Positions 1 to 53,527 of a stretch of 53,527 nucleotides of DNA are shown here, one piece after another. Source of the DNA: Gammaproteobacteria bacterium. Its GTDB lineage: Bacteria > Pseudomonadota > Gammaproteobacteria > Acidiferrobacterales > Sulfurifustaceae. The DNA lies in contig JACQFZ010000069.1 of the NCBI GenBank assembly GCA_016199745.1, positions 1 to 53,527 of the forward strand. The letters run 5' to 3'. The notes below the pieces were generated by a model. That model had not been told where the DNA came from. It worked only from the letters and a program-made list of their open reading frames with translations, and searched no databases. The position numbers were made by a program, and so were the translations under genes. How positions within the stretch are numbered: the first letter of the stretch is position 1; each line of letters starts with the position of its first letter.

Positions 1-45
1 CAAACCCACCCCCACCCCAACCCTCCCCCTGAGGGGGAGGGAGTT
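1..45. repeat. REP-like C-rich hairpin repeat, copy 1
   Basis: A C-rich run is followed by a hairpin of the form CCCTCCCCC-TGA-GGGGGAGGG. A near copy lies at 41311-41353, between obgE and the rpmA terminator. The shared layout (CCCACCCCCACCC, then a C-rich arm and its complement) suggests a dispersed intergenic REP-like element rather than a terminator of one gene. Confidence 0.6.
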
Positions 46-169
46 AACGTGCCAACGTTCATTTTGTTACCGTCTCTTAGTCAACTTGTCCGACTGTTTT
101 AGGAATTGTTTAGAGCTTCCTTATATTAGATCGCATCTCAAGAATACCGAGCCCCACCGTTTGTAATTT

Positions 170-249
170 GCAGCCTGGAGGGAGGCGCGAAGCGCCGTAA
201 TCCAGGAGAGCATGGCCCCGGATTACGCTTCGCTCCATCCCGGCTACGG
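170..249. repeat. Imperfect palindromic intergenic repeat
   Basis: The left arm (CAGCCTGGAGGGAG, then CGTAATCCAGG) is the approximate reverse complement of the right arm (CCGGATTACGCTTCG, then CTCCATCCCGGCTACGG). The whole can fold into one long stem of about 80 nt. Repeats of this layout are common between genes in proteobacteria. It lies upstream of the TetR gene promoter and encodes nothing visible. Confidence 0.6.
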
Positions 250-330
250 ATGGCATCTAATCCGTCGCATAGACCATTAACGGTCTATCCTGAAGTTGAA
301 TCGTGTTTCACGCATCGACATCTTGCTCCG

Positions 331-383
331 TTGACTTATTGAACATCGTTCAATACAGTACCGCAATTAATGAACAATGTTCA
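331..383 (+). promoter_or_regulatory. Promoter with two TetR-type operators
   Basis: A -35 TTGACT (331-336) and a -10 TACAGT (354-359) are 17 bp apart. Two copies of the palindrome TGAACnnnGTTCA lie at 340-352, in the spacer, and at 371-383, just past the expected transcription start. This is the usual geometry of a self-repressing TetR gene. It places the upstream ATG at 303 outside the transcript and favours the GTG at 399 as the start. Confidence 0.75.
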
Positions 384-398
384 ATAGGTAAACTGACC

Positions 399-1016
399 GT
401 GGGCCGCCGCCGTAAACAAAGCGAACATAGCTCGGAAGAAATCAAAGAAATGGCGCTGACCGCTGCCAGGCGATTAATCGCAAAACAAGGTTACGGTGCA
501 TTGTCGACGCGCAAAGTCGCCGACGCCATCGGTTACGCCGTCGGTAGCTTGTACCTGGTGTTCCGCAATCTTGATGACCTGATCGTACATATCAACGGCA
601 GTACGCTGGATGACCTGCATACAACGCTCGAGGCCGTGACCGTCCGCGGCAAGGATCCGGAAAGATGCTTGCTCGCGCTCGCCCGCCAATATATTAATTT
701 TGGCTTCGCCAATCGGGCGCTTTGGAGCCTGATCTTCGAGCATCCGCCGGCAACACCCCTGCCCTCCTGGTTTCAAGAAAAGGTAACGCGCATGTTCGAA
801 ATCGTCGAGCAACAGCTGCGCGATGTCGCACCGGAAAGATCGGCGAAGGATCTCAAGACCGCCGCCCAGGCGTTATGGAGCGGCGTACACGGGGTCGCCG
901 TGTTGGGCTTAGCCGATCGGCTGCATGAGCAAGGTTTGGAAGCGGCGGACAAGATCGTTACCTCGCTAGTGACGAATTATCTGATCGGCTTCAAGCAAAA
1001 ACCGAAACGCCGCTGA
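399..1016 (+). CDS. TetR/AcrR family transcriptional regulator
   Basis: A protein of 205 aa if started at the GTG at 399; an in-frame ATG at 303 exists but lies upstream of the promoter. The N-terminal helix-turn-helix is clear, with a run of about 45 residues from IKEMALTAARRLI through STRKVADAIGYAVGSLYLVF. The C-terminal half is a TetR-type ligand domain of the TetR_C/WHG kind, with SLIFEHP near its start and a helix ending AALWSGVHGVAVL. It is followed after 25 bp by the aas-lplT pair on the same strand, so it probably controls phospholipid or fatty acid repair and itself through the two operators upstream. The ligand is not known from sequence; an acyl compound would fit the context. Confidence 0.88.
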   Translation: MGRRRKQSEHSSEEIKEMALTAARRLIAKQGYGALSTRKVADAIGYAVGSLYLVFRNLDDLIVHINGSTLDDLHTTLEAVTVRGKDPERCLLALARQYINFGFANRALWSLIFEHPPATPLPSWFQEKVTRMFEIVEQQLRDVAPERSAKDLKTAAQALWSGVHGVAVLGLADRLHEQGLEAADKIVTSLVTNYLIGFKQKPKRR

Positions 1017-1041
1017 ACGATTATTCAAAGAGAGGCTATCT

Positions 1042-3207
1042 ATGCGTTGGCTGAAAACCCTTATTCGCGTTCTACTGCGCGCGCTTTATCGGGTGGAGGT
1101 GAGCGGCTTCGAACACTATCGCGCCGCTGGCGATCGCGTGCTAGTCGTTGCCAACCATACGTCATTTCTCGACGCGGTATTGCTGGCAACCTTTCTCCCC
1201 GACGATCTGACGTTCGCCGTCAACTCGCACATCGCTAAACGCTGGTGGGTGTGGCCGTTCGTTAAGCTGGTCCACGCGTTTCCGATGGATCCGACGAGCC
1301 CCTACTCCACTCGCGCACTGATTCGCTACTTACAAGAAGACCGCAAAGCGGTGATCTTTCCCGAAGGCCGTATCACCGTTACCGGTTCGTTGATGAAGAT
1401 TTACGACGGCACCGGCATGATCGCCGATAAGTCGAGGGCCAAGCTTGTGCCGGTACGCATCGACGGCGCGCAATACACGCCGTTCTCGCGGTTACGTGGA
1501 CGCGTGCGATTACGTTGGTTTCCGGTGATTCGCCTGACCATCTTGCCGGCAACGATGATCGAGTTGTCGCCGAAACTGCGCGGGCGCGCGCGCCGGCAAA
1601 AGGCGGGTAGCGTACTAGCCGACATCATGACGCAGATGATGTTTGTGACCTCGAACTATCGACGCACGCTGTTCCGCGCACTGCTTGATGCGAAGGCGAT
1701 TCATGGCGGTGACCAGAAAGTGGTCGAAGATATCGAGCGCCAACCGCTCAGCTACAACACGCTACTGATGCGCGCGTTCATCGTCGGTCGGCTGGCGGCA
1801 AAGATAACGGTACCTGGCGAGTGCGTCGGACTGCTGCTACCGAACGCGGTCGGCAATGCGGTCGTGTTCTTCGGCTTACAGGCCTACGGCCGTGTGCCGG
1901 CGATGTTGAACTATACAGTCGGCGCGCAAGGCATAGTGTCGGCCTGCCGCACAGCCAAGATCAAGACGGTGCTGACATCGCGCCGTTTTATTGAAGTGGC
2001 AAAATTAACAACGGCGGCCGAGCTGCTGGCAAAAGAAGTGCAGCTGGTCTATTTGGAAGACTTTCGCGCGAAGATCGGTCTGCTCGACAAGTTACGCGCG
2101 CTCGCGTCCATACCGCTGGCGCGGCTGGTCTATCACCACACGGCACCGACCGCCAATGCCGACGATCCGGCGGTCGTGCTATTTACGTCCGGCTCCGAGG
2201 GAACGCCGAAGGGTGTCGTGCTGTCGCACGCCAATCTGCTGGCCAACCGCGAACAGATTGCCGCCCGTATCGCCTTCAGCAGCCACGACGTGATCTTAAA
2301 CGCGCTGCCGCTATTTCATTCGTTTGGTCTTACCGCCGGCACGCTGCTGCCGATCCTCGCCGGCATGCGCACGTTCTTTTATCCGTCGCCGCTGCACTAT
2401 CGCATCGTGCCGGAAATGGCATACGACCTTAACGCCACCATCTTGTTCGGCACCAATACCTTCTTAAAAGGTTACGCGCGCTACGCCCATCCCTACGACT
2501 TCTACAGCGTGCGTTATGTCTTTGCCGGCGCTGAAAAGCTGCAAGACGAAACGCGTACTGACTGGATGGAAAAATTCGGCGTTCGTATCTTCGAAGGATA
2601 CGGCGCGACCGAGACCAGCCCGGTGTTGGCGGCAAATACGCCGATGGGCTTCCGCGCTGGCAGCCCTGGGCAGTTCCTGCCGGGTATCGACTACCGGCTG
2701 GAACCGGTCGCCGGCATCAGTACCGGTGGACGATTGCACGTGCACGGGCCAAACGTCATGCTCGGTTACTTCTTGGCCGATCGCCCCGGCACATTGGTGC
2801 CACCACATTCGAACATGGGCGACGGCTGGTACGACACCGGTGACATCGTCAGCGTCGATGCCGATGGCTTCGTGCACATTCACGGCCGTGCCAAACGTTT
2901 CGCCAAAATCGGCGGCGAGATGGTGTCGTTGGCGGCGGTCGAAGAACTGGCAACTCGTACCTGGCCGGCAGCGTTACACGCGGTCGTTAATCTGCCGGAT
3001 CCGCAGAAGGGCGAACAGCTGGTGCTACTCACGGATCAACACGACGCCAATCGCGCCGATCTACTAGCCCGCGCCCGTGGCGACGGCGTCGGTGAAATCA
3101 GCGTGCCGAAGCGCATTCTCATTACCAAAAATTTACCGCTGCTCGGCACCGGCAAAATCGATTACCCCGGCGCACGTGCGTTGGTGGAACAGGAGTTAGC
3201 CTCGTGA
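1042..3207 (+). CDS. aas: Bifunctional acyl-ACP synthetase / 2-acylglycerophosphoethanolamine acyltransferase
   Basis: 721 aa, close to the 719 aa of E. coli Aas. The first ~190 residues are a PlsC-type acyltransferase with the HX4D motif (H39 to D44, NHTSFLD) and FPEGR near residue 110. The rest is an AMP-forming acyl-activating enzyme with LFTSGSEGTPKGV, GYGATETSP and the YDTGD-to-GR hinge. The enzyme activates a fatty acid onto ACP and re-acylates lysophosphatidylethanolamine at the inner membrane. A purine-rich AGAGAGG precedes the ATG. The stop overlaps the GTG of lplT by 4 nt, so the two are translationally coupled. In E. coli the order is lplT-aas; here it is reversed and led by a TetR regulator. 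Confidence 0.93.
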   Translation: MRWLKTLIRVLLRALYRVEVSGFEHYRAAGDRVLVVANHTSFLDAVLLATFLPDDLTFAVNSHIAKRWWVWPFVKLVHAFPMDPTSPYSTRALIRYLQEDRKAVIFPEGRITVTGSLMKIYDGTGMIADKSRAKLVPVRIDGAQYTPFSRLRGRVRLRWFPVIRLTILPATMIELSPKLRGRARRQKAGSVLADIMTQMMFVTSNYRRTLFRALLDAKAIHGGDQKVVEDIERQPLSYNTLLMRAFIVGRLAAKITVPGECVGLLLPNAVGNAVVFFGLQAYGRVPAMLNYTVGAQGIVSACRTAKIKTVLTSRRFIEVAKLTTAAELLAKEVQLVYLEDFRAKIGLLDKLRALASIPLARLVYHHTAPTANADDPAVVLFTSGSEGTPKGVVLSHANLLANREQIAARIAFSSHDVILNALPLFHSFGLTAGTLLPILAGMRTFFYPSPLHYRIVPEMAYDLNATILFGTNTFLKGYARYAHPYDFYSVRYVFAGAEKLQDETRTDWMEKFGVRIFEGYGATETSPVLAANTPMGFRAGSPGQFLPGIDYRLEPVAGISTGGRLHVHGPNVMLGYFLADRPGTLVPPHSNMGDGWYDTGDIVSVDADGFVHIHGRAKRFAKIGGEMVSLAAVEELATRTWPAALHAVVNLPDPQKGEQLVLLTDQHDANRADLLARARGDGVGEISVPKRILITKNLPLLGTGKIDYPGARALVEQELAS

Positions 3208-4373
3208 GCCGCGGCCTCTACGCCCTACTCGTCGCTCAGTTCATAACGGCATTCGCCGACAACGCGATTCTCTTTGCTGCTATCGCCATGGTGCTGCATG
3301 CCAGCAACGCCGCGCCATGGTACGTACCGGCGCTACAGAGCGCGTTTCTGGTCGCCTTCGTGGTGCTGGCACCCTGGGTCGGACCGTTCGCCGACAGCCG
3401 GCCGAAAGCGTGGGTGCTCATGATCGGGAATGCGTTGAAAGGCGCCGGCGCGTTGTTCATGTTGCTCGGCCTCGAACCGATCTTCGCCTACGCCTTCGTC
3501 GGTATCGGTGCCGCCGTTTATGGTCCGGCGAAATACGGCATATTGCCGGAAATGTTGCCGCACGATCGGCTGGTACAGGCCAATAGCCTGATCGAAGGTT
3601 CGACCATCGTCGCTATTATCGCCGGTACCGTCGTCGGCGCGCGCGTGGCCGATCGGTCGATTACGGCGGCGCTGTTGCTGGTGGTCACGTGCTATGGCCT
3701 GTCGCTGGCGACGACCTTGCTGATTCCGAAGATCGCACCGCAACATCGCGCTGACCAACCCGGCGTTGGCCACTTCATCGACATGATGCGCTCGCTGTTC
3801 GTCAGTAGCCGCGCGCGTTTCGCTATGCTCGGTACTGGTCTGTTCTGGGCGGCAGCGGCGGTACTGCGCTTGTTGCTGGTGGCATGGGCGCCGGTCGTGT
3901 TGCTGACGCATAACACCGCCGACATCGCCAACCTTACGCTCGCCCTTGCCATCGGAATCGTCATCGGCGCGACGCTCGTACCCAAGCTCATCCCGATCGA
4001 GCGCCTGCGGCGCGCGCGGCTCGCGGCTTATGCAATGGGCGTGTTCATCTTAGTATTGAGTCAGGTCGACGCCATTTGGCCGGCGCGGGCGGTGCTGGTA
4101 TTAGTGGGTGTTACCGGTGGATTATTCATGGTGCCAATCAATGCGGCGTTACAGGAGATCGGTCACAAAACGATCGGCAGCGGCGGCGCGGTCGCGCTGC
4201 AAAACTTTTTCGAAAATATCGCGATGCTGATAACGGTGGGTCTTTACACGCTCGCTGCCGCCAATGGCGCATCGCCCGTGCGATCGATTGTTGCGGTAGG
4301 GATTCTGGTACTCGTCGCCACGTTGTTGGTCTCATGGCGACTCCCACCGGATCCGAACAAGTCCGCCAGCTAA
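3204..4373 (+). CDS. lplT: Lysophospholipid transporter (MFS)
   Basis: 389 aa with about 12 hydrophobic segments and a major facilitator layout. The start FADNAILFAAIAMV and the stretch YGPAKYGILPEMLPHDRLVQAN are typical of LplT, which flips lysophospholipids from the outer to the inner leaflet for Aas to re-acylate. It starts with GTG, overlapping the aas stop by 4 nt (GTGA). The pairing with aas makes the assignment firm. A small hairpin CCGACT/AGTCGG at 4460-4477 follows the gene. Confidence 0.92.
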   Translation: MSRGLYALLVAQFITAFADNAILFAAIAMVLHASNAAPWYVPALQSAFLVAFVVLAPWVGPFADSRPKAWVLMIGNALKGAGALFMLLGLEPIFAYAFVGIGAAVYGPAKYGILPEMLPHDRLVQANSLIEGSTIVAIIAGTVVGARVADRSITAALLLVVTCYGLSLATTLLIPKIAPQHRADQPGVGHFIDMMRSLFVSSRARFAMLGTGLFWAAAAVLRLLLVAWAPVVLLTHNTADIANLTLALAIGIVIGATLVPKLIPIERLRRARLAAYAMGVFILVLSQVDAIWPARAVLVLVGVTGGLFMVPINAALQEIGHKTIGSGGAVALQNFFENIAMLITVGLYTLAAANGASPVRSIVAVGILVLVATLLVSWRLPPDPNKSAS

Positions 4374-4459
4374 CGGCGGCAATTGGCTTACGGTGGAGTA
4401 AAAGTCCGGCGACGCATGCGGGTGAAACAGAGCATACGCCGCCGGCAATCACTTATTTA

Positions 4460-4477
4460 CCGACTTTAACCAGTCGG
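4460..4477 (+). terminator. Weak terminator-like hairpin after lplT
   Basis: CCGACT and AGTCGG form a 6-bp stem with a 6-nt loop, followed only by CTTT. It is the best termination candidate for the aas-lplT transcript but lacks a full T tract. Confidence 0.35.
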
Positions 4478-4484
4478 CTTTAGC

Positions 4485-4521
4485 AAAAAAAAAAATGAGG
4501 ACCGAAACTTTGCGGTCCTCA
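4485..4521 (-). terminator. Intrinsic terminator on the minus strand
   Basis: TGAGGACCG (4496-4504) and CGGTCCTCA (4513-4521) make a perfect 9-bp stem. On the minus strand it is followed by eleven T residues (4495 down to 4485). It would end minus-strand transcription from the hut operon, running through the antisense of the short hutC remnant. It has no T tract on the plus strand. Confidence 0.8.
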
Positions 4522-4582
4522 CTCGCGCACTAAGAGCTCCTCCCTGCAGGCCGCTAGTTTAAGACCAGCGCCAAATACAACC

Positions 4583-4600
4583 ACTGGCCATTTGGCCAGT
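4583..4600. promoter_or_regulatory. 18-bp perfect palindrome upstream of hutC
   Basis: ACTGGCCATTTGGCCAGT has two perfect 8-bp arms around a TT centre. It lies alone in the 230-bp stretch between the minus-strand terminator and hutC. The form suits a dimeric regulator, but no protein can be assigned. Nothing else is visible in 4522-4752. Confidence 0.4.
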
Positions 4601-4752
4601 AATCTAAACGATTCATCACGCGTTATTGTCGTATCCTAGCTCGCGTCGTTGCCCTCCTTCATCGCTTCTACTCACAACGGCAAGCTAGAACTCGGCGCAT
4701 AGTCGTTGTCTTTTTTGTTTCTTAGTTTTTATCGCCTAACGGAACATCCGGA

Positions 4753-5127
4753 ATGAAGCTAAAAGATGCCGCGCACACCCCCCGCCCTACGGCGATGGAA
4801 TCGCAGCCGGCAAACGTAGTAATGCCGATCTTTCAGGTCATCAAAAACGTCATCGTTGACGACGTCCGTAGCGGTCGGCTGAAACCCGGTGATAGAGTCG
4901 AATCGGAAAATTCGTTAGCACGGCACTTTCACGCCAGCCGCATGACCGTCAATCGCGCGTTGCGCGACCTAACACACGACGGTCTCATTCGCCGCGTCCG
5001 CGGTGTCGGTAGCAAGGAATCAACAAGCGCCGGCGGGAACGGCTCCGTTAAAAATCCGCAACGCCAGTGGGTTGTATCCCAAGTGGTAACACAGCTCAGC
5101 GGGATGGTTGATAGACCACAGCGCTAA
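4753..5127 (+). pseudogene. hutC: Truncated HutC (GntR-family HTH only)
   Basis: 124 aa. Residues ~27-88 match the winged helix of HutC-type GntR regulators (IFQVIKNVIVDDVRSG, then SRMTVNRALRDLTHDGLI and RGVGS). HutC proteins are usually about 230-250 aa, with a C-terminal UTRA domain that binds urocanate. Here the family match stops at GVGS near residue 84 and the frame then runs antisense into the 3' end of hutI. The stop codons of hutC and hutI face each other with about 108 bp of overlap. The effector domain is therefore missing. This is either a dead repressor or a stand-alone DNA-binding domain that cannot sense urocanate. Confidence 0.75.
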
Positions 5128-6252
5128 ATCCCCACGTTGGCCAATGGCAATTCGACCGCGATCGTGTTGCAGTCCTAAGGCACGCGCCGCTTCACGGGTG
5201 ACGCCGGCAAGTGCCTCGGCCGGTGTCAGCCGAAACAGCGTACACGCCATATTGAGCGCCAGTAGTATGGACGGACACGGAGCCGTGCCGGGATTGCAAT
5301 CGGTGGCAACCGCCATCGGCACTCCAGCGGCCCGCAAGGCGGCGATCGGCGGCAAGCGCGTTTCGTGCAAACAATAAAAAGCAACCGGTAGCAATACCGC
5401 AACCGTTCCCGCTTGTGCCATGGCAGCGATGCTAGTGTCGGACAACCATTCCAAATGATCCGCCGACAAACCGCGATAGCGCGCGACTAACTCGCCCCCG
5501 CTCCGATCGGACAACTGCTCGGCGTGTAACTTCACCGGTAGATTGAGCGCGCGCGCCGCGTCGAATAAGCGCGTGACCTGCGCCGGCGTGAAACCGATGG
5601 TCTCGCAAAAGGCATCGACGGCGTCGATTAACCCTTCATGCGCGAGCACAGGCAGAATCTCCGCGATCAGATGATCGATGTAGTCATCGGCGCGACCGAC
5701 GAACTCTTCCGGTAATGCGTGCGCACCGAGAAAGGTAGTGCTGACATGAATCGGTTGCGTGGCGTGGAATTTGCGCGCCGTGCGAAGTTGCGCGCGTTCG
5801 GTGGTCATATTGAGACCATAACCGGATTTAATCTCTACGGTGGCTACCCCTTCGTTCATCAAATTGCGTAAGCGCGGCAAGCTTTGCTGGAGTAATTCCT
5901 CTTCCGAGGCACTGCGCGTGGCGCGCACAGTTGAGCGAATGCCGAGACCGGCACGCGCGATCTCTTCGTAGCCGACACCGTTCAGGCGCATCTCGAACTC
6001 GTCGGCACGATGGCCGGCGTAGACCAGATGCGTGTGGCAATCGATCAATCCCGGCGTCAACCAGCGCCCACCGGCATCGAGTTCTTGTTTGGCGTCGAGA
6101 TCGGCCGGCAAATCCCGGTCGGCACCGCGCCAGACGATACGACCGTCGTGCAGCGCAATCGCGGCGTGAGCTATCGTTCCATAACCATCGTTGTTCACGT
6201 TCGGATCGAACGTAGCCAGCTGCGCTCGTCGAATTAGCAGATCGGCGCGCAT
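5020..6252 (-). CDS. hutI: Imidazolonepropionase
   Basis: 410 aa, normal for HutI. It is an amidohydrolase with the metal motif [10 protein letters not shown] near residue 70, the second His region KLHAEQLSD near residue 243 and [10 protein letters not shown] near residue 315. It hydrolyses 4-imidazolone-5-propanoate to N-formimino-glutamate, the third step of histidine degradation. It starts 9 bp after hutU and is last in the minus-strand order hutH-hutU-hutI. The last eight or so residues (GAVPAGAC) look like read-through past the usual end, which fits the rearrangement that also removed the 3' part of hutC. Confidence 0.96.
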
Positions 6253-6261
6253 AACGCTTGC

Positions 6262-7935
6262 TTAACCCTGAAACATCGGCAACGTCAAACCGACCTCGCG
6301 CGCCGTTTGCTTCGCCGATTCGTAGCCGGCGTCAGCATGACGCATGACGCCGGTCGCCGGATCGTTGAACAACACGCGCTCGAGCCGCTTGCTGGCCGCT
6401 TCGCTACCGTCGCACACGATCACGACACCGGCATGCTGCGAATAACCCATACCGACACCACCGCCGTGGTGCAGGCTGACCCAAGTCGCGCCACTGGCGG
6501 TATTCAGCAGTGCATTCAACAACGGCCAATCGGAGACAGCATCCGAGCCGTCCAGCATCGCTTCGGTCTCACGGTTCGGGCTCGCCACCGAGCCGGTATC
6601 GAGATGATCGCGGCCGATAACGATCGGCGCTTTCAGCTCGCCGGTCTGAACCATTTCGTTGAATGCCAAGCCGAGGCGATAGCGATCCTTCACGCCGGCC
6701 CAGCAGATGCGCGCCGGCAATCCTTGAAAAGTAATACGCGCGCGCGCCATGTCGAGCCAATGATGCAAGTGCGGATCGTGCGGAATCAGCGCTTTGACCT
6801 TCGCGTCGGTCTTGTAAATATCGTCGGGATCGCCGGACAGCGCGACCCAACGAAACGGACCGTAACCCTTGCAGAACAACGGTCGAATATACGCCGGCAC
6901 GAAGCCCGGGAAATCGAAGGCGTTGCTGACGCCCATGTCGTGCGCCATTTGCCGAATGTTGTTGCCGTAATCGAGCACCACTGCCCCGCTTTGCTGAAAC
7001 GCCAGCATCGCCTGCACTTGGCGCGCCATCGATTGCTTGGCCGGCCCAACTACGCTCATCGGTGCGTTAACTTGCGCCGCATGCCATTGCTCGACGGTCC
7101 AACCTTGCGGCAGATAACCGTGGATCGGATCGTGCGCGCTGGTCTGATCGGTGACGACATCGGCAAAGACGCCGCGCGCGGCGAGCTCGGTAAAAACATC
7201 GGCGGCATTGCCGAGCAAACCGACCGAAATCGTTTGGCCTTTGGCGCAGGCGTTGTTGATAACCTTCAACGCCTCATCCAACGTCGTTACTTTCTTGTCG
7301 AGGTAGCGCGTCTGTAAACGTAGGTCGATGCGCGTCTCGTCACACTCCACCGCCAACAGACAAAAGCCGGCCATCGTTGCCGCCAGCGGCTGCGCACCGC
7401 CCATGCCGCCGAGACCGCCGGTAAGAATCCATTTACCCTTGGGGTTACGATCGAAGTGCTGATTAGCGATGGCGCAAAACGTTTCGTACGTGCCTTGAAC
7501 GATGCCTTGGGAGCCGATGTAAATCCACGAACCGGCGGTCATCTGCCCGAACATCATGAGACCCTTACGATCAAGCTCATGGAAATGTTCCCAGGTGGCC
7601 CACTTCGGCACAAGATTGGAGTTGGCGATCAATACGCGCGGCGCGTCGACATGGGTGCGGAACACACCGACCGGCTTGCCGGACTGTATCAACAAGGTCT
7701 CGTCGTCGTTCAACTCGCGCAGACTCGCCAAAATCTGGTCGAAACACGCCCAATTGCGCGCCGCGCGGCCGATACCGCCGTACACGACCAACGTTTGCGG
7801 ATGCTCGGCGACTTCCGGATCGAGATTGTTCTGAATCATGCGATAGGCCGCTTCGGTCAACCAACTCTTGCAAACACGCTGGCTGCCGCGCGGTGCGCGG
7901 ATGGTACGCGTGGTGTCCAAGCGGGCATCGTCCAT
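6262..7935 (-). CDS. hutU: Urocanate hydratase
   Basis: 557 aa, the standard length. The NAD-binding glycine cluster [18 protein letters not shown] is present near residue 175, along with the YGNNIRQMA and [14 protein letters not shown] stretches typical of urocanase. It converts urocanate to 4-imidazolone-5-propanoate using tightly bound NAD+ as electrophile. It lies 14 bp after hutH and 9 bp before hutI, so the three are one operon. Several long open frames on the opposite strand inside it are shadows of its high-GC codon bias. Confidence 0.97.
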
Positions 7936-7949
7936 TGCTTACATCCTCG

Positions 7950-9491
7950 TCAGTTCGCGCTGCCGTCGCGCGAGGCAACGCGTAGCGGGCTGTAACCGGC
8001 GAACACACCCTGCTGCACTAGCCGTTGGATGACATGAATATCCGGTGCGAAGTAGCGATCGTTATCGTAGCGTGCGACGTGCTCGCGAATACGCCGCATC
8101 ACCGGCTGCAACCGCGGCGAGGTTGTCAGCGGCGCGCGGAAGTCGATGCCTTGCGCGGCGGCCAACAGCTCGATCGCAAGAATGCCGGCGGTGTTGTCGC
8201 ACATCTCGCCGAGCTTGCGCGCGGCGAAGGTTGCCATTGATACATGATCTTCTTGGTTGGCCGATGTCGGCAACGAATCGACACTCGCCGGATGCGCTAA
8301 CGTTTTGTTCTCGGACGCAAGCGCGGCAGCACTAACGTGGGCGATCATGAAACCGGAGTTCAGGCCGCTGTCTTTTACCAAGAACGCCGGCAACCCAGAT
8401 AACGTCGCATCGATCAGCAGCGCGATGCGGCGTTCGGCGAGCGCGCCGATCTCGGCAACGGCGATGGCAAGATTGTCGGCCGCCATCGCCACCGGCTCGG
8501 CGTGAAAGTTACCGCCGGAAAGCACTTCGCCGGTATCGGCGAACACCAACGGATTGTCCGACACGGCGTTAGCTTCACGCACCAGCACCTCGGCGGCGTG
8601 CCGCATTTGATCCAAGCAAGCGCCCATCACTTGCGGTTGGCAACGCAGCGAGTATGGGTCCTGCACCTTGCTGCAGCCGGCATGGGCGGCATTGATCCCG
8701 CTGTCTTTCAACAATTCGCGATAGGCGGCGGCGGCGTCGATTTGGCCAAGCTGACCGCGGAGCGCATGAATACGTGCGTCGAAGGGTTTGACCGAGCCCA
8801 TGGCCGCGTCCACGGACAAGGCGCCGGTGACCACACCGGTTTGGAGCAAGTCTTCGATCTGAAATAAATGATACAGCGCGATCGCCGTAGAGACCTGCGT
8901 ACCGTTAAGCAACGCCAGCCCTTCTTTCGCGGCCAACTGCAGCGGCTTCAAACCGGCGCGCTTTAGCCCTTCGCTGGCGGGCAGCAACTGACCATTCACC
9001 GTCACTTCGCCGATACCGAGCAACGTGCAGGTCAAATGCGCCAACGGTGCGAGATCGCCGGAGGCACCGACCGATCCCTTACCGGGAATGACCGGCCACA
9101 CTTGCGCGTTGTACAGCGCGATCAGCGCATCGATCGGCTGACGAGTCACACCCGAAAAGCCGCGCGCCATACTGCCGAGCTTCAGCACCATGGCCAAGCG
9201 CACGATCGGCTCCGGCAACGCGCTGCCGACGCCAACCGCGTGCGACAACACCAGGTTGCGTTGCAGCAATTCGATCTGATCCGTTGGAATATGATGGGAC
9301 GCCAAACGACCGAAGCCGGTGTTAATGCCGTAGGCGGGATCTCCCTTAGCGACGATTTTCTGTACGGTGCGGGCACCGGCGTCGATTGCGGCGTAGCTCG
9401 ACGCCGCGAGCTGAATGAGATCGTGCGTCGTTGCCGGCATAGCGATCTTGCGAAGATCAGCGAGGGTCAGTTGGCCCGGGTGGAGCAGCAT
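7950..9491 (-). CDS. hutH: Histidine ammonia-lyase
   Basis: 513 aa if started at the ATG at 9491, which has AAGGG 8-9 bp upstream and gives the usual N-terminus [10 protein letters not shown]. In-frame ATGs at 9512 and 9548 would add 7 or 19 residues unlike the family. The MIO-forming Ala-Ser-Gly is visible in [14 protein letters not shown] near residue 143. It deaminates L-histidine to urocanate and is the first gene of the operon. No formiminoglutamate hydrolase (hutG) or hutF follows in this window, so the last step must be encoded elsewhere. Confidence 0.96.
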
Positions 9492-9656
9492 CGTGGCGCC
9501 CTTAACTGTCATACGAACATATATAGCTCCCGGCTCTCTGGACTGCACTATCTTTCAGAGGCTGACTGGCCACCGTTGTCCGCTATGCAGCGGAGCAGTG
9601 AAAATGGGTTTACATCGAAACATCTCGCAATACAGCGATCTGAAGCAAATGCCGTA

Positions 9657-9950
9657 TCAATACGCTACCCCAGAACCGTTGCGTCGACCCTGAATGTGTT
9701 TCGCATGATGCGTTACGTCCTGGAACAGTGATTTGATAGCAAGAGTGACGTTGGCAATGGTATGGGTAACCTGAGAATACGGTGCAGACGTTTGGATGCG
9801 CTCTATTGCCACCGAAAAGCGCCACCGGAACGTGGATAGATCGGTCTCGAATCCGTGACAGGACGCAATCATCGCTATACCGGCAGCTTCTGCCTGCAGA
9901 TACATTGGCAGCTTGCGACCGAGTCCAATTAGTAATCGTTCCCGCAACAA
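9657..9950 (-). pseudogene. Relic of a C39 peptidase domain (CvaB/RaxB-type exporter)
   Basis: 97 aa. The stretch KLPMYLQAEAAGIAMIASCHG, broken here after LQAEAAG, followed by FETDLSTFRWRFS, matches the start of the C39 peptidase domain of bacteriocin-exporting ABC transporters. In that family the run is LQtEaaECGLACLAMIAxYHG, then TDLxxLRxRF. The segment carrying the catalytic Cys is deleted, the downstream half no longer matches, and the transmembrane and ATPase parts are absent. This is therefore a decayed fragment. It lies between the hut operon and the small accessory genes and may mark a lost bacteriocin or double-glycine peptide export locus. The family match is from memory of the motif. 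Confidence 0.6.
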
Positions 9951-9982
9951 ATGCGGTTCCCCAATATAGAAGTCCGACCGAC

Positions 9983-10237
9983 CTACTTACGTTGATTAAG
10001 TACTTGACGAACCATTATCTCTCTGTCCTTTCGATTCTTCTTTCGTTGCTTTCTGTCGAAACTCCAATGGGTAAGCCAGATATGGATCGAGACCAATAAA
10101 GGATATGAACAGGCTCGCATGTTAGATCGATTCGCCGAATCAACTAAAGTGAAAGCGATAATTTCTATGATCAAGATTGCTACCACAAAAATTAGTATGC
10201 TGCGTCGCGAAAAGAGAACCTGTTTGGATATCTTCAT
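9983..10237 (-). CDS. Small predicted membrane protein
   Basis: 84 aa from the ATG at 10237, which has a GGAG about 10 bp upstream; an ATG at 10261 would add 8 residues. A strong membrane segment (SILIFVVAILIIEIIAFTLV) lies near residues 14-33 and a weaker one (YPLLVSIHIWLTHW) near 45-58. The tail is very basic. It starts 34 bp after the tandem csrA gene on the same strand and so is probably cotranscribed with it. I do not recognise the family. The spacing, SD and membrane helix support a real gene. Confidence 0.45.
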   Translation of the reverse strand: MKISKQVLFSRRSILIFVVAILIIEIIAFTLVDSANRSNMRACSYPLLVSIHIWLTHWSFDRKQRKKNRKDREIMVRQVLNQRK

Positions 10238-10271
10238 ATCGAAAGCTCTCCGCACCTTCATCTGCTATTGC

Positions 10272-10604
10272 TCAATTAAAAAACCGATCAGCGTTGTCGT
10301 CACAAAGATTCAGGCGGATTTCATTCCATGAAATAAGCTTTTGAATTTCTTCCCGGTAAACCGGCGTATTTATGGCGACGTCGACGCCAAGACGAGTGTG
10401 ACCGCCCTTGCTCACCAGTACCGTGACCGATGTGTCGTCATCAATGTTCAAGGTCTGACCCACACCGCTGGAGAAAATGAATTGGAAGGTATTGTCTAGA
10501 TCGATGCACATACGAACGTGATCGCTTTCAACGTTAAGTACCGTGATAACAAGGCGGTTGCTAATGGTCAGGGTTTGGCCGACACGCCTCGTATAAATAA
10601 GCAT
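10272..10604 (-). CDS. Tandem (single-chain) CsrA-like RNA-binding protein
   Basis: 110 aa from the ATG at 10604, which has AAGGA 9 bp upstream. Residues 1-41 align to CsrA from its start (MLIYTRRVGQTLTI) up to strand 4. Residues 42-91 are a second CsrA copy that ends in the standard VYREEIQKLI. Copy 1 keeps Thr5-Arg6-Arg7 on strand 1 but has Phe in place of the strand-5 Val42 and Arg44. Copy 2 has lost the Arg pair (SSG in place of TRR) but keeps Val82 and Arg84. In the CsrA dimer each RNA site is built from strand 1 of one chain and strand 5 of the other. This chain thus keeps one complete composite site and has lost the second. It lies in a minus-strand cluster with an XRE regulator and an ordinary CsrA. 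Confidence 0.85.
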   Translation of the reverse strand: MLIYTRRVGQTLTISNRLVITVLNVESDHVRMCIDLDNTFQFIFSSGVGQTLNIDDDTSVTVLVSKGGHTRLGVDVAINTPVYREEIQKLISWNEIRLNLCDDNADRFFN

Positions 10605-10714
10605 CGTGGTCGTTCCTTCTTTGAACTTTCCGTGGCAGATTGCCGGATTTGCGGCCGTGGGGCTCACGCTCATCGCCTAAGCGGGTGGCACGGCGCTACA
10701 GTACCTTTAGATGT

Positions 10715-11065
10715 TTACGTGTATTCCGCCGATTGAGTGGAGTTATCAGGACTTATCAAGTCGGCGGCTCCTATACCGAATGCGTCGGCAAGCCGCTCAA
10801 GGTTGTCCAGGCTAATGTTGCACCGTCCGCGTTCCACCAAGCTGATGTAGGTTCGATGCAGTCCGCTCTCGTCTGCGACCTGCCCTTGCGACCACTTGCG
10901 AACTTTGCGTAGTAGCCGCAGTCGATCGGCGAGGTGGCGCCGTAGGGGATAGCTCTTGGGCTTTGGCTTAACTTGAGTGTATTTCCCTGTCTCCTGTTTC
11001 GATACCGGAGTGCTTCCCTGTTGCTCTGACAACGGAATATTGGCTGTCGATTTCTTTGGCGACAT
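10715..11065 (-). CDS. XRE-family transcriptional regulator
   Basis: 116 aa from the ATG at 11065 (AAGGA 8 bp upstream); an upstream in-frame ATG at 11149 gives an unlikely extension. The C-terminal 70 residues are a Cro/C1-type helix-turn-helix: LADRLRLLRKVRKWSQGQVA, then ESGLHRTYISLVERGR and ISLDNLERLADAFGI. The N-terminal ~45 residues are polar and basic and probably disordered. It lies between the two csrA genes on the same strand. The mRNA region before it (11066-11460) is rich in GGA triplets, so CsrA control of this gene is possible. Confidence 0.85.
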   Translation of the reverse strand: MSPKKSTANIPLSEQQGSTPVSKQETGKYTQVKPKPKSYPLRRHLADRLRLLRKVRKWSQGQVADESGLHRTYISLVERGRCNISLDNLERLADAFGIGAADLISPDNSTQSAEYT

Positions 11066-11461
11066 TTGATGGATCCTTTGCGGTATGTCGTATATCGGTG
11101 AAATCACCGGTGAATACAATGCGAAACACGCTCGCTCTGCAAGAGTCACTAAGCCGCTCCGCTCCTTCTACTTGGTTACGTTCCTCTTTCTTCGTCTTTC
11201 GTTCGTTCTTGATTGGGTCGTATGCTGCGGTGATCTTCTTATTGTTCACGGTCCAAACGCTCCCTTGAGTCGCCTCCAGCCTAAGCCGCGCAGCACACGA
11301 CCGAATCAAGCTCTACTGATATCGCAAATTAAAGTGTGGTCTGGTCCACTCGAATGGATGCTCCGCATAACTAATGCCGTCGATCCACTGCATGACGTCG
11401 CCTCCTCCCTAACAAAGTTTCAGCCTGTCTACACACAACTTGGCTAAACTACTTGTTCTTC
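11066..11461 (-). other. GGA-rich leader between csrA and the XRE gene
   Basis: A stretch of 396 nt between two co-directional genes holds no clear protein except a 26-codon ORF. Read on the minus strand it has twelve GGA triplets, about twice the number expected by chance, including GGGAGGAGG before the small ORF and AAGGAGCGGAGCGG nearer the XRE gene. GGA in loops is the CsrA recognition core. It could be a CsrA-controlled leader or a sponge RNA; there is no proof of expression. Confidence 0.35.
11313..11393 (-). CDS. Possible 26-aa small ORF / leader peptide
   Basis: An ATG at 11393 is preceded 7 bp upstream by GGGAGGAGG, one of the strongest Shine-Dalgarno sequences in the window. The ORF runs 26 codons to a TAG: it begins MQWIDGISYAEHPFEW and ends NLRYQ. 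It has no recognisable family. The strong ribosome site makes it worth listing, but the GGAGG run could equally serve CsrA binding. Confidence 0.35.
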   Translation of the reverse strand: MQWIDGISYAEHPFEWTRPHFNLRYQ

Positions 11462-11680
11462 TCAGACTGTTTTTCCGAACGGTTCAGAACTCGCTCGGTT
11501 TTCTATACCGGCTTTCCTCCGCTTTTTTATACTCTCGTAAATCTCCTCGCGGTGAACCGGAATGTCCCTCGGCGCAGCAACCCCAATCCGCACGTGATTG
11601 CCATTGATCTCAAGAACCGCAACCCTGACATCATCACCAATGGTAACGCCCTCACCAACCCGCCTGGTCAAGATCAACAC
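11462..11680 (-). CDS. csrA: CsrA-family RNA-binding regulator
   Basis: 72 aa from the GTG at 11680, placed 10 bp after GGAGG and giving the canonical N-terminus (M)[17 protein letters not shown]. All key residues are present: Leu4, Arg6 and Arg7 on strand 1, and Val42, His43 and Arg44 in [12 protein letters not shown]. The C-terminal tail is 15-20 residues longer than E. coli CsrA. It binds GGA motifs in mRNA leaders and changes translation or stability. Its location among phage-like regulators suggests an accessory paralogue, not the housekeeping csrA usually found next to alaS. Confidence 0.9.
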
Positions 11681-11846
11681 GTTTATGTTCCCTCCGTTGG
11701 TATCGATGGCTAAACAAAACTCATCTCGGCCTACAGCGATGCCGCCACGTTTCCTATCCATATGTGTTACTGTTTTAGATAACTCTTATTCCGTATATAA
11801 CCTATATATATCTGTATTTCGCACATACTAGGCGGCATTTAGAATA

Positions 11847-12731
11847 ATGGCAAGCACCCCTGTTCTACTGAAAAAAAGCCACCCCACGTTCATCGAAAGG
11901 ATGGAGGTCTTGGCCGAGCTAGTGGGCAACGTGAACAAGATCGCTACGAAGCTGGAAGACGTTATTTCAAAATCCGGGCTTCGGCATTATTTCACCGGCG
12001 GAGAACCGACCCGACCCGCCCTTATTGCGCTCGCCAATGTTGCCGGCTTAAACATCGAATGGTTAGCCGCCGGAACGGGGCCCATGCGACCGATTCCTAC
12101 AGAGTCGCGCCATCTCGTCGTCGATACTTTCTCGCGTTACTGTCGTAGTAGAGGAATTACCGCGGCAAACGGATTAGTCGAGTTCTGTCTGGCATATAAC
12201 GATGGCGTTGTTACTTCCGCTCCCGGGATCAGTAAGCTCGCTCTCTGCGAGTTAAGTGCATGGGTTGAGGAGTACCAAAAGCCGTCTTCCGATGCGGGAG
12301 AGTATCCGCGGATACCGACATATGATCTGGATGCGGTCGACGATCAATCGTTTACCACTGAAGGTCGAGCCATTGCATTACGAGCAGCCACCCTATCCTT
12401 CCGGCGTAACTTACTGCTCGAATGGAAACTCGATATTGAGCAACTGGCAATATTTATCGTGCGATCAGACGAGTTGTTTCGATCAGTACGAGCGGGCGAC
12501 TGGCTATTATGCGATTGCCGCCGAGAACATGCGAATCGCGCCGGCATCTTTGTATTAAATGATGAAGGAAATTACGTTATCCGACGGGTCCAATTCTTGG
12601 AGCATGCACGCGTTCGCTTAACCCAGGAAGATCCGGACGGTGAAGAAATAATGGAGGAGCGCAAACTTAAGGAAGTTAAGCTTATCGGAAGAGTAATAAT
12701 TTACACGCGCCGATTACGCCGCTCCTTTTAA
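11847..12731 (+). CDS. CI/LexA-like repressor with degenerate S24 domain
   Basis: 294 aa. Residues ~15-80 form a CI-type helix-turn-helix (KIATKLEDVI, GGEPTRPALIALANVAGLNIEWLAAGTG, written here in parts of the run). A middle linker of about 90 residues is rich in hydrophobic helices. Residues ~180-290 fit an S24 peptidase-like fold: LLLEWKLDIEQLAIFIVRSD, AGDWLLCD, AGIFVL, YVIRRV, IGRVI. The catalytic GDSM Ser is replaced (VRSDEL, with Glu where Ser should be) and the base Lys of the K-R/V strand is Arg. The domain should dimerise but not self-cleave, so it would not respond to RecA in the usual way. It is divergent from the csrA cluster, with an AT-rich shared upstream region (11681-11846). 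Confidence 0.75.
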   Translation: MASTPVLLKKSHPTFIERMEVLAELVGNVNKIATKLEDVISKSGLRHYFTGGEPTRPALIALANVAGLNIEWLAAGTGPMRPIPTESRHLVVDTFSRYCRSRGITAANGLVEFCLAYNDGVVTSAPGISKLALCELSAWVEEYQKPSSDAGEYPRIPTYDLDAVDDQSFTTEGRAIALRAATLSFRRNLLLEWKLDIEQLAIFIVRSDELFRSVRAGDWLLCDCRREHANRAGIFVLNDEGNYVIRRVQFLEHARVRLTQEDPDGEEIMEERKLKEVKLIGRVIIYTRRLRRSF

Positions 12732-12812
12732 CAGCGGCATCTTTTACTCTTTTCATCCAATCGGAAAAACAATCTTCAGAATACGCACGATAGTGCGATA
12801 GGGACGATGCAC

Positions 12813-14045
12813 ATGGCGACAGAAGAACAAATTCGGAATCGACGTTCTGGCGATCCGCAAACTCCCAACCCACCACGCGGGTGGCAACGTATTTGCGATA
12901 AATATCATCGTAAAAAGACGAACGAGATGGCGCCCGAAGTATACCCATCAAAAAATCGACGCGCCGACGGTTCACAAACCACTGTCATACCCGTCAACCA
13001 ATGGCAGCGGCTGTTCGATCGCTTCCGTTTATGTCCCGATACCGAAGTCGAACAGAACGTAATTCGTGTTCTCTTTACCGCTTTCGTTCTTATCTACGGT
13101 ATTGCTGTTGCGCTGCATTACCGCACGACGGTACCGACGTTATTTCTTACCATCCTCTCTAGTTATATCGGGTTCGCAATCGCGATATTCGTTTGGATTT
13201 ATTTGTCGCCGACGAGGTCGCTCATTCGTCGCGTATGCCACACACTGGGCGACCGGGCGATGGTCACTGGGGTCTTACTCCTGTACGGCGGTTGGATAAG
13301 CCCCATTTATATCGTGTACCTATGGGTAGATATCGGTAACGGCGCGCGTTATGGAAGTCTTCGTTACCTCCTCTTTTCAACATTCTGTTCAGCAACCGGC
13401 TTTGGATGCGTCGTGTTTCTCAGCGACTACTGGCGATCACTGGAACCACTTAGCGTTGGCCTATGGCTCGGAATCGTCGCTCTCCCCATTTTTGCAAGAC
13501 GTTTCTATCAACGCATGAACGATGCAAATCAACGACTACGTGAACTGGCGACCCATGATCCGCTAACTGGGCTACCTAATAGGCCGTTTTTGTACGAAAG
13601 GCTTCGCGAAACAATCGCAATGTCGGAACGACATAAAAGACGGTTTTTAGTGATGTTCATCGACCTCGACAACTTTAAAAAAATCAATGATGGTAAGGGA
13701 CATGAAGCGGGCGATAACGCCCTGCGTGAAGTCGCCAGCGCAATGCGACAATCGATACGCCAGTCAGATGTCGCCGCAAGAGTAGGCGGAGATGAGTTCG
13801 TCGTGCTGTTGCACGATCTGAAAAATGAAAAGATCCAACATCTCGCCGAACACATTCGCGAATCGGTGCGCCTCTATACCAAAGATCATTTATCGATGAG
13901 CGTTGGAATTGCGACCTATCCAGAATGCGGAAACGATCCGGAAACGCTAATACGACATGCTGACAACACGATGTATGCAGCAAAAGCAGGAGGAAAAGGG
14001 CGGCATGTTGTCTGTTTGAATATTAACGGCGGCGCCAACCAATAG
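12813..14045 (+). CDS. Diguanylate cyclase with RpfC-like membrane input domain
   Basis: 410 aa from the ATG at 12813 (AGGG 9 bp upstream); an ATG two codons earlier is too close to that site. After a polar N-terminus of ~65 residues there are five or so membrane segments. The stretch YLWVDIGNGARYGSLRYL, then CVVFLSDYW and SLEPLSVGLWLG, resembles the membrane sensor part of RpfC-type kinases. The C-terminal 170 residues are a GGDEF domain with HDPLTGLPNR, DLDNFKKIND and RVGGDEF. An inhibitory I-site RxxD (RQSD) lies five residues before GGDEF. It should make c-di-GMP at the inner membrane under product inhibition. The signal is unknown; DSF-type fatty acids would be one guess. Confidence 0.88.
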   Translation: MATEEQIRNRRSGDPQTPNPPRGWQRICDKYHRKKTNEMAPEVYPSKNRRADGSQTTVIPVNQWQRLFDRFRLCPDTEVEQNVIRVLFTAFVLIYGIAVALHYRTTVPTLFLTILSSYIGFAIAIFVWIYLSPTRSLIRRVCHTLGDRAMVTGVLLLYGGWISPIYIVYLWVDIGNGARYGSLRYLLFSTFCSATGFGCVVFLSDYWRSLEPLSVGLWLGIVALPIFARRFYQRMNDANQRLRELATHDPLTGLPNRPFLYERLRETIAMSERHKRRFLVMFIDLDNFKKINDGKGHEAGDNALREVASAMRQSIRQSDVAARVGGDEFVVLLHDLKNEKIQHLAEHIRESVRLYTKDHLSMSVGIATYPECGNDPETLIRHADNTMYAAKAGGKGRHVVCLNINGGANQ

Positions 14046-14144
14046 GCGACTGATTAAGACAACATGCTCCGTCAGTACGAACAGGCGACCGAATATTTAT
14101 AATAGTGCGAGAGGAACAGCATACAATATCTGGCGGCGGGAAAG

Positions 14145-14177
14145 TGCCGATGCGATCACACGGGACCGTGATCGGCA
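14145..14177 (+). terminator. Hairpin after the diguanylate cyclase
   Basis: TGCCGAT (14145-14151) pairs with ATCGGCA (14171-14177), with an inner GATCAC/GTGATC alternative, followed by TTTG. It is a plausible terminator for the cyclase mRNA. It lies 20 bp before the tRNA fragment. Confidence 0.5.
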
Positions 14178-14196
14178 TTTGACCCACATTGGATTT

Positions 14197-14242
14197 TGGT
14201 GCCGGTGACCGGAATCGAACCGATGACCTACTGATTACGAAT
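14197..14242 (-). repeat. tRNA-Thr 3' fragment: distal attachment site of an island
   Basis: These 46 nt repeat, in the same orientation, the anticodon loop to CCA end of the intact tRNA-Thr at 23438-23483. There is one mismatch (A at 14214 against G at 23455). The spacing between the copies is 9241 bp. This is what site-specific integration into the 3' end of a tRNA gene leaves behind: intact tRNA at one end and a partial copy at the other. Confidence 0.85.
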
Positions 14243-14341
14243 TTTCTGTCGAAAATATCGACTTCTCTTTCACTTTCAAAAAAATAGTCTGCTTTTTGGC
14301 AATCTTTACCACCTGCAGTTAGTGCTCATGCGCGATTCAAT

Positions 14342-14575
14342 TCAGCCAGTTGTTTGAGACGCTTCCAGCTTATGGTACTGCACGAGCGTAGCCACCTGCG
14401 CGACGACATCGACATCCTGAGTTGCTCGAATCAGTTCGGCGCGCGCCGTGGTAAGTAGTAAGCCGGTTGCACAGCCCCCGACAAACACTAACGAATCGCG
14501 CAGATCACCCAGTGCGTCCGCCACCAACACCAAAATCCCCAGGTTCGGGTCGTCTTTGGAGCCGACCTCTTTCAT
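14342..14575 (-). pseudogene. Truncated AbiEii-like nucleotidyltransferase
   Basis: 77 aa. The stretch FVGGCATGLLLTTARAELIR followed by ATQDVD matches the GG-x-A and DxD active-site region at the start of AbiEii/AbiGii-type nucleotidyltransferases. It continues VVAQVATLVQYHKLEA as in the family. It then ends after five unrelated residues (SQTTG), about 100 bp from the island's left attachment site. Full-length relatives are about 200 aa or longer, so two thirds of the gene are missing. It overlaps the upstream HTH gene by 4 nt, the usual layout of an antitoxin-toxin-like pair. The break may stem from the integration or an end deletion. Confidence 0.65.
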
Positions 14576-15141
14576 TTCAGACGCTCTTCCAGCAATTTCG
14601 CCGCTAACTCCCTTTCCCGAGCGTGTCCGGCGCGTAACGCATCGAACAATACAAGCAACCCGTAGAAAGGGGGGTCGTCCATCGCTGCCAGCGGAAGCTT
14701 TTCAAAAAGCGGTAACAAGGCTTGGCCCCGAACAGTTCCTTTCGGGTGAGGCCACACCGGAACAGGTTCAGAACCTGCAACCATCATTTGCTTCAAGGGT
14801 GCAGCCCCGTGCGCGGTAGGAAAACCGATGGTCTGACCGCCGCGAACGGGTGGGAAGGCGTATCTCGCTCCGAAAAGTATGAACGACCGTAACGCGGCCA
14901 TAATCGGGCGCGGCGACCCATCAAATTCGGCAACTAAACCCGCAGCGGCAAGTCGCTGCACTGCTGCGTGAGCCTCGAAACGAGACAGTCGCATCGCTTG
15001 ACCCAATTCGGCGTAAGGCAACCACCGATTTCCGAGGGTAACGAGTTTCATCGCTACGGCGAGGTCCTGAGGTTTTAGAACCCACTGCCGACTGGTGGCT
15101 CGCTTCATAACGGCTGTATTTTCAGGGCTGGAGCGCTTCAT
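14572..15141 (-). CDS. Winged-HTH regulator partner of the nucleotidyltransferase
   Basis: 189 aa from the ATG at 15141; an internal ATG at 15108 is also possible. Residues ~25-75 look like a MarR-type winged helix (LKPQDLAVAMKLVTLG, YAELGQAMRLSRFEAHAAVQ, LAAAGLVAEF). The C-terminal part has AFPPVRGG, VWPHPKGT and a helical end rich in Ala/Arg/Glu. In other genomes genes of this kind precede an AbiEii-like nucleotidyltransferase, as here with a 4-nt overlap. That suggests an antitoxin or autorepressor role. The ATG sits at the edge of a 22-bp palindrome that may be its operator. Function beyond DNA binding is inferred. Confidence 0.7.
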   Translation of the reverse strand: MKRSSPENTAVMKRATSRQWVLKPQDLAVAMKLVTLGNRWLPYAELGQAMRLSRFEAHAAVQRLAAAGLVAEFDGSPRPIMAALRSFILFGARYAFPPVRGGQTIGFPTAHGAAPLKQMMVAGSEPVPVWPHPKGTVRGQALLPLFEKLPLAAMDDPPFYGLLVLFDALRAGHARERELAAKLLEERLK

Positions 15142-15162
15142 ATGCTGTATGCATATAGCATA
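15141..15162. promoter_or_regulatory. 22-bp near-perfect palindrome at the HTH gene start
   Basis: TATGCT at the left and AGCATA at the right flank TATGCATA at the centre. Twenty of 22 positions are symmetric. It overlaps the first base of the ATG at 15141. That suits an autorepressor operator of the winged-HTH protein encoded from this point. Confidence 0.55.
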
Positions 15163-15241
15163 CCGGAAGGGCTTCCGCTACGACTCAACACAGCTCTACC
15201 CGGGCTCCCGTCCCGCCAAAGCCACCACCGCCGATGATGAT

Positions 15242-15265
15242 ATAGGCGACTGATTCTCCGTCAGT
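15242..15265. repeat. Short repeat also found split at 14042-14076
   Basis: ATAGGCGACTGATT followed directly by CTCCGTCAGT occurs here. At 14042-14055 and 14067-14076 the same two blocks are separated by 11 extra bases. GACTGA/TCAGTC can pair as a small hairpin. One copy lies inside and one outside the island. Apart from this I see nothing coding in 15163-15344. Confidence 0.4.
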
Positions 15266-15344
15266 CTTCGGCCTGGCGAGCCAACGTCTCAAGCAATGAG
15301 CGGCCGGGAAAAATCGAGGCCGAAGCGGATTAAATAATTTCGTT

Positions 15345-16703
15345 CTACACGAGGAACGTGTAGATCAACCCGCCCACCCCGCAGGCGAGAACGACCGGAA
15401 TGATCCCGATCTTAAAACGCCACAACGCAACAAACGCCGCGATCCCGATCAACACAGAGAACCACTCAAACGTACCGCGAAACCCTTGTGGCCAAAGCAC
15501 GTGGTAGGCGAAGAACATCGCGAGGTTCAGGATCACTCCAACCACGGCAGCGGTGATGCCAGTGAGCGGCGCAGTGAACTTGAGGTCGCCGCGCGTGGCT
15601 TCCACCATCGGCCCGCCAACGAGGATAAACACGAACGACGGCAGGAACGTGAAGAACGTCGCCACCGTCGCGCCGGCAATGCCGGCTAGTGCGAGCGCGT
15701 TTGGGCCAAAGATTTCCTTGGTCCAGGCACCGACAAAACCGACGAACGCGACGATCATAATCAGCGGGCCCGGCGTTGTTTCCCCGAGTGCGAGGCCATC
15801 AATCATCTGCGAGGCGTTGAGCCATTGGTAGTGGTCGACCGCACCTTGATAGACGTAGGGCAACACCGCGTAAGCACCGCCGAAGGTAAGGAGTGCTGCC
15901 TTGGTAAAGAACCAACCGATTTGCGTCAACGTGCCGTACCAACCGAAAAGCGCGTAGAGCGTACCTTCTACCGCGGCCCAGAGCGCTAACCCAACGGCGC
16001 TGTAACCAACGAGGCGCGACCACGCGAAGCGCGCGTGCGCTGGCGGCGGCGTGTCATCGTCGATGATCGACGGCCCAAGACTTTTGTGGGCATCGCCGTG
16101 ATGCCCGCCGGTGCGAAACTTCGCCGGCACCACGCGACCGCCGACGTAACCGATGAGGCCAGCGCCGAGCACGATGTAGGGAAACGGCACGTTGAACGCG
16201 AAGATCGCCGCGAACGCCGCCGCGGCAATACCCCAAAGCACGCCGCTCTTGAGCGCGCGCGAGCCGATGCGATAGGCGGCGAACATAACGATCGCCGTGA
16301 CCGCCGGCTTGATGCCGTACAGAATTCCCACCACCGCCGGCACATTGCCGAAGACAAGATAAATCCACGTGAGCGCCGCCAGAATGAAGAGCGACGGCAA
16401 CACGAACAATGCGCCGGCCACGATCCCGCCCCAGGCGCCGTGCATCAGCCAACCGATGTAAGTGGCGAGTTGCTGCGCCTCCGGTCCCGTCAGCAGCATG
16501 CAGTAATTGAGCGCATGCAGGAACCGATGCTCGGAGATCCAGCGTCGGCGCTCGACCAGCTCCTGATGCATGATCGCGATCTGCCCGGTTGGGCCGCCGA
16601 AGCTGATGAAACCGAGCTTCAGCCAATAACGGAACGCGTCGGCGAAGCTGACCGGGCTCGGTGCGGTCGCGGCAGGTTGGGTCAGTATTTCTTCTGCGGC
16701 CAT
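15345..16703 (-). CDS. chrA: Chromate transporter ChrA (long, two-domain)
   Basis: 452 aa from the ATG at 16703; an upstream in-frame start at 16736 is less likely. It has two homologous CHR halves. The first has [21 protein letters not shown] with [17 protein letters not shown] (quoted as separate motifs). The second has [20 protein letters not shown] and [21 protein letters not shown] and FGGAYAVLP are hallmarks of the family, and a His-rich loop (GGHHGDAHK) joins the halves. It exports chromate from the cytoplasm across the inner membrane. Its start overlaps the end of the chrB-like gene by 22 nt, so translation is coupled. Confidence 0.94.
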
Positions 16704-17485
16704 GCGTGGGTCTCGTCCTTTGCGGTTTTGCACCAAGCGTAAAGCGCGTCATAGATCGGTATCGCTTGTTCTAATAGAAGCCCATCGTCGGAAATATTCG
16801 CCGACAGCCCGAGCGAGATCGCGAGCAGGCCCGGCGCCTGTGGCGATTTTTCAAGCGTGGCAGTATCGGCCGCGCGCACGATGTCGGCGACGGCGTCGAG
16901 CACCGGGTCGTGGAGATCGAACTCATCGAGGAACGCATCGAAGCTACAGCGCGGTCCGCGGTGCGAGAACATCACGTCGGCAATGTCGTACGGTTGCGCG
17001 CCCAACGCTTCTGCTTCGGTGCGCACGCGGTGCGCCGGCGTGTAAAAGAACAACGCATCGGGATCGATGAAACGGCGCACAAGCCACGGGCACGCGAGCC
17101 GGTCGATCTTCGGCCGCGCGCGCGTTACCCAACGCGAACCGCCGGGAGCGTTGAATTCGGCGCGCGCTCTCACCGTCGCGTGCTGGGCCGTCGTCCAGCT
17201 TTCGATTCCGCCATCGAGATACGATGCCTCGTAGCCGAGCGCCGTCAGTGCCTTGGCGGCGGACTGACTGACGCTCCGTCCGTGCGCGCAATAAACCACC
17301 ACCGGCCGCGTACGCGGCAGCGCCTTCGACCACTGAGCGATGTGCTCGGGATCGCCACGGCGCGCGCTGGGCAACAGGCGCGGCCGCGCGGCGTAATCGT
17401 CTTCGCGGCGCACGTCGACAATGACCGACGACGCCGGCAGACCGAGCTGCGCATACAAATGATCGGAGGAAATCGACGTCGACAT
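16682..17485 (-). CDS. chrB: Rhodanese-ChrB fusion, chromate resistance protein
   Basis: 267 aa from the ATG at 17485, with GAGG 5 bp upstream. Residues ~10-100 are a rhodanese domain with [11 protein letters not shown] and the active Cys loop [11 protein letters not shown]. Residues ~115-255 are the ChrB C-terminal domain: [40 protein letters not shown] and IVRAADT. ChrB-type proteins are linked to chromate sensing or processing. The rhodanese may supply sulfur or act as a redox Cys. It starts 2 bp after the merR gene and overlaps chrA, so all three form one operon. Confidence 0.87.
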
Positions 17486-17487
17486 AA

Positions 17488-18327
17488 TCACCTCGGTAAA
17501 TGGGATGACACCAACACCGGCTCGTAGGCCCAAGTAATCTCGGCCCGCGAACCATGGTCATTGGTGATGAATGAGACGGCCGGCGGCTCAACCGCCCGGT
17601 AACCGCGACGGTCAAACCAGTCGAACAACGTATCGAGCGACGCGGTGAGATCGAGCGTGGCCGCGTCGGTGAACTGAACGCCGATAAACGCGGCATCGCG
17701 CGCCGGCAACTGCCGCGTGGCGATACCGTTTGGCATGGTCACCGGCGTCATAATAGGAATGGCTGCTTCGAGCCGACCTTCGTCGTCCGATATGGGATCA
17801 ATCAGCACACAAAACGGTTCGCCCGCGGGCGCCACACCGGCCTGAGCCAACACCGCGTAACCCGCAGTTAGCTCTCCGCGAAAACGTTCAAGCAATGCGC
17901 GCCGCTCTCCCAGAAACGGCCACACCGCCACCATCGTCGCTGAACGTTTGCGCTCGCTAATCGCCGGCCCCTCGGTTGGTGCGTTATTGCGCAGCAATGT
18001 CAGCGCTGCTTGTAACGCACGCTTCTGTCGCGCGAACCGCTGTTCGCCTTCCTGCGCGAAGCGATACAACAGCGCTTCGGCACGCGCCGAGTCGGCGACA
18101 ACGGCCGCCACGTCCGCGAGCGGCAGCTCCATATCGCGCAGCGTGCGAATCAAACGCCCGAGCGCAATTTGATCGTCGCGGTAGTAGCGATAGCCGTTGC
18201 TCGTCTCCACCGCCGCCGGCCGCAGCAGTCCTTGCTCGTCGTACAGCCGCAACGCTTTGGGCGACAGCTGCGTCGCCGCGGCGAATTCTCCAATGGAAAG
18301 GAGACGCGAGGGTTGTTGAAAATCCAT
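17488..18327 (-). CDS. MerR-family regulator with GyrI-like effector domain
   Basis: 279 aa from the ATG at 18327; the GTG at 18333 would lie in or before the transcription start. The N-terminal winged helix reads LSIGEFAAATQLSPKALRLY then DEQGLLRPA and NGYRYY. It is followed by a dimerising coil (residues ~75-120). The C-terminal ~150 residues resemble GyrI/AraC-type effector domains, which bind small molecules, rather than the short Cys loop of metal MerR proteins. It is the first gene of the operon with chrB and chrA. It probably autoregulates from the 19-bp spacer promoter directly upstream. The inducer cannot be read from sequence. Confidence 0.88.
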   Translation of the reverse strand: MDFQQPSRLLSIGEFAAATQLSPKALRLYDEQGLLRPAAVETSNGYRYYRDDQIALGRLIRTLRDMELPLADVAAVVADSARAEALLYRFAQEGEQRFARQKRALQAALTLLRNNAPTEGPAISERKRSATMVAVWPFLGERRALLERFRGELTAGYAVLAQAGVAPAGEPFCVLIDPISDDEGRLEAAIPIMTPVTMPNGIATRQLPARDAAFIGVQFTDAATLDLTASLDTLFDWFDRRGYRAVEPPAVSFITNDHGSRAEITWAYEPVLVSSHLPR

Positions 18328-18333
18328 GGCCAC

Positions 18334-18364
18334 ACTCTACCGGTTGCCCTAAGGGCAAGGTCAA
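18334..18364 (-). promoter_or_regulatory. MerR-type promoter with 19-bp spacer
   Basis: On the minus strand TTGACC (18364-18359) and TAGAGT (18339-18334) are separated by exactly 19 bp. The perfect dyad TTGCCC-TTA-GGGCAA lies in the spacer. An overlong spacer holding a dyad is the signature of MerR-activated promoters. The expected start of transcription falls at or within a base or two of the ATG at 18327, so the transcript is probably leaderless. Confidence 0.85.
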
Positions 18365-18515
18365 GCCGATTCACGCGGTGGTTTAGCGAATTCGCCGGAA
18401 ATCGCTCAATGCTCAAAAAAATCCATCTTTCTAACCCTTAGTCTCAGGTATCAGAACCTTAACCAATAACGCGGCTATGCATAGGCGTAGCCGTACCTGA
18501 GAAAACTCTTATTTT

Positions 18516-18534
18516 CTTCTCAGCGACTTCTCAG
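18516..18534 (+). promoter_or_regulatory. Direct repeats for an OmpR-type response regulator
   Basis: CTTCTCAG occurs twice with an 11-bp period (18516-18523 and 18527-18534). A third copy on the other strand (CTGAGAA) lies at 18497-18503. Tandem sites one helical turn apart are typical of OmpR-family regulators. The -10-like CATACT at 18545-18550 follows. The response regulator two genes downstream is the obvious candidate. Confidence 0.55.
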
Positions 18535-18587
18535 ATTGATTTCCCATACTGCGACTTCCTAAACATCTTTCCACAAGGAGATAGTTA

Positions 18588-19166
18588 ATGAAGTCCGCAA
18601 ACCCCGTATTCTCTAAATCAAACACGACCCTGGCGATGGTACTCTTATTGTGTGCAACCGGACTGTCGGCGTCATTCGCCTATGCCGGCGGTGATCAGAG
18701 CGCGCTTCCAGCACGGTTGCCCGACGCCAAAATCAGTCTCGTGGACGGCATCAATCGTGCCGAGCAGTTAGCCGGTTTGCCGATCTCGGCGAAGCTCGAA
18801 ATGTCGGGCAAGGATTTGCACTTAAGCGTGTACACCGCGAAGCAAGGTCGTGCGGTTGCTGCGGAGCAAAACGAATTAGTTGAATTGGACGGCGATGCCA
18901 CCAAAACCAGCTGGTCGCCGGAAAAAGAAGTCTTCGGCGACAAACCTCATATTGCTCGCTCGGCCATGCATTTGACGGTCATGCAGCAAACCCAACTGAG
19001 CTTGGCCGAGCTGGTGAAAAAGGCCGCCGCGCAACAGCAAGGAATGATCTACTCGATCACCCCAGCCATCCAAAACGGCAAACCGGCGTTCAAATTGTTA
19101 GCCCTGCAGGCAGGCAAAACCGTGGAATCGTGGATCGATCTTGCCGGGAACCCATTGGCCTACTGA
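18588..19166 (+). CDS. Periplasmic PepSY-domain protein
   Basis: 192 aa. A signal peptide is clear: basic start, the hydrophobic run LAMVLLLCATGLSASF and the cleavage site AYA-GG near residue 33. The mature part holds two PepSY-like modules. One runs from INRAEQLAGLPISAKLEMSG to ELVELDGD, the other from ELVKKAAAQQQG to ESWIDLAGNPL. AAGGAG stands 8 bp before the ATG. PepSY proteins often precede two-component systems for metals or envelope stress, and the gene lies 135 bp before such a pair. It may act as a periplasmic partner or target of that system. Confidence 0.75.
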   Translation: MKSANPVFSKSNTTLAMVLLLCATGLSASFAYAGGDQSALPARLPDAKISLVDGINRAEQLAGLPISAKLEMSGKDLHLSVYTAKQGRAVAAEQNELVELDGDATKTSWSPEKEVFGDKPHIARSAMHLTVMQQTQLSLAELVKKAAAQQQGMIYSITPAIQNGKPAFKLLALQAGKTVESWIDLAGNPLAY

Positions 19167-19230
19167 TGGGCCACAACACCCGATACAGTGTTTGCGGTTG
19201 CACATATTAAGGATAAATTGCACTCGTTCT

Positions 19231-19266
19231 CCGATGGCTCGCCACGGTGTAGTGGCGAGCCATCGG
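19231..19266 (+). other. 15-bp perfect hairpin between the PepSY and regulator genes
   Basis: CCGATGGCTCGCCAC and its exact complement GTGGCGAGCCATCGG are separated by the 6-nt loop GGTGTA. There is no T tract after it, so it is not a standard intrinsic terminator. It could attenuate transcription or protect the 3' end of the pepSY mRNA, separating its level from that of the regulator genes. Confidence 0.65.
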
Positions 19267-19301
19267 ATCTCTGCTGGCGAATTAATTTAGGAAACACAAC
19301 G

Positions 19302-19985
19302 ATGCGCGTCCTGGTCGTGGAGGATGAGCCCGGCATTGCGAATTTCATGCGCGACGGCTTGGCCGAGGCCGGTTATGCGGTTGATGTCGCCGTCGACGGC
19401 GAGCAAGGGCTGCACCACGCCAGTGGTGGCCCGTACGACGCCATCATCCTCGACATCCTGCTGCCAAAGCGCGACGGCTTATCGTTGCTAAAGCAACTGC
19501 GCACCGACGGCAATCGCGTACCGGTTCTGTTGCTGACCGCCAAGGATACGATCGACGATCGCATCGCCGGCTTGGACGGCGGGGCCGACGACTATCTGGT
19601 CAAGCCGTTCGCCTTCAGCGAACTGCTGGCGCGAGTCCGTGCGTTGCTGCGGCGTCCGCCGCTGCAAGTCGGTACTGAATTGCGCGTTGCCGACATGACG
19701 ATGGATCTGGCGCAGCGCAAAGTGTCGCGCGCCGGTAAAACGATTGCGCTGAGTCCGCGCGAATTCTCCTTACTCGAATATTTGATGCGCAACCCGCGCC
19801 ATGTCCTGACCCGTACGCAGATCGTTGAGCGGGTTTGGAACAGCGATTTCTTCGGCGACCTCAATGTGATCGAGGTCTATGTCGGTTACCTTCGGCGCAA
19901 GATCAACAAGCCCGGGCAAACTGCGCTGATTCAAACCGTGCGCGGCGTTGGTTATCGCCTGTTGGGAGATGCCAGCGATGTTTGA
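19302..19985 (+). CDS. OmpR-family response regulator
   Basis: 227 aa from the ATG at 19302 (AGGAAA 8 bp upstream). The receiver has the acidic pair VVEDEPG, the phosphorylation Asp in IILDILLPKRDG and the Lys of DYLVKPFAF. The C-terminal winged helix has LSPREFSLLEYLMRNPRHVL and VYVGYLRRKI. It overlaps the sensor kinase by 8 nt. It probably controls the PepSY gene through the TTCTCAG repeats. The signal is likely a metal or envelope cue, judged by the neighbours only. Confidence 0.92.
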   Translation: MRVLVVEDEPGIANFMRDGLAEAGYAVDVAVDGEQGLHHASGGPYDAIILDILLPKRDGLSLLKQLRTDGNRVPVLLLTAKDTIDDRIAGLDGGADDYLVKPFAFSELLARVRALLRRPPLQVGTELRVADMTMDLAQRKVSRAGKTIALSPREFSLLEYLMRNPRHVLTRTQIVERVWNSDFFGDLNVIEVYVGYLRRKINKPGQTALIQTVRGVGYRLLGDASDV

Positions 19986-21402
19986 CGGCGGCTGGCGTTC
20001 GTTTCGCGTACGGCTGACGCTGTGGTACTTAGCGTTGCTGTTGATCGTGCTGTCGTTGTTCGGCGTGTATTTGTATTTCCAGCTGCAGCGAACGCTGTTG
20101 CAATCCACCGATGAAGGTCTGAAGGTCGCCGTTGCCCAGGCGCTGAGCTACGTTGCCGACAACAAAGCCGAACCCGATTTTGTCGACAGCGAAGAGTACC
20201 GCCATGCCGCACGTCATATAACTCAGGCCGGTTTCAGCATTCGACTGCTGCGGCCCGATGGTACGAACATCGCCGGCTTCGGCCGGCAAAACGGTTTGCC
20301 ATGGCCGGCACGTATCGAGCCCGGTTTCGTTACGGCCGACGTCAACGGCGGCACCTACCAAGGGCAACCGTGGCGCACCTATACCCAGCGAATCGCCGAC
20401 GGCAGCGGAAATTTGCGCGGTTGGGCGCAGGCGGCCAAAGCATTGACGCCCATCCAAGAGGCGCTGTCAGGATTGATGTTGAGCATGTTGATTGCGGTGC
20501 CGGTGCTGCTGGTGTTCGTCGGCATCGGCGGCATTTTTCTGGCCGATCGCGCACTGCGGCCGGTCGATCGCATCCGCCGGACCGCCGATGAAATCAGCGC
20601 GCAAGATTTCAGCCGTCGTATCGACTACCGCGGTGTGCCCGACGAGATCGGCCGTCTGGCGGCGACCGTCGATCGCATGCTCGACCGCATTCAACAAGCG
20701 TTCGAGAACGAACGCCGCTTCACCGCCGATGCCAGCCATGAGCTACGAACGCCGCTCGCCGCCATCAAGGGCCAGATTGGTGTGGCGCTCAGCCGGTCGC
20801 GCGGTATTGAGGAGTATCAAGTAGTCCTTCAACAAGTCGAACGTGAAGCGGATCGTCTCATCCGACTCAGCAACGACCTGTTGATGTTGGCGCGCATGGA
20901 TCAAGCGAACAATCGCTCGGCCGTGGAAGAAATCGATCTCAGCGAGTTGCTGCCGAGCGTCGTTGCGCAGATGTCGCCGATGGCGCAGGCGTCCACCGTC
21001 AGCATTGACGTCGCAGTGCCTGCCGGGTTGTCGATGCAAGGAAGCGTCGACCAACTGATTCGAGTGTTCCTGAATATCATCGACAACGCCATCAAGTACT
21101 CGCCGCCGGGTGGCGAGATCCATCTCACCGCGAAGCGCACAGAGCAATGGATTGAAATTACTGTCGTCGATCAAGGCAAAGGGATCGCGCCCGAATTGTT
21201 GCCGCGGTTGACGGAACGCTTTTTCCGCGTCGAGGTCGACCGTTCGCGCGAGCGTGGCGGCGCCGGCCTTGGCTTGAGCATCGTGAATGAAATCGTGCGG
21301 CTTCATCACGGGCGTCTGGCGTTTACCAGCGACGTGGGACACGGCACCTGCGTATCGCTATCTCTGCCGACACATCGAGTTGCCAATCCTGGAGAGGGCT
21401 AA
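19978..21402 (+). CDS. Sensor histidine kinase
   Basis: 474 aa from the ATG at 19978. There are two membrane segments (residues ~14-34 and ~160-185) around a periplasmic domain of ~125 residues, then a HAMP domain (DRALRPVDRIRRTADEI). The HisKA box is ASHELRTPLAAIKG and the ATPase has NAIKYSPPGG, DQGKGI and GGAGLGLSIV. The periplasmic region shows no His or Cys cluster that would point to a metal. It is cotranscribed with the response regulator and overlaps the next gene by 1 nt. Confidence 0.92.
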   Translation: MFDGGWRSFRVRLTLWYLALLLIVLSLFGVYLYFQLQRTLLQSTDEGLKVAVAQALSYVADNKAEPDFVDSEEYRHAARHITQAGFSIRLLRPDGTNIAGFGRQNGLPWPARIEPGFVTADVNGGTYQGQPWRTYTQRIADGSGNLRGWAQAAKALTPIQEALSGLMLSMLIAVPVLLVFVGIGGIFLADRALRPVDRIRRTADEISAQDFSRRIDYRGVPDEIGRLAATVDRMLDRIQQAFENERRFTADASHELRTPLAAIKGQIGVALSRSRGIEEYQVVLQQVEREADRLIRLSNDLLMLARMDQANNRSAVEEIDLSELLPSVVAQMSPMAQASTVSIDVAVPAGLSMQGSVDQLIRVFLNIIDNAIKYSPPGGEIHLTAKRTEQWIEITVVDQGKGIAPELLPRLTERFFRVEVDRSRERGGAGLGLSIVNEIVRLHHGRLAFTSDVGHGTCVSLSLPTHRVANPGEG

Positions 21403-22022
21403 TGGTTAGGATTTTTGCGTTGCTGCTGTGGTTTGTGTCGGTGCCGGTATTGGCCGACGCCGGTTCATTCGACCGTGACAAGCCGGGTTCGCCGCCGGCG
21501 GACTGGACGGCAGGTGTTACCGGACACGGGACGCCGAAATGGTCGGTAGAAACCGATGCGACCGCACCCAGTCTGCCCAACGTGTTGAAGCAGTCGGGCA
21601 GCGGCACATTTCCCTGGTGTGTGAAACAAGGCGCTTCCCTCGAGAACGGTTTCGCGGAGGTAAAGTTCAAATCCATCGCCGGACGGGAAGATCAAGCAGG
21701 CGGGCTGGTATGGCGTTGGAAGGACGCCAACAACTACTACGTCGCCCGCGCGAATGCACTGGAGAATAACGTCTCGCTCTATTACACCGAGAACGGTACT
21801 CGCAAGACGATCGCCTACGTCGACGCGCCGGTGGCGCCGAACCAATGGCATACGTTAGGCGTCGAGTTCGCGGGAACGACGATCCGCGTTTTCTTGAACG
21901 GCAAGAAATACATCGAGCGGCAGGACGACCATATCACCGGCCCCGGTGCCGTCGGCGTGTGGACTAAAGCCGACAGCGTGACCGCGTTCGATGACTTCCG
22001 TTATGGGGTTGGGCCGCGTTAA
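21402..22022 (+). CDS. Secreted LamG/DUF1080-like protein
   Basis: 206 aa. A signal peptide (FALLLWFVSVPVLA, cleavage near residue 19) leads a beta-sandwich of the concanavalin type. The motifs are AEVKFKSIAGREDQAGGLVW, YYVARANALENNVSLYY, PNQWHTLGVEFAG and AFDDFRYG. Similar domains are annotated as DUF1080 or 3-keto-disaccharide hydrolase, or LamG. Its ATG overlaps the stop of the kinase gene by one base and GGAGAGGG lies ahead, so it belongs to the operon. A binding role is likelier than catalysis, but this is inference. Confidence 0.65.
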   Translation: MVRIFALLLWFVSVPVLADAGSFDRDKPGSPPADWTAGVTGHGTPKWSVETDATAPSLPNVLKQSGSGTFPWCVKQGASLENGFAEVKFKSIAGREDQAGGLVWRWKDANNYYVARANALENNVSLYYTENGTRKTIAYVDAPVAPNQWHTLGVEFAGTTIRVFLNGKKYIERQDDHITGPGAVGVWTKADSVTAFDDFRYGVGPR

Positions 22023-22092
22023 AAGGCTGCTGTGGGTGCCGACCTTGGTGTTGTGCAACACTATCAAAACACGATTGCGCGATCTCTTATCG

Positions 22093-23166
22093 ATGACGAA
22101 AATTTTTCTCAAGCCGGGTGTTTCGAGCGCGCTGCTCGCCGCAGTGCTGTTTGGAGCGAGCGTTCCACTCGCCAAGCTGTTGGGCGGCACGGTTGTGTCG
22201 CCGCTATTGCTCGCCGGCTTGCTCTATCTCGGTTCGGGGCTGGGATTGCTCGCCTGGTGGTTATTAAGCCGCGCGCGCGTTGACCACGGCGCACACGACG
22301 CCGCGCTCACGCGCCGCGATCTTCCTTGGCTCGCAGGCGCGATACTCTCGGGTGGCGTTGTCGGCCCGGTATTGCTCATGATGGGTTTAATGCAAGCAAC
22401 GGCGGCAGGTGCATCGCTGCTGCTTAACGTCGAAGGTGTCTTCACCGCGCTGCTCGCGTGGTTCGTGTTCAAGGAGAACTTCGATCGCCGTATCGCGTTA
22501 GGCATGGCATTGATCGTCGCCGGAGGGGTGGTGTTGTCATGGCCGAGTGACGCACGCTGGGAGACGTCACTCGGGACGTTGTTCATCGCCGGCGCCTGTC
22601 TTTGCTGGGCGATTGACAACAATCTCACGCGCAAGATCGCCGCCGGCGATCCGGTGCAGATTGCCGGGTTGAAGGGTCTAATCGCGGGACTGACGAACAC
22701 AGGTATCGCGCTCGGCGTCGGCGCTACGTTACCGAATGTCAACACGGTGCTCGCCGTCGGTGTCGTCGGTATGCTCGGCTACGGTATGAGCCTGGTGTTA
22801 TTCGTGCTCGCGTTGCGTCATCTCGGCAGCGCCCGCACCGGCGCCTACTTTTCCGTCGCACCGTTCTTCGGCGCGGCGTTATCGTTGTTGTTGCTGCAAG
22901 AAACGCCGGGTCCGTTGTTTTGGATCGCCACAGCGTTCATGGGCGCTGGCGTGTGGCTGCATCTAACGGAACGCCATGAGCATGCGCATCAACACGAAAC
23001 ACTCACACACGCCCATCGTCACGTGCACGATGAGCATCATCAACACCAGCACGACTTCCCTTGGAACGACTCTGAGCCGCACGTTCATTTACACCGGCAT
23101 GAGCCGATCGTGCACAAGCATCCGCATTATCCCGATATTCATCACCGGCATCGGCACCAGCATTGA
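22093..23166 (+). CDS. EamA/DMT-family permease with His-rich C-terminus
   Basis: 357 aa from the ATG at 22093; an in-frame ATG at 21991 lies inside the previous gene. Ten hydrophobic segments with two EamA repeats span residues 1-290 (LLAAVLFGASVPLAKLLGG, LLNVEGVFTALLAWFVFKEN, VALRHLGSARTGAYF-type motif with LALRHLGSARTGAYFSVAPF). The last ~68 residues hold about two dozen His in HxH steps, among them HHQHQHDF, HVHLHRHEPIVHKHPHYP and DIHHRHRHQH. Such a tail should bind divalent metal in the cytoplasm. The transported substrate is unknown. Its place on a metal island suggests export. Confidence 0.85.
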   Translation: MTKIFLKPGVSSALLAAVLFGASVPLAKLLGGTVVSPLLLAGLLYLGSGLGLLAWWLLSRARVDHGAHDAALTRRDLPWLAGAILSGGVVGPVLLMMGLMQATAAGASLLLNVEGVFTALLAWFVFKENFDRRIALGMALIVAGGVVLSWPSDARWETSLGTLFIAGACLCWAIDNNLTRKIAAGDPVQIAGLKGLIAGLTNTGIALGVGATLPNVNTVLAVGVVGMLGYGMSLVLFVLALRHLGSARTGAYFSVAPFFGAALSLLLLQETPGPLFWIATAFMGAGVWLHLTERHEHAHQHETLTHAHRHVHDEHHQHQHDFPWNDSEPHVHLHRHEPIVHKHPHYPDIHHRHRHQH

Positions 23167-23176
23167 TCCAGCAAGT

Positions 23177-23195
23177 AGCTCATAGCGTATGAGCT
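23177..23195 (+). terminator. Hairpin after the His-rich permease
   Basis: AGCTCATA-GCG-TATGAGCT is a perfect 8-bp stem with a 3-nt loop, 11 bp past the stop codon. The T content after it is low (GGGCGCCATTCTTCT), so termination would be weak. Confidence 0.4.
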
Positions 23196-23271
23196 GGGCG
23201 CCATTCTTCTCAACGTTGCTCTCGGAAACGCTCTTGCGTGACAGCTGAAGCGTTGTTGCCGTATCGGCTGA

Positions 23272-23436
23272 ACAAGGACTAACGATGAACGCGACGTAAA
23301 GCTGAGGCAGCGGAACAAGAAGCGGCCGCTTGAGGAAATTTGCAAAGCGGCATCTGAGCTAGATGCGACTACGAAGCCGGAGTATCCGCAGAATATTCAC
23401 AAACAAACCGAAAACGCTATTAAGCTATTGATTTAA
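23272..23436 (+). other. Open frame without start, ending at the tRNA-Thr
   Basis: From the TGA at 23269 an open frame of about 55 codons runs to a TAA at 23434-23436, two bases from the tRNA CCA. It has a charged, protein-like composition (KLRQRNKKRPLEEIC, then ASELDATTKPEYP) but no start codon. It could be the tail of a gene lost by deletion, perhaps an integration gene given its location. It may also be chance. The rest of 23196-23437 shows nothing. Confidence 0.2.
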
Positions 23437-23437
23437 T

Positions 23438-23513
<76 letters not shown>

Positions 23514-23577
23514 CCAGGAAAAATGAGCGCGCAAGTATAAGCCTAACGGGGCCGCCAACCAACTATAAAATCGATGA

Positions 23578-24003
23578 TTAGCTGTCCTGGCGACGCAATC
23601 GAATAATCACATCTACGCCCTGCAATTCCGTGTTTTCGGGTAGCGACGGTAGCCCGGTAACCTTGACCTGGGTCGCATCGATATCCGTCAGCCGCCCGGT
23701 CGCCTCGTCATAAAAATGGTAATGCGGAAGGGTATTGGGGTCGTAAAAAACGCGTTTTGGGTCAGCAATGACTTCTCGGACAACTCCTCTCGACGCCAAT
23801 AAGCCCAGCGTGTTGTATACCGTCGCTTTCGACACTTTCTGGTTACTAGCATTAACTTTACTGAATACCTCTTCCGCTGAAAGGTGGGTGCCATGAGAAA
23901 AAATGACACGCGCAATCAATATGCGTTGTGCGGTTGGACTAATACCATGCGTCCGCAAAAGCGTCGCCACATCCGATTCAGTTGAGGGGAAACTGAGCGC
24001 CAT
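23578..24003 (-). CDS. Fur-family transcriptional regulator (Irr/PerR-like)
   Basis: 141 aa. The winged helix spans residues ~10-80: LLRTHGISPTAQRILIARVI, HLSAEEVFSKV, SKATVYNTLGLLASRGVV. The dimer domain has VFYDPNTLPHYHFYDEATG, where HYH is a likely regulatory metal or haem site. The CxxC pairs that bind structural zinc in Fur and PerR are absent, as in Irr-type members. A TATACT (24016-24011) lies only 7 bp before the ATG, so the transcript may be leaderless or the promoter self-blocked. Target genes cannot be read from the sequence; it is next to the tRNA-Thr. Confidence 0.88.
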   Translation of the reverse strand: MALSFPSTESDVATLLRTHGISPTAQRILIARVIFSHGTHLSAEEVFSKVNASNQKVSKATVYNTLGLLASRGVVREVIADPKRVFYDPNTLPHYHFYDEATGRLTDIDATQVKVTGLPSLPENTELQGVDVIIRLRRQDS

Positions 24004-24236
24004 TTATTAAAGTATAAATTTAGACATCGGCTTGGGTCGAACCCAATTTGCAGCTCGGCGTTCTCCTCCATAGCTGCCAGCGTATCTAATCGACCGATCA
24101 GCGGCCGGTCGCTTTACCCACTGACGTTTTGCGGCAATTGCGGAGCCTTACGACCGCAGTAGACTTAACAAAGAAAACGCCAAGGGTACTAATTTCCACC
24201 CGCAAAATACGGCTTGAGCTCAAGGGACATTCATCT

Positions 24237-24893
24237 ATGTATCCGACTTCGATTTCAGTCTGGACCCCTACTGATCCTTTTGTCGGTATTAATGAACCGT
24301 TTGTCTTCCTTAACTCAACGTATCAGTTACCTAATATCGGTAAAAATATACCGTCTGTCTTAAATCAGTCTGAATCTGCAGGTTTTACACTGATTGAGCT
24401 CATGGTAACGCTCGTCATCGCTGCCGTCTTGATCGGCCTTTCCGCTCCCGGCATGTCGCAAATCGTAGCGAGCCACCGACTCAGCGGACAGGTCAATGAT
24501 TTCTTGGCAGACCTTAACTTCGCCCGCAGTGAAGCAGTTAAGCGCGGAACCACGGTAGGTGTTTGTTCCGGAAATGCTACCAGCGGTTGTACGGGTGCAT
24601 GGAATGCAGGTCGAATCGTTTTCTTCGACGTCAATGGCAACAACGCCTGGGACAGCGGCGATACCGTTTTACGTGGCCGCCAGGCGATCTACACGAATAG
24701 CACAATAACGAGTACTGGAACACTAATCGTTTTTAGCGGCTCCGGCGCTCTTGCTCTAGATGGCGCTGGCAACCGGATCGGGAAGGCATTTTACGTATTT
24801 TGCTACAACAACGTGCCCGCTAGAGGTAAGCAAGTTAGCGTCGGCGATATGGGTCAGAGCTCGACGTTATCAGCTGCTCCCAATGCATGTTAA
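24237..24893 (+). CDS. fimT: Minor type IV pilin FimT/GspH-like
   Basis: 218 aa from the ATG at 24237 (AAGGGA 10-11 bp upstream); an ATG at 24129 would add 36 more residues. The prepilin motif is [11 protein letters not shown] with Glu5, followed by a long hydrophobic helix and the FLADLNFARSEAVKRG region typical of FimT/GspH. The C-terminal domain is a small beta fold with FDVNGNNAWDSGDTVL. The leader before the cleavage site is 49 residues, far longer than the usual 5-25, and no closer in-frame ATG, GTG or TTG is visible. It opens the minor pilin operon. Confidence 0.88.
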   Translation: MYPTSISVWTPTDPFVGINEPFVFLNSTYQLPNIGKNIPSVLNQSESAGFTLIELMVTLVIAAVLIGLSAPGMSQIVASHRLSGQVNDFLADLNFARSEAVKRGTTVGVCSGNATSGCTGAWNAGRIVFFDVNGNNAWDSGDTVLRGRQAIYTNSTITSTGTLIVFSGSGALALDGAGNRIGKAFYVFCYNNVPARGKQVSVGDMGQSSTLSAAPNAC

Positions 24894-24903
24894 GGCGCAA
24901 AAC

Positions 24904-25374
24904 ATGAACCAAACAACCCAACAAAACGAAAAACGCCATCAAGGCTACAGCTTGCTTGAAATTCTGGTTGCGCTTTTAGTTCTCTCCATTGGATTGCTGG
25001 GTCTTGCAGCTCTCCAAACGATGGGGCTCAAGTTCAATCAGCAGTCCTATCAGCGTACACAAGCAGCCGTGCTGGCTTACGACATCATCGACCGGATTCG
25101 AGCTAATTCCCTAGGCAAAACGGCGGGGTATTACAACAATGTTGCGGCGAACGCTATGCCGTCAGTATCTGGCGGGCAATGCGTGAGTACCGCTTCGCTC
25201 TGCGCTCCCAATCAGCTTGCTGATTACGACGTTGCCTCCTGGAAAAACAATATTACAGCGCTACTGGTGAGTGGCACCGGGGCCGTCAATATCAGCGGCG
25301 CACGCAGTGTCGTGACGATTAAGTGGAGAGAAAACGAAGAAGACATGCAGCTCGACGTAGAGGCAGACCTATGA
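24904..25374 (+). CDS. pilV: Type IV pilus minor pilin PilV
   Basis: 156 aa from the ATG at 24904. The leader is 14 residues, ending HQG/YSLLEILVALLVLSIGLL with Glu5. The next stretch LAALQTMGLKFNQQSYQRTQ and the helix IIDRIRANS are standard for PilV. It helps prime pilus assembly together with FimU/FimT, PilW, PilX, PilE and PilY1. It ends ATGA with a 4-nt overlap to pilW. Confidence 0.93.
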   Translation: MNQTTQQNEKRHQGYSLLEILVALLVLSIGLLGLAALQTMGLKFNQQSYQRTQAAVLAYDIIDRIRANSLGKTAGYYNNVAANAMPSVSGGQCVSTASLCAPNQLADYDVASWKNNITALLVSGTGAVNISGARSVVTIKWRENEEDMQLDVEADL

Positions 25375-26513
25375 TTTCAGCTGACACAAAAAAACCATCA
25401 AACCACCGGTTTCGCCTGCTACATATGCAACCTCGGCGAACATCTTTCGGTTACACGATTGTCGAATTGATGGTCGCCCTAACGATCGGCCTTATCATTT
25501 TGGCAGCTGTATCGAAAATTTTTTCATCGAGCCATTCCACCTATACCCTCGAAGAGGGTTTGGCTCGCACTCAAGAAGCCGGTCGCTTCGCCATGGAATT
25601 CTTGTCGCGCGACCTTCGAATGGCGGGCTATATGGGCTGTAGCAGCTCACTCACCCTTAGCACCCCGGTCAGTCAAACGTGCCCAAGCGGGACGATCTGT
25701 AATCTCGTCAACCCCCCTTCCCAATATTCAAGCTTTAATACTGCAGGAATTACGTCGTATCGCTACACCGGTGCGGGCACATCGGCGAGCGACTGGTCCC
25801 CAAATCTACCGTCCGATTTGTTCCCAACCGTAGACGTTAAGGCCGGTACGGACGTGATCATGGTGCAGTATGCCTCGCAAGGGGGAGCAAATTTAACCGG
25901 TAACAATGTTCCCGATAACGCAAACGTGAAAATTAAAGGCACTGCAACGCTCGCTCCCGACATCAAAGCGGGAGACATTCTGATCGTAACAGACTGCAAA
26001 AATGGAGATGTATTCAAAACTCATCAAGACGGCTGTGGCGGTACTTGCGCGTCGGTTATCACCGTTGCTCATACAACCGGAAACTCGCAAAACAAACTAA
26101 GCCACCGCTACGGCAACAATGCCGAGCTCATGAAGCTCGTAACACACGTTTATTACATAAAAACTAACCCTATAAATAGCCAACCGACACTGTATCGCAA
26201 AGAACTAATAGCGGGTGCTTTGCAATCCCTAGAGCTGGTCGAAGGCATCGAGGAGATGCGGTTTACCTTCGGCGTAGACACTGACGCCACTGCAGACAAC
26301 GTACCGAATGTTTATTTAACGGCCAGCAACGCCAGTGTCGGCGCATGGGACAAAGTAGTCAGCGCGCGACTTGGCCTAGTCGCCCGCACACTTTCGCCGG
26401 CAGATGCGGATATCGATACAAAAACGTACACGCTCGACGGTACGGTCATCGACCCGCCGAACGACAGGTATCGACGCCAATATTTCAGTTCAACCATACA
26501 ACTCCGAAATTGA
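25371..26513 (+). CDS. pilW: Type IV pilus assembly protein PilW
   Basis: 380 aa. The leader is about 27 residues (ending RTSFG/YTIVELMVALTIGLIIL, Glu5 present) and the EAGRFAMEFLSRDLRMAGYMGC stretch, here split at RDLRMAG, is diagnostic for PilW. The C-terminal part is a large beta-rich domain with VEGIEEMRFTFGVDTD and SARLGLVART. The ATG overlaps the stop of pilV (ATGA). It is a minor pilin that joins the tip complex carrying PilY1. Confidence 0.93.
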   Translation: MISADTKKPSNHRFRLLHMQPRRTSFGYTIVELMVALTIGLIILAAVSKIFSSSHSTYTLEEGLARTQEAGRFAMEFLSRDLRMAGYMGCSSSLTLSTPVSQTCPSGTICNLVNPPSQYSSFNTAGITSYRYTGAGTSASDWSPNLPSDLFPTVDVKAGTDVIMVQYASQGGANLTGNNVPDNANVKIKGTATLAPDIKAGDILIVTDCKNGDVFKTHQDGCGGTCASVITVAHTTGNSQNKLSHRYGNNAELMKLVTHVYYIKTNPINSQPTLYRKELIAGALQSLELVEGIEEMRFTFGVDTDATADNVPNVYLTASNASVGAWDKVVSARLGLVARTLSPADADIDTKTYTLDGTVIDPPNDRYRRQYFSSTIQLRN

Positions 26514-26524
26514 GTGAAGTCACC

Positions 26525-27082
26525 ATGCACTTAAAAAATCCGAAGAATCGTCAGCGCGGCTACGTACTAGTCATGGCGCTAGTGCTTCTCACCCTCCTCA
26601 CCATCATGGGTCTTACCGCCATGAGCACTACCACGCTGGAAGAAAAAATGGCGGGGAACATGAAGGACCGCAATCTTGCATTCCAGGCCGCTGAAACGGC
26701 ATTAGTCAGCGGCGAGTCATGGGCCAGGGACCAGCTCAATAAGCCTCCCTTTACTAATTCAAATGGCCTGTATAGCGTCTCGGCGACAACATCGCCGAGA
26801 TGGGATACCGTCAGTTGGTCCTCCGCTTCTTCAGATACGGCTAAGTATCCGTGCAGCCCCACTGTCAGCGCCTCTTGCGGTAGCGGACTTACCAAAGTTT
26901 CTACTCAGCCGAAGTACATCATCGAAGATCTCGGAGAAGTACCGGAAGTTGGAGGCAGCCTCGTCGTGCCTGCGAACTACAAAGGCAAAGGCATAACCGT
27001 ATTGCGAATCACTGGCCGCGGTACCGGCGGTACCGATGCTGCCAAGGTGATGGTGCAGTCCACCTACGCGCGTGAATATTAA
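26525..27082 (+). CDS. pilX: Type IV pilus assembly protein PilX
   Basis: 185 aa. The leader ends NRQRG/YVLVMALVLLTLLTIMGL. Position 5 is Met rather than Glu, which is normal for PilX/GspK-type pilins. The helix continues STTTLEEKMAGNMKDRNLAF and QAAETAL, also typical. The C-terminal domain is small with a Cys pair (YPCSPTVSASCG). It starts 11 bp after pilW. Confidence 0.92.
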   Translation: MHLKNPKNRQRGYVLVMALVLLTLLTIMGLTAMSTTTLEEKMAGNMKDRNLAFQAAETALVSGESWARDQLNKPPFTNSNGLYSVSATTSPRWDTVSWSSASSDTAKYPCSPTVSASCGSGLTKVSTQPKYIIEDLGEVPEVGGSLVVPANYKGKGITVLRITGRGTGGTDAAKVMVQSTYAREY

Positions 27083-27133
27083 TAAGCGCATCGACTTTTA
27101 TTGTTGAGTAACAATAAACTTGGGAGAGCATTC

Positions 27134-30100
27134 ATGAACGGTCTCACCAATATTCGCCGCGAATCGGGTCGATATTTACGCGCGTTACCCAACCAACTTC
27201 GCCGATCCGTTGCACCACTCTTCTGCAAACGCGCAGCGTTAAGCGCAGCCGCGGTCGCTCTATTAACGACCACACACGTCGGCGTCGCCGCGCAGCTATC
27301 GCTTTCCCAAGCGCCGCTATTCGTTACCACATCGGTAGAACCGAATGTCATGCTGCTCATCGATACCTCGGGCAGTATGAACAACGTTATTTGGGCAAGC
27401 GGGTATAACAACACAACCACTTACACGAGCTGGGGGTTCACCTCCACTAATGGAAATATTCACTATTCCAGCATTACCGACTGCACAACCAGCGGCCTCG
27501 CGGGGAAACAAGGCACGGACGGTACTACGACTAAATGTCTTGTGCTACCTGACCCGGTAGGTGGCGGCGCCACTCGTTTTAACGGCAACTATTTAAATTA
27601 CCTCTTCAGTACTTATGCCGACGGCACCAACCTGACGACCGGAACTATTCCGAACGATTATCGAATGAACGTCGCCCGCACTGTGGCGACGAATCTGGTC
27701 ACCAACACTCCCGGTGTCCGCTTCGGTGTATCGCGGTTCTATGGCGACTCATCCCTGGATTATGGCGACGGCGCAACCGTGAGCGCGAGCTGTGGCAGTA
27801 CGGCATTGACCATTACGACTGCGATTAGCGGATACGCTTCTGAAAACAATACTCCGCTGGCAGAAGCGTATTACGAATTAACGCGCTACTTTCGCGGCCT
27901 GTCGAGCTATTATCACGCGAACCTGACATACACGAGTCCACTGCAGTATCGTTGCCAGAAGAACTTCATTATTGTCATTACCGATGGTCTCCCCACGGTC
28001 GACGACAACTTTCCTAGCGACGATCCAGCGGACACCGCCGACACAAGTCATTCACTTCCGGATTGGGACGGACAGGCGCCGACAACAACGGCAGCTCAGT
28101 ATCCGACTTTTCCGCAGTATTCCGACGGCTTCCAAAGCGGAAGCAACTGGGACGAAGGCTACACGCTATATCTCGATGACTTCGCGAAGTTCGGCTACGA
28201 CACGGACTTAATGACCAGCGGCAACGACAATGCGGGGATCAGTTGGAACTCTATCGCGTATCCCAAACAAAATATCGAGACATACACGGTTGGATTCGCT
28301 GCCGCTAACCAAATGCTCGAAGACGCGGCCGCCTATGGCCATGGTACGTACTACACGGCGGACAACAGCAGTCAGCTGACGAACGCCCTATCCGGCGCGC
28401 TAACGGATATCGAAGCAAAAACCGCCAGCGCCGCCGCCGTGGCCGTCAATTCGCGCTCGCTTAACACAAACAGTCACCTGTATCAGGGCCTATTTATCAA
28501 CAATACCTGGAGCGGTGATTTATTGTCGTATGCAATCGATGCGACTGGAACTATCAACTCCACTCCAACCTGGAGCGCAAAATCGCGCCTCGCCAGCGCG
28601 ACCTGGACTAATCGCGCCATCATTACGCGAAATAGCAGTACCGGCATCCCATTTCGCTGGACTATCAGTGGCGCCAACGCCCTATCAAGCAACATGCAAG
28701 CCGTGCTCAATCGCAATCCGGCCACTTCTACGACTGACGCCTACGGCACCGACCGACTTGAATTCCTTCGCGGAAACGCGGCTCAAGAAGGAGCAGGGAC
28801 GGCGCCGAGCTTCCGCACTCGAACCGGCGGATTCAAATTAGGCGACATCGCCAATTCCGCTCCTCTTTATATCGGCTCACCGGTTTTTGTCGCCAACATC
28901 GAAGACGTGGCGCATTCGACGTTCCGGGATGACTACAGCGACCGTCGGGAGATGGTCTACGTCGGCGCAAACGATGGGATGTTTCATGGCTTCGATGCCG
29001 ATACCGGCGACGAAAAGATCGCTTACGTACCGTCGTTCATTTTTAACGACACTACGACCCCCGCCAATCCCAATTACAACAACGGCGTACATCATTTAAC
29101 CAACCCGACTTATAGCCATCGGTATTACGTCGATGCTTCACCGACGGCCGCCGATGCCTACGGCATATTCACCAACGTATCGGGACAATGTACAACGGGT
29201 TGCTGGCGGACCGTTTTAATAGGCGGCGTCGGCGGCGGTGGTAAAGGCTATTTCGCGCTCGACATTACCGATCCGGACGGCGGTGTTTCGCCGACCTTAA
29301 CACTGGCATTTTCAGAAAATAACGCATCTCGAATTTCGTTATGGGAATTCACCGATAGTGCATCCGGCGATATGGGCTACACATACGGTGAAGCCACTAT
29401 CACTAAAGTTCGCACCAGCAGCTCGACTACCGTATGGGCCGCGGTCTTCGGCAACGGTTACAACAGCATCAATGAAAGAGCTTATCTTTACGTCGTCAAT
29501 GCCGTCACCGGCGCACAGATCGCAAAAATCCTGTTGCCGGATCCGGTCGCAGACGCCGCTTATCCCGGAACCAAATATGCCAACGGTCTTTCCACACCGG
29601 CGATCGTCGATAAGGATGAGGACTACGTTGCCGATTATGTTTATGCCGGCGACCTTAAGGGCAACCTTTGGAAAATCGACCTGACGGACAACGATCCGAC
29701 GAAATGGGATTCGTACTATCAATCGGGAAACGGCGCGAGTCAGAAACCTGCGCCGATGTATACCGCCCAGGATAGCGCTGGTAATCGTCTGCCTATCACC
29801 GCGCGTCCCGAAATCGGACTTCATCCCACCGGCGAAGTAGGCTTCATGGCGTACTTTGGCACGGGTCGCTATATCGCGACGACCGACAGTAACCCCAACG
29901 CTCCGCCGGACGGCAGCGTCTCAGGCACGCCGATCGACAATAGTTTCAACGGCGTTTGGGATCCCGATAACAGCACGAGCGCCGCTACCACAGGGGCGGT
30001 AGCATCCAGTCGATTAAGAACACAAACGCTATCGACGCAAACGGTCTCCGGCCAAACGGTTCGCGTTGTTAGCAACAATACCATCTCTGGCTGGGGCAGC

Positions 30101-30553
30101 AGCGGAACCGCCTGCAACTCCGGCGGCAACTGCATGGGATGGACGCTGGATTTACTCGCGACCGGCGAACGCTCGGTTTCAAAACCGGTACTGCTAGGCG
30201 GTGCAACACCACGCATTATCTTCACCACTCTTATTCCCGATTCGACACCCTGTAATTTCGGTGGAACCGGCTGGTTGATGGAGTTGAATCCCACTAATGG
30301 TGGCAAACTGGCCAAAGCTGTCTTTGATTTAGACAACAATGGCATTATCGACAGCAATGACGAATATCTGGGTGGTTCTGTCGCCGGTATTAATCCGGAC
30401 AACGGCATCCTGCCCGACCCGGTCATCATGCGTGACAGCCCCAAAGGCAAAGACTTAAAACTTCTGGCTGGATCAAAAGGGGCGGTGGTCGCCGTCAAGA
30501 ACTACGTCGGGAAAATATCGGGCGGCCGTCAATCCTGGCGCCAGCTTCAATAA
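27134..30553 (+). CDS. pilY1: Type IV pilus tip adhesin PilY1
   Basis: 1139 aa from the ATG at 27134 (GGGAG 8 bp upstream). The N-terminal half holds a von Willebrand A-like domain starting at LLIDTSGSMNN (MIDAS, near residue 75) with VITDGLPTVDDN. The C-terminal half is the PilY1 beta-propeller, with VYVGANDGMFHGFDADTGDE and GGVGGGGKGYFALD. A calcium loop DKDEDYVADY lies near residue 826 and a second EF-like loop DLDNNGIIDSND near residue 1065. PilY1 acts in adhesion, surface sensing and pilus priming. Its signal region is long (about 60 residues with TTHVGVAA before the mature end). It lies within the minor pilin operon. Confidence 0.95.
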   Translation: MNGLTNIRRESGRYLRALPNQLRRSVAPLFCKRAALSAAAVALLTTTHVGVAAQLSLSQAPLFVTTSVEPNVMLLIDTSGSMNNVIWASGYNNTTTYTSWGFTSTNGNIHYSSITDCTTSGLAGKQGTDGTTTKCLVLPDPVGGGATRFNGNYLNYLFSTYADGTNLTTGTIPNDYRMNVARTVATNLVTNTPGVRFGVSRFYGDSSLDYGDGATVSASCGSTALTITTAISGYASENNTPLAEAYYELTRYFRGLSSYYHANLTYTSPLQYRCQKNFIIVITDGLPTVDDNFPSDDPADTADTSHSLPDWDGQAPTTTAAQYPTFPQYSDGFQSGSNWDEGYTLYLDDFAKFGYDTDLMTSGNDNAGISWNSIAYPKQNIETYTVGFAAANQMLEDAAAYGHGTYYTADNSSQLTNALSGALTDIEAKTASAAAVAVNSRSLNTNSHLYQGLFINNTWSGDLLSYAIDATGTINSTPTWSAKSRLASATWTNRAIITRNSSTGIPFRWTISGANALSSNMQAVLNRNPATSTTDAYGTDRLEFLRGNAAQEGAGTAPSFRTRTGGFKLGDIANSAPLYIGSPVFVANIEDVAHSTFRDDYSDRREMVYVGANDGMFHGFDADTGDEKIAYVPSFIFNDTTTPANPNYNNGVHHLTNPTYSHRYYVDASPTAADAYGIFTNVSGQCTTGCWRTVLIGGVGGGGKGYFALDITDPDGGVSPTLTLAFSENNASRISLWEFTDSASGDMGYTYGEATITKVRTSSSTTVWAAVFGNGYNSINERAYLYVVNAVTGAQIAKILLPDPVADAAYPGTKYANGLSTPAIVDKDEDYVADYVYAGDLKGNLWKIDLTDNDPTKWDSYYQSGNGASQKPAPMYTAQDSAGNRLPITARPEIGLHPTGEVGFMAYFGTGRYIATTDSNPNAPPDGSVSGTPIDNSFNGVWDPDNSTSAATTGAVASSRLRTQTLSTQTVSGQTVRVVSNNTISGWGSSGTACNSGGNCMGWTLDLLATGERSVSKPVLLGGATPRIIFTTLIPDSTPCNFGGTGWLMELNPTNGGKLAKAVFDLDNNGIIDSNDEYLGGSVAGINPDNGILPDPVIMRDSPKGKDLKLLAGSKGAVVAVKNYVGKISGGRQSWRQLQ

Positions 30554-30584
30554 GCAGAATCGTTGCTAGCGGAGGGTACCCATC

Positions 30585-30908
30585 ATGAACAGATTGTCGA
30601 TGATCGTCGCACTACTGTTGGTCTGCGGGTCCAGCAATGGCGTTTATGCTGCACAAACTGTCGCGCACAGCGCGTCCCGGTTCAGTATGAGTGGCACCGT
30701 TCGTAGCGTCGATGCGGCACACGAACAAATATCCATCAATGACCGGCGCTACCGTCTTGCGTCGACACTGCGCGTTTACCTTCCCGACGGTAAACCTGCA
30801 TCAGTCGATATTCTCCAGCACGAAAAGCGTATTCGTTTTAACACCCAGATGAATAGCGCGACGGGCGAGTTATATATCACCGAAATCCAAATCGTCCCGA
30901 TCAACTAA
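30585..30908 (+). CDS. pilY2: Small secreted PilY2-like protein
   Basis: 107 aa. A signal peptide (MIVALLLVCGSSNGVYA, cleavage near residue 22) precedes a small beta-rich domain with SGTVRSVDAAHEQISINDRR and YLPDGKPASVDIL. It lies between pilY1 and pilE exactly where PilY2 is found in Pseudomonas. The assignment is mainly by position, size and secretion. GGAGGG stands 9 bp before the ATG. Confidence 0.6.
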   Translation: MNRLSMIVALLLVCGSSNGVYAAQTVAHSASRFSMSGTVRSVDAAHEQISINDRRYRLASTLRVYLPDGKPASVDILQHEKRIRFNTQMNSATGELYITEIQIVPIN

Positions 30909-30931
30909 TAACTAGAGCCGGGAGAAGAGCA

Positions 30932-31429
30932 ATGCGAGCGCGCGGTTTTACGTTAATCGAGCTCATGATCGTCGTCGTCATTATCGGCATTCTTGCCAGT
31001 ATTGCTTATCCAGGCTACACCACGTTCATGACCCAAGGGCGCCGGTCTGATGCACACACAGCGCTTTTGCGAATAACAGACGTACAGGAGAAATTCTTTA
31101 CCCGCTGTAATAGTTATGCGTCTTCATTGACCGCCACACGAGACTGCGCGAACTTAGGATTGGGGATGACGCAGCTTTCACCCGATCATCACTACTTCCT
31201 CAGTCTTATAACGGGCGTGGTTCAATCCGGCGGAGCTATCGCCAGCAACTGCTCGACCATCAATTGCGGGTTCACCGCGATTGCCAATCCGAGCGGCACC
31301 GGAGTTACCGGCCGCCAGCCGGCCAGTGACGGCTGCTTCGGTATTACTTCCAAAGGCGACAAATTCTTCGATAAAAATTGCGACGGCGATTACAACGACG
31401 CCAATGATCGCAGCAAGTGGGCGAATTAA
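30932..31429 (+). CDS. pilE: Type IV minor pilin PilE
   Basis: 165 aa with a very short leader (MRARG) and the pilin start [43 protein letters not shown], here read in parts, is typical of PilE. There are several Cys pairs (RCNSY, RDCANLG, NCSTINCGF). It ends the minor pilin operon. GGGAGAAGAG stands just before the ATG. The convergent ispH begins 14 bp after its stop, with no clear terminator between them. Confidence 0.92.
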   Translation: MRARGFTLIELMIVVVIIGILASIAYPGYTTFMTQGRRSDAHTALLRITDVQEKFFTRCNSYASSLTATRDCANLGLGMTQLSPDHHYFLSLITGVVQSGGAIASNCSTINCGFTAIANPSGTGVTGRQPASDGCFGITSKGDKFFDKNCDGDYNDANDRSKWAN

Positions 31430-31443
31430 GGAAGGTTAATCGA

Positions 31444-32367
31444 CTAACTGCGCAGCGCCCGGGGAACCGGGAACACCACTCCTTCATTGCCTTGATCGGC
31501 ACCGGACACCACCGACGCGCCCCACTCCGTCAGCCGGGCCACGACCTGCTGAACTAAAACCTCCGGCGCCGACGCACCCGCCGTCAAACCAATCCTAGAA
31601 GCACCTTCTAACCACTCGCGCCGTATATCTTCAGGGCCATCGATCATATAAGCGCGTGCGCCCAAGGATTCGGCGACTTCCCGCAGTCGATTAGAGTTGG
31701 AGCTGTTGCGCGAACCAACGACGAGAAAAACTTCACAGTTGCCAGCGAGTTGCTTAACCGCATCCTGCCGATTTTGCGTTGCATAACAGATGTCGTCGCG
31801 CTTCGGCCCCTGAATCGCCGGGAAGCGAACGTGGAGCGCATCGACGATTTTCTTGGTGTCGTCGACCGACAGCGTCGTTTGGGTAACGTAACCGAGATTT
31901 TGCGGATCGCGTACCTGCAACTTCGCGACGTCATCGACTGTTTGGATGAGATAAATTCCATCGTTCACTTGACCCATCGTGCCTTCGACTTCCGGATGAC
32001 CGGCATGGCCGATGAGAACGAGCTCGGTGCCGTGTTTACGGTGCCGAACGACTTCCATGTGAACCTTAGTCACCAGCGGACAGGTAGCATCGAACACGCG
32101 CAGGCCGCGATTGCGCGCCTGCGCTTGTACGGCGCGGGATACACCGTGCGCGCTAAAAATAACTGTGGCGCCGTCCGGCACCTGATCCAGTTCATCGACG
32201 AATACAGCACCCTTGGCGCGCAGATCGTCGACCACGAAGCGGTTGTGCACGACTTCATGGCGCACATAAATCGGCGCGCCGAACAACTCGAGCGCGCGCT
32301 CAACGATCTCGATCGCGCGGTCGACACCGGCACAGAAACCTCTGGGGCTGGCTAGATAAACTTGCAT
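31444..32367 (-). CDS. ispH: 4-hydroxy-3-methylbut-2-enyl diphosphate reductase
   Basis: 307 aa from the ATG at 32367; the ATG at 32376 would add three residues. The three Cys ligands of the iron-sulfur cluster are present: [10 protein letters not shown] near residue 12, DATCPLV near 95 and [11 protein letters not shown] near 195. It makes IPP and DMAPP in the last step of the MEP pathway. It follows lspA on the minus strand, as in many gammaproteobacteria, though the fkpB often found between them is absent here. Confidence 0.96.
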
Positions 32368-32405
32368 GGGCGGCATAATACGCAGGAAAACGACGGTTTA
32401 CGAAC

Positions 32406-32897
32406 CTAGGATTCGGCGTGGCGCTTGCGTGTGCCAATACCGAAGGCATCAAGGATCAACAACGCGGCACCGATGGTAATCGCCGAGTCAGCGACGTTAA
32501 ACGCCGGCCAATGCCAGGTTTTATAGTAAATGTCGATGAAATCGATCACATGGCCGTGTATGAATCGGTCGATCAAATTACCCAAGGCGCCGCCGAGGAT
32601 CAGCGACAAACCGATAGCGACGCTACGCTCGGCGGCGCTCAGCCGGTTTAGCAGATAAAAAATGATAGCGGTCGCAACGAGTGCAATGACCACGAAAAAG
32701 ACATTCTGCCAACCCTCGGCGCTGTTCAAGAAACCGAAGGCGGCACCACGGTTGAAAACGAGCGTGAGATTCAGGAACGGTGCGACCGCCACTTCGGCAT
32801 GACGCAGCAAATACTTCAGTGCCACCCATTTGCTGAGCTGATCAAAGACGATAATAGCCGCCGAGATCCAGAGGAAACGAAACGCCACGCGACGCAT
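32406..32897 (-). CDS. lspA: Lipoprotein signal peptidase (signal peptidase II)
   Basis: 163 aa with four membrane segments. The catalytic Asp pair lies in GGALGNLIDRFIHGHVIDFID, here read up to VIDF, and FNVADSAITIG. It cleaves the signal peptide of diacylglyceryl prolipoproteins in the inner membrane. The start is 2 bp after the ileS stop, so both are made from one transcript with ispH. Confidence 0.96.
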   Translation of the reverse strand: MRRVAFRFLWISAAIIVFDQLSKWVALKYLLRHAEVAVAPFLNLTLVFNRGAAFGFLNSAEGWQNVFFVVIALVATAIIFYLLNRLSAAERSVAIGLSLILGGALGNLIDRFIHGHVIDFIDIYYKTWHWPAFNVADSAITIGAALLILDAFGIGTRKRHAES

Positions 32898-32899
32898 AG

Positions 32900-35707
32900 T
32901 TAGGTCACTCCGAATGCGTTTTCAATGCAACGCCCACAAATCAATGGATGATCGGCGTGGGAGCCAACGTCTTCCCGATGATGCCAACAACGCACACACT
33001 TCGCATATCCCGACGGTGTCACCTTAATATACAAATCGGGGTGTTCCGTTGCCGTGCTGCTCATCGTACGCTCGGCCAATGGATGCAGTCGCGCATACGA
33101 GCTGATAAAGATAAAGCGCAAGTCATCGCCAAAACTGCCCAACTGCTTAAGCACGACATCGCTGCAATAGAGATCGACTTCGGCATCCAACGACGAGCCG
33201 ATATCGCCGGCGACCCGCAACTTCTCGAGCTCGCGGCTAACCGCTTGCCGCACATTCAGCACCAACTCCCACTGCTCCAGTGTCAATTCGTCTTTTCTTA
33301 AACTATCCAGCGCCGGCAAGCTGTACCACTGTTCCAAGAACACAGAGTCGCTGCGCTGCCCAGGCAAGTACGACCAAATCTCTTCGGCCGTGAAGCTCAG
33401 GATCGGTGCGAGCCAGCGTACGACCGCCTCGAGCATGTGATACATCGCCGTCTGCGCCGAACGCCGGCCTAGTGACGTGCGCGGCATGGTGTACATGCCG
33501 TCCTTCCGCACATCGAGATAAAAACCGCCAAGCTCGATAACGCAGAACTGATGCACCTTTTGATAGATCAGATGGAAGTTATAAGAGTCGTAGGCCTCGA
33601 TCACTTCCCGCTGCAACTGCGCCGCCTTCCGCAATACCCAACGATCGAGCGCCAGTAATTCTTCGGGCGGCAACGCTTGCGACGGATCGAAACCGTCGAG
33701 GTTTGCCAGTAAGTAGCGCGCGGTATTACGAATACGCCGATAGGAATCGCCCATGCGCGCGAGGATCTCTTCCGAGATGCTCATCTCGCCACGGTAGTCA
33801 GTGGAAGCGACCCACAAACGCATGATGTCGGCGCCGAGCGTCTTGATAACCTTCTGCAGCCCGCCCATATCGTTGCCGAGCGACTTCGAAATTTTCCGGC
33901 CCTTAGTGTCGACGGTGAAGCCATGGGTCAACACTTCACGATACGGCGCACGGCCTTTCATGGCGACCGAGGTCAACAGCGACGATTGAAACCAACCGCG
34001 ATGCTGATCCGAACCTTCGAGATACATATTCGCCGGCCACTGCAGACCGTCTCGCTGCTCGAGCACACAAGCATGCGTTACGCCCGAATCGAACCAAACA
34101 TCGAGCGTGTCCTTCACCTTTTCATATTGCGCGGCATCGGCACCGAGCAGATCGTCTGCCGTTAGCTCAAACCAGGCGTCGATACCTTTCTGTTCAACGC
34201 GCTGTGCCACCGCTTCGATCAGCTTGGCGGTATCGGGATGGAGCTTGCCGGTTTCTTTATGCACGAACAGTGCGATCGGCACGCCCCAGGCACGCTGGCG
34301 CGAGATACACCAATCCGGACGCCCGTCGACCATGCTGTCGATGCGCGCTTGGCCCCAATTCGGAATCCATTTCGTATCGCGGATCGCCTGCATGGCATTG
34401 TCGCGCAATTTTTCCATGCCGATAAACCACTGCGACGTGGCGCGGAAAATAATCGGCGTCTTGTGGCGCCAGCAGTGTGGATAGCTGTGGTTAAGCGCCG
34501 CCGCATGTACCAATTTGCCGTTGGTCTTAAGGACTTCGATCACATGGTCGTTCGCCTTGAAGACGTGCTCACCGGCGAAGATCTCGGTACTCGGCAAAAA
34601 TTTACCGTCGCCGCCGACCGGATTGTCAATCGCCAAACCGTAGTGCCGACCGACGATAAAGTCTTCGAGACCATGGCCTGGTGCCGTATGCACTGCACCG
34701 GTACCGGTCTCTGTCGTTACATGATTACCGAGCACGATCGGTACTTCGCGCCCGTAAAACGGATGTTTGAGCTTCACGCCTTCAAAGGCGGCGCCCGGCG
34801 CGCGGCCAACAACACGGTAATCGTCGATGCCGTAACGCCCCATGACGTCTTTAAGCAGGGCGTCAGCAATTAGCAGGCGCTCGTGACCAACGTTACCGAC
34901 ATACTGCACCAGCACGTAATCGAGAGTCGGGTGTAGCGCGACTGCTTGATTCGCCGGCAGGGTCCATGGGGTCGTCGTCCAGATGACGACATTGACCGGC
35001 CCTTCGCCTTTACCGCCGCCATCGACGCGCGACGAGAAATCCGCTTCATCGACGACCGTAAAGCGCACGTCGATCGCCGGAGAGGTACGTTCCTGATATT
35101 CGACCTCGGCCTCGGCCAACGCCGAACCGCAATCGATACACCAATGCACCGGCTTGAAACCTTGATACACATGACCGCCGGCGACGATGCGGCCGAGCGC
35201 GCGAATGATGTCGGCCTCGAACCGGTAGTCCATCGTCAAATAAGGTTTACGCCAATCACCGAACACACCCAAGCGAATGAAATCGTCACGCTGACGATCC
35301 ACCTGCGCCGCCGCGTATTCGCGGCAAGCGGCGCGGAACTTGGAGGCATCGACTTGCACGCCGGCCTTACCGATTTTCTTTTCGACCGCGTGCTCGATCG
35401 GCAAGCCATGGCAATCCCAACCGGGCACGTACGGCGCGTCGAAGCCGCTCAACGTCTTCGACTTAATGATGATGTCTTTCAGAATTTTGTTCAGCGCATG
35501 ACCGATATGGATGTCGCCGTTCGCATACGGCGGCCCGTCGTGCAGAAGGTATTTCGGCCGACCAGCGCCGGTGGCGCGCAATTTGGCGTATAGCCCGATC
35601 GACTCCCAGCGCTTGAGAGACTCTGGCTCGCGGTTGGCGAGGTTGGCCTTCATCGGAAAATCCGTGCGCGGCAGATTGAGCGTGTTCTTATAATCGCTTG
35701 TGGTCAT
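32900..35707 (-). CDS. ileS: Isoleucine-tRNA ligase
   Basis: 935 aa, close to 938 in E. coli. The HIGH motif is at residues 67-70 ([11 protein letters not shown]) and the KMSKS loop is KISKSLGND near residue 605. An editing domain lies between them (residues ~200-390). The C-terminal zinc finger [12 protein letters not shown] with CGRC near the end is present. It charges tRNA-Ile. It is followed by lspA and ispH and preceded by ribF 36 bp upstream, the common ribF-ileS-lspA-ispH order. Confidence 0.98.
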
Positions 35708-35743
35708 TACGTAGCACTCACCTAAAGGCTCGGTTCGTCGCGG

Positions 35744-36676
35744 TCATCCGCGAACGACGAAATAATCGCGCGCGCGCTCAATGTCATCCATGATCTGCGC
35801 GCGCATCTCCTCAACAGAATCGAAGCGGCGCTCGTCGCGCAGCTTATGCAGAAAATCGACGGCGATGTGGCGACCGTAAATCTCGCCATCGAAGTCGAAC
35901 AAGTGCACTTCGAGCAACGGCTTCACACCGCCCACCGTCGGCCGCGTGCCGATAGAGGCAACGCCGGCCAACGGCTTGGCCGACAATCCCGAGGTCTTAA
36001 CCGCAAAGATGCCTTGGATGGCGGCGTGCCGCCGATGCAAAGCGATGTTGGCGGTAGGCACGCCGATCTGGCGGCCGATTTTGTCACCATGCGCCACGCG
36101 GCCGCACATGCGGTACGGACGTCCGAGCAACTTCGCCGCCGTGGTCAAATCACCGGCGGCCAGCGCCGCACGAATGCGGGTACTGCTGACCCGCTCACCA
36201 TCGATGCGGAAGGTCGGCATCGCCGCGACGTCGAACCCGTGCTGCCGTCCGGCTCGAACCAGCATATCCAAATCGCCGCGGCGCTTGTGACCAAAACGGA
36301 AGTCATCGCCGACGACGACATAACGTGCATCGAGACCGCGGCGCAGTATCTGCTCGATAAACACCTCGGCGTCGAGCGCAGCGACACGATCGTCGAAGCG
36401 CACGCACAGCACCCGATCGATCGGCTGCTCGCGTAACGTCAGCAGCTTCTCCCGCAAGCGCATCAATCGCGCCGGCATCGCCTGCGGTCGAAAATACTCC
36501 GCTGGCTGCGGCTCGAAGAACATGATCAGCGACGGCACAGCCAGTGCCTGCGCGCGCTCGTGCAGCTGCGTGATCACGGCCTGATGGCCGAGATGAATAC
36601 CGTCGAAGTTACCGATAGTGACGACACAGCCGCGGTGGTCCGGTCGCAGATTGTGCAGCCCGCGAATAAGCTCCAT
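35744..36676 (-). CDS. ribF: Bifunctional riboflavin kinase / FAD synthetase
   Basis: 310 aa. The N-terminal FAD synthetase has TIGNFDGIHLGHQAVI (the nucleotidyltransferase GxFDGxHxGH motif) and VVGDDFRFGHKRRGD. The C-terminal riboflavin kinase has GDKIGRQIGVPTANIAL and LLEVHLFDFDGEIYG. It turns riboflavin into FMN and FAD. It lies upstream of ileS on the same strand, as in other gammaproteobacteria. Confidence 0.97.
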   Translation of the reverse strand: MELIRGLHNLRPDHRGCVVTIGNFDGIHLGHQAVITQLHERAQALAVPSLIMFFEPQPAEYFRPQAMPARLMRLREKLLTLREQPIDRVLCVRFDDRVAALDAEVFIEQILRRGLDARYVVVGDDFRFGHKRRGDLDMLVRAGRQHGFDVAAMPTFRIDGERVSSTRIRAALAAGDLTTAAKLLGRPYRMCGRVAHGDKIGRQIGVPTANIALHRRHAAIQGIFAVKTSGLSAKPLAGVASIGTRPTVGGVKPLLEVHLFDFDGEIYGRHIAVDFLHKLRDERRFDSVEEMRAQIMDDIERARDYFVVRG

Positions 36677-36721
36677 TGAATTGATTCTAAAAGCTAATAA
36701 GAGGAATGGCGAGCAGCGAAG

Positions 36722-37135
36722 CTATGCGTGCGCCCAATCGGGGTCGAGCTCTTCGACAACCTTCTGCAACGGCACGCGGCCGGAATAGCCTTCGTGGTAG
36801 CCGTGATAGTAGCCGATACGCAGCTCGGGAAACTTCCAACAGAGGTAACCATCGCCGGTATCGAAATCGACCAACCACAGCCCCTTCACCACCAACCCGA
36901 GGCGTTCCATTTTACCGACCCAGCGCTTGACGATCGCTTCGTACTGGCGCTCGATTTCCTTGATCGTGGGATTGGTCGGTACCATCGCTTCGAGCACGCG
37001 CCGTACCGGTTCGAGCTGGTGATACGTCCCCTGTGTGATCTTGCGTACCAACGGAAACAACCCCTCTGCCTCCGCCAGCGTGAATACACGCGGGTCGTCG
37101 CAGGTGGTGATTTGATGGATTTCGGCGTAGATCAT
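36722..37135 (-). CDS. DUF2203-family protein
   Basis: 137 aa of unknown function. RVFTLAEAEGLFPLVRKI near residue 16 and GYLCWKFPELRIGYYHGYHE near residue 95 match the DUF2203 family, a small helical protein ending in a conserved W/G/Y-rich segment. It starts 8 bp after murJ on the same strand, so the two are probably cotranscribed. No catalytic motif is visible. Confidence 0.75.
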   Translation of the reverse strand: MIYAEIHQITTCDDPRVFTLAEAEGLFPLVRKITQGTYHQLEPVRRVLEAMVPTNPTIKEIERQYEAIVKRWVGKMERLGLVVKGLWLVDFDTGDGYLCWKFPELRIGYYHGYHEGYSGRVPLQKVVEELDPDWAHA

Positions 37136-37143
37136 GTAACTAG

Positions 37144-38694
37144 CTAGGACGTCTTAAGTTTCAGATGAGCCGGGCGCATGCCACTTAATAAGAGTACTGC
37201 ACCATACACCACCGAGCCGACGAGAATCCAGAATGCCAGGCGAGCGGCGCGTTCCAGCGATGGTGCACTCAACCATGCTTCAAGCCCGCCTACTCCCCAA
37301 GTCAATGCCCCCGCCATCGCCACTGTCGCCACCCCTACCCGACCAAAGAAGCGCGACCAGCCGACCAGCGGGCGGTATACCCCCTGTTGCCGAAGAATCC
37401 GATAGAGCAAACCGGCGTTAACGACCGCGGCGATCGACGTTGCCAACGCTAAGCCGGTATGCGCCAGCGGATAAACAAACAGCAAGCTCAAAACAATATT
37501 AGTAATAAGAGAATAAACGCCAACCCGGGCCGGCGTGGCCGTATCGTGACGCGCATAGAAACCGGGGGCAAGAATTCGAATCAGAATGAACGGCACTAAT
37601 CCGACCAAAAAGGCGATCAATGCCTGCACACTCATCGTTACGTCGTTCGCGTCGAACTTCCCGTGATGAAACAGGGTAATGACGATGGGGCCGGCTAAGA
37701 CGATCAAAGCGGCGCATGCGGGGATACTTATTATGAATGCCAAGCGCAATCCCCAGTCGAGCAAGTGCGAAAAATCATCGACCGAGGCGCTGGCATGCTT
37801 TTGCGACAATTGCGGCAAGACCACGGTGCCAAGCGCGATACCGAAGACGCCGATCGGAAACTCCATGACGCGATCGGCGTAATAAAGCCATGACACGCTG
37901 CCGGTCACCAAAAATGAGGCGAGTACCGTGTTTACCAACAGATTAATCTGCGCGACCGACACGCCAAAGATGCCGGGTAACATGAGCTTCATGACTCGCG
38001 AGACACCATCATCGCGCCATCGAAACCGTGGCCGCGGTAACAAGCCGACTCTTCTCAAATAGGGAATCTGAAACAGTAGCTGCGCGACACCGGCAATGAA
38101 CACGCCCCAGGCTAAGCCCATCGCCGGTTGATCCAAATACGGCGCTAACCACAGTGCCGCACCGATGAGCGCCAAATTGAGCAGCACCGGCGTAAACGCG
38201 GCTACGCCGAATTTACCTAACGTATTGAGAATTCCACCCGCCAGCGCAACCAACGAGATAAAAAACAAATAAGGAAACATGACGCGCAACATCGCAACCG
38301 TGAGCTGGTACTTCTGCGGCTCTTGCACGGCAAAGCCCGGCGCTAAGACCCACACCAACAAGGGCGCGACCACCACCCCAATCAGCGTTACGGCGAACAG
38401 CGCCACGCTCAGGACACCGGTAACGTTATCGATTAGCCGCTGCGCTTCCTCCGGCGATTTACGGGCGCGATATTCGGCGAAGACCGGCACGAATGCCTGC
38501 GACAGGGCACCCTCGCCGAAGATGCGGCGCAAGAAATTCGGAATGCGAAAAGCGACATAAAAGGCGTCGGCCGCCACCGACGCACCGGCGCCCATGAGGC
38601 TCGCCATGGCCATATCGCGAATTAAGCCGGTTATGCGGGAAACAAGGGTCATGGCGCCGGTTAGCGCCGTCGATTGCAGCAATTTGCGCGTCAA
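37144..38694 (-). CDS. murJ: Lipid II flippase MurJ
   Basis: 516 aa when started at the TTG at 38694, preceded by AGGG 8 bp upstream and giving (M)TRKLLQSTALTGAMTLVSRI, the usual start. An ATG at 38757 would add 21 residues unlike the family and lie in the rpsT promoter region. Fourteen membrane segments and the DAFYVAFRIPNFLRRIFGEG stretch (residues ~45-65) identify MurJ, which flips lipid II for peptidoglycan synthesis. It is divergent from rpsT, as in other gammaproteobacteria. Confidence 0.94.
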   Translation of the reverse strand: MTRKLLQSTALTGAMTLVSRITGLIRDMAMASLMGAGASVAADAFYVAFRIPNFLRRIFGEGALSQAFVPVFAEYRARKSPEEAQRLIDNVTGVLSVALFAVTLIGVVVAPLLVWVLAPGFAVQEPQKYQLTVAMLRVMFPYLFFISLVALAGGILNTLGKFGVAAFTPVLLNLALIGAALWLAPYLDQPAMGLAWGVFIAGVAQLLFQIPYLRRVGLLPRPRFRWRDDGVSRVMKLMLPGIFGVSVAQINLLVNTVLASFLVTGSVSWLYYADRVMEFPIGVFGIALGTVVLPQLSQKHASASVDDFSHLLDWGLRLAFIISIPACAALIVLAGPIVITLFHHGKFDANDVTMSVQALIAFLVGLVPFILIRILAPGFYARHDTATPARVGVYSLITNIVLSLLFVYPLAHTGLALATSIAAVVNAGLLYRILRQQGVYRPLVGWSRFFGRVGVATVAMAGALTWGVGGLEAWLSAPSLERAARLAFWILVGSVVYGAVLLLSGMRPAHLKLKTS

Positions 38695-38763
38695 AACGGG
38701 GTCCCTGGGGGTATCAGAAGCGGGGGCGATGATACGTGATAGCGCCGGCAGTCGCACAGCGGG

Positions 38764-38792
38764 TTGACAAAAACCGGCGAAATCCGCATATT
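38764..38792 (+). promoter_or_regulatory. Promoter of rpsT
   Basis: A consensus -35 TTGACA (38764-38769) and a -10 CATATT (38787-38792) are 17 bp apart. A GC-rich stretch (GCGCGCC) follows the -10, as in promoters under stringent control. The rpsT UUG start is 34 bp downstream. Confidence 0.7.
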
Positions 38793-38825
38793 GCGCGCCT
38801 TCCTAAAGGTACCTGGAACTTCACC

Positions 38826-39092
38826 TTGGCTAACACCGTACAAGCAAAGAAACGCGCCCGTCAGGCCGAAAAAAATCGTGAGCACAACGCCGCTCGCCGT
38901 TCGCTGATGCGCACTCAAATTAAGAAAGTCCTGAAGGCTGTCGAAGCCAAGGACAAGACCGTGGCACAAGCCGCCTACCGCGATGCGAGCTCGATTATCG
39001 ACCGTCTCGCCGGCAAGGGCGTTCTGCACCGCAACACCGCCAGCCGCTACAAGAGCCGCCTCAACGATCGCGTCCGCGCCATCGCCGGTTAA
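38826..39092 (+). CDS. rpsT: 30S ribosomal protein S20
   Basis: 88 aa from a TTG start at 38826: (M)ANTVQAKKRARQAEKNREHN is the standard S20 N-terminus. A UUG start is also used by E. coli rpsT, where S20 represses its own translation, and a weak GGA ribosome site is seen 8 bp upstream here too. The upstream in-frame ATG at 38736 lies before the promoter and cannot be the start. It binds 16S rRNA early in 30S assembly. Confidence 0.96.
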   Translation: MANTVQAKKRARQAEKNREHNAARRSLMRTQIKKVLKAVEAKDKTVAQAAYRDASSIIDRLAGKGVLHRNTASRYKSRLNDRVRAIAG

Positions 39093-39104
39093 TCCGACGA
39101 TTTG

Positions 39105-39136
39105 CAGTTAGCGGCGCCATTACGCGCCGCTAACTG
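39105..39136. terminator. 13-bp hairpin between convergent rpsT and proB
   Basis: CAGTTAGCGGCGC and GCGCCGCTAACTG pair perfectly around the loop CATTAC. It starts 12 bp after the rpsT stop and includes the proB stop codon (TAG, 39132-39130). There is no T tract, but the GC-rich stem lies at the end of both genes and may block transcription from either side. Confidence 0.6.
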
Positions 39137-40266
39137 AGTACTAAGTTATCCCTACCGATTAGTTCAGGCTCGTCGATGTAGCCGAGGATCGGCTCGATGC
39201 GGTCGCTCGGCTGGCCCATGATGCGCCGCGCCTCTTCAGCACTGTAATTCACCAAGCCACGCGCGATCTCGCGTCCGTCGGCATCAATACAGGCAACGAT
39301 TTCGCCTCTGCCGAAACTACCTTCGACTTTAATAATACCAACCGGTAGCAAGCTTTTACTGGCCGCACGGATAGCGGTGACAGCACCCGCATCGAGCATC
39401 AGTCGACCACGCACCTGTAGTGGGCCCGCCAACCACTGCTTACGCGCCGCCAACCTACCCTGCGGCGGCAACAATAACGTCCCGATTGTCTCGCCCTTCA
39501 GTAAGCGCTGCAAAATCTCCGGTTCACGTCCGGCGGCGATTACGGTAGCCGCGCCCGAGCGCGCGGCCTTCTCCGCCGCGAGTAATTTGGTACGCATGCC
39601 GCCGCGGCCAAATGTGCCGGAACCACCGGCCATTTCGAGCAGTCGCGGATCACCGGCGGCGCCTTCTGCGACCAATGGCGCACCGGTATGCACCCGTGGG
39701 TCACGTTCGTACAGCCCAGATTGATCCGTGAGAATCAGCAGCAGGTCGGCTTCCACCAAATTGGTCACCAACGCCGCCAACGTATCGTTGTCGCTGAAAC
39801 GAATCTCTTCGGTCGCGACGGTGTCGTTCTCGTTGATTACCGGAATCACCGAATGATCGAGCAAGGTCCGCAGCGTGCTGCGCGCGTTGAGATAGCGCTG
39901 GCGATCGGCGAGGTCGTTGTGCGTCAGCAGCACTTGCGCGGTATGGATACCGAAACGCTGGAATGCCGACTCGTATACCTGCACCAACCCCATCTGGCCG
40001 ACGGCGGCCATCGCCTGCAATTCGTGCAATGCGTTCGGCCGCTGCGTACGCCCTAGGCGTTGCATGCCGGCGGCAACCGCGCCGGAAGTGACGACGACAC
40101 ACTCGATCGATTGCGCGCGCAGCTGCGCGATCTGCGCCGCCCAACCGGCGATCGCTTCGCCATCGAGTCCCTGCCCGGCGTTGGTAACGAGCGCGCTGCC
40201 GATTTTGATGACGCAGCGGCGAGCCCGCGTTAGGAGGTCTCGGCTGGAGGAGTTTCGTTGTGACAT
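39130..40266 (-). CDS. proB: Glutamate 5-kinase
   Basis: 378 aa from the ATG at 40266 (GGGAAC upstream), giving [29 protein letters not shown], here shown only for the site; E. coli ProB is 367 aa. The kinase fold has [25 protein letters not shown] and [12 protein letters not shown] (GGxxTK). The C-terminal PUA domain has [12 protein letters not shown] and [11 protein letters not shown]. It catalyses the first step of proline synthesis. Its start lies 37 bp inside the end of obgE. Confidence 0.94.
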
Positions 40267-41291
40267 TCGCTTTGTTCCCGTCTGAGCTCTTCGAGTCGGC
40301 GCATCAAACCTTCCATCAACTCGCGGCAGCCTTCGCCGGTTACTGCCGAGATGCCGTAAATATTGCCTTGCCAACCGAGTTCGGCGCGTAACGCATCGAT
40401 GCGTGCCGTACGCTCGGCGGGATCTATTAAATCGATTTTATTAAACACCAACCAACGTTCGCGTTCGGCCAGTGCCGGGCTAAATTTGCGCAACTCGCCG
40501 ACGATGTTTTCGACGCGTCGCGCAATCTCCGCCTCGCCCTCCGGCGGAAGTAGATCCACCAAATGCAACAGAATGTGGGTGCGCGACAGGTGCTTCAAAA
40601 ATTGAATGCCAAGACCGATGCCTTCAGCCGCGCCTTCGATCAAACCGGGAATATCGGCAATGACGAAGCTACGATCGGGGCCAAGGCGAACGACACCCAG
40701 ATTAGGATGCAGCGTCGTGAACGGATAGTCGGCGACCTTCGGCCGCGCCTGCGTCACCTGCCGCAACAAGGTCGACTTACCGGCATTCGGCAAACCGAGT
40801 AAACCGATGTCGGCTAATACCTGCAGCTCGAGTTTCAGCTCGCGCTGATCACCGGGTATGCCCTGGGTCGTTTTGCGCGGCGCGCGGTTGGTACTGGATT
40901 TGAAGCAGGCGTTCCCGAGGCCACCCTTGCCGCCGTGGGCGACGAGTAGCTGCTGGCCATTGCGCGTGATCTCGCCGATGAGCTCAGCGGTGGCAGCGTC
41001 TTCAATCTTGGTCCCTAGCGGAACCGCGATCAGTCGATCGACACCGGACCGTCCGGTGCAATCTTGGCTACCGCCCTTCTCCCCATGCGGCGCGCGGAAC
41101 ATGCGCGTATGCCGGAAATCGGCGAGGGTGTTGAGGCCCTCCTGGCCGACCAAGTAGACATTACCGCCGGCACCACCGTTGCCACCGTTTGGGCCACCGC
41201 GCGGAATAAATTTCTCGCGTCGAAAGCTCATACAACCGTCGCCGCCGTTGCCGGCTTCGACCCGAATGGTGGCTTCATCGACGAATTTCAT
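40230..41291 (-). CDS. obgE: GTPase ObgE/CgtA
   Basis: 353 aa. The Gly-rich Obg fold covers residues 1-158 ([20 protein letters not shown] and [11 protein letters not shown]). The G domain has [11 protein letters not shown] (G1), ADIPGL (G3), NKID (G4) and SAVTGEG (G5). It acts in 50S assembly and the stringent response. It is downstream of rplU-rpmA as in most bacteria, here after an intrinsic terminator and a REP-like repeat, and its 3' end overlaps proB by 37 nt. Confidence 0.97.
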
Positions 41292-41310
41292 AGCGGACGT
41301 ATCAGCGACT

Positions 41311-41353
41311 CAAAACCCACCCCCACCCTTTACTCTCCCCCCGAGGGGGAGGG
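41311..41353. repeat. REP-like C-rich hairpin repeat, copy 2
   Basis: This near copy of the element at 1-45 has the same CCCACCCCCACCC lead, then CTCCCCCCGAGGGGGAG, able to form a hairpin. It lies between obgE and the rpmA terminator. Confidence 0.6.
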
Positions 41354-41382
41354 TAAGTCGGTGAGAATCTCTTTAAAATAAA

Positions 41383-41412
41383 AAACCCCGCGCTGTCGCC
41401 AGGGCGGGGTTT
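41383..41412 (-). terminator. Terminator of rplU-rpmA
   Basis: On the minus strand AAACCCCGC and GCGGGGTTT form a 9-bp stem with a 12-nt loop, followed by TTTATTTTAAAG. It would end or attenuate transcription between rpmA and obgE. Confidence 0.85.
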
Positions 41413-41430
41413 CTCTATGAACAGCTACAA

Positions 41431-41688
41431 CTAAACCGACCGGACGCTGACCGTTCTACGGTTACGCGGGCCTTTGATCTCGAAGTACACATGGCCATCG
41501 GCGGTAGCGAACAGCGTATCGTCCTTACCGATACCGACGTTGGTACCCGGATAAAAACACGTGCCGCGCTGACGGACCAAGATGTTACCGGCAAGAACCT
41601 GTTCGCCGCCATAACGTTTTACACCTAACCGCTGAGCGTGTGAGTCGCGACCGTTGCGCGAACTACCGCCCGCCTTTTTATGTGCCAT
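41431..41688 (-). CDS. rpmA: 50S ribosomal protein L27
   Basis: 85 aa, as in E. coli. The N-terminus [20 protein letters not shown] is diagnostic and has no cleavable extension. L27 reaches into the peptidyl-transferase centre. It lies 21 bp after rplU on the minus strand. GGAGAT is just before the ATG. Confidence 0.98.
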
Positions 41689-41709
41689 TGCAGTATCTCC
41701 TGTATGCCG

Positions 41710-42048
41710 TTAGGCGGCTGGCGCCGCGGCTACTGCCGCAACACCGGCAACCTTGGTAATTTCGAGCTCGGTGTACGACTGGCGATGACCGGCGCTACGA
41801 CGGTAGTTCTTGCGGCGACGCATCTTGAAGATGCGAACTTTTTCACCGCGACCATGGGCACGCACTGTCGCCGTCACCGTGAGACCCGCAAGCTCGCCGC
41901 CTAAACGCGCGCCCTGCTCGTCAGCGACCAACAAGATCCGGTCCAAATCAATGGAATCGCCGGCGGCCACCTCAAGCTTCTCCACGCGAATGACATCGCC
42001 CGGAGCTACCCGGTACTGTTTGCCGCCAGTTTCAATCACCGCGTACAT
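41710..42048 (-). CDS. rplU: 50S ribosomal protein L21
   Basis: 112 aa. The N-terminal [18 protein letters not shown] and [20 protein letters not shown] are standard for L21. An Ala-rich tail (AAVAAAPAA) adds about 10 residues to the E. coli protein. It is first in the rplU-rpmA operon and has a near-consensus promoter at 42108-42136. Confidence 0.98.
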
Positions 42049-42107
42049 AATATTCGTCTCCGAAAAAGTTGCGTCTTAAGCCAGACGCCGGGCTGAAAAG
42101 GCCCGCA

Positions 42108-42136
42108 ATTCTAACGGCCGGCCCCTATAAGGTCAA
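42108..42136 (-). promoter_or_regulatory. Promoter of rplU-rpmA
   Basis: On the minus strand TTGACC (42136-42131) and TAGAAT (42113-42108) are 17 bp apart. A hairpin CGGGC/GCCCG follows in the leader (about 42088-42104). It is divergent from the ispB promoter 17 bp away. Confidence 0.8.
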
Positions 42137-42153
42137 ACGATACGTGCCTTTGC

Positions 42154-42182
42154 TTGACAGCTTAGTACCCCATCCCTACGAT
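42154..42182 (+). promoter_or_regulatory. Promoter of ispB
   Basis: A perfect -35 TTGACA (42154-42159) and a -10 TACGAT (42177-42182) lie 17 bp apart. The -10 overlaps the in-frame ATG at 42181, which therefore cannot be the start of ispB. Confidence 0.75.
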
Positions 42183-42219
42183 GCCCGACCTTGCCAACCC
42201 CCTAATAATGAACGGCCGC

Positions 42220-43188
42220 ATGGACTTCGAAGCCATCAAAGCGCTGGTGCACGAAGACCTTCAGGCGGTAAACCGCGAGATTAGCACGCGCCTGCAGTCG
42301 GATGTGGTGCTGATCAATCAGCTGGCCAATTACATCATCGGCAGCGGCGGAAAGCGGCTCCGACCGCTCATCGTCCTGCTCGGCGCCCGTGCCGTCGGCT
42401 ATCAGGGCCAGGCGCATATTCAGCTGGCGACCATCGTCGAGTTTATCCATACCGCCACCCTGTTGCACGACGACGTCGTCGACGCCTCGGAAATGCGCCG
42501 CGGCCAGTCGACCGCCAATACGATTTGGGGCAACGAGGCCAGTGTCTTGGTCGGCGATTTTCTGTACTCGCGAGCGTTTGAAATGATGGTGGAAGTCAAC
42601 GAAATGCGCGTCATGGAAATCTTAGCGCAGACCACCAATACCATTGCCCGCGGCGAAGTGCTGCAACTGCTCAATTGTCACGATCCGGAAACCACCGAAG
42701 AACGCTATTTCGACGTCATCTCCAGCAAAACCGCCAAGTTATTCGAGGCTGCCGCCCGCCTGGGAGCCGTCATTAACAAACAACGCGGGGCGATCGAAGA
42801 ACAAATGGCGCGGTATGGGCTGCATCTGGGAACGGCATTTCAATTAGTCGACGATACGCTAGACTATGGCCGCAACAACCCGGCCCTGGGCAAAAATGTC
42901 GGCGATGATTTGGCCGAGGGCAAGCCGACCTTGCCGCTGATCCATGCCATGCGTCATGGCAGTACTGAACATCGCGATTTGATCCGCGGCGCCATCGAGC
43001 GCGGCGATCAAACGCAGATCGATGCCGTTATTAATGCAATTGAATCGAGCGGTTCCATCGCTTACACTGCCGCCCGTGCCGAAGTCGAGGCGGCGCTAGC
43101 TAAAGACGCCCTGGCTTCGCTTCCCGATTCGCCTTACAAGCACGCACTTGTGGACCTGGCGGCCTTTTCCGTCCACCGCAATCATTGA
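42220..43188 (+). CDS. ispB: Octaprenyl diphosphate synthase
   Basis: 322 aa from the ATG at 42220, matching the 323 aa of E. coli IspB; ATGs at 42208 and 42181 exist, but the last falls in the promoter. The first Asp-rich motif is LLHDDVVDASEMRRG near residue 85 and the second is LVDDTLDYG near 210. It makes the C40 side chain of ubiquinone. The isoprenoid length is set by residues before the first motif and cannot be stated with certainty. It is followed by tRNA-Pro 7 bp after the stop. Confidence 0.92.
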   Translation: MDFEAIKALVHEDLQAVNREISTRLQSDVVLINQLANYIIGSGGKRLRPLIVLLGARAVGYQGQAHIQLATIVEFIHTATLLHDDVVDASEMRRGQSTANTIWGNEASVLVGDFLYSRAFEMMVEVNEMRVMEILAQTTNTIARGEVLQLLNCHDPETTEERYFDVISSKTAKLFEAAARLGAVINKQRGAIEEQMARYGLHLGTAFQLVDDTLDYGRNNPALGKNVGDDLAEGKPTLPLIHAMRHGSTEHRDLIRGAIERGDQTQIDAVINAIESSGSIAYTAARAEVEAALAKDALASLPDSPYKHALVDLAAFSVHRNH

Positions 43189-43195
43189 TCCAGTT

Positions 43196-43272
43196 CGGGG
43201 TATAGCTCAGCCTGGTAGAGCACTTGCTTCGGGAGCAAGGGGCCGGAGGTTCAAATCCTCTTACCCCGACCA
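43196..43272 (+). tRNA. tRNA-Pro (CGG)
   Basis: 77-nt cloverleaf with CGGGGTA/TACCCCG acceptor stem and encoded CCA. The anticodon stem CTTGC/GCAAG holds TTCGGGA, giving anticodon CGG. Confidence 0.97.
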
Positions 43273-43277
43273 ACATT

Positions 43278-43517
43278 ATGGGTCAGTTCTTTCGTCTACT
43301 TATTATCCTGTTCGCCTGCTGGCTAGTCGCTCAATTTATTAAGCAGCTGCTACCCGGTCGTCCAGCGCCTAAACAACGTACTCGTACTACGCCTAGCATG
43401 CCGGCACGCATGGTGCCGTGCGCACATTGCGGCGTGCATATTCCCGAGAAAGATGCACTGGTTCATATCGGCCACGCTTACTGTTCGCAAGAACATCGGA
43501 ACGCCGGTCCGTCCTGA
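43278..43517 (+). CDS. PP0621-family small membrane/zinc protein
   Basis: 79 aa from the ATG at 43278, only 5 bp after the tRNA. An N-terminal membrane segment (FFRLLIILFACWLVAQFI) is followed by a short linker and a C-terminal Cys/His cluster: CAHCGVHIPEKDALVH and YCSQEHR, probably one zinc site. Proteins of this layout (PP0621 family) are found just upstream of pilS in many gammaproteobacteria, as here. The function is unknown. Confidence 0.8.
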   Translation: MGQFFRLLIILFACWLVAQFIKQLLPGRPAPKQRTRTTPSMPARMVPCAHCGVHIPEKDALVHIGHAYCSQEHRNAGPS

Positions 43518-43570
43518 TCGTTGAGCGGCAGCGCTTTGCCTACCTTTGGAAACTGTGCTAATCCAATAAG

Positions 43571-45238
43571 ATGTCAGCGCAGCCAAGGACGCTTCCTCTC
43601 AATTTGACCCCGTTACAAGGAACGGTCGCCGCCAGTCACAATTGGCGGCTGCTGGGCCTGTTTAATATTTATCGGGTCTGCATCGCTGTAACAACCCTAG
43701 CTATCAGCCTGACCCTCGGGCAGCTACCGCCTTTTGGTGCCGATAATCCCGCGCTTTTTAGAATTGCCGGCATTGTTTATTTTGTTATATCAATTACCGC
43801 CGTCGAAGCCGCCCGCTGGCGTAAGCCGGATTTTGATACGCAGATCAGCGTTTGGACCTTTGCCGATATCACATTACTCGCACTGCTAATGCATTCGAGC
43901 GGCGGCATCTCCAGCGGTCTGGGTTTGCTGCTTATCGTTGCCTCCGCGGGTAGCAGTCTCATGCTCGGTCGCCGCGTGAGCATTTTTTATGCATCGCTCG
44001 CTACCGTTGCCGCCATGCTGGAGCATTCTTGGGATTTACTGATCGGCGGCACGGTGACGGAAAACTTAGTGGGCGGTTATCCGCAGGTCGGCCTACTCGG
44101 CATCGGCTTATTCACCACCACTTTTCTGAGCTACACCCTAGGCTCGCGCCTACGCGCCACGGAAGTTATCGCGGCGCGGCGCGGTGTCGATATTGCCAAC
44201 CTCACTCATATCAATGAGCTGATTATCCAGCGCATGCAGTCCGGTGTATTAGCGTGCAATCACACCGGCAGCATTATGTTTATGAATCAAACGGCGCAGC
44301 GATTTCTCGGGTTGAGAGAACCGCCACTCGACAAGAAAATGTCGCTGAACGAAATCTCCTCGGATTTAGCCATTCAGCTGTTTCAATGGCTCGGCGATAC
44401 CCCCGGGCAACGTACTCGCCGTGCCTTTACTACCCGGGCGAATTACACCCTGCTGCCACGCTTCGTGCCGCTCGGAGCCGCCAAAGAAAGCGGCACGCTG
44501 GTCTTTCTTGAGGACATGGCAGCGCTAAAACAGCAAGCGCAACAACTCAAAATGGCAGCGCTCGCTCGGCTGACGGCCAGTATCGCCCACGAGATTCGCA
44601 ATCCGCTGAGCGCCATCTCCAATGCCGCCCAACTACTCGGTGAATCCGTCGGCGAAGACAGCGAACCCAAACGACTGACGACGATCATCGAAGAACAAGG
44701 TCGGCGTATGAACGTCATCATCCAGAACGTCACCCAGCTAAGCCGGCGCGACCGTGTCAATCAGGCACGGCTGGCACTGCAAACGTGGCTGGCGGACTTC
44801 CTAACGCAATACGTCGACGCGGTTCGAATTCCATTGCCGGCATTCACCCGCCTAGGCGATGACGTCGAAGCACTGTTCGACCCGGATCAGCTCAATCAGG
44901 TCATCACCAATCTCTGTCAAAACGCCCTACGCCACAGCCCGCCATTCTCTGGAACGGCCTTAATTAAACTGGCTACCGGCAACGACGGTGATGGGCGCCC
45001 CTATTTCGACGTGATCGACTGGGGCAGCGGCGTACCCGCCAATATCGCCGACAACATTTTTGATCCGTTCTTTACGACCACTCCGAAAGGCACCGGGCTT
45101 GGTCTATATATTGCTAAAGAGTTGTGCGAAGGCAACGGCGCGTTACTGGACTACCACCCCGGCGAAGGCGGGGTCGGCAGCCGTTTTCGCGTCACCCTAG
45201 CCCGCGCGGAAGAAAATAATGAACTCGGAGCAGTATGA
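43571..45238 (+). CDS. pilS: Sensor kinase PilS of type IV pilus expression
   Basis: 555 aa. About six membrane segments lie in residues ~25-200, then a PAS-like domain (INELIIQRMQSGVLACNHTG, GSIMFMNQTAQRFLGL). HisKA reads RLTASIAHEIRNPLSAISNA (phospho-His) and the ATPase has NLCQNALRHSP and GTGLGLYIAKELC. PilS controls PilR and, through it, pilA; in Pseudomonas it senses PilA in the membrane. The ATGA at its end overlaps pilR by 4 nt. Confidence 0.95.
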   Translation: MSAQPRTLPLNLTPLQGTVAASHNWRLLGLFNIYRVCIAVTTLAISLTLGQLPPFGADNPALFRIAGIVYFVISITAVEAARWRKPDFDTQISVWTFADITLLALLMHSSGGISSGLGLLLIVASAGSSLMLGRRVSIFYASLATVAAMLEHSWDLLIGGTVTENLVGGYPQVGLLGIGLFTTTFLSYTLGSRLRATEVIAARRGVDIANLTHINELIIQRMQSGVLACNHTGSIMFMNQTAQRFLGLREPPLDKKMSLNEISSDLAIQLFQWLGDTPGQRTRRAFTTRANYTLLPRFVPLGAAKESGTLVFLEDMAALKQQAQQLKMAALARLTASIAHEIRNPLSAISNAAQLLGESVGEDSEPKRLTTIIEEQGRRMNVIIQNVTQLSRRDRVNQARLALQTWLADFLTQYVDAVRIPLPAFTRLGDDVEALFDPDQLNQVITNLCQNALRHSPPFSGTALIKLATGNDGDGRPYFDVIDWGSGVPANIADNIFDPFFTTTPKGTGLGLYIAKELCEGNGALLDYHPGEGGVGSRFRVTLARAEENNELGAV

Positions 45239-46608
45239 CCAAACAAAAACACCAGGTGCTGGTCGTCGATGACGAACCAGACATTCGGGAGGTTCTCGAA
45301 CTTACTCTTGGACGGATGAATCTCGAAACGCGGACTGCCTCGAACCTTGAGGAGGCGCGTCATCTGCTGGGCGAATTCAAGTTTGATCTGTGCCTAACCG
45401 ACATGCGTTTGCCGGATGGCAATGGTATCGAGCTGGTACGTCACATCCAGGATAAGTTTCCCTACCTTCCCGTCGCCGTTATCACCGCATTCGGCAACAT
45501 GGAAACGGCGATTGCGGCGCTAAAAGCCGGCGCCTTCGATTTCTTGTCGAAACCGCTCGATCTGAACGACTTACGCAACATCGTTCGGTCAGCATTACGC
45601 GTCGCCCAGGTACCGAGCACCGCACCTGCCGCACCCGCCGGGCAGGCCGTCGCTTCCGCCGGCACTCGCCGGTTGCTCGGCGACTCCGAGGCCATGCACA
45701 AGGTCCGCGCGCTGATCGAGCGGCTGGCCCGGGGCCAAGCGCCCATTTACATCAGCGGCGAGTCGGGCACCGGCAAAGAACTGGCCGCTCGCTTGATTCA
45801 TGAACTCGGACCGCGCGCCGGCAAGCCATTCGTGCCGGTGAACTGCGGTGCCATTCCTGAGCAATTGATGGAGAGCGAGTTTTTCGGGCATAAAAAAGGC
45901 AGCTTTACCGGCGCCCTGCAGGACAAAGATGGCTTGTTCAAAGCCGCCGATAGCGGCACGTTGTTTCTCGACGAAGTGGGCGACCTGCCCTTAACGATGC
46001 AGGTGAAGTTACTGCGTGTTATCCAGGAACGATCGTTGCGACCCGTCGGCGCCCAGACCGAAATCAAAGTCGATGTGCGCGTGTTATGCGCCACCCATAA
46101 AGACTTGCTCGAGCTGGTCAAACAAGGCCGGTTTCGTCAGGACCTTTATTACCGGCTGAACGTCATTCAGCTGCATATCCCCAGCCTGCGTGAGCGAGCG
46201 GAAGACATCCCGCTACTGGCCGATCAGCTCTGCGCCCGCCTAGCCGACGCCATGGCAATGAAGGCGCCCCGTTTAACGCCGGAAGCCCATACTTCCCTAA
46301 GTACTTACGGCTTCCCGGGAAACGTCCGTGAGCTCGAGAACGTGCTGGAGCGCGCGCTTACACTTTGCAACGGCAACGACATCACCGCCGACGATCTGCA
46401 ACTGCATGAAACATCAGAGGAAGAAGCGGAAACCAAAGGATTGCTGGGCGGCGAAGAGTCGCTGGACGACTACCTGGAACGCATTGAGCGCGTCGCTATC
46501 GAGAACGCCTTAGCGAAAACTAGCCAGAACAAAACGGCGGCGGCAAAGCTGTTGGGCATCAGTTTCCGCGCCCTTCGTTACAAACTTGAAAAGCTCGGCA
46601 TGGGCTAG
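45235..46608 (+). CDS. pilR: Sigma-54 response regulator PilR
   Basis: 457 aa. Receiver: VVDDEPD, phospho-Asp in CLTDMRLPDGNG and FLSKPLD. The AAA+ domain has GESGTGKELAARLIH (Walker A), GSFTGALQDKDG (the sigma-54 contact loop, GSFTGA here), LFLDEVGDLP (Walker B) and an arginine-finger region. A Fis-type HTH ends the protein (KTAAAKLLGISFRALRYKLE). It activates pilA with RpoN. The sigma-54 promoter it would use is visible at 46767-46782. Confidence 0.96.
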   Translation: MTKQKHQVLVVDDEPDIREVLELTLGRMNLETRTASNLEEARHLLGEFKFDLCLTDMRLPDGNGIELVRHIQDKFPYLPVAVITAFGNMETAIAALKAGAFDFLSKPLDLNDLRNIVRSALRVAQVPSTAPAAPAGQAVASAGTRRLLGDSEAMHKVRALIERLARGQAPIYISGESGTGKELAARLIHELGPRAGKPFVPVNCGAIPEQLMESEFFGHKKGSFTGALQDKDGLFKAADSGTLFLDEVGDLPLTMQVKLLRVIQERSLRPVGAQTEIKVDVRVLCATHKDLLELVKQGRFRQDLYYRLNVIQLHIPSLRERAEDIPLLADQLCARLADAMAMKAPRLTPEAHTSLSTYGFPGNVRELENVLERALTLCNGNDITADDLQLHETSEEEAETKGLLGGEESLDDYLERIERVAIENALAKTSQNKTAAAKLLGISFRALRYKLEKLGMG

Positions 46609-46632
46609 CGTATACACTGATATGTCACTTCT

Positions 46633-46688
46633 CGTCGCCCTGCCGCGGCATGGGGTGACGAATTTTGTCAGGTCTGAGCACTAGACCT
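46633..46688 (+). terminator. Two hairpins ending pilSR
   Basis: CGTCGCCCTGCC and GGCATGGGGTGACG form an imperfect long stem (46633-46660) followed by AATTTT. A second stem, AGGTCT/AGACCT (46670-46688), is followed by CCGTTTTTG. Together they separate pilSR from pilA. TGTCA at 46623-46627 and 46666-46670 resemble reported PilR-binding elements. Confidence 0.6.
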
Positions 46689-46766
46689 CCGTTTTTGTGC
46701 CGACGAGCATCACCATTCGGTCGACAGACGCGCTCGTAAACCGCGCGTTTGCGGCAGGTAGGGCCG

Positions 46767-46782
46767 TGGCATAGATCCTGCA
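46767..46782 (+). promoter_or_regulatory. pilA: Sigma-54 promoter of pilA
   Basis: TGGCATAGATCCTGCA matches the -24/-12 consensus, with GG and GC separated by 10 bp. Transcription should start near 46792. PilR encoded directly upstream is the expected activator. The start is about 209 nt before the pilA ATG. Confidence 0.85.
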
Positions 46783-46791
46783 GCTATATGG

Positions 46792-47000
46792 GGATGCCGA
46801 AAGGCATTTGGCAGTACTCCTGAGTCAGTTGTTTGACATTCGTACAGGGGCTGACTAAGTAACCAACGGAGGAGGTTCTGGAAAGCATCGGCCTGAAAGG
46901 AGTCGCAAGGGCCAAATGCTTAAGAACTAAGGTGCCACACGAAAGTGGGGCCGGTTTTTTCCAGGACGCCCTCGACTCAAGATTCAACCGGAGGCATTAC
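46792..47000 (+). other. Structured pilA leader with terminator-like hairpin
   Basis: The predicted leader holds several stems. ATGCC-GAAA-GGCAT (46794-46807) has a GNRA tetraloop. AGTCAG/CTGACT pairs 46823-46828 with 46851-46856. AAGCAT/ATGCTT (46883-46888 with 46916-46921) encloses GGCC/GGCC. The hairpin GGtgCCAC-ACGAAA-GTGGggCC (46931-46952) is followed by GG and six T (46955-46960), as in an intrinsic terminator, 40 nt before the ATG. ACTCC near 46815-46819 could also pair with GGAGT near 46899-46903. Seven GGA triplets are present. It looks like an attenuator, riboswitch or CsrA-bound leader; the known c-di-GMP-I sequence marks are not seen. Confidence 0.5.
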
Positions 47001-47468
47001 ATGAAAACGTTACAAAGAGGTTTTACGTTGATCGAACTGATGATCGTGGTCGCGATCATCGGCATTTTGGCGGCGATTGCGATTCCGGCGTATCAAGACT
47101 ACACCATGAAAGCGAAAATCAGCGAAGGACCTGCAGTCGCTGTACCAATCTTCACGGCGTTAGGCGTTGCCTGCAGTGATGGAACGCTATCTAGCGCCAC
47201 CACACTTGTAAGTCTCGACATTGTTGCAAGCGGTGTTACCGCCTTTACAAATGCTGCCTGGAGATACGTGAGCCCTACAGCTGGCATTACGCTTAGCGGC
47301 CTATCAGCCACCGCAGCTACTGTGACTATCAATTACCTTCAGTTCGGTCCCATGTCAGCTACGGGAACGGTCGTATACGCAGGCACTTGTGATGGTACAG
47401 CCGGCTTCACTTGGGCAGCACCGACAGCATCCGGCGGAATACTCTCGAAGTGGCTGCCCAAAGTATAG
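47001..47468 (+). CDS. pilA: Major type IV pilin PilA
   Basis: 155 aa. The leader MKTLQRG precedes [20 protein letters not shown] with Glu5, and [16 protein letters not shown] follows, as in Pseudomonas-type pilins. The Cys pair is widely spaced, in VACSDGTL and AGTCDGT. The C-terminal half is rich in Ala, Thr, Ser and Gly and suits O-glycosylation, in line with the PglL-type gene after it. The last residues (KWLPKV) lack the C-terminal Ser glycosylated in some Pseudomonas pilins. GGAGG stands 7 bp before the ATG. Confidence 0.95.
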
Positions 47469-47492
47469 GTAGCGGAAGAAATAAATAACTCA

Positions 47493-47521
47493 AGCCCGCC
47501 TGCCAAGGCGGGCTTTTTTTT
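47493..47521 (+). terminator. Terminator of pilA
   Basis: AGCCCGCC and GGCGGGCT form an 8-bp GC-rich stem around TGCCAA, followed by eight T. It should end most pilA transcripts before pglL. Confidence 0.93.
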
Positions 47522-47556
47522 GAACCCGAAATTTTTCTCAAAGGGATAAGGTACGT

Positions 47557-49356
47557 ATGAGCGAATCTTCCCGTCCAGCACTTATTACTATGGCCTCAAT
47601 AAGTGTTGTGATCTTGGGGTTGCTGACCGTTATCCCATTCCTACTGCCACACCACGGACTACCTACCGCCTTTTATAGTGAATGGGCCGCATTTGCCATC
47701 GGGTTCGCAGCTTGCTTCCCATTTTTTTTATGCAGAACTTTCTGGCGTGACCTCGAAGTTCCTCACACAGCGATCTACCTGTTTGCAATAATCCTTCTAA
47801 TCGCGCTTCAGGCTCTCGTTATCGACCACGCCTACGTTGCCCAGGCCCTGCTGCCGGGAATCTATCTAACTTGGGCGTTGTTGCTAGTGGTCCTTTGCGC
47901 ATGGATACGCACACAACTCGGACTTGACCGTGCTATCACCGTCATCGCCTGGCTAATTACCATCGGTGGCGCTTTACAGGCAGCGGTCGGCCTCGTGCAG
48001 TATTTCGACATCTCTGGTCAATTGGCCTTGCTTATTGATATGAAGGGCCAGGCTAGCGTCTTCGGAAATACAGGCCAACGAAATCACTTCGCTACGCAAA
48101 TCACCTTCGCAAGCTTTGCCATTGTTTATTTACATGCGACAGATCGAGTCAATCGCGCGTTTGCGATATCACTATTGATTTTGTATGCGTTGGTTTTGAC
48201 CATGTCGAGTTCTCGTGCGGCTGCCATTTTTCTCGTCGCCGGATTTCTTTTGTCGTTTATTTCATATCGCGCCACTCGGAACTCCATTCATCGACGTCTA
48301 TTGCAGGGAACCAGTTTGATCCTGGTTTTATTTTTGCTCTTTCAGTATCTCTTACCTTTCCTTAACGACTGGCTGAAATTATTGCTTAACATCATGGGAC
48401 TCGATATAGGCGGCATAGATGCTTTAGTGGCATTCCAACGAAACGCCGCCGACGGTATTGATCTGCGCACATCGGAGTGGCACAAAGCGTGGCTTATGTT
48501 TTTAGAGTCACCTATATGGGGAATAGGTATCGGCCATTACGGATGGTACGGCTTCGGCTACCAGGCCCTTCCCGAATTTGCTGCCATATCAAAAGCGGAG
48601 CTCTTTCATCATTCCCATAACCTGGTGATGCAGGTTCTTGCTGAACTCGGCATAGTCGGCCTACTCTTGCTAGTATCCATGATCGTTACATGGCTCCGTC
48701 AAGTACTGCCACACTGGAAAAATCCTTCGTATTGGCTGATTTTTATCTTGCTGATAGTCCTCTTACTACACAGCAGTGTCGAATTTCCCCTCTGGTATAG
48801 CTACTTTTTGGGAATTGCCGCGATACTACTTGGGCTAGGAAATGAGAAAACATTAAAGACTACTTTCACACCAACCCTCGGCCAATTCGCCGCCGGTGCT
48901 TCCCTGCTCCTATCTGCAGCGATACTCGCAATCACATTCCGTGGCTTTCAAGATCTTACTGAAATCAATGGGCTGATCTTAACCTCAACACCTCAAGAAA
49001 CATCAGCAATGCTGCATGCAATATCAAGAAATCCGCTGCTGACGCCGCTGGCAGAAGCGATCACCATTCAAACTGCGAAGCCCGATAGAAATGCGCTCGA
49101 CAAACAGCTATTGATGGCAACCCGCGTTATGCAGTACCGCCCCGGCCCCCGTAGCATTAATCAGCAAATCGTCTACTTGGCTCTTTCAAATAAATCAGCA
49201 GAAGCATTTGTCCTACTGAAAAAAGCTTTCATCGTCTATCCAACAGAATTTTCAAAATTCGCTTGTTCCTGGAAGTCAACGAAAGCTCAAGAAGTTCGAT
49301 CTCTGTGGCAAGAAGCGCAAAAACAAATTGATGACACCATAGAATGCCCGACATGA
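47557..49356 (+). CDS. pglL: PglL-type pilin O-oligosaccharyltransferase
   Basis: 599 aa with about 12 membrane segments. The stretch [20 protein letters not shown] (residues ~165-185) and the periplasmic loop [20 protein letters not shown], then [16 protein letters not shown], are the Wzy_C signature of O-antigen ligases and PglL/TfpO enzymes. The C-terminal ~120 residues match the extra domain of PglL. It transfers a lipid-linked glycan to Ser/Thr of pilin in the periplasm. The location just after pilA suggests PilA is its substrate. A putative base-rich GGG stands before the ATG. Confidence 0.87.
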
Positions 49357-49417
49357 AGGGAATCATCAGCAAGCCCTTCATAAACCCCCGTAAACTCGTT
49401 AAACTACGCGACCTTAT

Positions 49418-49493
49418 GGGGCGGTAGCTCAGCTGGGAGAGCGCTGCGTTCGCAATGCAGAGGTCGGGAGTTCGATCCTCCTCCGCTCCACCA
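49418..49493 (+). tRNA. tRNA-Ala (CGC)
   Basis: 76-nt cloverleaf with GGGGCGG/CCGCTCC acceptor (one G-U pair) and encoded CCA. The anticodon loop TTCGCAA in the CTGCG/TGCAG-type stem gives anticodon CGC. Confidence 0.97.
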
Positions 49494-49511
49494 ATTTTCC
49501 CTTATGCCAAC

Positions 49512-49545
49512 AACCGGTTAACGTCGTCAGCGCTAGCCGGTTTTT
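49512..49545 (+). terminator. Terminator of tRNA-Ala
   Basis: AACCGGTTA (49512-49520) pairs with TAGCCGGTT (49534-49542) with one G-U pair and is followed by a T-rich run (TTTTTCTTTC). The remaining stretch to 49749 shows no convincing gene. Confidence 0.75.
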
Positions 49546-49749
49546 CTTTCTGTTTCCCCAACGTAACCAAATCGTGACCGGCTGTCCAAAACGGCCACGG
49601 CCGGCCCGCACGTTTTCCAGTGCCAGCTGACCGATCCCGGCATGGAGTTCTCTGACGCTCGGACTGGAGTCGTCAAACTTCTCGGCGGCGGTAATGAAAG
49701 TGCTCGGTAGCACGCGCCAAAAACGGCTTCGTCTTCCGGACACGACCGA

Positions 49750-52700
49750 CTATCCCGGAAGCGGCGCCAACAATGCCGCTAATTCCGTTTCATCGAATTT
49801 CACCGTGCCATGGCCGTCTGCGGCCAGGATGCCGGCGGCAAGCTCGGCTTTTTTCTCCTGCAACGTCAGAATTTTCTCTTCGATGCTACCGGCAACGATG
49901 AGCTTATAGACAAAAACTGGCTTGTCCTGGCCGAGTCGGTGGGCGCGGTCGGTGGCTTGGTTTTCGGCGGCCGGGTTCCACCAGGGGTCGTAGTGGATGA
50001 CGGTATCGGCGGCGGTCAGGTTTAGGCCGACGCCGCCGGCCTTGAGGCTGATAAGGAACACCGGTACCTCGCCTTGCTGAAAACGGCGGATTGTGGATTC
50101 GCGATGTTTCGGCTTGGTTTGACCGGTGAGCACGGCAAACGGGATCTGCGCCGACGTCAATTCCTGCTCGATCAAGGCGAGCATCCCGGTGAATTGCGAG
50201 AACACGAGGATGCGCCGACCTTCATCGACCAATTCCGGCAGCATACCCATCAAGAGCGCGAGCTTGGCGCGTTCTTTGACACGCGCGGCGGCGGCCGTTT
50301 TCAGCAGGCGCGGGTCGCAACATACCTGCCGCAATTTGAGCAGCGCGTCGAGAATGAGGATGTGGCTACGGTTGAAGCCTCTTCCGGCAACAGCATCGCG
50401 CACTTTTTTATCCATGCTGCTGCGTACCGCTTCGTACAGATCGCGTTGCCCGGCCTGGAGCTCGACGGTTTGAACGATGACGGTCTTGTTCGGCAACTCG
50501 GTCGCCACTTGGTCTTTGCGTCGGCGCAAAATGAAAGGCCGGAGGCGGCGCGCGAGCAAGTCACGGCGCAGTTGATCGCCGTGCTTCTCGATCGGCGTGC
50601 GCCAATGGCGTGCGAACCGTTTGGCGTCGCCGAGAAAGCCCGGCAACAGAAAGTCGAATTGCGCCCAAAGCTCGCCCAGGTGATTCTCCAGCGGTGTTCC
50701 CGTCAGGCACAGGCGATGACGCGCGTTGAGCTTGCGGACCACAGCGGCGGCGCGGCTCGCGCCGTTCTTGACGGTCTGCGCCTCGTCGAGGATCACGAAA
50801 TGATAGTCGTGCGCGGTCAGCTCGGCTTCGTCGCGCCATAGCAACGGATAAGTCGTCAAGACAATGTCGTACCTTGGAATTTGCGCGAACAACGCGCTGC
50901 GCTCGCTACCTTGTAAGACGAGCACCGACAACGCCGGCGCAAAGCGCGCGACCTCGTGCTTCCAGTTATGCACCAGCGAGGTCGGCAACACGATCAGCGC
51001 CGGTCGATCGAGCCGCCCAGCCTCTTTTTCCAATAACAGATGCGCCAAGGTTTGCGCCGTTTTTCCAAGGCCCATGTCGTCCGCCAGAATCCCGGCAAGT
51101 CCGTACGTACGCAGGTACTGCAGCCATGAAAGGCCGTCGCGCTGATACGGTCGAAGCGCGAGCGTGAAGCCACGCGGCGGTGCAACCGGCGTCACGCCGG
51201 CGGTGGCCTGCAAACGTTCCGCCATCTGTTGCACATCGTCCATCCCGCGGAATTGCCAGCGTCCGCTGTCGGCTAACGCCGCGAGGCGCGGCGCGTCGAG
51301 CACCGGCAAACGCAGCGCGCCGGTGGGTACGACGTCGAACAAATCGATCAACGTGCGCGCGAGCGGCTTCAATCGCCCGGCCGGCACCTGCAACCGCAAA
51401 CCGTCGGCGGCGCGCAGCTCGATCGCTTCGGCATCGTCGATACGCGCCAGACGATCGTCCGCCAACCAGCGCGAATCGCGCGCAAACAACGCCGACAGCA
51501 GCGGCGCCAGCGCCAACCGTCGACCGTCGACATCGATCCCCATATCGAGCTCAAACCAACCGTTGCCGCCGTCGGTAATGTCCGCATACCACGCGGTCGG
51601 CTCGAGCCGACGATGACGAAAATTCGGCGGCACTTGCACGTCCCAGCCGGTGGTACGCAACCGCGCCAACGTCGTCACGAAGAAAGTGTTCCAAGCGTTC
51701 TCGTCGTGCAACGCATACATGCGCGGCGGCACCGCCAAACTGGCGGTATGAAGCGCATGCGCCGGCACGCGCGCCAAGCCGAACGACTTGAGCGATTCGA
51801 GACGACGCGCCTCTTCCCGCCGCCGACGTTTCACCCGCACTAAATCGCCTGCCGCGGTTTGCACGAACTCCGAAGAATCATCGACCGAGACCAGCACCGT
51901 TCCATAACGGAATACCGGAACGGCGTAGTCGAACTCGATCGTGTCGTAGTTGTAATTACGCGGATATCCGCGAAAGCGGCGCACGCCATAGACCGACAGC
52001 GTGCCGAGTTTCAATACCGGAACCGGCACCTCGTCGATCACCGGTATCTGCGACAACGCATCGGCCGCCGGTCGCGGTAGTGCCGGCGCCAATTCCGATA
52101 GCGCATCCGCCACCAACGGCGCCTCGCGCGCATTGAGCGGCGGCAACTCCAGTAACCGCCGTGCTTGTGCGACCGGCAACGTCAGCGTCAACGGTCCAAT
52201 AAGTCCCGCCGGCACATCCACGTACCAAAACGATTTGAGCGCGAGCACTGCGGTCGCCGGCGGCGTCGTGCGCACGTCGGCCTGCAATAGACCATTGGCG
52301 TCGAGACCCCACGCCATCTCGCCGCGGCGCGCGGCACCCTCGGACAAACGCACGAGCGACTGTTCGCCAAAATATAACCGGCCGCTGGCAACGAGACGCT
52401 GCAAAATCTCTTCGCCGTGCGGTCCGGCCAGCGTCAATGCATAACCAAAACCATCGCGCGGCCGTTGCAGCCAGAGTAATCGCAATATCTCCAGATCGCT
52501 TTCGTCGACAAACTTCGGCGGCCGCATCAACGCCTGGTCGACGTTGTGCCAATCCGCCGCGGCCTGCGCCGGACGACCATCGACATCGAGCCCACCTTTG
52601 CGAAACAGGACGTGCCACGTACGTTCATCGATGGACCGATCGATCACGTAATAAAGCGCGGTGGTAGGCTTGACCGCACGCTTGGATTTTTCCGGCGCCG

Positions 52701-53058
52701 CCGGCGGCTGTAACGACGTGCGAAAATTCTCGATCCACGACAACACATCGGGCCGCACGGCCGGCGTTTGATCGCGCTGCGCGATACCAACGAGCAAAAC
52801 CGCCGCCGTATGCTTACAGAAATAACCGACCGGACAGGAACAGCTCGCCTGTAACCGCCAATCGCGGCGCTCGATTCCATGGAAGTGGATGTCGACCTGA
52901 TACGGACGCCGCACCGTGCCCTGCACGCGCGCATGCAGCGATTGCGGCCGAACGTCGAGCTCGGAAACGCGCACGAGATAGTCCTGCGCCTTGGCGACCT
53001 CGCGCTCGTTCAACCAGCGCAGTACGTCGCCCCGGGTATATGTGGCAGTTGGATTCAT
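49750..53058 (-). CDS. SNF2-family helicase with SWIM zinc finger
   Basis: 1102 aa. A SWIM zinc motif (CSCPVGYFCKH) lies near residue 93, followed by a long middle region of ~500 residues (SNF2-associated). The SF2 ATPase has ILADDMGLGKTAQTLAHL (Walker A), VILDEAQTVKN (DEAQ) and LCLTGTPLENHLGELW. The C-terminal lobe has VFLISLKAGGVGLNLTAAD and NQATDRAHRLGQ. It is a dsDNA translocase of the bacterial SWI2/SNF2 type; its target (chromatin-like proteins, RNA polymerase or repair) is unknown. It is monocistronic and lies between two tRNA genes. Confidence 0.93.
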   Translation of the reverse strand: MNPTATYTRGDVLRWLNEREVAKAQDYLVRVSELDVRPQSLHARVQGTVRRPYQVDIHFHGIERRDWRLQASCSCPVGYFCKHTAAVLLVGIAQRDQTPAVRPDVLSWIENFRTSLQPPAAPEKSKRAVKPTTALYYVIDRSIDERTWHVLFRKGGLDVDGRPAQAAADWHNVDQALMRPPKFVDESDLEILRLLWLQRPRDGFGYALTLAGPHGEEILQRLVASGRLYFGEQSLVRLSEGAARRGEMAWGLDANGLLQADVRTTPPATAVLALKSFWYVDVPAGLIGPLTLTLPVAQARRLLELPPLNAREAPLVADALSELAPALPRPAADALSQIPVIDEVPVPVLKLGTLSVYGVRRFRGYPRNYNYDTIEFDYAVPVFRYGTVLVSVDDSSEFVQTAAGDLVRVKRRRREEARRLESLKSFGLARVPAHALHTASLAVPPRMYALHDENAWNTFFVTTLARLRTTGWDVQVPPNFRHRRLEPTAWYADITDGGNGWFELDMGIDVDGRRLALAPLLSALFARDSRWLADDRLARIDDAEAIELRAADGLRLQVPAGRLKPLARTLIDLFDVVPTGALRLPVLDAPRLAALADSGRWQFRGMDDVQQMAERLQATAGVTPVAPPRGFTLALRPYQRDGLSWLQYLRTYGLAGILADDMGLGKTAQTLAHLLLEKEAGRLDRPALIVLPTSLVHNWKHEVARFAPALSVLVLQGSERSALFAQIPRYDIVLTTYPLLWRDEAELTAHDYHFVILDEAQTVKNGASRAAAVVRKLNARHRLCLTGTPLENHLGELWAQFDFLLPGFLGDAKRFARHWRTPIEKHGDQLRRDLLARRLRPFILRRRKDQVATELPNKTVIVQTVELQAGQRDLYEAVRSSMDKKVRDAVAGRGFNRSHILILDALLKLRQVCCDPRLLKTAAAARVKERAKLALLMGMLPELVDEGRRILVFSQFTGMLALIEQELTSAQIPFAVLTGQTKPKHRESTIRRFQQGEVPVFLISLKAGGVGLNLTAADTVIHYDPWWNPAAENQATDRAHRLGQDKPVFVYKLIVAGSIEEKILTLQEKKAELAAGILAADGHGTVKFDETELAALLAPLPG

Positions 53059-53164
53059 CGGCGACCTGCTTGCAAGCGGACGATTTTACAGGATGCCCGG
53101 AAAGGTCCGCCAGCGATCCCGTGCACGGTTCCGGTCCGATCACGTCTGCTAGAATACCGCCCGC

Positions 53165-53240
53165 GCCCCGGTAGCTCAGTGGATAGAGCGACCGCCTCCT
53201 AAGCGGTAGGTCGCCGGTTCAACTCCGGCCCGGGGCACCA
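53165..53240 (+). tRNA. tRNA-Arg (CCT)
   Basis: 76-nt cloverleaf with GCCCCGG/CCGGGGC acceptor stem and encoded CCA. The anticodon loop CTCCTAA gives CCT. A -10 TAGAAT (53150-53155) lies 9 bp upstream. A hairpin CCCGCTT/AAGCGGG (53280-53305) followed by GGTTTGT may terminate it. Confidence 0.97.
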
Positions 53241-53390
53241 GTTAGATCAGCACGTTATCTCCTCCCTCTCACGCCGATTCCCGCTTGAGGTTCGTTCAAA
53301 GCGGGGTTTGTCGTAAAACTGTCGTAAGGGCTCTGCAAAAGGGGGAAGAAATGGCATCGCACTCGGCGCCGGCGTTATCACTAATGCCTA

Positions 53391-53527
53391 GGGCCTGTCA
53401 TCAATTAATCCCCTTTGTCATACTTCTGTTCTCTCCAACTGCGAGCAAGCACAGCGGAAGATGGCCAGACGATACGGATTGCGAGACGACCAGTGGGAAC
53501 GAATCAAGGATTTACTGCCGGGCCAAG
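53391..53527 (+). mobile_element. Left end of an IS5-family insertion sequence (partial)
   Basis: The stretch from GGGCCTGTCATCAATTAATC, following CTA, has the look of an IS5-family terminal repeat. The ORF start 70 bp later encodes a typical IS5/IS427-group transposase N-terminus. The right end is beyond the window. Confidence 0.7.
53461..53527 (+). CDS. IS5-family transposase, N-terminal fragment
   Basis: 22 codons are visible: MARRYGLRDDQWERIKDLL then PGQ. This is the standard start of IS5-family (IS427/IS1031 group) transposases of about 250 aa with a DDE catalytic core. GGAAG stands just before the ATG. The rest is cut off by the end of the window, so it cannot be said if the element is intact. 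Confidence 0.8.
   Translation, partial: MARRYGLRDDQWERIKDLLPGQ

Follow-up and report, generated by a model that had tools for sequence, protein, structure and literature searches.

A CsrA protein of the CsrA/RsmA/RsmE type (Pfam PF02599) is a domain-swapped homodimer with two RNA sites, and a locus at which two such units share one open reading frame raises the question of how many of those sites survive in the fused chain and whether the chain is maintained. We addressed this question for a 110-codon frame in the window, by which we mean the whole stretch of 53,527 nucleotides that was analysed (contig JACQFZ010000069.1, from a gammaproteobacterial genome of the family Sulfurifustaceae).

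Two CsrA domains in one reading frame

The frame occupies the minus strand from 10604 to 10272, and its translation (MLIYTRRVGQ...VYREEIQKLISW..., 110 aa) holds two CsrA domains; a plus-strand reading of the same interval was discarded, as it meets two stops in that frame. Translation would begin at an ATG at 10604, 5′ of which lies the Shine-Dalgarno-like sequence GAAGGA, and promoter and terminator patterns around the gene showed no excess over shuffled sequences. PF02599 matched the protein in two stretches at 62.9 bits (cut-off 27, E = 2.7e-17), which places it in the family, and in a scan of the whole genome its halves scored separately at 32.0 and 32.1 bits (E = 5.6e-7 and 5.4e-7). As each half alone exceeds the cut-off, the two-domain match is not a chance one, which bears out a preliminary description of the sequence that had recognised two CsrA copies in one 110-residue chain. 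That description had also put a normal csrA gene 0.9 kb away, and one is present on the minus strand 0.86 kb upstream. The features of the locus are as follows:

10272..10604, minus strand: tandem CsrA gene, 110 aa plus stop; two PF02599 stretches, GAAGGA upstream
10497..10604, minus strand: copy 1, strands b1-b4, residues 1-36; PF02599 match over 1-36, model strands 2-7, 11-14, 18-25 and 29-36
10584..10592, minus strand: T5 R6 R7 of copy 1, putative b1 half of the retained RNA site; invariant in three intact tandem copies
10464..10487, minus strand: predicted merged strand, residues 40-47 (FQFIFSSG), taken as b5 of copy 1 plus b1 of copy 2; one strand over 40-47 in both models, alignment register
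10380..10454, minus strand: copy 2, strands b2-b4, residues 51-75; PF02599 matches and model
10350..10361, minus strand: V82 Y83 R84 E85, putative b5 half of the retained RNA site, R84 being the Arg44 equivalent; from sequence, model confidence being low here
10715..11065, minus strand: gene for an XRE-type HTH regulator, lying upstream of the tandem gene (with a start at 11149 the frame is longer); HTH_31/HTH_3, homologues beside the C55 and C67 tandem genes
11462..11680, minus strand: canonical csrA gene starting with GTG and encoding TRR and VHREE; the frame 11462-11761 scores 78.2 bits with PF02599

Known CsrA chains have 61-75 residues, whereas this one has 110 and two copies. The frame of the neighbouring csrA gene scores above both NCBIfam equivalog cut-offs for csrA (NF002469, 90.6 bits; TIGR00202, 81.5 bits), while the tandem protein falls short of each (65.3 of 73 bits and 64.0 of 70.1 bits, respectively). 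Two of the tandem proteins (P0001 and P0003) also match phage CsrA-like families in two stretches each, the best being phrog_9500 (E = 4.4e-20 and 8.9e-19).

Tandem genes, their neighbours and selection in the same genome

The genome that contains the window has 72 contigs, the window being contig C69, and gave 17 PF02599 matches at E ≤ 1, a threshold at which 7 of 14 control genomes also have matches (three over the cut-off). It encodes seven single csrA genes of canonical type (on C13, C4, C2, C57, C55, C69 and C67) and one insert-type CsrA gene (on C22); in addition, matches are double on C69, C55 and C67 and split on C2. The C55 and C67 tandem proteins are 88% and 37% identical to that of C69, respectively; in the C2 copy the first and second parts are read in different frames, and we regard this copy as frame-broken. 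All seven single csrA genes keep Arg44 and six keep TRR, the exception being the C67 gene, which has TRN.

A single-domain csrA gene adjoins all four tandem copies, and an XRE-type HTH gene lies beside three of them. The order on both C69 and C55 is csrA, XRE-type HTH, tandem csrA, all on one strand, compared with tandem csrA, csrA, XRE HTH on C67 and broken tandem, csrA, LuxR-type HTH on C2. ANTAR-domain response regulators occur near the tandem loci of C67 and C2 (L039 4788-5552 and L040 8262-8933). When 12 genomes of the same genus or family were searched and their match tables compared by eye, an HTH gene was found just upstream of a same-strand CsrA-family gene in all seven relatives that match the HTH protein of the cassette; three of the seven have a second HTH match with no CsrA neighbour. 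A CsrA-family match lies within 500 bases of 4 of 8 HTH matches in the window's genome, 4 of 14 in G020 and 1 of 4 in G024. Because HTH matches without a CsrA neighbour occur, the linkage is frequent rather than strict. In the relatives, a variant CsrA gene stands in the place that the tandem gene occupies on C69 and C55. In G020, which belongs to the same order, CsrA matches are numerous but weak and partial (contigs C14, C22, C24, C33, C36, C73, C87, C96 and C99), and an XRE HTH match lies within 500 bases of four.

The cassette in the window has a GC content of 47-52%, against near 60% in its flanks. The stretch with this composition (9500-14500) carries csrA, the XRE HTH gene, tandem csrA, a protein matching Peptidase_S24 and a GGDEF protein, and looks like an acquired regulatory patch; to its left are genes that, recognised by eye, we take to resemble hut genes.

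The C69 and C55 loci align at 84% DNA identity over 708 columns; the alignment begins within the HTH gene, at window position 10959, and runs to 10254, just beyond the tandem gene. Two further segments align, one of 122 bases (84%) in the space separating csrA from the HTH gene, the other of 113 bases (74%) within csrA. Their tandem genes differ by 19 synonymous changes over 75.7 sites and 13 nonsynonymous changes over 254.3 sites (p = 3e-6, Fisher test on rounded site numbers), giving a dN of 0.053, a dS of 0.306 and a dN/dS of 0.17 (copy 1, 0.18; copy 2, 0.13; tail, 0.33, with few changes). The fused gene has therefore been kept by purifying selection since the duplication, an estimate that comes from one paralogue pair and does not tell which copy matters. 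The accompanying HTH pair (dN/dS 0.33, dS 0.57) and single csrA pair (dN/dS 0.29, dS 1.43) have diverged to different extents, such that the three cassette genes have not evolved as one block. These values bear on whether the tandem gene is a decaying relic, in which duplicated csrA genes were fused by an accidental deletion and now drift. Such decay would fit the broken C2 copy, the absence of Arg44 from copy 2 of C55 and the AT-rich surroundings of the window copy; however, three copies are intact and open, the joint and TRR persist at 37% identity, and the low dN/dS runs counter to drift, so that we regard a relic as very improbable.

The joint, the predicted fold and the RNA-site residues

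Arg31 of copy 1 and Gly9 of copy 2 are separated by 18 residues in C69 and by 17 in C67, with the joint at the same place despite the 37% identity of the two proteins. With full CsrA units, this stretch would have to hold strand 5, the helix and the following strand 1. Residues 40-44 correspond in register both to positions 40-44 of copy 1 and to positions 0-4 of copy 2, and AlphaFold placed a single strand over residues 40-47 in two predictions of the same chain, one based on only the three tandem sequences (mean pLDDT 67.5) and the other on these plus eleven single CsrAs (14 sequences, mean pLDDT 81.2, block means of 89-94 over residues 1-70). The 14-sequence model links strands 11-14 and 18-25 by three residues and ends in a predicted helix over 84-102, the end of which has low confidence. 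Strand 5 of copy 2 formed in neither model (pLDDT below 50 for residues 80-84 with three sequences; block mean of 66 over residues 81-90 with 14). An alignment for a deeper copy 1 (A3) was set aside, as its canonical fragments fell on copy 2 except for the first two residues. Foldseek returned no PDB chain matching either model at E ≤ 0.001, from single-chain libraries in which a CsrA dimer could not appear, and the top Foldseek and VIA rows were mostly unrelated b-rich chains. In a comparison of single chains only, whole CsrA chains superposed on the models at 3.9-6.0 Å over 51-57 residues (one at 10.6 Å), and the truncated CsrA chain 5z38_E fitted the 14-sequence model at 0.7 Å over 36 columns.

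The two sheets of RsmA are described as b5A-b2B-b3B-b4B-b1A and b5B-b2A-b3A-b4A-b1B (PMC3791407), and each RNA surface of CsrA as the parallel b1 and b5 of opposing monomers (PMC7652899). With copy 1 as A and copy 2 as B, b5A and b1B, which together make one RNA surface of the dimer, would here be merged into one strand. This strand is flanked in sequence by b4A and b2B, which would also be its expected neighbours in space, and the remaining seam, b1A beside b5B, would be the sole RNA surface left. Since the strands predicted to be merged at the joint form one RNA site in the CsrA dimer, the fusion itself would remove that site and leave the other. We therefore propose that two csrA units became joined when the first lost its end (strand 5, helix and stop) and the second its strand 1, that the merged strand serves as b5 of copy 1 and as b1 of copy 2, and that the chain folds as a closed CsrA-like sandwich of nine strands rather than ten. 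The RNA site kept would pair the TRR strand 1 of copy 1 with the VYRE strand 5 of copy 2, the opposite site having given way to the merged strand.

The preliminary description had seen selection in the complementary pattern of residue loss. We read that pattern differently: both lost elements adjoin at the joint, a single deletion removes both, and complementarity alone is thus no evidence of selection. The losses may represent one fusion event instead of separate selected steps, and selection is visible instead in the low dN/dS and in the TRR kept in copy 1 of the three intact genes.

The chain could also regain a second site by pairing. The subunits of a CsrA dimer exchange strands 1 and 5 (PMC3791407), and the models leave strand 5 of copy 2 free, as would suit two tandem chains that exchange strands to form a dimer with two RNA sites; but a chain holding both copies can presumably satisfy the exchange within itself, and we think such a bivalent dimer improbable.

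The residues on which the two-site question turns are those first reported, namely T5 R6 R7, F42 and F44 of copy 1 at the strand-5 positions of Val42 and Arg44, S45 S46 G47 where copy 2 would have TRR, and V82 Y83 R84 E85. The putative retained site of C69 comprises L2 I3 Y4 T5 R6 R7 of copy 1 and, from copy 2, R71 (R31 in CsrA), V76 A77 I78 (A36 P37 K38), T80 (V40), V82 (V42), Y83 and R84 (R44). The lost site reads F, I, F, S, S, G in strand 1 and has F40, F42 and F44 in strand 5. In both C69 and C67 the retained site keeps Arg6, Arg7, Arg31 and Arg44 and lacks Leu4 and the Ala-Pro-Lys loop, positions 36-38 being Val-Ala-Ile or Val-Ala-Leu in place of the canonical Ala-Pro-Lys; position 40 is Thr in C69 and C55. 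Position 4, at which Leu contributes to CsrA binding (PMC7652899), is Tyr in the tandem protein, and in two of the seven single csrA genes of this genome it is Ile or Phe. By sequence, the chain thus lacks the residues for two equal RNA sites (b1 and b5, L4, R44): one site has TRR and R84 with Tyr for L4, and the other has FQFIF/SSG.

The loss pattern largely held in the other tandem copies. TRR is present in copy 1 of all three intact genes, none of which has Arg at position 44 of copy 1 or a full TRR in copy 2 (SSG, SSR and TRG). The part that did not hold throughout is Arg44 of copy 2, which is kept in three of four copies, C55 having Gln in its place (VYQEE). In the broken C2 copy, TRR is found in the first frame, and IGS together with VYR in the second.

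Several of these observations count against a simple one-site reading: Tyr4, the changed Ala-Pro-Lys loop, Thr40, the absence of strand 5 of copy 2 from the models, and the Gln of C55 at the essential Arg44, although C55 belongs to the pair with low dN/dS. The same observations, together with the constraint on C55 alongside C69, would also fit if the tandem protein were a maintained regulator without CsrA-type GGA binding, acting through another surface (a protein partner) or with a different RNA specificity. Against this, copy 1 of each of the three intact genes has an invariant TRR, and three of the four copies keep Val-Tyr-Arg at low identity, features that are hard to explain without RNA contacts; we consider loss of GGA binding unlikely while giving it real weight. 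For RsmN, the mutation R62A is reported to lower binding more than 1,000-fold while some in vivo functions are kept (PMC3791407), such that phenotype and site residues need not agree.

Occurrence elsewhere and a possible one-site CsrA

A profile of the three tandem proteins, applied at E ≤ 1e-16 to evenly drawn, overlapping sets of 369 class and 398 phylum genomes, found only the window's own genome, at a threshold that a tandem protein with a full linker could score worse than and escape. Among 57 genomes of the order, the tandem architecture was likewise confined to this one; 52 of the 57 match at E ≤ 1e-9, and the matches outside its three tandem genes begin at profile residue 23 or later (copy 2), like single CsrA. 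A collection of genome contigs gave 67 pattern matches and two confirmed relatives, both covering residues 42-91 only and neither a tandem, and viral contigs gave six pattern matches, none of them confirmed. None of 47 matching phage records reached 80% cover. Two of 151 matching plasmid records did so, both from Legionella geestiana and annotated with separate csrA-like genes; the one of the two that was inspected is not a fusion. In 40 relatives searched with PF02599 at E ≤ 1e-3, no frame had two separately listed matches. Five rows flagged for in-frame neighbours were set aside, one (G002:C57) being a single insert-type CsrA and the other four frames too short (69-76 aa), as was G038:C165, whose two overlapping matches lie in different frames. 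No natural tandem CsrA was found among the matches listed from open-licence papers, and heterodimers of CsrA paralogues had, according to PMC7366521, not been shown as of 2020. The tandem was seen in one species only, which also counts against the one-site reading. An RsmY model found nothing over its cut-off in the window's genome, with weak matches as in 10 of 14 control genomes.

On the Legionella geestiana plasmid NZ_CP038272.1, a divergent CsrA-like gene overlaps canonical csrA by one base (L086 3001-3684), just upstream of trb conjugation genes and followed by a csrA remnant; this offers a parallel to the fused pair in the form of two genes.

Rewiring of the CsrA fold has a described counterpart in RsmN (RsmF) of Pseudomonas aeruginosa (PDB 4KJI), a topologically rearranged CsrA that keeps its RNA sites, indicating that the fold tolerates such change (PMC3791407). 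RsmN is a homodimer with two sites, and its rewiring comes from a 16-residue helix inserted between strands 2 and 3, whereas the tandem protein lacks this insert, differs from the RsmN/RsmF type (a 16-residue strand 2-3 helix and no C-terminal helix) and would be rewired by fusion. Insert-type CsrA proteins with an insert at the RsmN place, between strands 2 and 3, are encoded downstream of an XRE HTH gene at two loci that were read (G000:C22:74500-80500, L041 3009-3200, in the window's genome; G002:C57:7000-15000, L045 near 3650-3850), and match lengths of 192-201 bases for 47-50 profile positions suggest the same insert in G001, G004, G007, G009 and G010. These could be RsmN-like rewired CsrAs outside Pseudomonas.

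Each half of the tandem protein has the strand pattern of CsrA/RsmA/RsmE; copy 1 shares the TRR of strand 1 with this type and copy 2 the VxRE of strand 5, and the Pfam match is well above the cut-off. The protein differs in having both halves in one chain, in the predicted collapse into one strand of three elements (the helix and strand 5 from copy 1, strand 1 from copy 2), in carrying residues for one site instead of two and in scoring below both equivalog cut-offs. We consider the tandem protein real, recurrent within one genome and structurally well motivated, and its function putative. That it is a single-chain CsrA pseudo-dimer of nine strands, with one RNA site and one-site binding, we judge an even call.

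Such a protein would bind one GGA-type site at a time and would not bridge two. According to the account of Mercante 2009 in PMC7652899, laboratory CsrA dimers carrying R44A in one or both polypeptides showed that glgC is fully repressed only when both sites function, and one known CsrA target has a single site (PMC7652899). The R44A dimers resemble the proposed tandem in pairing one functional with one dead RNA site, but are two-chain laboratory constructs, whereas the tandem is one natural chain and a putative RNA binder. Given these targets, a one-site protein could blunt CsrA action, as a competitor weakening dual-site repression by the full CsrA of the neighbouring gene, or could serve as a regulator of single-site RNAs. 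The fuller proposal, of a natural and selected monovalent CsrA, nine-stranded, that antagonises RNA bridging beside full CsrA and has multiplied as csrA/HTH/tandem-csrA cassettes in one genome, is possible but somewhat doubtful.

CsrA has been described as a two-site dimer, and the need for both sites has been asked with laboratory heterodimers. A natural single-chain one-site CsrA, if true, would make mixed dimers unnecessary for testing that need, and would offer a clear example of a homodimer becoming an asymmetric single chain through the merging of two strands. The linkage of the tandem gene to csrA and an HTH gene suggests, in addition, a regulatory cassette that may carry its own antagonist.
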